Shown piece after piece: positions 1-34,545 of a DNA stretch of 34,545 bases. The stretch comes from a virus: positions 1-34,545 of IMG/VR virus record IMGVR_UViG_3300035698_003349; one strand, 5' to 3'. The notes under the pieces were generated by a model. That model was not told the DNA's origin. It saw only the letters and a list, made by a program, of their open reading frames with translations, and searched no databases. Each line of letters begins with the position of its first letter. The stretch's first letter is position 1. The translations under genes were made by a program, and so were the position numbers.

Positions 1-2
1 AC

Positions 3-272
3 GATAGGCTTATCATCGACTGGCTGCCTCGGGTCCCGGTGAAAAAACCATATCCCGGCGCCCAAACATTCGAGATGCCGGTAAAGACGTGCATTGCCGA
101 GGCGAAAGCCGTTATTATGGCGATCAAGAACCAAACCACGGATTTCCTCGACCGGAAAACGCCGATGAGTTTCCCGGCAAACCCGTCGAGTATTTTATGC
201 AGCGAAAAATACTGCCTCGCATATGGAACCGATTACTGCGAGGTATCAAACATTTTCAACCGGAAGGATTGA
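3..272 (+). CDS. C-terminal fragment of a probable PD-(D/E)XK (Cas4/lambda-exonuclease-like) nuclease
   Basis: The reading frame is open from the left edge (codons begin at base 3), so this is the last ~89 residues of a longer gene. No catalytic motif is visible because the N-terminal part lies outside the window. What is visible near the end is a cysteine cluster, CSEKYC followed by LAYGTDYC, which resembles the C-terminal Fe-S cysteines of Cas4/AddB-like nucleases and the ends of many phage recombination exonucleases. The stop at 270-272 lies 3 bases before the next start, so the two are co-transcribed. Its position directly before a probable annealing protein is the usual exonuclease/annealing-protein pairing. 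The nuclease call rests on context and the Cys pattern only; another Cys-rich replication protein remains possible. Confidence 0.45.
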   Translation, partial: DRLIIDWLPRVPVKKPYPGAQTFEMPVKTCIAEAKAVIMAIKNQTTDFLDRKTPMSFPANPSSILCSEKYCLAYGTDYCEVSNIFNRKD

Positions 273-275
273 ATC

Positions 276-1319
276 ATGGACGATAATGGTATCAACACAG
301 AAACAGGGGAAGTTGTGGATGTCTACCAGCAAACGGCCATCGAAAGCATCACACGGGCAGAAATCGACATACAGGTCGCAACAGCGCACCGCTTTCCTCG
401 CAGCATTACTCAATTCAAGCAAGAAGCCCTTGCAATGGCCACCCATGACGAAGAAACAGCGGCATCATGCTTTTACAAGCTTACCCGCAAATCACAGGAG
501 GGAATTAAATACATCGAAGGCCCGGGAATACGTCTTGCCGAAATAGTAGGTTCGGCATGGGGAAATATGAGGTACGGCGCAAGAATCGTATCTGAGGACG
601 CAACATTCATAACAGCGCAAGGCATCGCGCATGACCTCGAAAAAAACGTTTCGTCAACAATCGAAGTCCGGCGGAGAATAACCTATAAATCAGGGGGGAA
701 ATTTAACGCTGATATGGTTACCGTTACTGCAAATGCCGCCTGTTCCATCGCCCTCAGAAACGCCATATTTAAAGTTGTACCGAAGGTATTCATTAATTCA
801 ATCTATGAGGCGGCGAAACGGGTTGCGATTGGTGATGCCACAACACTCATCGAAAGACGCTCAAAAGCGGTTGACCACTTCAAAAAAATGGGCGTAACTC
901 AAGAACGCCTGCTTTCCACACTGGGCAAGAAGGGAATTGAGGACATCGACTTGATCGACCTCGAAGCCATGACCGGATTCAAAACCGCCATTAAAGATGG
1001 AGACATGACGGTTGATGAAGCATTCCCATACGTAACGCCAGATCTCGATGTTGCCGGCGCACCTGAAACCAAGCCCGCTGAATTGCTTCCTACGGAGAAA
1101 AAGGGAAAGAAAAAGCGGTCGCGCAAGGAAATAAAGGAACAAGTACAGGACGCGGCCCAGGAGTTGGGCGATGCCGAACCGCCGCCGGATAAAACGCCCG
1201 AAACGGCAGGGAATGGGGCGGAACCTGCCCCGGGAGAGACGAACGAGGGTCAAGGCGACTCAGAGGACGCCGGAGACGGTCAGGAGCCTCAAACCGAATT
1301 AGATGACTTTTTTAGTTGA
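276..1319 (+). CDS. Probable phage single-strand DNA annealing (recombination) protein
   Basis: 347 residues; the ATG follows GGAAGGATT at good spacing. The core (about residues 50-215) carries the motifs CFYKLTRKSQEGIKYIEGP, RLAEIVGSAWGNMRYGARI and TANAACSIALRNAIFKVVP. I recognise these from a conserved phage family that usually sits next to a recombination nuclease. Residues 215-260 form a helical segment ending TVDEAFPYV, similar to the end of several annealing-protein cores. The last ~85 residues are a charged, low-complexity tail ending TELDDFFS, reminiscent of the acidic tip by which SSB-type proteins recruit partners. The likely role is pairing complementary single strands made by the upstream nuclease. 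Family membership is fairly secure; the annealing activity is inferred from context, since no RecT or ERF signature is obvious to me. Confidence 0.6.
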   Translation: MDDNGINTETGEVVDVYQQTAIESITRAEIDIQVATAHRFPRSITQFKQEALAMATHDEETAASCFYKLTRKSQEGIKYIEGPGIRLAEIVGSAWGNMRYGARIVSEDATFITAQGIAHDLEKNVSSTIEVRRRITYKSGGKFNADMVTVTANAACSIALRNAIFKVVPKVFINSIYEAAKRVAIGDATTLIERRSKAVDHFKKMGVTQERLLSTLGKKGIEDIDLIDLEAMTGFKTAIKDGDMTVDEAFPYVTPDLDVAGAPETKPAELLPTEKKGKKKRSRKEIKEQVQDAAQELGDAEPPPDKTPETAGNGAEPAPGETNEGQGDSEDAGDGQEPQTELDDFFS

Positions 1320-1333
1320 GAAGGGTAGATGAA

Positions 1334-1597
1334 ATGAAGGAGCAGTTAATTAAAAAGGGCGCGGAATTATTTGTCGGAACGTATATTCGCGAAGTGAGCA
1401 AAAGTACCAAGGGGAAGTCGGCCAAAATTATTATTGAATTTAATTATCCCGCTTATCTGGGAGCTGCCGACAAAAACACAGAGGCATTGATAGAAAAGCT
1501 AATGCATCAACTCTCTATGGATGGCACGCCTATTCGGGGATTAAAATTAGTCTGGGATGAATGGGGTGCTGGTGAAAACAAAAACCAAGCACAGTAG
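1334..1597 (+). CDS. Small hypothetical protein following the annealing protein
   Basis: 87 residues from the ATG at 1334, which has AAGGG about 8 bases upstream. An in-frame TTG at 1316 would overlap the stop of the preceding gene and add six residues, but has no good ribosome site. The protein is a compact alpha/beta-looking sequence (KIIIEFNYPAYL, LKLVWDEWG) with no cysteines and no membrane segment. I do not recognise the family. It is in the same transcription unit as the recombination genes, so a replication or recombination accessory role is possible but unproven. Confidence 0.65.
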   Translation: MKEQLIKKGAELFVGTYIREVSKSTKGKSAKIIIEFNYPAYLGAADKNTEALIEKLMHQLSMDGTPIRGLKLVWDEWGAGENKNQAQ

Positions 1598-1636
1598 GAA
1601 GGGCCTGACAAAAAGAATGTAACCGCGGAAGAATTC

Positions 1637-1762
1637 ATGCATCAACTTGAAATGGACTATTCAGACGATTCGGATAAGCCACTTCTTAAACCTCAGAATA
1701 GGCGGGAATATTGGCTGTTTACTGAAATATGGCAACGGTGTCATGATTACATTGGAGGCTAA
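1637..1762 (+). CDS. Possible 41-residue small protein
   Basis: ATG at 1637, GGAAG about 6 bases upstream, stop at 1760-1762. The peptide begins MHQLEMDYSDD and contains RREYWLFTEIWQRCHDY, a plausible amphipathic, Trp/Tyr-rich helix. No family recognised. Ribosome site and spacing are reasonable, but an ORF this short could occur by chance. Confidence 0.35.
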   Translation: MHQLEMDYSDDSDKPLLKPQNRREYWLFTEIWQRCHDYIGG

Positions 1763-1783
1763 CCATTAATACTAACATTATAC

Positions 1784-1812
1784 TTGACTAAACAAACTGG
1801 ATAGATTACATT
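1784..1812 (+). promoter_or_regulatory. Possible sigma70-like promoter before the ATPase gene
   Basis: TTGACT (1784-1789), a 17-base spacer, then TACATT (1807-1812), matching consensus at 5/6 and 4/6. It lies in a non-coding stretch about 120 bases upstream of the ATPase start, in locally AT-rich DNA. The -10 is weak, so this is only a candidate. Confidence 0.3.
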
Positions 1813-1821
1813 GATACAAAC

Positions 1822-1890
1822 GGGCGCCGGATTCCCAACTGGCAGGATTTTAATTAGACACTAAATGAGCAGCCAAAACGGACGGCGCCC
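1822..1890 (+). repeat. GC-rich inverted repeat upstream of the ATPase gene
   Basis: GGGCGCCG (1822-1829) is the exact reverse complement of CGGCGCCC (1883-1890), 53 bases apart in an otherwise AT-rich gap. The second arm ends about 40 bases before the ATPase start. A similar GGGCGCC pair occurs in the next intergenic gap (3879-3920). It could be an operator pair or an RNA stem; there is no following T-run, so it is not a simple terminator. The rest of the 1763-1931 gap shows no gene. Confidence 0.5.
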
Positions 1891-1931
1891 AAACTTAAAA
1901 AAGGGCATGAGGAAAAAGCGAAAGGGCGGGA

Positions 1932-3836
1932 ATGATTAAACTTAAATTAGTTCATTCCAAAAGCTGCAAAACCTGTAAATATTTTAGATTTATTGAAAAT
2001 GTAGAAGGTTGTGTCCCGTCCTCCCCGTATTGGTGTAAAAAGCATAAGTATGAAATATATTCTAATACGTTCGATCACGGCTTAAATGGTGCAGGAACTA
2101 TCAGCACTGTATATTGTGATGATTATAAAAAAGGGGATGTGCAAATGAGATTCATAATCAATAATTTCCGAGCGGCAAAAAACGTCGACCTCGACCTGCA
2201 GAACATCGCACTAATCGCAGGAAAAAACTTCAACGGCAAATCGAGTATCGCCCAGGCTTGCGCGATGCTTATGACCGGGCAAACCGCTCCGGACGGTGTC
2301 CTCAAGAAAGATATTAAGGGTATTATCCGGCACGGAATGAAAAAAAGCGTGTTGAGCGTTACCAGTGCAAAGGGCTCGGGGACAATCAAATACCCTGATG
2401 CGACATTCGCCGAAACAGGCGAAGCACCGGCCTCCAATCCGGTTGCGGTCGGGCTCCAATCGCCGGTCGAGATGAACCCAAAAGAACTCTCCAAGTATCT
2501 CACCACCCTTTTATCCTTGGAGCCGACCAGGGCGGACTTCGACCTCGCAATCGAGGAAGCGGGATTCAAACCAAAGGACGTAGACTCATTCTGGGAAAGA
2601 ATCGTAGATAAAGACTGGACTGATACTCACACCGAAGCGAAAAACCGGGGCGCTGAACTCAAGGGCGAATGGCGGGGAGTAACCGGGGAATCCTACGGTC
2701 GGCAGAAAGCCGAGGGCTGGGAACCCGAAGGATGGCTGCCGGAATATGCGAACGAAAGCATCAACAAACTCACGAACGAAATAGCCACACTGGGCCAGCA
2801 ATACACGGCCGCATTACAGCAGGAAGCCGTCGACGAAAACGAGATCGAGAACCTCGAAGCCCTGGCCGCAACGATCAAAGAAAAAGCGCGGGCAGTCAAT
2901 AAAGCGGATAAGGTCGTCGAATCATGTACGAACGCGGTCAAAAAGATAAAAGAAAAGCCGGTGTACGAACCAGCCAGAAACGGCAGCGACGGGCAGCCAT
3001 GCCCCCATTGTAAAAAGCTGGTGGTAGTAAACGCCGATGGAACGCTGGGAACCGAAACCGGACGGTCGCTCGAAGATTATGAGGCGGCAGTCGAGAAATA
3101 CGATAAATACATGGCAGAGTTGAGCCCCGCGGAAGATGCCAAAACGACAGCATGGGAAGATTATAACTTCGCAACCGCAGACCTCAGCACCGCAGAAAAC
3201 GCGGGCAAGGAACTGAAAGAAATGAACACGAATAAGATCGTCGGCGACCCGGATGGTTGTGCGTCCGCGATTGACATCGCCGGAGAAAAAGAACGTAAAG
3301 AAGCGATCATGAGCATGCTGCTTGCCGGTGACGCTGCGGACACTATCCACCAGCGTATCATCAAGGGCGAGATCCTTATCGCAGCAATGGCCGAGGACGG
3401 CTGCAGGAAAGCGGCACTCATGCGCGGACTTCAAAATATTAACGGCGACCTTGCCGCTATCAGTAGAGCCGCCGGTTGGGATCTGGTGCGGATCAGCGAG
3501 GAACTCCAGATATTCTACGGCACGACACCATACGCCGCCTGCTCAATACGGCTGTCTGAAACCAGCCCGATGGGATCGAACCAATATCGCGTAAAAGCGG
3601 TTTTCCAGATGTACATCGCAAAAAAGACGGCATCCTCGCTTTTGATCTTCGACGGCGCGGATATCCTCGACAAGCAGGGCCGGAACGACCTCATGCGGCT
3701 TATCGTCGGTTTTGGAATCCCGGCGATTATTTGCATGACGCTCCATTCGAGGGAAGAAACGCCGGACGCCAAAAACAAAGATATACCGGGCGGAGCATCG
3801 TACTGGATCGAGAACGGAGAACTCACGGCGGTCTAA
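1932..3836 (+). CDS. Rad50/SbcC-like ATPase with zinc hook and an extra Cys-rich N-terminal module
   Basis: 634 residues. The ATPase proper begins MRFIINNFRAAKNV at residue 72, with Walker A AGKNFNGKSS at 96-105, coiled-coil-prone segments at about 275-340 and 380-435, a zinc-hook-like CPHC at 357-360 between them, and Walker B SLLIFDGADILD at 569-580 followed by a D-loop. This is the split-nucleotide-binding, hooked coiled-coil plan of Rad50/SbcC/RecF-type repair ATPases, much shorter than cellular SbcC. No SbcD/Mre11 gene is in the window. Residues 1-71 hold SCKTCKYF, C27, WCKKH and CDDY, a small zinc-binding-looking module encoded by markedly AT-richer DNA. An internal ATG at 2145 with AAGGGG upstream could restart translation at the ATPase. 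Likely role: DNA end processing in phage recombination or replication. Confidence 0.8.
   Translation: MIKLKLVHSKSCKTCKYFRFIENVEGCVPSSPYWCKKHKYEIYSNTFDHGLNGAGTISTVYCDDYKKGDVQMRFIINNFRAAKNVDLDLQNIALIAGKNFNGKSSIAQACAMLMTGQTAPDGVLKKDIKGIIRHGMKKSVLSVTSAKGSGTIKYPDATFAETGEAPASNPVAVGLQSPVEMNPKELSKYLTTLLSLEPTRADFDLAIEEAGFKPKDVDSFWERIVDKDWTDTHTEAKNRGAELKGEWRGVTGESYGRQKAEGWEPEGWLPEYANESINKLTNEIATLGQQYTAALQQEAVDENEIENLEALAATIKEKARAVNKADKVVESCTNAVKKIKEKPVYEPARNGSDGQPCPHCKKLVVVNADGTLGTETGRSLEDYEAAVEKYDKYMAELSPAEDAKTTAWEDYNFATADLSTAENAGKELKEMNTNKIVGDPDGCASAIDIAGEKERKEAIMSMLLAGDAADTIHQRIIKGEILIAAMAEDGCRKAALMRGLQNINGDLAAISRAAGWDLVRISEELQIFYGTTPYAACSIRLSETSPMGSNQYRVKAVFQMYIAKKTASSLLIFDGADILDKQGRNDLMRLIVGFGIPAIICMTLHSREETPDAKNKDIPGGASYWIENGELTAV
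2131..2147 (+). promoter_or_regulatory. Internal ribosome site and alternative start of the ATPase
   Basis: AAGGGG at 2131-2136 precedes an in-frame ATG (2145-2147) by 8 bases. This ATG marks the point where the sequence becomes recognisable ATPase and where base composition shifts from AT-rich to GC-rich. It decides between one fused protein and two products from one frame. Confidence 0.45.
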
Positions 3837-3862
3837 GATAATGCCGCACAACAAATAAAACC

Positions 3863-3920
3863 CCAACGATGGAATAACGGGGCGCCCATTTCGCGTTGGC
3901 CATCGCAGGCCGGGCGCCCC
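3863..3920 (+). repeat. Interlocked inverted repeats in the ATPase downstream gap
   Basis: GGGGCGCCC (3879-3887) is the exact reverse complement of GGGCGCCCC (3912-3920). Interleaved with it, CGATGG (3867-3872) pairs with CCATCG (3900-3905), or alternatively CCAAC (3863-3867) with GTTGG (3895-3899). The order A-B-A'-B' is pseudoknot-like. It ends 18 bases before the next start codon and lacks a T-run, so it looks regulatory (operator or 5' RNA structure) rather than terminating. Confidence 0.5.
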
Positions 3921-3938
3921 ACAAGAAAGGAAGAACGC

Positions 3939-4316
3939 ATGACCACAGACCGCAGCCTACGATTCCCCGAGGACGATATATCGATCGACGTCCCGGAAGG
4001 TAGTGGCAGAACACCGTGCTTTGACTGCTTTGACCGTGTGGCTTGTAGTGGCGATGATGAGTTAGTCCGCAGGTGTTTGAACCGTTTTACAGGAGGATAT
4101 GAAATGAAAGGATATCAGCAAAGTGCACCTACCGAAGAAGAAATAAAATTATTAGAAGAGATTGCGTTAAATTATGTGATTTTAGGTGATTTAATAAAGG
4201 ATAGGGCGGTTTTGTCCAGCCGGATGAGCCGCCCACTAAAAAGGAGATATTATGACCAAAACCGACGTTTTAAAGATAATCGACCGCTGGATAGCCGGAG
4301 AAAAATCAATCCATAA
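3939..4316 (+). CDS. Small composite hypothetical protein with an internal start
   Basis: ATG at 3939 follows AAAGGAAGAACGC. The first ~54 residues are GC-rich in codon use and contain CFDCFDRVACSG and RRCLNRF, four cysteines that could bind a metal. At 4104 an in-frame ATG is preceded by a textbook AGGAGG (4091-4096). From there the DNA turns AT-rich and encodes a helical stretch, EEEIKLLEEIALNYVILGDL. The last 21 codons overlap the next gene in another frame and read like out-of-frame sequence, suggesting the original end was lost. Either one 125-residue protein or two proteins from one frame are possible. Function unknown. Confidence 0.5.
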   Translation: MTTDRSLRFPEDDISIDVPEGSGRTPCFDCFDRVACSGDDELVRRCLNRFTGGYEMKGYQQSAPTEEEIKLLEEIALNYVILGDLIKDRAVLSSRMSRPLKRRYYDQNRRFKDNRPLDSRRKINP

Positions 4317-4683
4317 TCACGAAACGACAGAAGTGCTTGAAGACCTCAGAAAGGATATCGAGGCCATACCGAGTATGCCGGTCGCATACATTTCGGGGCC
4401 GCTGGCTGGGGTCAATCTCAACGCTATCCATGAGAATATCGACCGCGCAGATGACGTGGCCGCAAAAGTCTGGGGACAGGGGTTCGCGGTTATTTGCCCG
4501 CACACAAACAGCGGTCACATGATGGGAAGTCATCCGGAGGAAATATTTATGGCCGGGGCGCTCGAACTACTCCGCCGGAGCGACGTACTTATCCAACTGC
4601 CGACATGGGAATCGTCACCCGGGGCGCGGGCCGAACACGCCCTGGCGATCAAACTCGGCAAGACCATTCGGACGGAGGTATAA
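4252..4683 (+). CDS. DUF4406-like / nucleoside 2-deoxyribosyltransferase-fold protein
   Basis: 143 residues; ATG at 4252 with AAAAAGGAGATATT upstream. After a helical N-terminal extension (1-40) comes VAYISGPLAG (44-53), then GFAVICPHTNSGHM (77-90) and RRSDVLIQLPTWESSPGARAE (108-128). This is the layout of DUF4406 and nucleoside 2-deoxyribosyltransferase-like proteins: a glycine-rich first loop, a PH-N motif, and the D-x-L ... W-x-x-S-x-G-A-x-x-E signature around the active glutamate. Members act on nucleosides or nucleotides, so a role in phage nucleotide metabolism fits its place before the replication genes; the substrate cannot be read from sequence. Confidence 0.8.
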   Translation: MTKTDVLKIIDRWIAGEKSIHNHETTEVLEDLRKDIEAIPSMPVAYISGPLAGVNLNAIHENIDRADDVAAKVWGQGFAVICPHTNSGHMMGSHPEEIFMAGALELLRRSDVLIQLPTWESSPGARAEHALAIKLGKTIRTEV

Positions 4684-4685
4684 CA

Positions 4686-4898
4686 ATGCCACCATATCAT
4701 CAGATAATCATCCCGTGTATGACCGAGGGCTGCGATGCCAGATTTGTTTCACGGTCAGCCTCGGCCGTGTTTGCAAGGGGTGACGCAAGGTCGGCAGGCT
4801 GGCTGTGCAAGAAGGGTAGGCATCCCACGAAACACTATCACATAGTTCTTGATTATTGCCCGGCTTGTCGGGAACGGATGGAGAAAAACGGGGATTAA
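4686..4898 (+). CDS. Small zinc-ribbon protein
   Basis: 70 residues, starting 2 bases after the preceding stop; GGAGG of the previous gene's end serves as ribosome site. It has CMTEGC (11-16), a single CKK (41) and YCPACR (57-62), spacing typical of a zinc ribbon or treble-clef small phage protein. Several histidines (H47, H50, H52) could assist. No catalytic motif. It ends the first transcription block, before a promoter and leader region. Confidence 0.65.
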   Translation: MPPYHQIIIPCMTEGCDARFVSRSASAVFARGDARSAGWLCKKGRHPTKHYHIVLDYCPACRERMEKNGD

Positions 4899-4936
4899 AA
4901 AGATGAACCGGCCCTGCGATAAATGGTTTATTTGTC

Positions 4937-4965
4937 TTGACTTTTTCCAAAACACAGCATATAAT
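4937..4965 (+). promoter_or_regulatory. Strong sigma70-like promoter driving the replication genes
   Basis: TTGACT (4937-4942), spacer of exactly 17 bases, TATAAT (4960-4965): 5/6 and 6/6 matches. It lies in a 262-base gap with no conventional gene. Transcription would start near 4972, giving a leader of about 190 bases before the initiator gene at 5161. Best promoter in the window. Confidence 0.75.
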
Positions 4966-4996
4966 AAAAGGTAGCTACATCTTGTGGCGATAAAAA

Positions 4997-5092
4997 ATGA
5001 GACTAAAACACACCGGAAAGCGAGCCGACATGTCGCTACTTTCATTTAAAACATCCAAAATTTTATATATACCCGGGAGGTCTTCTTGCTGA
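4997..5092 (+). CDS. Possible 31-residue leader peptide
   Basis: ATG at 4997 to TGA at 5090-5092, beginning MRLKHTGKRADMSLL. It sits inside the predicted leader RNA and its last codons overlap the first arm of the 5071-5136 stem, so its translation would prevent that stem from forming. The ribosome site is poor (GTGGCGAT, no clean GGAGG). No family. Listed because its geometry matches a translation-coupled attenuator; it may be fortuitous. Confidence 0.25.
   Translation: MRLKHTGKRADMSLLSFKTSKILYIPGRSSC
5026..5035 (+). repeat. Perfect 10-base palindrome in the leader
   Basis: CGACATGTCG at 5026-5035 is a perfect palindrome, set within a slightly longer AGCGA...TCGCT repeat. It is about 55 bases downstream of the predicted transcription start. 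It could be a dimeric repressor operator or a small RNA stem. Confidence 0.35.
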
Positions 5093-5144
5093 AGAGTAAA
5101 GAAGCGGCTGTGTGTAGCCGTCTCAGCCTCCCGGGTTTCCTTTT
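5071..5144 (+). ncRNA. Predicted three-way-junction leader RNA with terminator-like end
   Basis: Outer stem: ACCCGGGAGG (5071-5080) pairs fully with CCTCCCGGGT (5127-5136), 10 bp. Inside are two separate hairpins: TCTTC/GAAGA (5081-5085/5091-5095, loop of 5) and CGGCT/AGCCG (5105-5109/5116-5120, loop of 6). Together they form a three-way junction. The 3' side runs straight into TTTCCTTTT (5136-5144), so the outer stem could act as an intrinsic terminator. It lies between a strong promoter (4937) and the initiator gene (5161), the geometry of an attenuator, riboswitch or protein-binding leader. I do not recognise it as a known RNA family. Confidence 0.55.
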
Positions 5145-5160
5145 AGATGAGGTGATTTAG

Positions 5161-6003
5161 ATGGCTCGGCACAAAAAACTTACTGTGGATTATTTTCCCC
5201 ACTCCTGCACGCATGGACGAACAATGCAGATAATAAAAACAAAATATGGTAATAATGGAAGAGCTTTCTGGTGGACTCTTTTGGAAATAATCGGCAAAAC
5301 CGATAATCATATTTACGATACAAGTGATTCTCTAAAGTGGGAATTTCTGGTATCGGAAACGCTGGTTGATGATATTACTGCCACAGAAATACTTGATCTG
5401 CTTGCAAAATTAGAAGCGATTGATACTGAATTATGGGAAAATAAAATAATATGGTGTCAGCACTTTGTTGACGGAATAGCCGATGTTTATAGAAAACGGG
5501 GTGCAGAAATACCTCTAAGGCCGCCATCCTGTGACAGAAATAGCACAAGCAAGGGGCAATCTGTTACAGAAACACCACAAAGTAAAGTAAAGGAAAGTAA
5601 AGGAAAGGAAAGGAAAGAAACAAATATGGCTTTTTTGACTGCTCCTCATACAAAAGAATATCAGGAAGTAAAAGAAATCGCAACTCGTGTAATTGAACAT
5701 ATTAAAAAAGTATGCCACGTGAGTATTACGGCACACCCCCAAGCAATTTATATTATCGGCGAAAGACTTCTTGATGGCTATACTGAAAGGCAACTCTGCC
5801 AAGTTGTCAATACAAAGAGCAAAGACCCGAGATTAGGTAAAAACGATATGAGCCCCAAAACATTATTTAATAAAGAGAAAATAGGCTTTTATCTCGACGA
5901 GAATCCAAATAACTACGACAAGCCCAAAGAGAATATCACTCAACATGAAGGAGTCCACCCAGTAGGGGATATTTTAGGAGATGATTATGGACAGCCGTTT
6001 TAA
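5161..6003 (+). CDS. Phage replication initiator (Lin1244/Lin1753, DUF4373-like)
   Basis: 280 residues; ATG at 5161 after GAGGTGATTT. The N-terminal domain (3-112) starts RHKKLTVDYFPHSCTHGRTM and includes NNGRAFWWTLLEIIG, the hallmark of the Lin1244/Lin1753 (DUF4373) winged-helix domain of phage initiators. A Lys/Glu/Ser linker (about 138-155) is encoded by a purine-only repeat. The C-terminal part (165-265) ends with PKTLFNKEKIGFYLDE, matching the conserved C-terminal domain of phage initiators that contacts the helicase or loader. It would bind the origin, possibly inside its own gene, and recruit the helicase encoded 11 bases downstream. The coding DNA is distinctly AT-rich compared with the recombination genes upstream. 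Confidence 0.8.
   Translation: MARHKKLTVDYFPHSCTHGRTMQIIKTKYGNNGRAFWWTLLEIIGKTDNHIYDTSDSLKWEFLVSETLVDDITATEILDLLAKLEAIDTELWENKIIWCQHFVDGIADVYRKRGAEIPLRPPSCDRNSTSKGQSVTETPQSKVKESKGKERKETNMAFLTAPHTKEYQEVKEIATRVIEHIKKVCHVSITAHPQAIYIIGERLLDGYTERQLCQVVNTKSKDPRLGKNDMSPKTLFNKEKIGFYLDENPNNYDKPKENITQHEGVHPVGDILGDDYGQPF
5581..5620 (+). repeat. Purine-only short repeat inside the initiator gene
   Basis: About 40 bases made only of A, G and a few T, built from AGTAAAGTAAAGG, GGAAAGTAAA and three GGAAA units. It encodes the Lys/Ser/Glu linker of the initiator. Such repeats are common in this initiator family and could double as an easily melted or initiator-bound origin segment, as for lambda O; nothing here proves origin function. 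Confidence 0.4.
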
Positions 6004-6014
6004 GGGAAACGAAA

Positions 6015-7379
6015 ATGAATGACAGAATAATGCCGGAATCGAAAGAAATAGAACGAGCGATATTGGGCGGATGTATGGTATCATTCGAGGCTTCTGCCGA
6101 GGCATCGGAAATCATCAAAGAGGAGCATTTCTTTTCACCGGCAAATGGTGTAATGTTTAGGATATTAAAGCAGATGTATATCCGCAATATCAGATTTGAT
6201 CAACTGCTCTTTGAGAAAGAGCTTGAAAAGATTGGCGTTTTAGAAAAGATTGGCGGCTCGGCTACAGTATCGGGAATAATGAGAGATACAGCATCGGGAG
6301 CGAATATAAAGGAACATTGCGAAATCGTTATAGAGAACTACCAAAGGAGAAAATTAATATTATTATGCGAAGATGTCGCCAGTAAAGCAGAGAAGGGAAA
6401 TATCTCGATAGGAGAGATAATAAATAATGCCAATGTGCAATTCGATAAAATCATAGAAGATGATAACAAAATAGGCTTCCAAGTTATGCAGGATTTACTT
6501 CTGCAGGCGAAGACAGAAATTTTAGAATTGAATGAAAGAAAAGAAATAATGGGTATTCCAACAGGTTTCCCGGCGTTAGACAAGTTGACAAACGGCTGGC
6601 AGGATGGAGATACAATTATTGTCGGAGCCGAGAAGAAAGCGGGAAAAAGTTTTATGGGGGCAATACTGGCTTGTGAAGCAATAAGTAAAGGGTATTCTGT
6701 CGGTATATTCTCACTTGAAATGATGGCACTTCCGTTAGTCAAAAGGCTTATATCTTACAAAGCACGGGTCGATACCGCCGATGTTGTGTTTAAAAAACTA
6801 ACAGACGAAGACAAGAAAAGTCTTGATAGTGCATGTGAGGTATTACAAGACTATAGCCAGATTATTTATGATGATACGGCGGGAATAAACATCGAGGAAA
6901 TGACAGTCAAGGCGAAACGGATGAAAAAACTTTATGATATTAAAATGCTGGTAGTAGATTATATCCAGTTAATGCCATCAGTAGGAAACGAAGGCAGGCA
7001 GAGAGAGATTGAGAAAATAAGTCACGGATTAAAATCAATAGCAAAAAACCTGAATATCCCCGTTATAATTATCAGCCAGTTTTCGAGACCGCAGAAAGGG
7101 AATGAGAAAAAAGCCCCATTGATGAGTGACCTCCGGGATTCTGGCGCTCTTGAGGCGGATGCGAGTATTGTGCTGTTGATTTACACTCCAGACATCGACA
7201 GGAAGAAGAATTGGTTAGATTATAAAAAACAACCGTGGAATGAAAATGATGAAATATTTGATAATATCAGAGAGCTTATTGTGGCCGCAAATAGAAACGG
7301 CAGGACAGGGGAAATACCTTTAATATTCAGGGGGGACATTGCAAGTTTTACAGAAATGAGCCAAAACCAAGGAGAGTGA
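6015..7379 (+). CDS. dnaB: DnaB-like replicative helicase
   Basis: 454 residues, normal for DnaB. The N-terminal helical domain (5-115) begins PESKEIERAILGGCM. The RecA-like domain starts at IPTGFPALDKLTNGW (181-195), with Walker A GAEKKAGKS (204-212), IFSLEM (231-236), Walker B MLVVDYIQLM (311-320), the sensor IIISQFSRP (351-359) and SDLRDSGALEADASIVLL (371-388), all in canonical order. Walker A differs from the usual GRPSMGKT but keeps GKS. It forms the hexameric 5'-3' helicase loaded by the upstream initiator. ATG at 6015 has AAGGGA upstream. No primase or polymerase gene is in the window, so these are probably borrowed from the host. Confidence 0.92.
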   Translation: MNDRIMPESKEIERAILGGCMVSFEASAEASEIIKEEHFFSPANGVMFRILKQMYIRNIRFDQLLFEKELEKIGVLEKIGGSATVSGIMRDTASGANIKEHCEIVIENYQRRKLILLCEDVASKAEKGNISIGEIINNANVQFDKIIEDDNKIGFQVMQDLLLQAKTEILELNERKEIMGIPTGFPALDKLTNGWQDGDTIIVGAEKKAGKSFMGAILACEAISKGYSVGIFSLEMMALPLVKRLISYKARVDTADVVFKKLTDEDKKSLDSACEVLQDYSQIIYDDTAGINIEEMTVKAKRMKKLYDIKMLVVDYIQLMPSVGNEGRQREIEKISHGLKSIAKNLNIPVIIISQFSRPQKGNEKKAPLMSDLRDSGALEADASIVLLIYTPDIDRKKNWLDYKKQPWNENDEIFDNIRELIVAANRNGRTGEIPLIFRGDIASFTEMSQNQGE

Positions 7380-7382
7380 ATT

Positions 7383-7694
7383 ATGAGTTGCCAGAGTATG
7401 CACGATATATTAAATGAATTACCTGTTATTAGTGCTTTAGAAGCATATAAAAAGGGAGACATGGATGGGGGAGATAAGATACTTGCCGATGAAGAAAAGA
7501 TGTGGCCTCCATATCCTCCGGACTCTGAAGAAGAAATTGTAAAAATACTTGTTAAAAATAATTTTATTAAAGGGTGTTGTGATTATAAAGAATATAGCAG
7601 GGCTAAGAAAATAATAGTTGGTAATCGTTGGTTAAGAGATTGTAATCATTACGATAGGATTATTGATTGGATATGCAATTATTTGAACTTGTAA
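7383..7694 (+). CDS. Hypothetical protein after the helicase
   Basis: 103 residues, AT-rich codon use like the two genes before it; ATG at 7383 after CCAAGGAGAGTGAATT, overlapping the helicase's last bases as ribosome site. Contains a Pro-rich MWPPYPPDSEEE segment and a C-terminal half rich in aromatic and basic residues (NRWLRDCNHYDRIIDWICNY). It reads like a helical DNA-replication accessory protein, but I recognise no family and no catalytic residues. It ends the AT-rich replication block; a new promoter follows. Confidence 0.65.
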   Translation: MSCQSMHDILNELPVISALEAYKKGDMDGGDKILADEEKMWPPYPPDSEEEIVKILVKNNFIKGCCDYKEYSRAKKIIVGNRWLRDCNHYDRIIDWICNYLNL

Positions 7695-7715
7695 CAGTGA
7701 GAACTAACAAACATC

Positions 7716-7744
7716 TTGACAAAAACCGAATTACAAGTTATTAA
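7716..7744 (+). promoter_or_regulatory. Candidate sigma70-like promoter before the 7784 gene
   Basis: TTGACA (7716-7721, perfect), spacer of 17 bases, TATTAA (7739-7744, 4/6). It lies in the only non-coding gap between replication and methyltransferase genes. With transcription starting near 7751, an ATG at 7748 cannot be the start, which supports the ATG at 7784. Confidence 0.5.
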
Positions 7745-7783
7745 TATATGCACGTAAACGCTAACCCGAGGGAAGGAAATACG

Positions 7784-8353
7784 ATGACACGCGAAAAATC
7801 AGCAAAATCACAAAACACACGGCAGAGAACGAAAACCGGGGCCTTCGCACCGGCCGCAACACCACCGATAAAGGAAATCAACGTCGGAGTAGCCAGCAAA
7901 ACCGGCTCTGAGATCGGTATCAAAGCCGAGCTGGATACCACGAACGTCCGGGTCGGCGGAGCCAGTACCGTCGACAACTCACCCCCGGCTGAGGATAATG
8001 AAAATATCCAGAGTGCCATCAACCCATCGCAGGGACCGGAACCCATTAAGATCGCAGAGGCCGACCCCGACGACGAGGGCCTCAGTATCGAACCCGCAGC
8101 GCCTGGAAAACCCGCAGGCGCTGCGATGAAAATACAGCCCGTGGCATCCGAGCCATCCGCACCCGCGGTTGTGCCATACGATGCCGATAAAGACCGGACG
8201 ATCACCGCGCTACAGATACGGCAGATGAGCGTCATCCAGATACATCACTATGTCGGGAATAACCTCGAAGGAAAAGCGGCCTCGGCGAACCTGCTCGAAA
8301 TATACGACCGGAATCGACTGCAGGCGGGACTCATAGCCGCACTCGGATTGTAG
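7784..8353 (+). CDS. Low-complexity Ala/Pro-rich hypothetical protein
   Basis: 189 residues from ATG at 7784, preceded by GGGAAGGAAATACG; the same AAGGAAATACGATGA start cassette recurs at 27871. Residues 1-140 are rich in Ala, Pro, Glu and Asp with no predicted fold. The last ~50 residues (KDRTITALQIRQMSV ... LEIYDRNRLQAGLIAALGL) look like a short helical domain. The gene is clearly GC-richer than its upstream neighbours. A disordered linker with a C-terminal binding helix suggests a DNA- or protein-binding accessory factor, without a firm function. Confidence 0.65.
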   Translation: MTREKSAKSQNTRQRTKTGAFAPAATPPIKEINVGVASKTGSEIGIKAELDTTNVRVGGASTVDNSPPAEDNENIQSAINPSQGPEPIKIAEADPDDEGLSIEPAAPGKPAGAAMKIQPVASEPSAPAVVPYDADKDRTITALQIRQMSVIQIHHYVGNNLEGKAASANLLEIYDRNRLQAGLIAALGL

Positions 8354-8369
8354 CCGATGGGGAAATGCC

Positions 8370-9380
8370 GTGCTTGAAACCAACAAAACCCACGCCATTG
8401 ATGCCTTTGAAGGATTGAGCCTCTTGCCGGATAAGTGTATTGATTTGATAGTTACCGATCCGCCGTACAACATCAAGAAAGCGGCGTGGGATAACATACC
8501 GGATTATAACGCTTGGATGGGTAGGCTATTCGGTGAGTGTGAACGTGTCCTGAAAGACAACGGTTCTTTCTACTGGTTTCATAACGACATGCAGGTTATC
8601 GCTCAATTAATGGAATGGCTACGGATAAACACGGGCTTTGTTTTTAAGCAGATGATTACATGGAATAAAATAAGTGAGTCTTTCACTAATTATGGTTTTG
8701 TACAACAGAGGTTAAGTATTGATATGATGCGGAATTATTACAACGGTTTTACAGAATACATCCTTTTCTATACGTTTCAAGATGAGACGGGGTTAAAAAC
8801 CGTTATGCTTGATATGAATAATTTTACTACACTCAGACAGTATTTTAAGGAATTTCAAGAGGCGTTGGGTATTAACAAAAAAGAAATAATCGGCAAGATA
8901 GGGCAACAAGCAGACCATTGTTTCCGGTGGGGTTCCTCTCAATGGGATTTACCAACAGAAGAAACATATCAAGAGCTTTGCAAACTAACTTTAAAACATG
9001 AGTTCGTGCGCCGTGAGTATGAGGACTTGCGCCGTGAGTATGAGTTCGTGCGCCGTGAGTATGAGGACTTGCGCCGTGAGTATGAGGACTTGCGATATAC
9101 TTTTAATGCGCAGTGGGTAAAAGATGATTTGCGGAGCAACTCCAACACATGGCTATATCCGCCCGCCGAAAGAAACGGACACGCCACACCGAAGCAGATA
9201 GAATTGATAAAAAACATTATTCTGCATAGTTCAAATGAGGGCGATTTGATTCTTGATTGCTTTATGGGAAGTGGCACAACAGCAAAAGCATGTGAAGAAA
9301 CAGGCCGCAACTATATTGGCTTTGAAAAAGATGCTTGTGAATATATAGAATCGCAAACCAAACTGGAGTTATTCGGATAA
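8370..9380 (+). CDS. Beta-class DNA methyltransferase (N6-adenine or N4-cytosine) with repeat-containing insert
   Basis: 336 residues; GTG start at 8370 with GATGGGGA upstream. Motif IV DPPY is at 30-33 (IVTDPPYNI), and motif I FMGSGTT is at 298-304 near the C-terminus, with FEKD (318-321) binding SAM. The order motif IV, recognition region, motif I is that of the beta class. Between them, residues 211-241 are tandem heptapeptides EFVRREY/EDLRREY encoded by exact 21-base repeats. No restriction partner is nearby, so it is an orphan methylase that could protect phage DNA from host restriction. The middle part (8640-9000) is AT-richer than both ends. Confidence 0.88.
   Translation: MLETNKTHAIDAFEGLSLLPDKCIDLIVTDPPYNIKKAAWDNIPDYNAWMGRLFGECERVLKDNGSFYWFHNDMQVIAQLMEWLRINTGFVFKQMITWNKISESFTNYGFVQQRLSIDMMRNYYNGFTEYILFYTFQDETGLKTVMLDMNNFTTLRQYFKEFQEALGINKKEIIGKIGQQADHCFRWGSSQWDLPTEETYQELCKLTLKHEFVRREYEDLRREYEFVRREYEDLRREYEDLRYTFNAQWVKDDLRSNSNTWLYPPAERNGHATPKQIELIKNIILHSSNEGDLILDCFMGSGTTAKACEETGRNYIGFEKDACEYIESQTKLELFG
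9000..9094 (+). repeat. Tandem 21-base repeats inside the methyltransferase gene
   Basis: Four full 21-base units and an 11-base partial one: A (9000-9020), B (9021-9041), A (9042-9062), B (9063-9083), partial B (9084-9094). A and B differ only in bases 4-8 (TTCGT against GACTT) and share CGCCGTGAGTAT-like ends. Same-type copies are identical, which implies recent duplication or ongoing slippage. The period is a multiple of three, so copy-number change keeps the frame and only lengthens the helix. Confidence 0.95.
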
Positions 9381-9398
9381 AGTAAGGTGATGAGTAAC

Positions 9399-9917
9399 AT
9401 GGCGCTATCATTAAAACAAAAAACCTTCTGCCAGGAATACATCGTTGATTTCAATGGTGCTCAGTCTGCGATACGCGCCGGGTACAGCAAAAAAACTGCA
9501 AAAGTGAAGGCCTCTCAATTATTAACGATTATTAACATTCAGTCCGAAATCCTGGCAGCCATTAAGAAACGCTCTGAACGAACGGGCATAACTCAAGACA
9601 GGGTAGTCCTTGAATTGGCCAGAATAGCATTCTCAGACATGAAGGATTTCGCGGCTTGGGATAAATCGGGCGTAACCCTCAATGATTCAGAAACCCTGAC
9701 AGAGGAAGAAACCAGATGTGTTTCCGAGGTATCCGAGACGGAAACGAAAGACGGTGGCTCGGTAAAATTCAAACTCCATGACAAAAAGTCAGCACTTGAA
9801 TTACTCGGAAAGCATCTCGGCATGTTCGGGAGCAAGTTTAGTATTGACAGCGACGATTTCAAGATCGAATTAACACTGGTGGGGAGCAAAGATGATCCGG
9901 GTCCCGTGGAGGATTAA
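9399..9917 (+). CDS. terS: Terminase small subunit
   Basis: 172 residues from ATG 9399, chosen because AAGGTGA lies 9 bases upstream; the in-frame GTG 9387 and ATG 9390 are too close to it. The N-terminus LSLKQKTFCQEYIVDFNGAQ followed by AIRAGYS and KVKASQLL is the terminase_2 helix-turn-helix that binds the packaging site. The middle (40-140) is helical and should oligomerise; the acidic C-terminus would dock on the large subunit. The gene overlaps the large subunit start by 26 bases, the usual arrangement. Confidence 0.9.
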   Translation: MALSLKQKTFCQEYIVDFNGAQSAIRAGYSKKTAKVKASQLLTIINIQSEILAAIKKRSERTGITQDRVVLELARIAFSDMKDFAAWDKSGVTLNDSETLTEEETRCVSEVSETETKDGGSVKFKLHDKKSALELLGKHLGMFGSKFSIDSDDFKIELTLVGSKDDPGPVED

Positions 9918-11139
9918 CGATGTTTACATCCCATACGTTGACGACCAGACCCACATTCAGATATTCTTCGGTGGATCAAGTTCGGGCAAATCAGTGTTTC
10001 TCGCACAGCGGGCGGTAAAAGACCTGCTTGAGGGCGGGCGCAATTACCTGATAGTCAGGAACACCGGCGGGACCAACAGGGGATCGACATTCAACGAGCT
10101 CAACCAAGTAATTGACGAGTGGGGATGCAGATCAAGTATAACCAGCCGCAAAAGCGACCTGACTATAACGACCAGTGAAGGCTATCAAGCAATATTCTGC
10201 GGATTGGATGACGTCGAGAAAATAAAATCTATCCGCCCGGCAAAGGGAATTTTCACCGATATTTGGATCGAAGAAGCAACGGAAGCAGGATACGATGATT
10301 TCAAGAAACTCACTAAACGACTGCGCGGCTTGTCCGAGAAACCGAAGCGCATCACGTTCTCGTTCAATCCTATCTACCGAACGCATTGGATATGCAAGGG
10401 ATTCTTTGCCGGATTTGCCGACGGAGATACGGTTTATCGCGACGAAAAACTGTCCATCCTCAAAACGATCCATACCGACAATCGCTTCCTCACACCCGCA
10501 GACAGAGAGGAACTTGAGGACGAAACTAACGAATATTACTATAACGTCTACACGCTGGGTAATTGGGGCGTTCTCGGGAAGCTCATCTTCACAAACTGGC
10601 GGGTTGAGGACCTCTCGGGAATACGCGACAACTTTGGAACGTACTATAACGGCCTGGATTTTGGCTTCACTAACGACCCCAGCGCCCTGGCGCGGATGGC
10701 GATAAAGGAGAAAAGACTATTTATCACACACGAATTATACGAATACGGGATGACAAACGATATACTGGCCCCGGCCTTGACACAAATCATCGGCAAGGAA
10801 GAAGTCCGCTGCGACCCATCAGCACCGAAGGACAGGCAGGAACTCCGGGGATACGGCGTAAACGCAATAAAGGCACAGGGAGGGCCGGGCAGCGTCAACC
10901 ACGGAATACAGTTTTTGCAGCAATTCGAAATGATAATAGACAGGGAATGCCAGAACGCAGTAAACGAGATACAACTTTATCAATGGCAAGAAAACAAGGA
11001 CGGGGATATCCTCAATGTTCCGGTAGACAAAAACAACCACTGGATTGATGCCGCACGGTACGGATTAAGCGGGATATCGTTCGCACCGCCGAGGGAAGAA
11101 CAGGCATTCGACTACTCATCACTCGGATTGCCGGGATGA
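9892..11139 (+). CDS. terL: Terminase large subunit (PBSX/SPP1-type)
   Basis: 415 residues, standard for PBSX/SPP1-type TerL. The ATPase domain has Walker A GGSSSGKS (27-34), the adjacent LIVRNTGGTNRGS, and Walker B FTDIWIEEAT (121-130) with catalytic glutamate, then FSFNP as coupling motif. The RNase H-like nuclease domain starts NGLDFGFTNDPSAL (253-266), whose Asp binds metal, and closes with HWIDAARYGLSG. It powers DNA translocation into the capsid and cuts concatemers; PBSX/SPP1-type enzymes generally do headful packaging. Translation starts inside the small-subunit gene. Confidence 0.93.
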   Translation: MIRVPWRINDVYIPYVDDQTHIQIFFGGSSSGKSVFLAQRAVKDLLEGGRNYLIVRNTGGTNRGSTFNELNQVIDEWGCRSSITSRKSDLTITTSEGYQAIFCGLDDVEKIKSIRPAKGIFTDIWIEEATEAGYDDFKKLTKRLRGLSEKPKRITFSFNPIYRTHWICKGFFAGFADGDTVYRDEKLSILKTIHTDNRFLTPADREELEDETNEYYYNVYTLGNWGVLGKLIFTNWRVEDLSGIRDNFGTYYNGLDFGFTNDPSALARMAIKEKRLFITHELYEYGMTNDILAPALTQIIGKEEVRCDPSAPKDRQELRGYGVNAIKAQGGPGSVNHGIQFLQQFEMIIDRECQNAVNEIQLYQWQENKDGDILNVPVDKNNHWIDAARYGLSGISFAPPREEQAFDYSSLGLPG

Positions 11140-11156
11140 AATATATAAATTATAAT
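11128..11156 (+). promoter_or_regulatory. Candidate promoter before the pentanucleotide-array region
   Basis: TTGCCG (11128-11133, 4/6), a 17-base spacer, then a perfect TATAAT (11151-11156). It overlaps the end of the large terminase gene. Transcription would begin near 11163, just before the small gene at 11173 and the two pentanucleotide arrays. Confidence 0.45.
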
Positions 11157-11172
11157 TTAAAGGTGGGTTATT

Positions 11173-11415
11173 ATGAAATTAACCAAAAAAAAGATGAAAA
11201 TGTTGCAGAAGATAAACCATAATTTATACTTTTCAATGCATGATCATGATGGATGCGAAAGAGACAATATAGATCAGTTACTTGTGGAAAAAGCCCGCAG
11301 ACAATTAATTAGCTTTATCTTCTCAGATAAGGGGAAAGTTGGTGGCTATAACAAAAGTATGGCGGGGCAAGGCGGGGCTCGGACGGGTATGGTCCGGCAC
11401 GGCGAGGTATGGTGA
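11173..11415 (+). CDS. Small protein whose C-terminus is encoded by the pentanucleotide array
   Basis: 80 residues; ATG at 11173 after AAAGGTGGGTTATT. Residues 1-60 are AT-rich in codon use, Lys-rich and helical (MKLTKKKMKMLQKI), with a DHDGCERDN stretch. From about residue 63 the frame enters the GG-Y-N-N array and the peptide becomes MAGQGGARTGMVRHGEVW, an Ala/Gly/Arg pattern repeating every five residues (15 bases being three array units). I have the impression that similar low-complexity tails occur in other phage proteins but cannot verify it. The array may have been inserted into, or read through by, a shorter gene. Function unknown. Confidence 0.5.
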   Translation: MKLTKKKMKMLQKINHNLYFSMHDHDGCERDNIDQLLVEKARRQLISFIFSDKGKVGGYNKSMAGQGGARTGMVRHGEVW

Positions 11416-11420
11416 GGTTT
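11361..11420 (+). repeat. Degenerate pentanucleotide array 1 (GG-Y-N-N)12
   Basis: GG recurs at exact 5-base intervals at 11361, 11366, 11371 and so on to 11416: 12 of 12 units. The base after GG is a pyrimidine in 11 of 12 units, while the last two bases vary (CGG, CAA, CGG, CTC, ACG, TAT, TCC, CAC, CGA, TAT, TGA, TTT). This is a strict phase with degenerate content, unlike a slippage microsatellite. GG-N3-GG-N3-GG-N3-GG is also the two-tetrad G-quadruplex pattern. Confidence 0.85.
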
Positions 11421-11455
11421 TCAAAACGATAACGCAGTAAAATAATACATTTCAG

Positions 11456-11515
11456 GGCGTGGCGCGATCCGGCTGGCTTAGACGCGGCCTGATGCGGCCG
11501 GGTGAGGCGAGGCAA
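11456..11515 (+). repeat. Degenerate pentanucleotide array 2 (G-R-Y-N-N)12
   Basis: Second 12-unit array, in register with a 5-base period: G at all 12 positions from 11456 to 11511, GG at 8, GA at 3, GC at 1, and a pyrimidine third base in 12 of 12. It is separated from array 1 by 35 AT-rich bases and lies outside any convincing gene, which argues against protein coding as the reason for the pattern. Confidence 0.75.
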
Positions 11516-11569
11516 TTATAAAAGCATTATAAACCACAAAACAAAAACAAATAGCGGAGACAGATCGCA

Positions 11570-11827
11570 ATGAAATCACTTCTTAAACTCATATTTAAAG
11601 GCGACTATTATCCGGGACTCGGCATACAACGGCTGAATCATGATGAATATCGGGATTTCCGCATCCGGGATTTATTCTCCATACAATTCTGGATCGAGGT
11701 ATATTACCGTTTAACTTGCAAATCATTTTTCCCATGCATGGAAGAGAAGATTGGTTTTACCGAACGCCGATCCAGAAAATGCGGAAGATGCAACTGCCCG
11801 ATGAAGATTTATCGCTCAATGTGTTAA
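11570..11827 (+). CDS. Small basic protein with a C-terminal Cys cluster
   Basis: 85 residues, ATG at 11570 with GGAG about 10 bases upstream. The N-terminal half is hydrophobic/aromatic (LLKLIFKGDYYPGLGI); the C-terminal end carries RKCGRCNCPM and a final MC, a probable zinc knuckle. No family recognised. It ends 11 bases before the next small gene, with which it shares the interval between terminase and portal. Confidence 0.5.
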   Translation: MKSLLKLIFKGDYYPGLGIQRLNHDEYRDFRIRDLFSIQFWIEVYYRLTCKSFFPCMEEKIGFTERRSRKCGRCNCPMKIYRSMC

Positions 11828-11838
11828 AGGAGAACACA

Positions 11839-11955
11839 ATGCAACTACCTATAGCTATATTTATATTACTTTTATGCCTTTTCCCAGCCAGCATAATCGC
11901 ATCCGTTCTCTGGATGTTCAGGAAAAAGAAACCGGAGGAGTTTTCAAATGGATAA
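11839..11955 (+). CDS. Small single-span membrane protein
   Basis: 38 residues; ATG at 11839 after AAAGGAGAACACA, a strong site. Residues 4-26 are a hydrophobic span (IAIFILLLCLFPASIIASVL), followed by FRKKKPEE, so the positively charged tail faces the cytoplasm. It overlaps the next start by 8 bases. Too short to classify; holin-like accessory, host membrane modulator or superinfection factor are possible, none supported directly. Confidence 0.55.
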   Translation: MQLPIAIFILLLCLFPASIIASVLWMFRKKKPEEFSNG

Positions 11956-12277
11956 ACAACTAAAAGTCGAGCAGATCGCGGAGATACTCGGATTGGCGGA
12001 GGATACCGTCAGGGATTATTTTCAAGCATCAAGATTCCCCGGAGGATATAAATTGAACTGGGAATGGCGTCTCAGTGAGTTCGATCTTGCACGCTGGATC
12101 GAGTTCAAGAAAGACCCGGAGACCTTCATCGAGGCTGAGCTTGCAGCGTTGCGGGCAACGGCGAAATTTAGGGTCAGTATCGATCTGAAAGAACGAGAAT
12201 ATTGGGAGAAAGAACTGGTCGATAAATGGGAACAGACGCGTGGGGGAAAACACAAAAAACCCAGCTTGAAAGGATAA
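11948..12277 (+). CDS. Helix-turn-helix (MerR/excisionase/Nu1-like) protein
   Basis: 109 residues; ATG at 11948 after CCGGAGGAG. Residues 1-55 form a winged HTH of the MerR/excisionase type: VEQIAEILGLAEDTVRDYF, then the wing FPGGYKLNWEWRLSEFDLARW. The C-terminal half is a charged helix (ETFIEAELAALRATA, KEREYWEKEL), probably for dimerisation. Between terminase and portal it could be a DNA-binding packaging accessory like Nu1, or a late-gene regulator. Fold confident; role open. Confidence 0.7.
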   Translation: MDKQLKVEQIAEILGLAEDTVRDYFQASRFPGGYKLNWEWRLSEFDLARWIEFKKDPETFIEAELAALRATAKFRVSIDLKEREYWEKELVDKWEQTRGGKHKKPSLKG

Positions 12278-12283
12278 AAGAAA

Positions 12284-13708
12284 ATGGACATAACAGAAAC
12301 CATGCAAGCGAAGTTCGACGCATCAATGACCGACAAGACCTTCACCGATTTATTGACCGCCCTGACAGCAGGAACGCCGGATATTGACAACCACATCGAC
12401 GACAACCGGAAGGCTTATGTCGGGGATCACGAGATACTGCGCGATACCAACCGCCGCGACAAGCAGGTCGGCGACGATCAGAAAACACGCCGAACGGTTA
12501 AACACGCGAAAGAGGTAATCACGCTGCAGAAACGGATCGTCAACAGCGCCGTCGAATTCCTGTTCGGAGAACCCGTTACCCTGACGCTCAAGACGGAAGG
12601 CCAGGAGAAGGCGCTCGAACTTATCACAAACTCATGGCATAAGAACCGGCTTGATTATTTCAACAAACGGCTCTCTCGGGACCTGTTCGTCGAAGGGAAA
12701 GCCGCGGAAGTATGGGAAATACCGCCGACCTCGGAAACCAAAAAAGCGAAACGGGCGCGGGTGACTCTGCTCTCGAAGCGAACCGGATATTCGATATACC
12801 CGCATTTCGACGCCTGGGGCGATATGGATGCCTTCACGATCAAATACCAGAACACAAACCCCGAGGGGAAAATAATAGAGCGTGTAACGATCTACACGGC
12901 GGACAAACGGATAACAGCCGTTAAAAATGGCCCGAAATGGGAGAAAGAGGAAGTTGAGAACATTCTGAAGATTATCCCCGTGGTTTATTACGAGCAGGGA
13001 CCGCCCGAGTGGGACGGTGTTGACACCGAGATCGACCGCATGGAATACCTGCTCAGTAATTTTGCGGACACCAACGACTATTTCGGGGCGCCCATTATTG
13101 AGTTAAAAGGGGTTGTTTCGAACATGCCGAAAAAAGAGGATAGCGGCAAGGTGATAACCGTCCAAGCCGAAACCGACCCCGAGGGCAAGGTATACTACCC
13201 GGGCGGAGCATCGTTCGTAACGTGGGAGCAAGGCCCGGAATCAATTGAAAAAGAATACACGATGCTCAAGGACATCGTATTCGGGCAGACCAGCACACCC
13301 GACCTCTCGTTCTCGAACGTAAAGGGCATGACAGGTTTGAGTGGAATCGCCATCCGTCTCATGTTTTCGGATGCGCTGTTCAAAGCAAAGGACAAGCAGG
13401 AGATATTCGGACCGGGGCTGGACAGGCGGATAAGCGTCATGAAAGCCATACTGGGAGTGGTCGACGTCTCACAGGCGGCAGCCCTCAACAAGACAGAGGT
13501 CGAGATTATATTCGGCGACGTTCTCCCCACCGACATCACGGCGCTGATTAATAGCCTGTCCGTAGCCAGAATGGGCGAGCCGATAATGAGCGAGAAAAGT
13601 GCGGTCGAGCAGAACCCGCTGGTGACAGACCCGGAAGCTGACCTTGAGGAAATGGGGAAAGAAAGGACGGCAGCCGCCGGAATAGCCGGGAGTTTTAACG
13701 TCGAATAA
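12284..13708 (+). CDS. Portal protein (SPP1 gp6-like)
   Basis: 474 residues, usual length for SPP1-type portals. The N-terminal wing/clip region shows HIDDNRKAYVGDHEIL, RRTVKHAKEVITLQKRIVNS and EFLFGEPVTL (up to about residue 105), a typical start for Phage_prot_Gp6 members. Later GKVYYPGGASFVTWEQGPES and SNVKGMTGLSGIAIRLMF cover the stem and crown. It forms the dodecameric vertex ring through which the terminase drives DNA and to which connector proteins attach. The acidic/Glu-rich C-terminus (QNPLVTDPEADLEEMG) is common. Start ATG 12284 lies 6 bases after the preceding stop. Confidence 0.9.
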   Translation: MDITETMQAKFDASMTDKTFTDLLTALTAGTPDIDNHIDDNRKAYVGDHEILRDTNRRDKQVGDDQKTRRTVKHAKEVITLQKRIVNSAVEFLFGEPVTLTLKTEGQEKALELITNSWHKNRLDYFNKRLSRDLFVEGKAAEVWEIPPTSETKKAKRARVTLLSKRTGYSIYPHFDAWGDMDAFTIKYQNTNPEGKIIERVTIYTADKRITAVKNGPKWEKEEVENILKIIPVVYYEQGPPEWDGVDTEIDRMEYLLSNFADTNDYFGAPIIELKGVVSNMPKKEDSGKVITVQAETDPEGKVYYPGGASFVTWEQGPESIEKEYTMLKDIVFGQTSTPDLSFSNVKGMTGLSGIAIRLMFSDALFKAKDKQEIFGPGLDRRISVMKAILGVVDVSQAAALNKTEVEIIFGDVLPTDITALINSLSVARMGEPIMSEKSAVEQNPLVTDPEADLEEMGKERTAAAGIAGSFNVE

Positions 13709-13728
13709 CAAGAAATGGGGATGAAAAA

Positions 13729-14364
13729 ATGAGATTTAAAGAAGGTGATAAGGTTACATACGAGGGCAAGAAAGCAGTTGTTGTGGAGTGTCATGGCCTC
13801 TTTATGCCAACTATCCAATTCGAGGATGGTCGGAAACTCCACATCGCTTATCCTGAAAAGCTCAAATATCGAGAGAAAGTCAGCATCGATGAAGATTTTG
13901 ATGTTACCAGAGACGGAGACATGGTTCAAATTCAGAGTTATTACGATGGCGGTTATGACTGCGCCTTCGGAGAAGTCCACCTCGGCCATCTTTTGCACAA
14001 GCTCGGCTTCACGGTCGACGACTGCAAGAAAGCTCTTGATGACCCGAGATCAATGCCACTCAAAATGGAGAAAATTCTTGAATGCACAATTTGTGGATGG
14101 CAAGGATATGACGATGAACCCGGCATAAAAGAAACTCACACCGGCAATATAGCATTATGCCCGGCCTGTAAAACCGACACGCTGAAAGAGACGACGAGAG
14201 TAATCACTGAGTATGGGGATTTAACGCTATTCAGACTCAGCATGAATTGTTATAGCTGCGGGAAAAATAACAAAAAAACTGGAATGGACTGCTTGGACCA
14301 AGAAGCCGTTGGCAAATGCAGAAATCATACGGCGAGAGCAAAAGAGAAAGAAAGCGACGCATGA
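13729..14364 (+). CDS. Hypothetical protein with several CxxC zinc motifs
   Basis: 211 residues; ATG at 13729 after the recurrent GGGGATGAAAAA ribosome cassette. The first ~45 residues (MRFKEGDKVTYEGKKAVVVE) look like a small beta-barrel. A zinc finger is suggested by ECTICGW and LCPACK (about 117-145), and a second by NCYSCGK with MDCLDQ ... KCRNH (about 175-202). It is inserted between portal and head morphogenesis genes. Zinc ribbons suggest nucleic acid or protein binding; no enzyme signature. Confidence 0.65.
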   Translation: MRFKEGDKVTYEGKKAVVVECHGLFMPTIQFEDGRKLHIAYPEKLKYREKVSIDEDFDVTRDGDMVQIQSYYDGGYDCAFGEVHLGHLLHKLGFTVDDCKKALDDPRSMPLKMEKILECTICGWQGYDDEPGIKETHTGNIALCPACKTDTLKETTRVITEYGDLTLFRLSMNCYSCGKNNKKTGMDCLDQEAVGKCRNHTARAKEKESDA

Positions 14365-14543
14365 AAGAGAAGCCGGAAATGAAAAAATATAAATCCTTCA
14401 GGATACAGCTTCTTGAATGTCAAGACAGCGGAAACCTTGAAATAATGAATCCTGATCCTAACGATACATATAGAGCTATAATTATCTGCCATAAATATAA
14501 GACTCAGTGCATGAGTTCTGTCTGTAAGCACGAAAGGATGTAA
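14361..14543 (+). CDS. Small hypothetical protein
   Basis: 60 residues; ATG at 14361 overlaps the previous stop (ATGA). An alternative ATG is at 14379. Contains three cysteines in a C-terminal cluster (CHKYKTQCMSSVCKHE), which could bind zinc, after a beta-rich start (SFRIQLLECQDSGNLEI). Belongs to the string of small genes translated by stop-start coupling here. No family. Confidence 0.55.
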   Translation: MKEKPEMKKYKSFRIQLLECQDSGNLEIMNPDPNDTYRAIIICHKYKTQCMSSVCKHERM

Positions 14544-14737
14544 TGATGACTAATGGTGAATCGAATGATGCGGAAAGAAGGGCGTTAAATCTTTTCGATA
14601 AATGGAATGATGTTACAGGATTTGTTGAAAAAGGAACCGGTTATTATTATGAGTTACAGTCCGTGATTCAAGATGCTGTTCATTGTGGAGCGCAGGCAGC
14701 AACGAAAGACTTTAGGAAACTCGATGGGGAAGAGTGA
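14543..14737 (+). CDS. Small hypothetical protein
   Basis: 64 residues (or 63 from the ATG at 14546), start overlapping the previous TAA; AAAGGATG is the ribosome site. Mostly alpha-helical: NDAERRALNLFDKWNDVTGF and VIQDAVHCGAQAATKDF. No motif recognised. Followed by a 79-base gap in which I see only the strong AAGGAGG site for the next gene. Confidence 0.55.
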   Translation: MMTNGESNDAERRALNLFDKWNDVTGFVEKGTGYYYELQSVIQDAVHCGAQAATKDFRKLDGEE

Positions 14738-14816
14738 TGAAGCAGGAAAAGTGATATTTTTGAACGGATAGTTTCGATTCTTTTCACTCGGGAAAGATAA
14801 CTAAGGAGGTCTTAAA

Positions 14817-15326
14817 ATGGATTCATTCAGAGAGTACCAGAAAAGATCGAAGAAAAAGCCACCGATACATATCGGTGGACATCACCTCGAGATAATAGCC
14901 GCATGCGCCGACATGTGGGAATTATGGACAAACACGAATTTCCAAGAACTCGAATGGAAATACATCCGGGTAACGGACAGAGACATAGCGGGCACCGAGT
15001 GCACCATAAAAGTTCGCCTGCATAATATCCTTGAGGCAATACTGGACTTTTGCAACGAAAATGATTACGTCCTTTATTCTGTGGCGAAATGGGCTCAAGA
15101 CCACGACAAAAGCGGATTGGCAGGCGAAGGTGCGTTATTCAGCGAAGTCAGAATGAGGGTGTGTCCTTCGGGACATAATTATGCAAATATAATGAAAAAC
15201 GCTGCTGGTCTTATCCGGGAGGCCGACCAAGACAAACAGGCAAGTATTTTGTGCAGTTTATTATACATGGTTCAAGATACCATGTCCATTCTTTTTGAAT
15301 CGAGCATCAAGGAATTAATGGAATGA
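14817..15326 (+). CDS. Hypothetical helical protein
   Basis: 169 residues; ATG at 14817 after a near-perfect AAGGAGGTCTTAAA. Helical throughout, with aromatic patches (ACADMWELWTNTNF, YVLYSVAKWAQDH) and no cysteine motif or membrane span. It is probably cytoplasmic. I recognise no family; the strong ribosome site suggests substantial expression. Located in the small-gene cluster before the head morphogenesis gene. Confidence 0.6.
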   Translation: MDSFREYQKRSKKKPPIHIGGHHLEIIAACADMWELWTNTNFQELEWKYIRVTDRDIAGTECTIKVRLHNILEAILDFCNENDYVLYSVAKWAQDHDKSGLAGEGALFSEVRMRVCPSGHNYANIMKNAAGLIREADQDKQASILCSLLYMVQDTMSILFESSIKELME

Positions 15327-15334
15327 GGTCTAAA

Positions 15335-15388
15335 ATGGGAAAGAAAAAGAAAATACCTGCATGGTGTTATTGTGAAAAGGAATTTTAA
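15335..15388 (+). CDS. 17-residue micro-ORF, possible remnant of a small zinc-finger protein
   Basis: ATG at 15335 with GAGGT upstream; peptide MGKKKKIPAWCYCEKEF. The poly-Lys start followed by WCYC-x-x-x-F resembles the beginning of C2H2-like small proteins that normally continue through a His-x-x-x-His half; here a TAA stops after 17 codons. It may be a remnant or a translational relay, since TAA directly abuts the next ATG. Confidence 0.25.
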   Translation: MGKKKKIPAWCYCEKEF

Positions 15389-15544
15389 ATGACAACGCTA
15401 ACATACGCACTTTTATGCTGCTTGGAAATTCTCGTAATCTGTAAGGCCATCGTTTATTTTAAGATCGACGACTTAATAATAATCCCGTGGTTGGAGTCGA
15501 TAAACAGACGTCTCAAGGAAATAACAGAATGGGCGGAAAGATAA
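15389..15544 (+). CDS. Small membrane protein
   Basis: 51 residues; ATG immediately follows the previous TAA, with AAAAGGAATTTTAA as ribosome site. Residues 4-24 form a hydrophobic span (LTYALLCCLEILVICKAIVY) and the rest is an amphipathic charged tail (ESINRRLKEITEWAER). It ends one base before the head morphogenesis start. Function unknown. Confidence 0.5.
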   Translation: MTTLTYALLCCLEILVICKAIVYFKIDDLIIIPWLESINRRLKEITEWAER

Positions 15545-15545
15545 A

Positions 15546-17612
15546 ATGGATCCCTATGAACGACAGCACGTCCGAGACATGATCGGCTACAAAAAACGAG
15601 TAGCCCGAACGATCGACGATGCCATGGCAGACCTCGGGCGCCGCTTCACCACAACCAAGGGCCGTCGCTTCGCAAATGTCATGCAAGACCGCCTCGGAGA
15701 GTTACAGGAATCACTCCAGGGGACTATCGAGGGCGGAGCGAAGAATCAGTGGCATCTGGCAAACACGATGAATAACAAGAAAATCGATGGCTACCTCGGG
15801 GCCGTCAAGGTCTCCGATGCGATCCAGAAAAGCATGAGGGCGCCGAACGTCCCGGCGCTTAATGCGTTCATCGACCGGACAGTTGCGGGCAAGAATCTCA
15901 GCACCCGCGTCTGGGATTTCAAAGAGGGCGTCGCAGATGAAATGGACAAGATATTAAGCCGCGGCGTTCTGGTCGGCAAACCCGCCGTGCAGGTGCAAAG
16001 GGAATTGAAAAAATATATCAATGGCAAGCCGATTCTATACGAGGGAACGCTTATCAAGGCCCGGAACCTTACTTTCCAAGCAATCAGGCTGGCCGTCACC
16101 GAAACGAACATGGCATTCAGGTCCGCGGACTACCTCCAGAACAGCCGACTGCCGTTCGTGACAGGCGTTACCGTCCACCTGTCGAACGCACACCCACAGG
16201 AGGACATCTGCGACGAAATGCAGGGGCAATATCCCAAGGGTTTTTACTTCATTGGCTGGCATCCGTTCTGCTATGATAGCCAAACCGACGTTTACACCAA
16301 TGAGGGCTGGAAGCGGTTTAAGGATATCCGGGGCGATGAGCAGATATTGAGCCTGAATCCCGACACAAAAGACCTCGAATATACGACGATAGTCCACCGA
16401 ATAAAGTATCAATACGACGGGGAAATGATACGTTTCCATAGCCGGTCATTCGACATGATGGTGACGCCAGATCACAAAATGGTCGGATTTGATAAAACCA
16501 GCGGCAAACTCAGGGAATCATCGGCAGAAGAATTTTATCAGAATATGTACCCCATAAAAGGAAGAAATATATTTTCAACGAACAGCAAGTTATATCGGTC
16601 ATCGGAATGGAAGGGGACTGATATTCAAGGAATAACAATCGGGAAACACGATATTCCAGCCGATTTATTTTGTGAATTTATGGCCTATTATCTCAGCGAC
16701 GGCAGCATCAGCCGCAAATACGCTGTAATCATATCGCAATGGAAGAAAGCAAGCCCTGATCAGTATGAAATCATATCGGCTTGCATGGATAGGATGCAGA
16801 TAAAACACAAAAAATCAGAGAAAGGATTCTTTTTTTACGATAAGGACCTATGGGAATATCTTGCCAAATTCGGGAAATCCTACGAGAAATATATTCCGGA
16901 AATAATAAAGGAGCTCACTCCGGAACGTATAAATACATTCCTCAATGCCTATGTGTTATGCGATGGCAGTATCAGGTGTGGCAAAAAATGGAAGGGTGGA
17001 AACTTTCATGACGATCGCACATATACAACATCGTCAGAACGCATGGCGGGCGATCTCGGAGAATTAATTTTGAAAATAGGACATCACCCCTCATTTGCAA
17101 TCGGCTCCACGAAGGGTACGGTGACCAAGCACTGGAACGGCGAGTACGCATCGAATCACGACCAATGGGTTATAAGGGACTGCCGATCACAATACGCGAA
17201 CCAATTCAGCCGCGAGAAAATCCAATATTCCGGGTATGTTTATGACATCGAGATTGCCACGAATCACATCATTTATACCCGCCGGAATGGTAAATGCTCA
17301 TGGGGATCGAATTGCATCTGTTATTCCACATACGATACGATCAGCAAGGAAGAGTTCGTCAATTATATCAAGACCGACAAGATAAAAGCAAGCCGATTCA
17401 CGAAGCGGATCCCAAGCCGATCACAGAAGTATATCCAGAAAAACGGCGAGCGATTCCTGGATTACAAAACAACACCGTACTGGCTGCAGCAAAATTTCAC
17501 GAAAGGATTAGCACTCAGAGAGAGCATAAACATACCCATAACAGCGGGGAAATTGGAGATGATTCCCGAAGTTGAGCCGATTGAGAATATCACGAAAAAG
17601 AAAAGGGGATGA
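15546..17612 (+). CDS. Head morphogenesis (Mu F / SPP1 gp7-like) protein interrupted by an intein
   Basis: 688 residues as translated; about 340 after removal of a 348-residue intein (242-589). The N-extein (1-241) has the helical SPP1 gp7-like domain, GKNLSTRVWDFKEGVADEM, ARNLTFQAIRLAVTETNMA and the conserved FIGWHPF. The C-extein resumes CICYSTYDTISKEEFVNYI. Joined, the exteins read GWHPF-CICYS, restoring the HPxCxC motif that defines this family, so splicing at exactly this place should regenerate the functional protein. It binds the portal and enters the procapsid in a few copies, aiding early assembly and DNA exit in SPP1. Follows portal as usual, though separated by six small genes. Confidence 0.88.
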   Translation: MDPYERQHVRDMIGYKKRVARTIDDAMADLGRRFTTTKGRRFANVMQDRLGELQESLQGTIEGGAKNQWHLANTMNNKKIDGYLGAVKVSDAIQKSMRAPNVPALNAFIDRTVAGKNLSTRVWDFKEGVADEMDKILSRGVLVGKPAVQVQRELKKYINGKPILYEGTLIKARNLTFQAIRLAVTETNMAFRSADYLQNSRLPFVTGVTVHLSNAHPQEDICDEMQGQYPKGFYFIGWHPFCYDSQTDVYTNEGWKRFKDIRGDEQILSLNPDTKDLEYTTIVHRIKYQYDGEMIRFHSRSFDMMVTPDHKMVGFDKTSGKLRESSAEEFYQNMYPIKGRNIFSTNSKLYRSSEWKGTDIQGITIGKHDIPADLFCEFMAYYLSDGSISRKYAVIISQWKKASPDQYEIISACMDRMQIKHKKSEKGFFFYDKDLWEYLAKFGKSYEKYIPEIIKELTPERINTFLNAYVLCDGSIRCGKKWKGGNFHDDRTYTTSSERMAGDLGELILKIGHHPSFAIGSTKGTVTKHWNGEYASNHDQWVIRDCRSQYANQFSREKIQYSGYVYDIEIATNHIIYTRRNGKCSWGSNCICYSTYDTISKEEFVNYIKTDKIKASRFTKRIPSRSQKYIQKNGERFLDYKTTPYWLQQNFTKGLALRESINIPITAGKLEMIPEVEPIENITKKKRG
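16269..17312 (+). mobile_element. Intein with LAGLIDADG-type homing endonuclease
   Basis: Residues 242-589 of the head protein. Block A CYDSQTDVYTNEGW begins with the nucleophilic Cys242. Block B FDMMVTPDHKMV holds T307 and H310. Two endonuclease motifs follow: FMAYYLSDGSIS (D385) and FLNAYVLCDGSI (D473). Block F is YVYDIEIATNHIIYT, and block G ends WGSN589, followed by the +1 Cys590. The penultimate residue is Ser instead of the common His, which may slow Asn cyclisation. Both catalytic aspartates persist, so the homing enzyme may be active. The intein DNA is AT-richer than the exteins, consistent with acquisition. Confidence 0.9.
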
Positions 17613-17614
17613 GC

Positions 17615-17728
17615 ATGAAAGAGCCTGACTACAACCCGCCGAACCTGCCGCTGTGGAGCCACATAATTATGGTGATTTTAAACCTCGCGGTCATTGCGGG
17701 TCTCATTTATTTCTGCATTAAATACTAA
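17615..17728 (+). CDS. Small single-span membrane protein
   Basis: 37 residues; ATG at 17615 follows AAAAGGGGATGAGC, the recurrent ribosome cassette. N-terminus Pro-rich (KEPDYNPPNLPLW), then a hydrophobic span (HIIMVILNLAVIAGLIYFCI) at the C-terminus, a tail-anchored topology. First gene of the accessory island after the head protein. A holin-like role cannot be excluded but no lysin is nearby. Confidence 0.5.
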   Translation: MKEPDYNPPNLPLWSHIIMVILNLAVIAGLIYFCIKY

Positions 17729-17750
17729 CCGGAAAGCTGGGGATGTAAGA

Positions 17751-18974
17751 ATGAAAGTAACTAAGATAGCCTTCGTTTGCCAGATCGGCCTCGACAGTTT
17801 TATCGAGCCGGTCGTCAAGGAATTCGAGAAAGAAACCTACAAGGAAACCTACCAAGTGCGCCGCTATTATTGCCGGACAAATCAGGAAGTTATCGCCGCG
17901 GTTAAATGGGGCGACATCATCTTCCTCGAATGGGCGAACGAAGTGTCCGTTGTCGCCGCAGCCGTATACGACATCAAGAAAAAAGGAGTTATCGTCCGTC
18001 TGCACAGCTACGAATCGCTGGCGGATTACCCGACGCAAATCGACTGGAGCCGGGTGGACTACCTGGTATTTGTTGCGCCCCACATCCGGGCCATCGTCGA
18101 GCAGACTATCCCGAACCTGCAGGAGCAGGTAGCAACGCGGATAATCCCCAACGGACTCGACATTGATGCCATCGAGCCGAACAAGAAACTCAGCAGATTC
18201 GACATCGCATACGTCTGCAACATCAACCACAAGAAAGAACCGGCGATGGCACTCCAGATAATGGAGTACCTTGTAAACGAATTCTCCGACAAGTTTAAAC
18301 TCCATATCGCCGGAGCGCATCAGGACAAGCGGTACAAATTATACATGGAACACATCGCAAAGGAAATGGGGATCGAGGACAACATCCTCTACTACGGACA
18401 TGTCGCTGACATGAATGAATTCTGGGAAGGGAAAGGGACGATCCTCTCGACCAGCATTCACGAAGGACACCCGCTCAACATCATGGAAGGCGTCGCCCGA
18501 GGACTGCGCCCGGTGATTCACAATTTCATGGGAGCGAAAGACCTTTATCCGGATAGCTGGGTATTTAACACGGTGGGCGAGGCCGTCGAGCTAATAACCA
18601 TGACAGATACCATCTTCGGAACACCGGAAACGGAAACATACCGGCAGGAGCTCGTCAATCGCGGCTGGACAACCGACAACCAGATGGCACAGTTCAAGAA
18701 ACTATTCGATACGCTGGCAGCGGCGCCGGAGAAAACCGAGGAAACCGCTGAATATTTGCACGAGCATCGCATGGCCTCTGGAACCGAAGTATCGCCCGCA
18801 CCGGAGAAAACTGATGCAGGTGACCTAATGGCAAGGTACTATTCCAAAGCGACAGATGGAGTAATCTGTACCGGTCAGCCTATCCCCATGCCCGAGGCAA
18901 AAGACATCACCGCAAGTGTCCTCGACGGCTCTATCAAGATCGTGGACGGGGAGGATGAGACCGATGAACACTAA
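17751..18974 (+). CDS. GT-B glycosyltransferase (GT4-like)
   Basis: 407 residues from ATG 17751, with GGGGATGTAAGA upstream; an ATG-like start further up at 17694 lies inside the preceding gene and is unlikely. The N-terminal Rossmann-like half (1-150) includes KIAFVCQIGLDSF and VDYLVFVAPHIRAIVE. The C-terminal half begins RIIPNGLDIDAIEP and contains HIAGAHQD, ILYYGHVADMNEFW and SIHEGHPLNIMEGVARGLRP, the E-x7-E nucleotide-sugar-binding region of retaining GT4 enzymes. The last ~60 residues are a disordered Glu/Pro/Thr-rich tail. It would transfer a sugar from a nucleotide donor; the acceptor is unknown, virion protein or host surface glycan being candidates. Confidence 0.85.
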   Translation: MKVTKIAFVCQIGLDSFIEPVVKEFEKETYKETYQVRRYYCRTNQEVIAAVKWGDIIFLEWANEVSVVAAAVYDIKKKGVIVRLHSYESLADYPTQIDWSRVDYLVFVAPHIRAIVEQTIPNLQEQVATRIIPNGLDIDAIEPNKKLSRFDIAYVCNINHKKEPAMALQIMEYLVNEFSDKFKLHIAGAHQDKRYKLYMEHIAKEMGIEDNILYYGHVADMNEFWEGKGTILSTSIHEGHPLNIMEGVARGLRPVIHNFMGAKDLYPDSWVFNTVGEAVELITMTDTIFGTPETETYRQELVNRGWTTDNQMAQFKKLFDTLAAAPEKTEETAEYLHEHRMASGTEVSPAPEKTDAGDLMARYYSKATDGVICTGQPIPMPEAKDITASVLDGSIKIVDGEDETDEH

Positions 18975-19185
18975 GTGGAAAGCAAAATCCGAGGAAATAA
19001 AAAGTAACCAGGATTTGGGGTCATTGGAAAGAAAATACCTCTCCAATATCGTCATGAGAATCGAAACTCTGGAGGCAAAACCGATGAACATGATCTGCCC
19101 TCAAGTCTATAATACCGGAAGGATGGGCGAACATTTCGATATGACAGAGGAACAGCGCCGAAAAAAGGAGGAAACCCAGGAATGA
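18964..19185 (+). CDS. Small charged hypothetical protein
   Basis: 73 residues; ATG at 18964 overlaps the glycosyltransferase end by 11 bases, with GGGGAGG as ribosome site. Helical and charged (KWKAKSEEIKSNQDLGSLE, EEQRRKKEETQE). No cysteine motif, membrane span or recognised family. Confidence 0.5.
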   Translation: MNTKWKAKSEEIKSNQDLGSLERKYLSNIVMRIETLEAKPMNMICPQVYNTGRMGEHFDMTEEQRRKKEETQE

Positions 19186-19350
19186 CATACTTTATAATAT
19201 GCATCGCAATTATTACATTAATAATAACAATATCGTGCTTCCTATGCATAATTATGGGCATGGCATCCGTGTTTGTGGCCGTAAGCTATGAAGCATGCAA
19301 ATATTGTTTTCGGATGGCGCGAAAAGATTAAGGAGGAAACCCAGGAATGA
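19165..19350 (+). repeat. Two exact 21-base translation-start repeats
   Basis: Bases 19165-19185 and 19330-19350 are identical, 165 bases apart. Each contains AAGGAGG, a GAAACCCAGG spacer and an ATGA start, and each precedes a different small gene (19182 and 19347). A duplicated initiation region, suggesting that new small genes arrive with, or are copied together with, their ribosome site. Confidence 0.8.
19182..19331 (+). CDS. Small membrane protein
   Basis: 49 residues; start overlaps the previous TGA. Residues 3-34 are strongly hydrophobic (FIICIAIITLIITISCFLCI and MGMASVFVAV), enough for one long or two short spans, followed by YEACKYCFRMARKD, a Cys-x-x-Cys basic tail on the cytoplasmic side. 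Ribosome site AAGGAGG is perfect but 10 bases away. Confidence 0.5.
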   Translation: MTYFIICIAIITLIITISCFLCIIMGMASVFVAVSYEACKYCFRMARKD

Positions 19351-19544
19351 TCGCCCGGATCGTTGCACAGCTTATCGCAGGACACCAAGCCCGGCGTTTC
19401 CGGAAGGCCGCCCGGATTCTCGCTACGCTGGACGACTGGATGAAAGCCCGGGATTATCCGAGATGGGAGATTAGACAAGCATGGCGGGATATCATCAAAA
19501 GCCCGGAGGCACGAAAAGCATTCTTTAGAAAGCTGGGGAAGTGA
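19347..19544 (+). CDS. Small basic helical protein
   Basis: 65 residues, initiated from the second copy of the duplicated start cassette. Arg/Lys/Ala-rich helices (ARIVAQLIAGHQARRFRKAA, RQAWRDIIKSPEARKAFF). Basic character suggests nucleic acid binding; no family recognised. Confidence 0.5.
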   Translation: MIARIVAQLIAGHQARRFRKAARILATLDDWMKARDYPRWEIRQAWRDIIKSPEARKAFFRKLGK

Positions 19545-19597
19545 TGGACACAGAAACATCAGACGACACAATCCACGTTATCCCGGAGGGGGACATA

Positions 19598-19717
19598 ATG
19601 CCGCACACGGCATCAGTAAATTGCTGGTGCTGCCCGATGCAGGATGAAGCCGAGAAGAACGTTTATATTCATCCCAGATGGGATTCTGTCTGTATAGGAA
19701 ACATGAAAGGACACTGA
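19598..19717 (+). CDS. Small Cys/His phage protein
   Basis: 39 residues from ATG 19598, chosen because it carries the same GGGGACATAATG cassette as the next gene. An in-frame ATG at 19544 overlapping the previous stop would add 18 residues with no good ribosome site. The protein, MPHTASVNCWCCPM ... VYIHPRW, matches the look of small phage proteins with an N-terminal H, C-x-C-x-P and a C-terminal H-x-x-W. Probably a metal-binding fold; role unknown. Confidence 0.5.
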   Translation: MPHTASVNCWCCPMQDEAEKNVYIHPRWDSVCIGNMKGH

Positions 19718-19727
19718 AGGGGACATA

Positions 19728-20207
19728 ATGGAGACTTGGACAACAAGAGATTGGTTTGATTGCAAGAGTGGAGACCCCGATGGGGCGCCGTGTGTTTTAT
19801 TCACCTGCAAGGTATGTGGGTATCAATTTGAGGCAAAAACATATAGGTCGAGCACTGGAGGCATGAAGCCATCCGAACAGCAAACCGAAGAACGGATGCA
19901 AACTCATATCGCTATATTCCACCGAGATCAAGAATTGCCAGAATTAACAGCGGGAGAACGTGACAAGGAGAACATAAAACCGCAGGGAGCCAAGTGCGAC
20001 TGCTGTGGGGAAATCGGCATGGATAGAAGAAATCTAATGATGGCATGCGGATATGATATGATGGAAATCAGGATACCATTTAGACATATCAAAATCGAGA
20101 GAATTCCAGGATTTAATTCTGGTTTTTTCCAGTTATTTGTATGTAAAAAATGCCGGGCTAATTGGTTGAGAGCGATAGAATTATGGTACGAGCGAGGCGG
20201 GGAATGA
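19728..20207 (+). CDS. Double zinc-finger hypothetical protein
   Basis: 159 residues; ATG at 19728 after AGGGGACATA. Finger 1: FTCKVCGYQF (25-34) with MQTHIAIFH (58-66), a C2H2-like arrangement. Finger 2: AKCDCCGE (88-95) with VCKKCRANW (140-148). Between them a variable segment. C2H2/ribbon pairs suggest nucleic acid or protein binding. No enzyme motif. Ends with an ATGA overlap into the next gene. Confidence 0.6.
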   Translation: METWTTRDWFDCKSGDPDGAPCVLFTCKVCGYQFEAKTYRSSTGGMKPSEQQTEERMQTHIAIFHRDQELPELTAGERDKENIKPQGAKCDCCGEIGMDRRNLMMACGYDMMEIRIPFRHIKIERIPGFNSGFFQLFVCKKCRANWLRAIELWYERGGE

Positions 20208-20380
20208 CCACAATCCTCGCATGGCTCCTGACGGCAACCCTGGCATACATCGTCGGACGGCGCCACGGAGCCCGGCAACGCCACAAGGACATAACGCAGG
20301 GCATGGCGGCTCTGCTCAAGAGCGGGAAAGCGAAGCTGACTTTTCCAGAGAAACAAAGACGCAAGAAAGGCAGGGGATGA
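20204..20380 (+). CDS. Small membrane protein with basic tail
   Basis: 58 residues; ATG overlaps the upstream stop (ATGA). Hydrophobic span at 3-17 (TILAWLLTATLAYIV), then a strongly basic cytoplasmic tail ending EKQRRKKGRG. Signal-anchor topology, N-out/C-in. Function unknown. Confidence 0.5.
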   Translation: MTTILAWLLTATLAYIVGRRHGARQRHKDITQGMAALLKSGKAKLTFPEKQRRKKGRG

Positions 20381-20382
20381 AA

Positions 20383-20568
20383 ATGGACATCGAGAAAGCA
20401 AGGGAAAAAAGAAAAGAAATGGAAGGTGCCATCTTCGAAATCGTAAATGGTTTTGAAGAAGAAAGCGAGTTGGTAGTTACCAATATCGAACTTCTGCATG
20501 TCGGGCCAGAGTATGAAAGAATACAAGCGCAATTAGCACACATCGAAGCCACAGTAATTTTGTCATAA
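20383..20568 (+). CDS. Small helical hypothetical protein
   Basis: 61 residues from ATG 20383, following GGGGATGAAA; an in-frame ATG at 20377 is within the ribosome cassette itself. Charged helix (EKAREKRKEMEGAIFEIVNG) then a beta-prone end. No family recognised. Confidence 0.5.
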   Translation: MDIEKAREKRKEMEGAIFEIVNGFEEESELVVTNIELLHVGPEYERIQAQLAHIEATVILS

Positions 20569-20579
20569 AAGGGGATGAA

Positions 20580-21263
20580 ATGATTAAATCAGAGCAGGAC
20601 AAAACACGCGAGTTCTACGACAAATTTTCATACCGTCTGAGGCTGGACCACAAGGGGAATAAGCGCCTCGACCGATTCAAGGCGAAAATAGCTGGCATCG
20701 TCACCGCCGGCGAGGACATCCTCGACCTTGGATGCGGGATCGGAATCACATCCCAATGGATGGCAAAACTCGGTGCGAACGTAACCGCGGTCGACATCTC
20801 CCCGGCGAACATAAACTATGCAAAGGAATTCATGGCTCATAAGAACGTCGAATACATCGAAGCGGACATAACCAGCCTCATGCTCGACCGGAAATACGAC
20901 GGGATCGTCCTCTCCGATATTTGGGAGCACATCCCGAAGAAATATCTCGAGAATTTGATGAAGGCAATAACAACGCATGCAAAAAAAGGGAGAGCGTGGG
21001 TATATCTCAACATCCCGAACGGGCGGTACCAGCAAGCAGCCCAGAAACATATCCCGGAGCGCCTCCAGATGGTCGACGAGGTTTGGATGATACAAGAAAT
21101 ACTCGACCTTTTCGAGATCATGGGCTTCACGCCGGTAACAATCGACATACACGGCATCGACTGCGCCTGTCAATACAACTCGTTACTTTTCCACCGGACA
21201 GCCGACATCAGGGCAGAGCACGACAACTTCCAAAAACAAATAGCGGGGAAAACAAATGTGTGA
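20580..21263 (+). CDS. Class I SAM-dependent methyltransferase
   Basis: 227 residues; ATG at 20580 after AAAAGGGGATGAA. Motif I ILDLGCGIG (47-55), acidic loop AVDIS (70-74), YIEADIT (96-102) and DGIVLSDIWEHIP (109-121) give the Rossmann methyltransferase core; a C-terminal QEILDLFEIMGFTPV helps bind the substrate. It resembles small-molecule/UbiG-like rather than DNA methyltransferases (no DPPY or NPPY). With two glycosyltransferases in the same late region, methylation of a glycan or small metabolite is a reasonable inference; the substrate is unknown. Confidence 0.85.
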   Translation: MIKSEQDKTREFYDKFSYRLRLDHKGNKRLDRFKAKIAGIVTAGEDILDLGCGIGITSQWMAKLGANVTAVDISPANINYAKEFMAHKNVEYIEADITSLMLDRKYDGIVLSDIWEHIPKKYLENLMKAITTHAKKGRAWVYLNIPNGRYQQAAQKHIPERLQMVDEVWMIQEILDLFEIMGFTPVTIDIHGIDCACQYNSLLFHRTADIRAEHDNFQKQIAGKTNV

Positions 21264-21444
21264 GGATTGCGAAAATAGGGATATAAGAACATTTACGGCA
21301 TTTGTCGATCCCAAAACCGGCAAAGTATTAAGAAAAGTATATGATGTGGGGATAGGTCCAAGCCTACAAGAGCAAATCGCTGAATTAACAAAACGCATCG
21401 CGAAATTGGAGAAAGCCCTGGTATACAATGATAATAACTCTTAA
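21256..21444 (+). CDS. Small protein with C-terminal coiled coil
   Basis: 62 residues; ATG at 21256 overlaps the methyltransferase end by 8 bases, GCGGGG upstream. N-terminal MCEDCEN could bind metal; residues 36-56 (LQEQIAELTKRIAKLEKAL) form a clear heptad coiled coil, so it likely dimerises or trimerises. No family. Confidence 0.55.
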   Translation: MCEDCENRDIRTFTAFVDPKTGKVLRKVYDVGIGPSLQEQIAELTKRIAKLEKALVYNDNNS

Positions 21445-21868
21445 AAACACTGCCGTGCTTTGGTATAAGAAGAAAAATATAGAGATATTTGACTGCTGGG
21501 TAGATACCAACCAAATGATTTTGAAATTCCGCTCAAGGAACATCCCATTTTTAAAGGAGGCAAAATCTTTATTGATCCAACTTGAGGCTCGTGATAAGGA
21601 GATAACCTCATACAAACAACCGAAAGGGACGGTGATTGAGAGGCTTTTATTGACACAGAAATATTTTAATCCATTATTGAATAGTAATTTAGTCCTAAAA
21701 CTTCCATTCTCGATGAAGAAAAAACATCGGAAAATGTGCATAATTACCGACAGGGATGAAATTGATTTTAAAGGAAACTTAACACAAATTACGCTAATGG
21801 CGCATATGTTGTGTAATGAGTTTAGTGTAATAATGACAGGCAAATGCCGAATAAGGACACTGCTATGA
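21428..21868 (+). CDS. AT-rich hypothetical protein, probable recent acquisition
   Basis: 146 residues; ATG at 21428 overlaps the preceding gene by 17 bases with only a weak ribosome site, so translation may be coupled. Codon use is markedly AT-rich compared with both neighbours. The sequence looks like a compact beta-rich domain (LWYKKKNIEIFDCWVDTN, MILKFRSRNIPFLKEAK) with basic patches (MKKKHRKMCIITDRDEIDF). No family recognised. A moron-type host-interaction or anti-defence gene would fit its composition and place but is not shown. Confidence 0.5.
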   Translation: MIITLKNTAVLWYKKKNIEIFDCWVDTNQMILKFRSRNIPFLKEAKSLLIQLEARDKEITSYKQPKGTVIERLLLTQKYFNPLLNSNLVLKLPFSMKKKHRKMCIITDRDEIDFKGNLTQITLMAHMLCNEFSVIMTGKCRIRTLL

Positions 21869-22143
21869 ACCACATCCGCAAAATATACCCGGCAGCCGAG
21901 GTGCGACCGTTGGGAAACCGAACAAGGAAAACGCGGGGGAAAGTATACCACGCCTTATTCGGTATTATTCGGGAAGGCCGGGACGCAGAATCGGTGGAGT
22001 ATGAACGCCACTATCCTGCGGAACAATGGACAGAAGCCGAGGCCGATGAACACTCCGGAATATCGGTAAAGGCCGAGGAAGAACCGGAAAGCAACGTCCG
22101 AATCTTGGCAGCGGTACGGCTCCTGCAGAGGCGGATACACTAA
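21865..22143 (+). CDS. Hypothetical protein
   Basis: 92 residues from ATG 21865, which overlaps the previous TGA and has AAGGA 8 bases upstream; the earlier in-frame ATG at 21844 lacks spacing. N-terminal basic region (RPLGNRTRKTRGKVYH), then acidic (EAEADEHSGISVKAEEEPE), and a C-terminal helix. Codon use returns to the GC-richer norm. No family recognised. Confidence 0.5.
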   Translation: MNHIRKIYPAAEVRPLGNRTRKTRGKVYHALFGIIREGRDAESVEYERHYPAEQWTEAEADEHSGISVKAEEEPESNVRILAAVRLLQRRIH

Positions 22144-22158
22144 AAAGGGGATGAGCAT

Positions 22159-22680
22159 ATGAATATTTTATCGGTTGATTGCGGGACTAAAACTGGCTGG
22201 GCTTTTATGATGGACGGGCAAATAGAGAGCGGTACCGTCGACTTTGCGAAGCGCCGGGGAGAATCAAACGGATCGATGTTCCTCCGATTTAACGGCTGGC
22301 TGCACAGAGAATTCCATAATAACCTCGGAGACTTGAAGGGCAAAATCGACCTCATTGTCTACGAACGAGCGCACCACCGGGGGGGCGCCGCAACCGAGAT
22401 CGGCGTCGGAATGGCGACCAGAGTGATGGAATTCGCAGCATACATCGGAGCGGAATACATGGGCGTACACTCGGCTACCATTAAAAAATACGTTACCGGA
22501 TCGGGACGGGCAAATAAAGACGACATGATTGCATGGTTTGAGAAAACCCAGAACCGGTCCCCAGTGGATGATAACGAAGCCGATGCAATGGCACTCCTGT
22601 ATTTTGCTTTAAATGAGATGGGGGAGCCGAAACCAGCCGGACACACACCCAAAGCAGAGATAATCGCTTATAGGGCATAA
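22159..22680 (+). CDS. RuvC-like Holliday junction resolvase
   Basis: 173 residues; ATG at 22159 after AAAAAGGGGATGAGCAT. RNase H-fold motifs in order: first strand ILSVDCGTKTGWA with D7, second LIVYERAHHRG with E69, and C-terminal PVDDNEADAMALLYFA with D138/E140/D142. This is the RuvC/phage resolvase layout, including the NEADA helix. It should cut four-way junctions, resolving recombination intermediates and branched DNA before packaging, complementing the annealing and ATPase genes at the left end. Its place in the late region fits the packaging role. Confidence 0.82.
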   Translation: MNILSVDCGTKTGWAFMMDGQIESGTVDFAKRRGESNGSMFLRFNGWLHREFHNNLGDLKGKIDLIVYERAHHRGGAATEIGVGMATRVMEFAAYIGAEYMGVHSATIKKYVTGSGRANKDDMIAWFEKTQNRSPVDDNEADAMALLYFALNEMGEPKPAGHTPKAEIIAYRA

Positions 22681-22728
22681 AACGCCCCTTTCCTGTGACT
22701 TTTATAAGAATATCACGCCGGGAAAACG

Positions 22729-22899
22729 ATGAAATACAAAAAAACGCTTGACATTTCGGAATTAATCGAAGAACTTAGAGCCATAGCGAACCCGAACCGG
22801 GTGATAAACGCCGGAGCCAAAAAATACTACGGGCGCGTTTCGTTCTGTTTTGAGGACGGCCGGATGACCCACATCGAAAAGGTTGAAACCATGAAATAG
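22729..22899 (+). CDS. Small DUF2292-like protein
   Basis: 56 residues; ATG at 22729 after CCGGGAAAACG, a modest ribosome site. N-terminal helix (DISELIEELRAIA), then GRVSFCFEDGRMTHIEKVE, matching the G-x-V ... DGR-x-x-x-IE pattern of short DUF2292/YqaO-like phage and Bacillus proteins. Function unknown. Last gene before the terminator. Confidence 0.5.
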   Translation: MKYKKTLDISELIEELRAIANPNRVINAGAKKYYGRVSFCFEDGRMTHIEKVETMK

Positions 22900-22979
22900 C
22901 GAACAGACTCCAGAAGGCTTATAGAAGAAGCGCGGGAGACACCACTAACCCGCCTAAAAATACAGTATCGGAACAACCG

Positions 22980-23011
22980 GGCTGAGATTAATTTCTCAGC
23001 CTATTTTTTTT
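22980..23011 (+). terminator. Strong intrinsic terminator
   Basis: GGCTGAGA (22980-22987) pairs perfectly with TCTCAGCC (22994-23001), 6-base loop TTAATT, followed by TA and eight T (23004-23011). It sits in the 129-base gap between the accessory island and the scaffold/capsid genes; that gap holds no gene and no clear promoter. Confidence 0.88.
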
Positions 23012-23028
23012 GTTAAGGGGGTAGATTG

Positions 23029-23205
23029 ATGAACCAGACAGAACAAGACAAAAAATGGGAGATCGACGATGCCGCGCGAACGATTGAGAGATATACCGAA
23101 ATCAGCGTAGATCAAAAACTCATGAATGCGGCTAAAAAAGTTCTACAGGAAAGACGAAACAGAATCGATATGGCAATAACTAAACTCAAAATGAAAGGAC
23201 AATAA
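23029..23205 (+). CDS. Small helical hypothetical protein
   Basis: 58 residues; ATG at 23029 after AAGGGGGTAG. Helical and charged (WEIDDAARTIERYTEI, MNAAKKVLQERRNRI). First gene after the terminator and 2 bases before the scaffold, so likely co-translated with it; possibly an assembly accessory. No family. Confidence 0.5.
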   Translation: MNQTEQDKKWEIDDAARTIERYTEISVDQKLMNAAKKVLQERRNRIDMAITKLKMKGQ

Positions 23206-23207
23206 CG

Positions 23208-23960
23208 ATGTTTGACAAAGAAATTCGTGAAGCACTGCGGAAAGCGGGTCTGAACGAATCCCTGGCCGGCCAAATAAAGGTCGAAAAAGAGGACGAAATA
23301 GCTGCAGCGGTAAAGACGCTCGCTACGGACTTGGACCAGGCAAAAAAACTAACCGGGGACGAATTCCTCGAGGCGCTCGACAAGGCCGGACTCAGGGAAG
23401 CCTACGATAAACAACTCGCAAGCGATACTGACCGCCGGACTAATCAGTATGTTGAGACGCAGAAGAAAGCGACCCAAAAGATAGCCGACGATGCCGCGGC
23501 TGACGCAAAAGCAAAAGCAAAGAAAAAAGAGGATCAGAATGACATGACGGACAGCGAAAAACGGTACAAGGCACTCGAGGATAAATTCGATACGCTGCTG
23601 GAGAAATTCGATGGCGTATCTACAAAATTATCAACCGGGGATCTGAACGCCGTTATCCTCAAGGAACTCAAGGCCGCAGGAATGGGCGAAGAGTTCGTAC
23701 AATACGTCAAGGTCGATGATCCGGAAAAGGTGGGAGAAGCCGTCAAGGAACTCAAGAACGCATTCGACGGCAACCACCAGCAATTCATCGACGATAAAAT
23801 CGAAAAAGGCGAACTTACATCTGTGCAGACAGGGAAGGCCGGGGCTACCGTTGAACAGGAGCAGATCAAGGATTATGCCAGTTCACTCGGAGTTGACGGC
23901 GCAGTAAAGAACCCGGACTTCCAGGGCAAACTCGCCGAACAAACAGCGGGAACCACATAG
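23208..23960 (+). CDS. Capsid scaffolding protein
   Basis: 250 residues, highly charged and helical, directly before decoration and capsid genes: the standard place and composition of a scaffold. An internal repeat is visible: IREALRKAGLNESLAGQIKV (6-25) and AVILKELKAAGMGEEFVQYV (148-167), each followed by a D/E-x-E-x-x-AVK-L segment, with a weaker third copy FLEALDKAGLREAYDKQL (53-70). A Lys/Ala/Glu coiled coil (83-140) links them. It would guide shell assembly and leave or be degraded before packaging. No protease gene is seen, so exit rather than cleavage is likelier. Confidence 0.72.
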   Translation: MFDKEIREALRKAGLNESLAGQIKVEKEDEIAAAVKTLATDLDQAKKLTGDEFLEALDKAGLREAYDKQLASDTDRRTNQYVETQKKATQKIADDAAADAKAKAKKKEDQNDMTDSEKRYKALEDKFDTLLEKFDGVSTKLSTGDLNAVILKELKAAGMGEEFVQYVKVDDPEKVGEAVKELKNAFDGNHQQFIDDKIEKGELTSVQTGKAGATVEQEQIKDYASSLGVDGAVKNPDFQGKLAEQTAGTT

Positions 23961-23998
23961 CGAAAGGCTATACCCGCAGAGCAAAGGAGTAATAAATC

Positions 23999-24661
23999 AT
24001 GAATTTACAAGTAAGAAAAGATACGGAAGTACAGTTTAATCCTGTATTTCTCGCAATCTTGGAGGACATTCAGGGAGGGGTAACGATTGGCACTACGCGA
24101 CTCCCCACGACCACGAAATTCCTCCACCCCGGGACGTTCCTGGCTGAAAGCGCATCTTCGCTCGGTATTTATAACGTCGTTAAAACCGCGAAACTGAAAT
24201 GCGCTATCGATACGGCTGCGGTTGTTACGATCTACGTATACAGTTCGAGCCTGCCGAATGCCATCGGTCACCACCTCAAGGTCGGCGACTGGATTATGCG
24301 TGATGGCGGAGCATCGGCGGCAACAATCGCATCAATAACTATCGGAACCAAAACCAGCGGCGCAGGAACCGACACAATCATAATGACCGCAGGCGGCGGC
24401 GGATTTAATTATGCCTCCGTAGCAACGGCCTCAAAAATTCTCGGGGCAGAAAACGATGTGACGACACTCGCCGCTCCGCTGTTCGAAGCCAACTGCATTC
24501 TTCAAGATTCTGTCAGAGTCCGCCTCGAATCGGGCGAAACTCTCCAGAACATAACCGCTTCGGCTATCACACGAGGAACGGTCGACGAGTCTATTCTCCC
24601 TGCTGCCGCACCGACCGAAGGCGTAAAAACACCCTTAACCGCAAGAATATTATTTGCATAA
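23999..24661 (+). CDS. Probable head decoration / capsid-stabilising protein
   Basis: 220 residues; ATG at 23999 after AAAGGAGTAATAAATC. Beta-rich, Gly/Ala/Thr-rich sequence with no cysteine pattern, starting MNLQVRKDTEVQFNPVFLAI and containing HHLKVGDWIMRDGG and SVRVRLESGETLQNITA. Location between scaffold and major capsid is the usual site for decoration proteins binding the capsid surface at three-fold positions. Longer than the ~120-residue lambda gpD type, so the family is not certain; a capsid-associated fibre is an alternative. Confidence 0.6.
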   Translation: MNLQVRKDTEVQFNPVFLAILEDIQGGVTIGTTRLPTTTKFLHPGTFLAESASSLGIYNVVKTAKLKCAIDTAAVVTIYVYSSSLPNAIGHHLKVGDWIMRDGGASAATIASITIGTKTSGAGTDTIIMTAGGGGFNYASVATASKILGAENDVTTLAAPLFEANCILQDSVRVRLESGETLQNITASAITRGTVDESILPAAAPTEGVKTPLTARILFA

Positions 24662-24670
24662 GGAGGTGAG
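24660..24670 (+). promoter_or_regulatory. Perfect Shine-Dalgarno of the major capsid gene
   Basis: AAGGAGGTGAG at 24660-24670, complementary to the 3' end of bacterial 16S rRNA over at least 9 bases, with 5 bases to the ATG at 24676. It is the strongest ribosome site in the window, as expected for the most abundant virion protein. Confidence 0.85.
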
Positions 24671-24675
24671 CATTC

Positions 24676-25788
24676 ATGGAACATTCCATTCTGGCAGAAG
24701 CCACGAGCGAAAATCTCGGAGTTTTCCTAAACAACCGAGTATACGACAAACTTTATTATCTCGATTTCTTCCCGGTGAAAACCGTTCGAACGCTCACCTA
24801 TGAAACGCTCATAGGAAGCAAAGGGAACCGAGTAGCCGCCGATGTTGTGGCATATAACTCGAGCGCCCCGGAGAAAAGACGGAAGGTAATCTCACGGCTC
24901 ACAGGTGATATCCCGCCTATCCGCATGAAAAAAATCATGCGCGAAACGGATCTGAACCTCTATAACCAGTTAAAGTCAAGCGGTACAACCGATATAAACG
25001 AGCTATTAGCTCTCGTATTCGGTGACGTTGATGCCTGCATAGACGGCGTAAATGCGCGTCTCGAATGGCTGGCAATACAGGCGATGGCCGGTGGTACCAT
25101 AACCTTGTCCACAACGAACAGCGCGGGGATCGTAACCGAAGACGTTATCGATTTCCAGTTGCCGTCAGCGAACAAGGAAGTGGAAGCCGCGGCGAACAAC
25201 TACTGGACTACCGGAGCATACGCGACGAATACGCCAATAACGGATATCGACACTATCCAGGCGGAAGCCCGAGCAGCCGGATCGGATCTTAAATGGATAA
25301 TTATGAACCGGACTAAATGGGTTGCATTCCGTACCAGCACCCAGGTTCAGAATTATACAATCTCCGAATCCTTCGTTGGGGCAACAAGAATTACAATGGT
25401 TCCGAGGCTGGAGCAGGTAAACGAGATGCTCAGAGGTCACGGATACCCACAGATCGTTGTTGTCGATACCAGCGTAGACATCGAGACTAAAGCACATGGC
25501 GTGACTTCATACGATCCGTGGCTCGATTCTTCAAGCGCGGACAGATACGTATTGTTCTCGCCGACGCTGCAACTCGGCAACACTCTCGTTGGCCCGATTG
25601 CAATGGAAACCAACACACCGAAACAGGCGACTATTGCGAAGAAAGGCCATATCCTGGTGAGTAAATGGGGGAAAGCCGATCCGGTTGCCGAATATACGTC
25701 GGGCGAGACGAACGCATTCCCGTCATGGCCGACAATCGACCAGTGCTGGATATTAGATACAGAATCACATACCACGTACGGTGCCTAA
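24676..25788 (+). CDS. Major capsid protein (HK97 fold, capsid E-like)
   Basis: 370 residues. The N-terminal arm LYYLDFFPVKTVRTLTYETL (28-47), PIRMKKIMRETDLNLYNQL (about 81-99), and VDACIDGVNARLEWLAIQAM (118-137) match the lambda E-like/Phage_cap_E family: F-P-x-K arm followed by the spine helix. The later KWIIMNRTKWVAF (A-domain entry) and C-terminal ESHTTYGA are consistent. It forms the icosahedral shell with scaffold and decoration proteins encoded upstream. There is no sign of an N-terminal delta-domain, in line with the separate scaffold. Confidence 0.85.
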   Translation: MEHSILAEATSENLGVFLNNRVYDKLYYLDFFPVKTVRTLTYETLIGSKGNRVAADVVAYNSSAPEKRRKVISRLTGDIPPIRMKKIMRETDLNLYNQLKSSGTTDINELLALVFGDVDACIDGVNARLEWLAIQAMAGGTITLSTTNSAGIVTEDVIDFQLPSANKEVEAAANNYWTTGAYATNTPITDIDTIQAEARAAGSDLKWIIMNRTKWVAFRTSTQVQNYTISESFVGATRITMVPRLEQVNEMLRGHGYPQIVVVDTSVDIETKAHGVTSYDPWLDSSSADRYVLFSPTLQLGNTLVGPIAMETNTPKQATIAKKGHILVSKWGKADPVAEYTSGETNAFPSWPTIDQCWILDTESHTTYGA

Positions 25789-26099
25789 TGACCAATCTCC
25801 AAGCACTACAATCGATGATCGAGTATGATAATGATAACCTGCTGGCCAAGGCTCTGACAGACAGGGCCTTGGACGGCACGGCTACTTACGCCTTGACATA
25901 TCAGAAATCGGTGGAACTGGCCGCAGCAGACATTTATCTGATACTCGCGAATCATCCGAAATTCCGTGAGGGATCGAAATACATCGAATACAGCACGGGC
26001 GCGTTGATGGCGTTACGCCGGGAACTCCTGCTAAAGCACGGAGCCGAAGGTGGAACGATAGACGTCCCAATGGACTCGAGGTACAATAAATCATGGTGA
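25788..26099 (+). CDS. Head-tail connector (adaptor) protein
   Basis: 103 residues; the ATG shares its A with the capsid stop (TAATG). Helical, with SMIEYDNDNLLAKALTDRAL and SVELAAADIYLILANHPKFR, the pattern of the small alpha-helical connectors (SPP1 gp15/HK97 gp6-like) that bind under the portal. Family level is inferred from position and helical layout rather than a decisive motif. Confidence 0.65.
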   Translation: MTNLQALQSMIEYDNDNLLAKALTDRALDGTATYALTYQKSVELAAADIYLILANHPKFREGSKYIEYSTGALMALRRELLLKHGAEGGTIDVPMDSRYNKSW

Positions 26100-26410
26100 G
26101 CAAATATCCGAATACCGCAACCATTTCATGGCTTAGCCCCGGAACTTCAAACACCCTGACGGGCGTCTGGACTCCGGGAACCCTCAACACATTGGTGTTG
26201 ACGGAATGCGATATACAGCCGAGAAGCGGTACCATCGGCAACGGAGAAGGCGGGAAAGTTTTGCAATACGACTGGATAGTATTCGCCGAGAGATTCACCG
26301 GCGATACCGGCGTCCCGAAGAAAGCGAAACTAACCTTCGCCTCGGCAGACCATATACTCGTGCAGATAACGAACTACATAAAGCATGTGGAGATGAAATG
26401 CCAGGATTAA
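26093..26410 (+). CDS. Head closure / stopper protein
   Basis: 105 residues; starts 7 bases before the previous stop, ribosome site GAGGT. Beta-rich small barrel: NTATISWLSPGTSNT, TECDIQPRSGT and KAKLTFASADHILVQI, typical of head-closure (SPP1 gp16-like) proteins that plug the portal after packaging. Position after the connector supports this. Confidence 0.65.
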   Translation: MVSKYPNTATISWLSPGTSNTLTGVWTPGTLNTLVLTECDIQPRSGTIGNGEGGKVLQYDWIVFAERFTGDTGVPKKAKLTFASADHILVQITNYIKHVEMKCQD

Positions 26411-26817
26411 AACCCGAATTCACTATGGAAGATATCGAACGGAAAATCGATGGGTTTAAGAAAGAAAAGCTGACAAAGATTTTTGAGGTACTTTCGTTCG
26501 TTGGGATACAGGCGGTTAATTATGCGAAAAACAACCACACGTATAACGACCAGACGGGGAACCTCACAAGCTCAATCGGCTACGCGATTATAAATAACGG
26601 TGAGATAAAACGCTCGATGGTCACGCATGATAAAGGGGCGCAGTTAATCGATGAACTCGCCGCACAATACCCAAAGGGTATGATACTCGTCGTTGTCGCG
26701 GGCATGGAATATGCCGCGGCCGTCGAATCAAAGGGATACGACGTTATAAGCGGAGCATCGTTCGTCGCCCAGGATTTAATGACTTACATGAAGAAACAAC
26801 TCGGGGCAATCTTATGA
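26398..26817 (+). CDS. Tail completion / neck protein (HK97 gp10-like)
   Basis: 139 residues; ATG at 26398 inside the end of the previous gene, GTGGAGATGAA upstream. Contains NHTYNDQTGNLTSSIGY (46-62) and GMEYAAAVESKGYDVISGA, hallmarks of gp10-like neck proteins (T-G-x-L-x-x-S-I-x-Y and the conserved YA ... V-E). Joins head and tail. Confidence 0.72.
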   Translation: MPGLKPEFTMEDIERKIDGFKKEKLTKIFEVLSFVGIQAVNYAKNNHTYNDQTGNLTSSIGYAIINNGEIKRSMVTHDKGAQLIDELAAQYPKGMILVVVAGMEYAAAVESKGYDVISGASFVAQDLMTYMKKQLGAIL

Positions 26818-27224
26818 TGAGAACGACTTTCGACCTGCTGGACAAATTATACGCGATTGTGAACGTCGCTGCAGTACGAGCGACCCTCGATGGCGCAGTT
26901 TACCGGAACGCAAGACCGGTGGACTTGGTAACGCGGGACATCGTTGTACTGGCACTTCCCATCGCGGGCGGGACAGACATCGATCTGCAGGACGGGATAA
27001 TCGTTATAAATTGTTTTGCCAAAGACCTCGAAGCCGGACGACCGGACGACGTGAACCTCCGGGCGATGACCACCGCCGTATTAACGGTGCTCGAAGCATA
27101 CGGATCGACTACTTCATACCTGCACCTGGAAATAAACAGTCAGGCATCAATGGAGGACATCGACCAGGCGGGAATAAGTTATTCATCAATCCGAGTTAAT
27201 TGCACAACACAATATAAAGCATGA
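26814..27224 (+). CDS. Tail terminator-like protein
   Basis: 136 residues; two consecutive ATGs (26814, 26817) overlap the previous stop. Alpha/beta sequence with DLLDKLYAIVNVAAVRATL, GTDIDLQDGIIVINCFAKD and LEAYGSTTSYLHLEINSQ, the typical alpha/beta layout of tail terminator (lambda gpU-like) proteins that cap the tube. Assignment rests mainly on position between neck and tube. Confidence 0.6.
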   Translation: MMRTTFDLLDKLYAIVNVAAVRATLDGAVYRNARPVDLVTRDIVVLALPIAGGTDIDLQDGIIVINCFAKDLEAGRPDDVNLRAMTTAVLTVLEAYGSTTSYLHLEINSQASMEDIDQAGISYSSIRVNCTTQYKA

Positions 27225-27240
27225 AAAGAGGTGAAATTAT

Positions 27241-27768
27241 ATGAGCGATAAACGAAGTAACATAAGACTTGTAGGCTTGGAATATCTGCAGTTCGGAGAC
27301 GTGGAATCCAGCGGGTCATTTCCTGGGGCAACATCACTGAACACGATAGGCAACGTTGTTCCGGATAGTGCGCACTTTGTTATTGAGATGCCCGGGGTGA
27401 CAGACCTTTTTATTGAGGAAGCAGATACGCCGGATATTCAAATATTTGGGAATTCCAAGAAGTATGTGGAATTTGCAGTACGAGACATGGGAACCAAAAC
27501 TTTGATCCATGCATTCGGCGGAGCAGCAGCAGCGGCGGCTTATTCGTTCCCGGTTACGAGCCTCGTGTACCAAGAGCAAGCCGTATTTGCACAGTCAAAA
27601 ACAATTAACGGGAAAAAGTTAAAAATTGAAATCCCGCGGGCTTCGATTGCGGCAAGCGGCGATTTGAAATTCGCAAGAACCGACTCGGGAACGTTGGCAT
27701 TCGTCTGCAATATTCTGTTGCCAAATAGCTCTACCGCAATATCGCCATGCGTGATAACGCAGGTATAG
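27241..27768 (+). CDS. Major tail tube protein
   Basis: 175 residues; ATG at 27241 after AAAAGAGGTGAAATTAT. Beta-rich, with VDSAHFVIEM-like segments, DLFIEEADTPDIQIFG (55-70), KYVEFAVRDMGTKTLIHAFGG (74-94) and KKLKIEIPRASI, matching the long beta-sandwich of tail tube proteins. It is followed by a structured terminator and then the tail chaperone, as expected. No sheath gene sits before it, which indicates a non-contractile tail. Confidence 0.75.
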   Translation: MSDKRSNIRLVGLEYLQFGDVESSGSFPGATSLNTIGNVVPDSAHFVIEMPGVTDLFIEEADTPDIQIFGNSKKYVEFAVRDMGTKTLIHAFGGAAAAAAYSFPVTSLVYQEQAVFAQSKTINGKKLKIEIPRASIAASGDLKFARTDSGTLAFVCNILLPNSSTAISPCVITQV

Positions 27769-27783
27769 GCTGATCGCGAGAAC

Positions 27784-27854
27784 AAAAAGCTCCCCGCCGC
27801 GTCTCGTTAATAAAAGGGTAACCTGAGAACGATGACAAACGCGGGGACTTTTTT
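27784..27854 (+). terminator. Long-range intrinsic terminator/attenuator after the tube gene
   Basis: AAAAAGCTCCCCGC (27784-27797) pairs with GCGGGGACTTTTT (27841-27853) with one missing G (bulge), ending in six T (27849-27854). The 43-base loop contains its own TCGTT/AACGA and CTC/GAG pairings, so the stem is interrupted by a folded insert. A partial read-through terminator here would step down expression from tube protein to chaperone. Confidence 0.65.
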
Positions 27855-27870
27855 AAAGAAAGGAAATACG

Positions 27871-28005
27871 ATGAATTGGATAGAGAAGAAAAAGGCGAAG
27901 AAAACACCCGAAAAGGTTGAACCCACACCGAAAGAGAAAACACCCGAGGCCCCGGAGAAAGCACCGGCGGCGCCTTATCGGTATGTCCACAAAACGAAAC
28001 ATTAA
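27871..28005 (+). CDS. Short Lys/Pro/Glu-rich protein
   Basis: 44 residues; ATG at 27871 with the AAGGAAATACG cassette seen also at 7784. Composition almost entirely Lys, Glu, Pro, Ala (KKTPEKVEPTPKEK), then PYRYVHKTKH. Disordered. It lies between tube and chaperone genes; could be a structural tail or a cloned linker fragment. No family. Confidence 0.4.
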   Translation: MNWIEKKKAKKTPEKVEPTPKEKTPEAPEKAPAAPYRYVHKTKH

Positions 28006-28028
28006 TAGAAACGAACAAGGGGATGAGC

Positions 28029-28607
28029 ATGGAACCAGTTAAAGAAGTAACAATAGACACACCACCGCCCGAGGCGGCGCCCGAAGCCTCAAGAGAAACG
28101 GCAAGCGAGCTTCTCCGGACGATACTGCAGGACGGCGTGGATTTCGACATCACCGTAACGAACCCCGGAATATTACACTGGCTGAAAATCCTACCAACGG
28201 CCCGGACATTCAAAGTCTATCCGATCAACCTCGGAACACTTTTCAATATCACAAAAATAATCAACTCGATGGATGAAATCGACCAGGCGGATGACGACGA
28301 TTTGTTCGATGTGGGGATCAGAAACATCAGCGCAAATAAAGACCAGATGCTCGAAATATTATCGCTGGGGATATTGAACCGGAAAATGACGCCCTGGGCC
28401 AAGGCGAGAAAATGGTGGTTGATCCGCTTCATGGATTACAACACAACACCCGCGGAACTATTGCAGCTTATAAATCTGATGATCGCCCAGATGGACGTAA
28501 CGGATTTTTTGGCATCTTCCGTCTCGATACGAAAGCTGAACCTGCTCGAGGCGAAGGAAAAGAAAGAAGCCCGTACACAAACTACTGGGAATACATCGGC
28601 GGGATAA
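28029..28607 (+). CDS. Tail assembly chaperone, short product (gpG-like)
   Basis: 192 residues from ATG 28029, chosen because the recurrent AAGGGGATGAGC cassette precedes it; an in-frame ATG at 28023 is part of that cassette. Pro/Ala/Glu-rich N-terminus (1-45), then a helical domain: LHWLKILPTARTFKVYPI, GTLFNITKIINSMDEI and ARKWWLIRFMDYNTTPAELL. Position between tail tube and tape measure, and the overlapping continuation in the -1 frame, identify it as a lambda gpG-type chaperone that coats the tape measure until tube proteins assemble. Confidence 0.8.
   Translation: MEPVKEVTIDTPPPEAAPEASRETASELLRTILQDGVDFDITVTNPGILHWLKILPTARTFKVYPINLGTLFNITKIINSMDEIDQADDDDLFDVGIRNISANKDQMLEILSLGILNRKMTPWAKARKWWLIRFMDYNTTPAELLQLINLMIAQMDVTDFLASSVSIRKLNLLEAKEKKEARTQTTGNTSAG
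28505..28511 (+). other. -1 ribosomal frameshift site T-TTT-TTG
   Basis: In the chaperone frame the codons are GAT TTT TTG, so T TTT TTG (28505-28511) is a canonical X-XXY-YYZ heptamer. A -1 shift joins the open frame that ends at 28777. No other canonical heptamer lies in the overlap; the A-rich stretch near 28555 does not fit the pattern. Confidence 0.75.
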
Positions 28608-28777
28608 TAAAATATTTTCGGTTCAGCATAGACGAAATACTCTGGGTTTATTCCTGGCAGAATCTCATGATGCTTCTGCTTTCAATACCGAAAGTCAAGA
28701 GCGACACCGAGGAAACAGGGGAAATGGCAAACGCAAACGAAATAACGGATATAAGCCAGATTGGGGATTTATTGTAA
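28511..28777 (+). CDS. Frameshift extension of the tail chaperone (gpT-like part)
   Basis: After -1 shifting at 28505-28511, 88 further codons are read in the other frame to a stop at 28775-28777, giving a ~249-residue fusion with the first 161 chaperone residues. The extension contains YTNYWEYIGGIIKYFRFSID and EILWVYSWQNLMMLLLSIP, which strongly resemble the conserved C-terminal part of G-T fusions (the S-W-Q-N-L segment). No plausible independent start precedes it. The fusion links chaperone to tape measure and tube protein in lambda-type assembly. Confidence 0.75.
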   Translation, partial: GIFRLDTKAEPARGEGKERSPYTNYWEYIGGIIKYFRFSIDEILWVYSWQNLMMLLLSIPKVKSDTEETGEMANANEITDISQIGDLL

Positions 28778-30105
28778 TGAGAAACGAAATCGAAGTAAGT
28801 ATTTGCATGATCGTCCTAAACGAGGAAGCCAACCTCAAAAAATGCCTCGATTCATTCCTGCCGATAATCCATGAAAAATGGAGCGAGTTGATAATTATCG
28901 ACACCGGATCAACGGATCGGACGGTAGGGATCGCCAAGGAATACACGGACAAAGTATATGAGCGCAAATTCACCCCCTGGGACTTCTCCGCAGCCCGGAA
29001 CTACGGCATAGCATACGCAACCGGGCGCCGCATCCTTATTATCGATGCAGATGAGGAACTCACACAGGAAAGCGTTTATATTTTTGAGAACGTCCTCACC
29101 AACCCGAAATACGATAAGTACAAAACAATATTCCTGAAAGTAAAGAGTTTTTATTCGACCGGCACCGGGGAATACGCGGAGGTAATCCAACCGCGGGTGT
29201 TTGACAACAATGAGGACTTCCGGTTTCATCCCGACTTTAATGATACCAGCGACACAATCAACACCGGCGAGCTCACGCAATATGTCGAATCAAATCCCGG
29301 AGTATCGGCGGGGAAAAAAGTAGCCGGCGAGATCGGAAAGGTCATGACCGCCGGACCGCCCCTGTACAGTTTTGCAATCCATAACAAGGCGCAGGCGATC
29401 CCCGAATATCTGTTTTCGGACAATATCTTCATAAATCATTACGGATACTTATTCACGAAAGCGGATCTGTTTGTAGAGAAAAAGGAGAGAAGCCTGCCGA
29501 TGCTCGAAGCGGAATATGAGACGAACCCGGATGACCTCCACATCCTCACGCATCTTATAAAAACGTATTATGCGACCGCTGACCACAAGAAGGTAACCGA
29601 GCTCGGGGACCGCTGGATTGAACTCATGGCAGGCGTGGAATACCATGCCGGGTGGTACGCTTATCTCGAAGTATTTTCTAACCTGATGGGAGCGTACACC
29701 CTCTTGGATGACGCTGAGAACGCAGAGCGGATACTGGCAGAGGCGCTGAAATACAGCCAGAAACTCATCGGCGTCTATTTGATATTAGGCCAATATTACA
29801 TAGAGCACGACAATGAGGAACGGGCCAGGGAGCTTTTTGAGGAAGCGCATCTGATGAACTCCCAGACAGGCGACCCGATGGAAATGCTGTGCTCGACGAA
29901 TACCAAAACAATTATGCCGGAGATACTAAACCTTTTGGCCACGATGGAATTCTCTGACGGCAACTTCAAGAAAGCAGGAGAATACATCAACGAAGGAATC
30001 TTATTGAATGAGAACCGGCTGCCCCTGCGATGGGATATTTTTAATAAAGAACCCGCAAGCGAGCGGCTCATAAAGAACCAGATTACACGCAAACAGGCGG
30101 TATAA
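28777..30105 (+). CDS. GT2 glycosyltransferase with C-terminal TPR-like repeats
   Basis: 442 residues; start overlaps the previous stop (TAATG). The GT-A domain has ISICMIVLNEE-type start (EVSICMIVLNEEANLKKCL), LIIIDTGSTDRT (about 38-49), FTPWDFSAARNYG (65-77) and ILIIDADEEL (87-96), with DAD as the metal/donor site: the SunS/WaaE-like GT2 group. A second half (about 235-440) is made of helical repeats (ILTHLIKTYYAT, LAEALKYSQKLIGVYLILG, ARELFEEAHLM) like TPRs. Such fusions glycosylate peptides or proteins in the SunS case. Located between the chaperone and tape measure, an unusual slot, so a virion-protein target is a reasonable inference. Confidence 0.85.
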   Translation: MRNEIEVSICMIVLNEEANLKKCLDSFLPIIHEKWSELIIIDTGSTDRTVGIAKEYTDKVYERKFTPWDFSAARNYGIAYATGRRILIIDADEELTQESVYIFENVLTNPKYDKYKTIFLKVKSFYSTGTGEYAEVIQPRVFDNNEDFRFHPDFNDTSDTINTGELTQYVESNPGVSAGKKVAGEIGKVMTAGPPLYSFAIHNKAQAIPEYLFSDNIFINHYGYLFTKADLFVEKKERSLPMLEAEYETNPDDLHILTHLIKTYYATADHKKVTELGDRWIELMAGVEYHAGWYAYLEVFSNLMGAYTLLDDAENAERILAEALKYSQKLIGVYLILGQYYIEHDNEERARELFEEAHLMNSQTGDPMEMLCSTNTKTIMPEILNLLATMEFSDGNFKKAGEYINEGILLNENRLPLRWDIFNKEPASERLIKNQITRKQAV

Positions 30106-30108
30106 ACG

Positions 30109-33100
30109 ATGGCAATAAACACTCGGGGATCAAGCTCACTCTGGTGGGGAACGGGGATAGATACCAAGGGCGTTGAACAGGGCGCGAAAAAGACGAAAGG
30201 AATCCTGCGCGGGCTTGCTTCTCAGATCAGCGCAATGGATATATTTGCGGCCGTATCAGCGGGAGCGGCATACCATTTTAAAAAGGTTTTCAAGGAAGCG
30301 GCTATGCTGGCGGCCCGATACGAAACCCTGGGTGTGGTTTTAAATACCGTCGGGGAAAATGCAGGTTACGCAACTGAAGAAATAAACGGCTTCGTTAAGG
30401 GACTCGAGGACGCCGGAATCACAATGACAAACTCCCGCCTGGGAATAATAAGAATGGCTCAGGCACAACTTGACCTCACTAAAGCGACTCAACTTGCAAG
30501 AGTAGCACAGGACGCGGCGGTAATCGCAAATATCAACTCATCCGAGGCATTCGAGCGCATACTACAAGGCATTCAAACTGGCCGTATAATGGTGCTGAGA
30601 AGCATCGGTATCAACGTCCTATTCGAGGAAAGCTACCAGAAAGCCGCCAAGGCCGTAGGGAAACTGGCAGATGACCTGACCTCGGCTGAAAAAACACAGA
30701 TAAGAATGAACGTCGTCCTCGAAGCAGGGAAGCAAATCGCCGGGTCATATACCGCGGCTATGGAAACCGCGAGCAAGCAGAGATTATCTTTAGAGCGATA
30801 CGTCGAAGATACAAAGGTGATGCTCGGCCAATTTTTATTGCCTCTCTATAGCGAAACCATAAAAACTATAATTAATTTTACGCATAAATTAAGTAATGCT
30901 TTGGGCTTAATCAGTGATGAATATTATGCTATCGAGAAAAACTACGACAGCATAATTAAATTAAACCAAAAGCGCAAAAGAAATATCGATGAATATCTCA
31001 AGACCATTGATACCCTGAATAAGAAAACAAAATTGACACAAGAAGAATCGGAAAATTTATTACGAGCCGAAAAGAATCTTGCTACTTATATCGGAAAAGA
31101 TACTGTCGCGGCCTTTGGTGATGCCGCAAGCAGTTTAGACCTTTATAACGCAGCAAAAGAAAAATCACTCCAAATTGACCGAGATATATTGGCATTGCAG
31201 TTAAGGCTTGCAAAAATAAATGAAAAACAAATTAAACATCAAATGGCACTTTTCGATCTCGAAAAAGATAAATCTAATCTCGCAAGGCAAACTCTCGAAA
31301 AAGATAAACGCCAACTGGAGGCTGGCCTCAGAAGAAGAACCGGACTGTCGATAGGTTTAGCAAATGTGCCGGAGGAGATGCAAGAGCATAGAATTGAAAG
31401 CATAAAAAAGAATCTAAGGAAAATTGGTATTGAGGTGACCGATGAAATTAGTACGACGATAAAGGCTCTATTTAATAAAGATTTAGCGTTGTTCCCAGAG
31501 TTAATGGAAGCTTACATAGATAAGATATTAGCTGATAACAAGGATATTCTAATTATAAATGAAAAAATAAAGTTATCACTTATAGGGCAACAACTCGCAA
31601 GAGAAAAAATGAATCTTGACCTCGAGACAACAAAAGAAAGAATCGATGATATAAATAAAGCTATTGAAACGGGCGGGAAACTGCCGGTGAAAGCGGCGGC
31701 GCCCGAACGCAAGGAACCCAGAACAGGTCGGCAGATTAAAGAGGGATTGGAAGGAGATAAGGGATACGATTTCTTCCCATTTCTCGGGGGATCGAAAGCA
31801 GCATTTGCAGAATATGAACTCCAGGGCAGAGATTTTGATAAAAAGTTACAAAAACGCCTCGACAGGCTGAAAAAGACAACAACCGCCTCAAATAAGGAAA
31901 CGCTCGCGCAAATACTAAAGGATACCAGGCAATTCAATGCCAAGGATTGGGCTGAATATGTAAAACATTTGGGAAAGAAAGCCGAATTATATGAGGACGA
32001 TAAGGTACTCCGGGACAAGATATTGGACGAACAGGCAGATGCCATAAAAGCGGGATACCGGGCGGAGATAAAACAAATACAGGAAAGAGGCGAAGCTTTC
32101 AGTGCTTTGGGAGATATTGTCGCAAAATTTAATTCAGAAATTGGGATATCAATAAGGCTTTCGGGAGATCTCGCTACATCCGCAGGCAAGATAAAAATGT
32201 GGGATGAAAATACTACAGATTTACAAAAAATGAACGATGGTTTACAGGCAACGCTTTCTATTGTTGATCTGATTATACAAGCTTATGGAAGATGGGAAGA
32301 AGTAGCCCAAAGAACAAAAGACCGAATGGAATCTTTAGAAAATATGCTCTCAAAGGTATTCAGGGATATAGTAAGTGAAAACTTAAAAGCAATTGAAGAA
32401 ACCCTCGGGACGGAAAAATTAGACTTGATGGAGAAATTTATCAAGGACGCCAAAGATTTTCTGCTGGCCCCAGGCGACGTCACGGTGGAAGCTATCCGTA
32501 TAGTAGAGGATGAACTAAAAGATTTAAACCGTATGTTGGATGAAGCATTGACTGGCACAACCGCCGACAGCATTGCCGATTCAATTACTACGGGACTGAT
32601 GGACGGGCTGGATTCAGCCAAATTATTTGCAGACAATTTTGAGACACTAATAGAAAAAGCACTTACAGACGCATTTTCAAGGAAAATACTGACCGGCCTC
32701 ATGGAACCCTGGTACGCAGAATTCGCCAAACTGGCAGAGGGCGGACTAGACGCGGAAGAAATAGACATACTGCGGACACAGTTCGACGTGGTTGCCGAAT
32801 CCGCCGAGAAGCAATTCAAGAGCATGAAAGAATTTATGCTCTCCGTCGGAATATCCCCGGCAGGAGCGGATAAGACCGGACTATCAGCAAATGCCCTCCA
32901 GGGAGTAAGCGAACAAACCGCGGGGCTGCTGACAGGGCAGATGAACTCGATGCTGGGGCATGTGATCAACAGCGAGGAAACACTCAACTTAATAAAAAAC
33001 GCAACTGAATCAACGAGAACAAGACTCGCATACGGATCGGATATCCACCTCCGACTGTCGGAATTAACCGTCCGGGCATCAGAAACAAAACAGATTCATA

Positions 33101-33297
33101 TAGACGTCAGGGATTACACATCTGTCATTATGGAAACAGCACTTTCCAATCTGACCGCCAACCAGGAGACGGCGATAAACACTCGACACCTGGTAAACAT
33201 TGAACGGCTGCTTGGGGGAGCAAAACCCGGCACCGGAGTGGGATCAGTCGGGGAATTGGCGTATCTCGACAGAGTAACCAGAGCAATAGGAGCCTAA
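30109..33297 (+). CDS. Tape measure protein
   Basis: 1062 residues, the longest gene. N-terminal SSSLWWGTGIDTKGVEQGAK is typical, followed by AMDIFAAVSAGAAYHFKKVF and long helical stretches (EAFERILQGIQTGRIMVLR, a common tape-measure segment). No soluble-lytic or peptidase domain seen. By the established rule of about 1.5 angstrom per residue the tail would be near 150 nm. The interval 30830-31670 (residues ~240-520) is AT-rich and coiled-coil-like, bracketed by GC-richer DNA, hinting at internal module exchange. It fixes tail length and is ejected on infection. Confidence 0.92.
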   Translation: MAINTRGSSSLWWGTGIDTKGVEQGAKKTKGILRGLASQISAMDIFAAVSAGAAYHFKKVFKEAAMLAARYETLGVVLNTVGENAGYATEEINGFVKGLEDAGITMTNSRLGIIRMAQAQLDLTKATQLARVAQDAAVIANINSSEAFERILQGIQTGRIMVLRSIGINVLFEESYQKAAKAVGKLADDLTSAEKTQIRMNVVLEAGKQIAGSYTAAMETASKQRLSLERYVEDTKVMLGQFLLPLYSETIKTIINFTHKLSNALGLISDEYYAIEKNYDSIIKLNQKRKRNIDEYLKTIDTLNKKTKLTQEESENLLRAEKNLATYIGKDTVAAFGDAASSLDLYNAAKEKSLQIDRDILALQLRLAKINEKQIKHQMALFDLEKDKSNLARQTLEKDKRQLEAGLRRRTGLSIGLANVPEEMQEHRIESIKKNLRKIGIEVTDEISTTIKALFNKDLALFPELMEAYIDKILADNKDILIINEKIKLSLIGQQLAREKMNLDLETTKERIDDINKAIETGGKLPVKAAAPERKEPRTGRQIKEGLEGDKGYDFFPFLGGSKAAFAEYELQGRDFDKKLQKRLDRLKKTTTASNKETLAQILKDTRQFNAKDWAEYVKHLGKKAELYEDDKVLRDKILDEQADAIKAGYRAEIKQIQERGEAFSALGDIVAKFNSEIGISIRLSGDLATSAGKIKMWDENTTDLQKMNDGLQATLSIVDLIIQAYGRWEEVAQRTKDRMESLENMLSKVFRDIVSENLKAIEETLGTEKLDLMEKFIKDAKDFLLAPGDVTVEAIRIVEDELKDLNRMLDEALTGTTADSIADSITTGLMDGLDSAKLFADNFETLIEKALTDAFSRKILTGLMEPWYAEFAKLAEGGLDAEEIDILRTQFDVVAESAEKQFKSMKEFMLSVGISPAGADKTGLSANALQGVSEQTAGLLTGQMNSMLGHVINSEETLNLIKNATESTRTRLAYGSDIHLRLSELTVRASETKQIHIDVRDYTSVIMETALSNLTANQETAINTRHLVNIERLLGGAKPGTGVGSVGELAYLDRVTRAIGA

Positions 33298-33298
33298 A

Positions 33299-33742
33299 AT
33301 GCCATATTACCCGCTCTCAGGCTATAAGATAGACGGCCTCGATTTATATGGGACGTACAAAATAAAGGTAAGAAAAATAACCGGCCTCGAAGGATTCCTT
33401 GCCCGAAAGGGCGAACTATCGCAATCATGGCCCGACGCTGACGGTGAGGACCCATTCACCGATTCAGACGACATCTGGTTTGAGGGCCGGGACATCATTA
33501 TGTTTTTCTCATTACAGACCAGCTCATACGAGGTCGCATTCCTTGGTTTTTTAGGTAACTTCAAGACGTTACTCGAAAAGGCAGGGCTGAGAACACTTAC
33601 CGTACCATATAAAGCGGAGACGCACAGCCTAATGTACGTGAGGGGAAGCCAAATCACTATGAGAACGAAGAAAAGCAAATCCGCACAATACATCGGAGAA
33701 TTCTGGATACAGTTCCGAGAAACAACACCATCGAGAGGATAA
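33299..33742 (+). CDS. Distal tail / baseplate hub-adjacent protein
   Basis: 147 residues; ATG at 33299 one base after the tape measure stop. Beta-rich: DGLDLYGTYKIKVRKITGLE, IWFEGRDIIMFFSLQTSSYE and SAQYIGEFWIQFRETTPSRG. Position directly after the tape measure is that of distal tail (Dit-like) or tail-hub proteins; only the general fold pattern supports this, no specific motif. Confidence 0.5.
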   Translation: MPYYPLSGYKIDGLDLYGTYKIKVRKITGLEGFLARKGELSQSWPDADGEDPFTDSDDIWFEGRDIIMFFSLQTSSYEVAFLGFLGNFKTLLEKAGLRTLTVPYKAETHSLMYVRGSQITMRTKKSKSAQYIGEFWIQFRETTPSRG

Positions 33743-33746
33743 GAAA

Positions 33747-34545
33747 ATGGCTGGAAAATTAACGAACTACGCAGAGAACAAAATGCTGGATCACATTTTG
33801 AAGGTCGCCTCGTTTACAAGACCGACGGCGCTTTTCCTCGCACTCTGTGATGCTGACCCGACAGACGCAGCGACCGGCGGAAGCATCTCAGAACCAAGCA
33901 ACGGGAGCTATGCCAGACAACCGAACGACGACTGGGGAGCAGCCGCATCCAGAGCCGCAGCAAACGACGCGGCGGTTACATTCGATGTGGCAACCGCCAC
34001 ATGGGGAATCATAGGCTATTTTGCCATCTTGGATACTCTGACACTGGCGACGGGGAATGTAATCGCCTACGGCGCGGTAACGCCTGCCAGAACGATCTCA
34101 ACAGCAGACCAGTTAGTGATCGATATCGGAGACGAGGACGTATCGGTCGACGCCGGGGGAGCCAGCGATTTCCTTGCAAACGCTATGCTCGACCATCTAT
34201 TCCCGGACACGCCGCTCGGCGTCCCGACCTCTATATTTGTCGCGTTGGCAACCGATACTATTCTCGATGCAGATACCGGAACCACAATCTCGGAGCCCGG
34301 CGAGAACTATGCCAGAATCCAGCATGACGACTTTAAAATCGCGGCCGCCGGGGCAAGCTCGAACAGCGGAACCGTAGTGTTCGCAAAGGCAACGGGTGGA
34401 ACGTGGGGAACAATATCACATTTTGCGGTTTTAGATTCATTGGCAACGGGGAACTTGTTGATCCACAGCGCCGTAACGATAGAAAAAGAAATACTCGTCG
34501 CCGACACACCTCGGTGGGCTGACGGTAGCCTTCAAATACTTCTTG
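33747..34545 (+). CDS. Tail protein with tandem duplicated domain, truncated by the window
   Basis: ATG at 33747 (AGAGGATAAGAAA upstream); the frame stays open to the end, at least 266 residues. Two similar domains follow each other: LTNYAENKMLDHILKVASFT, ALFLALCDADPTD, SEPSNGSYARQ, GYFAILDTLTLATGN in the first; DFLANAMLDHLFPDTP, SIFVALATDTILD, SEPGENYARI, SHFAVLDSLATGNLL in the second. The pattern (N-x-x-L-D-H, V-A-L, E-P/ YAR, W-G ... F-A-x-L-D ... G-N) is one I know from small phage tail proteins that are normally single-domain. Likely virion tip or fibre component. Confidence 0.65.
   Translation, partial: MAGKLTNYAENKMLDHILKVASFTRPTALFLALCDADPTDAATGGSISEPSNGSYARQPNDDWGAAASRAAANDAAVTFDVATATWGIIGYFAILDTLTLATGNVIAYGAVTPARTISTADQLVIDIGDEDVSVDAGGASDFLANAMLDHLFPDTPLGVPTSIFVALATDTILDADTGTTISEPGENYARIQHDDFKIAAAGASSNSGTVVFAKATGGTWGTISHFAVLDSLATGNLLIHSAVTIEKEILVADTPRWADGSLQILL

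Follow-up and report, generated by a model that had tools for sequence, protein, structure and literature searches.

The DNA considered here is a 34,545-nt stretch (the window), positions 1 to 34,545 of IMG/VR virus record IMGVR_UViG_3300035698_003349. The question that it raises is what is encoded by two 60-base arrays, each of 12 strictly phased pentamers, that lie between its large terminase gene and its portal gene (Table 1). The arrays have as neighbors the terminase and portal genes, a gene for an HTH protein, one small ORF, and two short ORFs, and the surrounding genes share the plus-strand orientation of the arrays. Comparison with similar arrays in other phages suggests, with a probability of about 85%, that the two arrays are VIPR-type guide RNAs (vrRNAs) in the sense of the operon. 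Confidence in their present function is lower than confidence in their identity as guides.

The pentamers of array 1 are GGCGG GGCAA GGCGG GGCTC GGACG GGTAT GGTCC GGCAC GGCGA GGTAT GGTGA GGTTT, with GG in 12 of 12 units, a pyrimidine at the third base in 11 of 12, and the last two bases (NN) in the order GG AA GG TC CG AT CC AC GA AT GA TT. Those of array 2 are GGCGT GGCGC GATCC GGCTG GCTTA GACGC GGCCT GATGC GGCCG GGTGA GGCGA GGCAA, with G as first base and a pyrimidine as third base in 12 of 12 units and the NN order GT GC CC TG TA GC CT GC CG GA GA AA; its fraction of full GGY units (8/12) falls in the lowest 3% among the arrays surveyed. An earlier note, made from the letters of this DNA, had reported the same counts for both arrays, and these are confirmed. 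It had also proposed that a 5-nt period be weighed against shuffled sequence, and the period stands out in array 1, whose phase-strict score of 15.3 exceeds the best value, 6.5, among 200 dinucleotide shuffles of the whole window and is reached in 0 of 5000 shuffles of the region. Array 2 lies under the cut-off of the phase-strict scan and scores 6.8 in a later, laxer scan. Tandem Repeats Finder omits both arrays because their units differ.

Table 1. Arrays and neighboring RNA features in the window
Feature	Coordinates	Strand	Description
8-bp hairpin 28 nt upstream of array 1	11313..11332	+	RNA fold
Array 1, putative vrRNA 1 guide tract	11361..11420	+	12 phased GGYNN units (one GGA)
A+T-rich spacer after array 1; would-be 3' tail of vrRNA 1	11421..11455	+	predicted unstructured, RNA fold MFE 0 kcal/mol
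Array 2, putative vrRNA 2 guide tract, less canonical	11456..11515	+	12 phased units: 8 GGY, 3 GAY, 1 GCT
Weak 6-bp A-U hairpin directly 3' of array 2; possible vrRNA 2 tail	11516..11532	+	RNA fold

The upstream hairpin is not significant against shuffles (z -0.66, 71-nt stretch), and the fold of 11516-11569 is within the ordinary range (z -1.64). A shared structured 3' tail was not seen by RNA folding, as the first spacer is unstructured, the hairpin past array 2 is weak, and the two are unlike.

VIPR is described in a single preprint (PMC13142463; bioRxiv 10.64898/2026.04.26.720920, version of 25 June 2026), on which its key mechanism rests. As described there, VIPR consists of Vipr, a CRISPR-RAMP-like protein of ~20 kDa, and vrRNAs, which contain 9-16 YNNGG repeats plus an invariable structured tail and whose NN dinucleotides are hypervariable between relatives. 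A vrRNA of this class would be expressed as an RNA of ~100 nt bound by Vipr. Through binding and reporter assays of SUSP1 VIPR, that preprint shows that the NN dinucleotides recognize dsDNA while skipping one nucleotide, and it describes repression of competing phages, prophages, and satellites by the system. RNA processing, the one-base-skip code, and repression are all adopted here from PMC13142463.

Against the published unit of 9-16 tandem YNNGG with constant GGY, array 1 fits (12 units, 11 GGY) and array 2 fits less well (8 GGY). The SUSP1 vrRNAs (PMC13142463, PDB 36pp), as the preprint presents them, resemble the window arrays in their tandem YNNGG units, their 9-16 unit length, their constant GGY and variable NN, and their position between phage genes. 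However, the SUSP1 arrays border vipr and have a structured tail in common, whereas in the window neither vipr nor a common tail was seen, and the GGY content of array 2 is unlike that of the SUSP1 vrRNAs. Class 1 CRISPR, in which Cas7/Csm3 RAMPs act with crRNA, is a published analogy to VIPR, with RAMP subunits along a guide RNA and periodically skipped bases. It has a contiguous spacer, a repeat-flanked array, and several cas genes, whereas the window showed no identical repeats with contiguous spacers (Tandem Repeats Finder) and no Cas family among the scanned proteins. The arrays had been noticed in the bare sequence, without prior information, and they match a class of guide RNAs whose publication dates only from 2026. 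The earlier note had written of an "RNA-guide-like target"; the guide-like role is upheld, and the evidence points to guides rather than targets.

In the proposed mechanism, each array would supply the repeat tract of one vrRNA, oriented in the sense direction of the structural operon. One subunit of a Vipr (RAMP) filament would grip each GGYNN unit through its GGY and leave the NN exposed, and the NN pairs would jointly read a dsDNA target of the form xNNxNNxNN, with one base skipped per unit. A rival phage, prophage, or satellite read in this way would have its transcription blocked. For this phage, we infer that both arrays would act in this way, with a Vipr encoded in a missing part of the genome or supplied in trans.

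GGYNN arrays occur in many different phages, as a pattern scan of IMG/VR for ten consecutive GGYNN units, a search of the kind called for by the earlier note, returned at least 120 stretches. In 30 whole records there are hundreds of GGYNN runs, compared with zero matches to a reversed control pattern. Pooled per-position frequencies are.97 G,.96 G, and.73 C/.23 T, with the two last positions nearly free, and the exact 5-nt phase holds over 12-141 units. All arrays lie on one strand in 87 of 88 multi-array loci. When the arrays are masked, most clusters (71/125) are flanked by co-oriented genes on both sides, and 8/125 clusters have one on neither side; arrays start a median of 13 nt past the upstream co-oriented gene's stop codon and end a median of 36 nt ahead of the next start codon. 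ORFs running into such arrays occur elsewhere, which bears out an impression, recorded in the earlier note, of similar tails in other phage proteins. The NN dinucleotides contain TA at 0.71 of expected and are strand-symmetric, which fits genomic targets and is not specific to them. A replication origin or packaging site was rejected, as the class is found between many kinds of genes.

Modules mostly contain 8-18 units, are often repeated, and are separated by hairpin-like spacers or by fixed short joints. In six loci (L004, L006, L009, L017, L025, L030), a fixed 4-nt step, GGCA followed by GGC, joins arrays and replaces the hairpins; such arrays may be the overlapping (staggered) vrRNAs named in PMC13142463. 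The inter-array spacers of L026 and L152 contain tRNA T-arm-like hairpins (ggttcgactcc; gggtgcgaatccc), which are possible RNA-processing signals, and ARAGORN found no tRNA genes in them. Rfam yielded no family for arrays or spacers among 12 array loci. An Rfam int-alpA RNA (RF02996) lies at 1635-1704 of L001 (minus strand), 2.3 kb from the arrays on the same phage contig.

The arrays of other phages are linked to a protein family, and this linkage was checked independently of the lists in PMC13142463. An iterated profile of a 195-aa Felixounavirus family (phrog_4652), seeded with its 37% relative in L153, identified relatives in 83 of the 120 array loci listed from IMG/VR, always on the array strand and mostly ≤100 nt away. 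In the PDB, the profile has a single match, 36pp "SUSP1 Vipr protein" (E 3e-48). An AlphaFold2 model of one family member (pLDDT 97) retrieves Csm3/Cas7-type subunits in Foldseek with probability 1.00 and E about 1e-5. On the strength of the profile match and the predicted model, the family beside the arrays is made up of Vipr homologues with a RAMP fold. Among arrays in vipr-bearing loci, 331/332 lie ≤2.5 kb from vipr. An array in G017 lies 17.7 kb from vipr and one in G041 lies 2.1 kb from it, each on the opposite strand.

The Felixounavirus coliphages, to which a weak blastn match (E 7) pointed, show how array contents change. In the Felix O1, wV8, and NBEco005 group, GGTNN arrays surround two genes after DNA ligase, with two to five arrays detected per phage. 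The 62 arrays in ~18 phage loci include 53 distinct ones despite conserved flanks, and the distance between fixed flanks, taken modulo 5, is constant for a given flank type, at 0 or 3 (41/41). Array contents are replaced wholesale and the phase never slips. By eye, the hairpins before and after these arrays keep their loops and change their stems. Felixounavirus arrays resemble those of the window in unit, phase, array size, sense strand, and intergenic position, but they are GGT-rich and are flanked by conserved hairpins and the Vipr family. The Felix O1 genome paper (PMC3185647) lists direct repeats and leaves the pentamers unmentioned. Mosaic arrays were observed in L142 (43369-45110) and L145-L162, and certain guide cassettes turn up again at other positions in other Felixounavirus phages. 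The very many arrays, their linkage to a RAMP gene, and the in-phase guide turnover in Felixounavirus provide independent support for the description of VIPR.

A phage record near-identical to the window, L124, carries both arrays unchanged with identical NN contents, and its terminase is 100% identical over the part present; it is the only relative found with both arrays. The DNA fetched around the terminase genes of 16 other relatives (48-69% identical) contained no array, so the array position is not conserved in this lineage, and the conserved location next to terminase that the earlier note had envisaged is not borne out. A peptide-based INPHARED search for relatives returned none. Matches to the window terminase lie at ~50% in Bacillota-type genomes and at 53% in Marinitoga viruses, too distant for a host to be named.

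Vipr was not found anywhere in the 34.5-kb window or L124: the best hmmsearch --max match had E 0.6, the best hhalign match reached 8.5%, and a genome search gave none, with a profile that might overlook remote Vipr types. Because the window is probably a fragment of a phage genome, vipr may lie in the missing part. Since nearly all arrays in vipr-bearing loci lie close to vipr, the vipr-less arrangement of the window is unusual. As Vipr and a shared tail are not shown in the window, its arrays are termed vrRNA-like guides, and the contig is not called a complete VIPR system. The kind of element is already known from VIPR, and its unlinked, possibly vipr-less location is the unusual part.

The arrangement is not unique to the window, as no Vipr was detectable in 6 of 30 whole array-bearing records. 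Orphan arrays adjoin an integrase gene in L057 (by eye), a DUF2460 tail gene in L073, and an M15 peptidase gene in L094. A divergent Vipr beside orphan arrays was considered and rejected, as the closest gene products were recognized as an integrase (by eye), a DUF2460 tail protein, an M15 peptidase, or a PIN domain, or had no assignment. It is tentatively suggested, at odds well below even, that a sizeable set of phages including this one carries orphan vrRNA arrays without vipr, with the Vipr of a prophage or co-infecting phage used in trans or decoyed. If so, VIPR guides would spread and be swapped between phages separately from their protein. The arrays that lie at a distance from vipr, or have none, raise the question of whether vrRNAs are used in trans or serve as decoys in some phages.

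The rival reading that survives best holds that the arrays are decayed vrRNAs, gained from a VIPR phage by recombination and inactive since in a lineage without Vipr. The missing Vipr, the loss of GGY in 4/12 units of array 2, and the terminase relatives without arrays all favor it, but array 1 is intact (12/12 GG), both arrays remain in phase and unchanged in a second record, and the window is a fragment. Decay is considered unlikely, at perhaps one chance in a few. Less probable still is that the arrays are decoy or anti-VIPR RNAs, by which a vipr-less phage would tie up or divert the Vipr of another phage, resident or competing. This could account for the whole array-bearing records without detectable Vipr and for orphan arrays beside integrase, tail, and peptidase genes; however, these records may be fragments, and other Vipr types may escape the profile.

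The earlier note favored a periodic nucleic-acid function over coding, and this stands. Its specific proposal of two-tetrad G-quadruplex elements, here regulating the operon, is not supported and is very improbable. G-quadruplexes tolerate loops of varying length and require no fixed phase. A 5-nt spacing of GG would permit two-tetrad folding, but such folding leaves unexplained the exact 5-nt phase over so many units, the pyrimidine after GG (73% C), the in-phase lengths of Felixounavirus loci, and the linkage to a RAMP gene. TRAP-binding leader RNAs contain about eleven (G/U)AG triplets, with a constant triplet and a 2-nt spacer giving a period of 5, as in the arrays. The TRAP ring protein reads the triplet, whereas in VIPR the spacer NN carries the information. 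TRAP-like ring binding, raised by the 5-nt period, was dropped because the VIPR paper and the linked Vipr explain the period, the free NN, and the variable array length.

A coding tail or expanded microsatellite has almost no likelihood. In its favor, a small ORF (11173-11415) ends inside array 1, and bacterial-genome matches to the pattern are mostly microsatellites and coding repeats. Against coding are the period of 5, which is not a codon period, the abundance of GGTAA/GGTGA units in Felixounavirus arrays, and the position of array 2, for which ORF inspection found no convincing sense gene. The median distinct-unit fraction of.75 in viral arrays against.17 in bacterial matches supports the earlier statement that strict phase with free content is not a simple microsatellite. 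Vipr is present beside the array in just 4/119 of the bacterial-genome stretches. These four, L176 (Fibrobacteres MAG), L182 (Patescibacteria MAG), L253, and L269, are probably prophages or mobile elements.

Under the vrRNA reading, the targets predicted with a one-base skip, on the guide-sense strand, are GGnAAnGGnTCnCGnATnCCnACnGAnATnGAnTT for array 1 and GTnGCnCCnTGnTAnGCnCTnGCnCGnGAnGAnAA for array 2. In the sense direction these decode as G[KN]GSR[IM]PT[DE][IM][DE][FL] and VAP[CW]YALAR[DE][DE][KN], respectively, so both are readable as coding sequence. Patterns with 20-22 fixed bases matched nothing in IMG/VR, and 16-base sub-patterns gave 7, 7, and 2 matches there, which showed no extension and no common context and appear chance-like. 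A search of 35 genomes of an order holding a terminase relative found no target at ≤3 mismatches. Within the DNA fetched, guides read with the one-base skip had 8 matches at E<0.05 and shuffled guides had 3, a difference that is not convincing and does not independently confirm the one-base-skip rule.

Elsewhere in the window, four copies of a 21-bp repeat (100% identical in the 42-bp register) lie at 9007-9094 inside an N6_N4 DNA methyltransferase gene and encode a charged REYEDLR-like repeat. A run of AAAGG/AAAGT pentamers at 5579-5617, within the replication-initiation gene, is an ordinary-looking microsatellite unlike the GGYNN kind. The 688-aa head-morphogenesis protein (15546-17612) has PHROG matches that include the Bxa ADP-ribosyltransferase family, and its residues 241-400 match a thymidylate-synthase family (PHROG), perhaps as a fusion or inserted domain.
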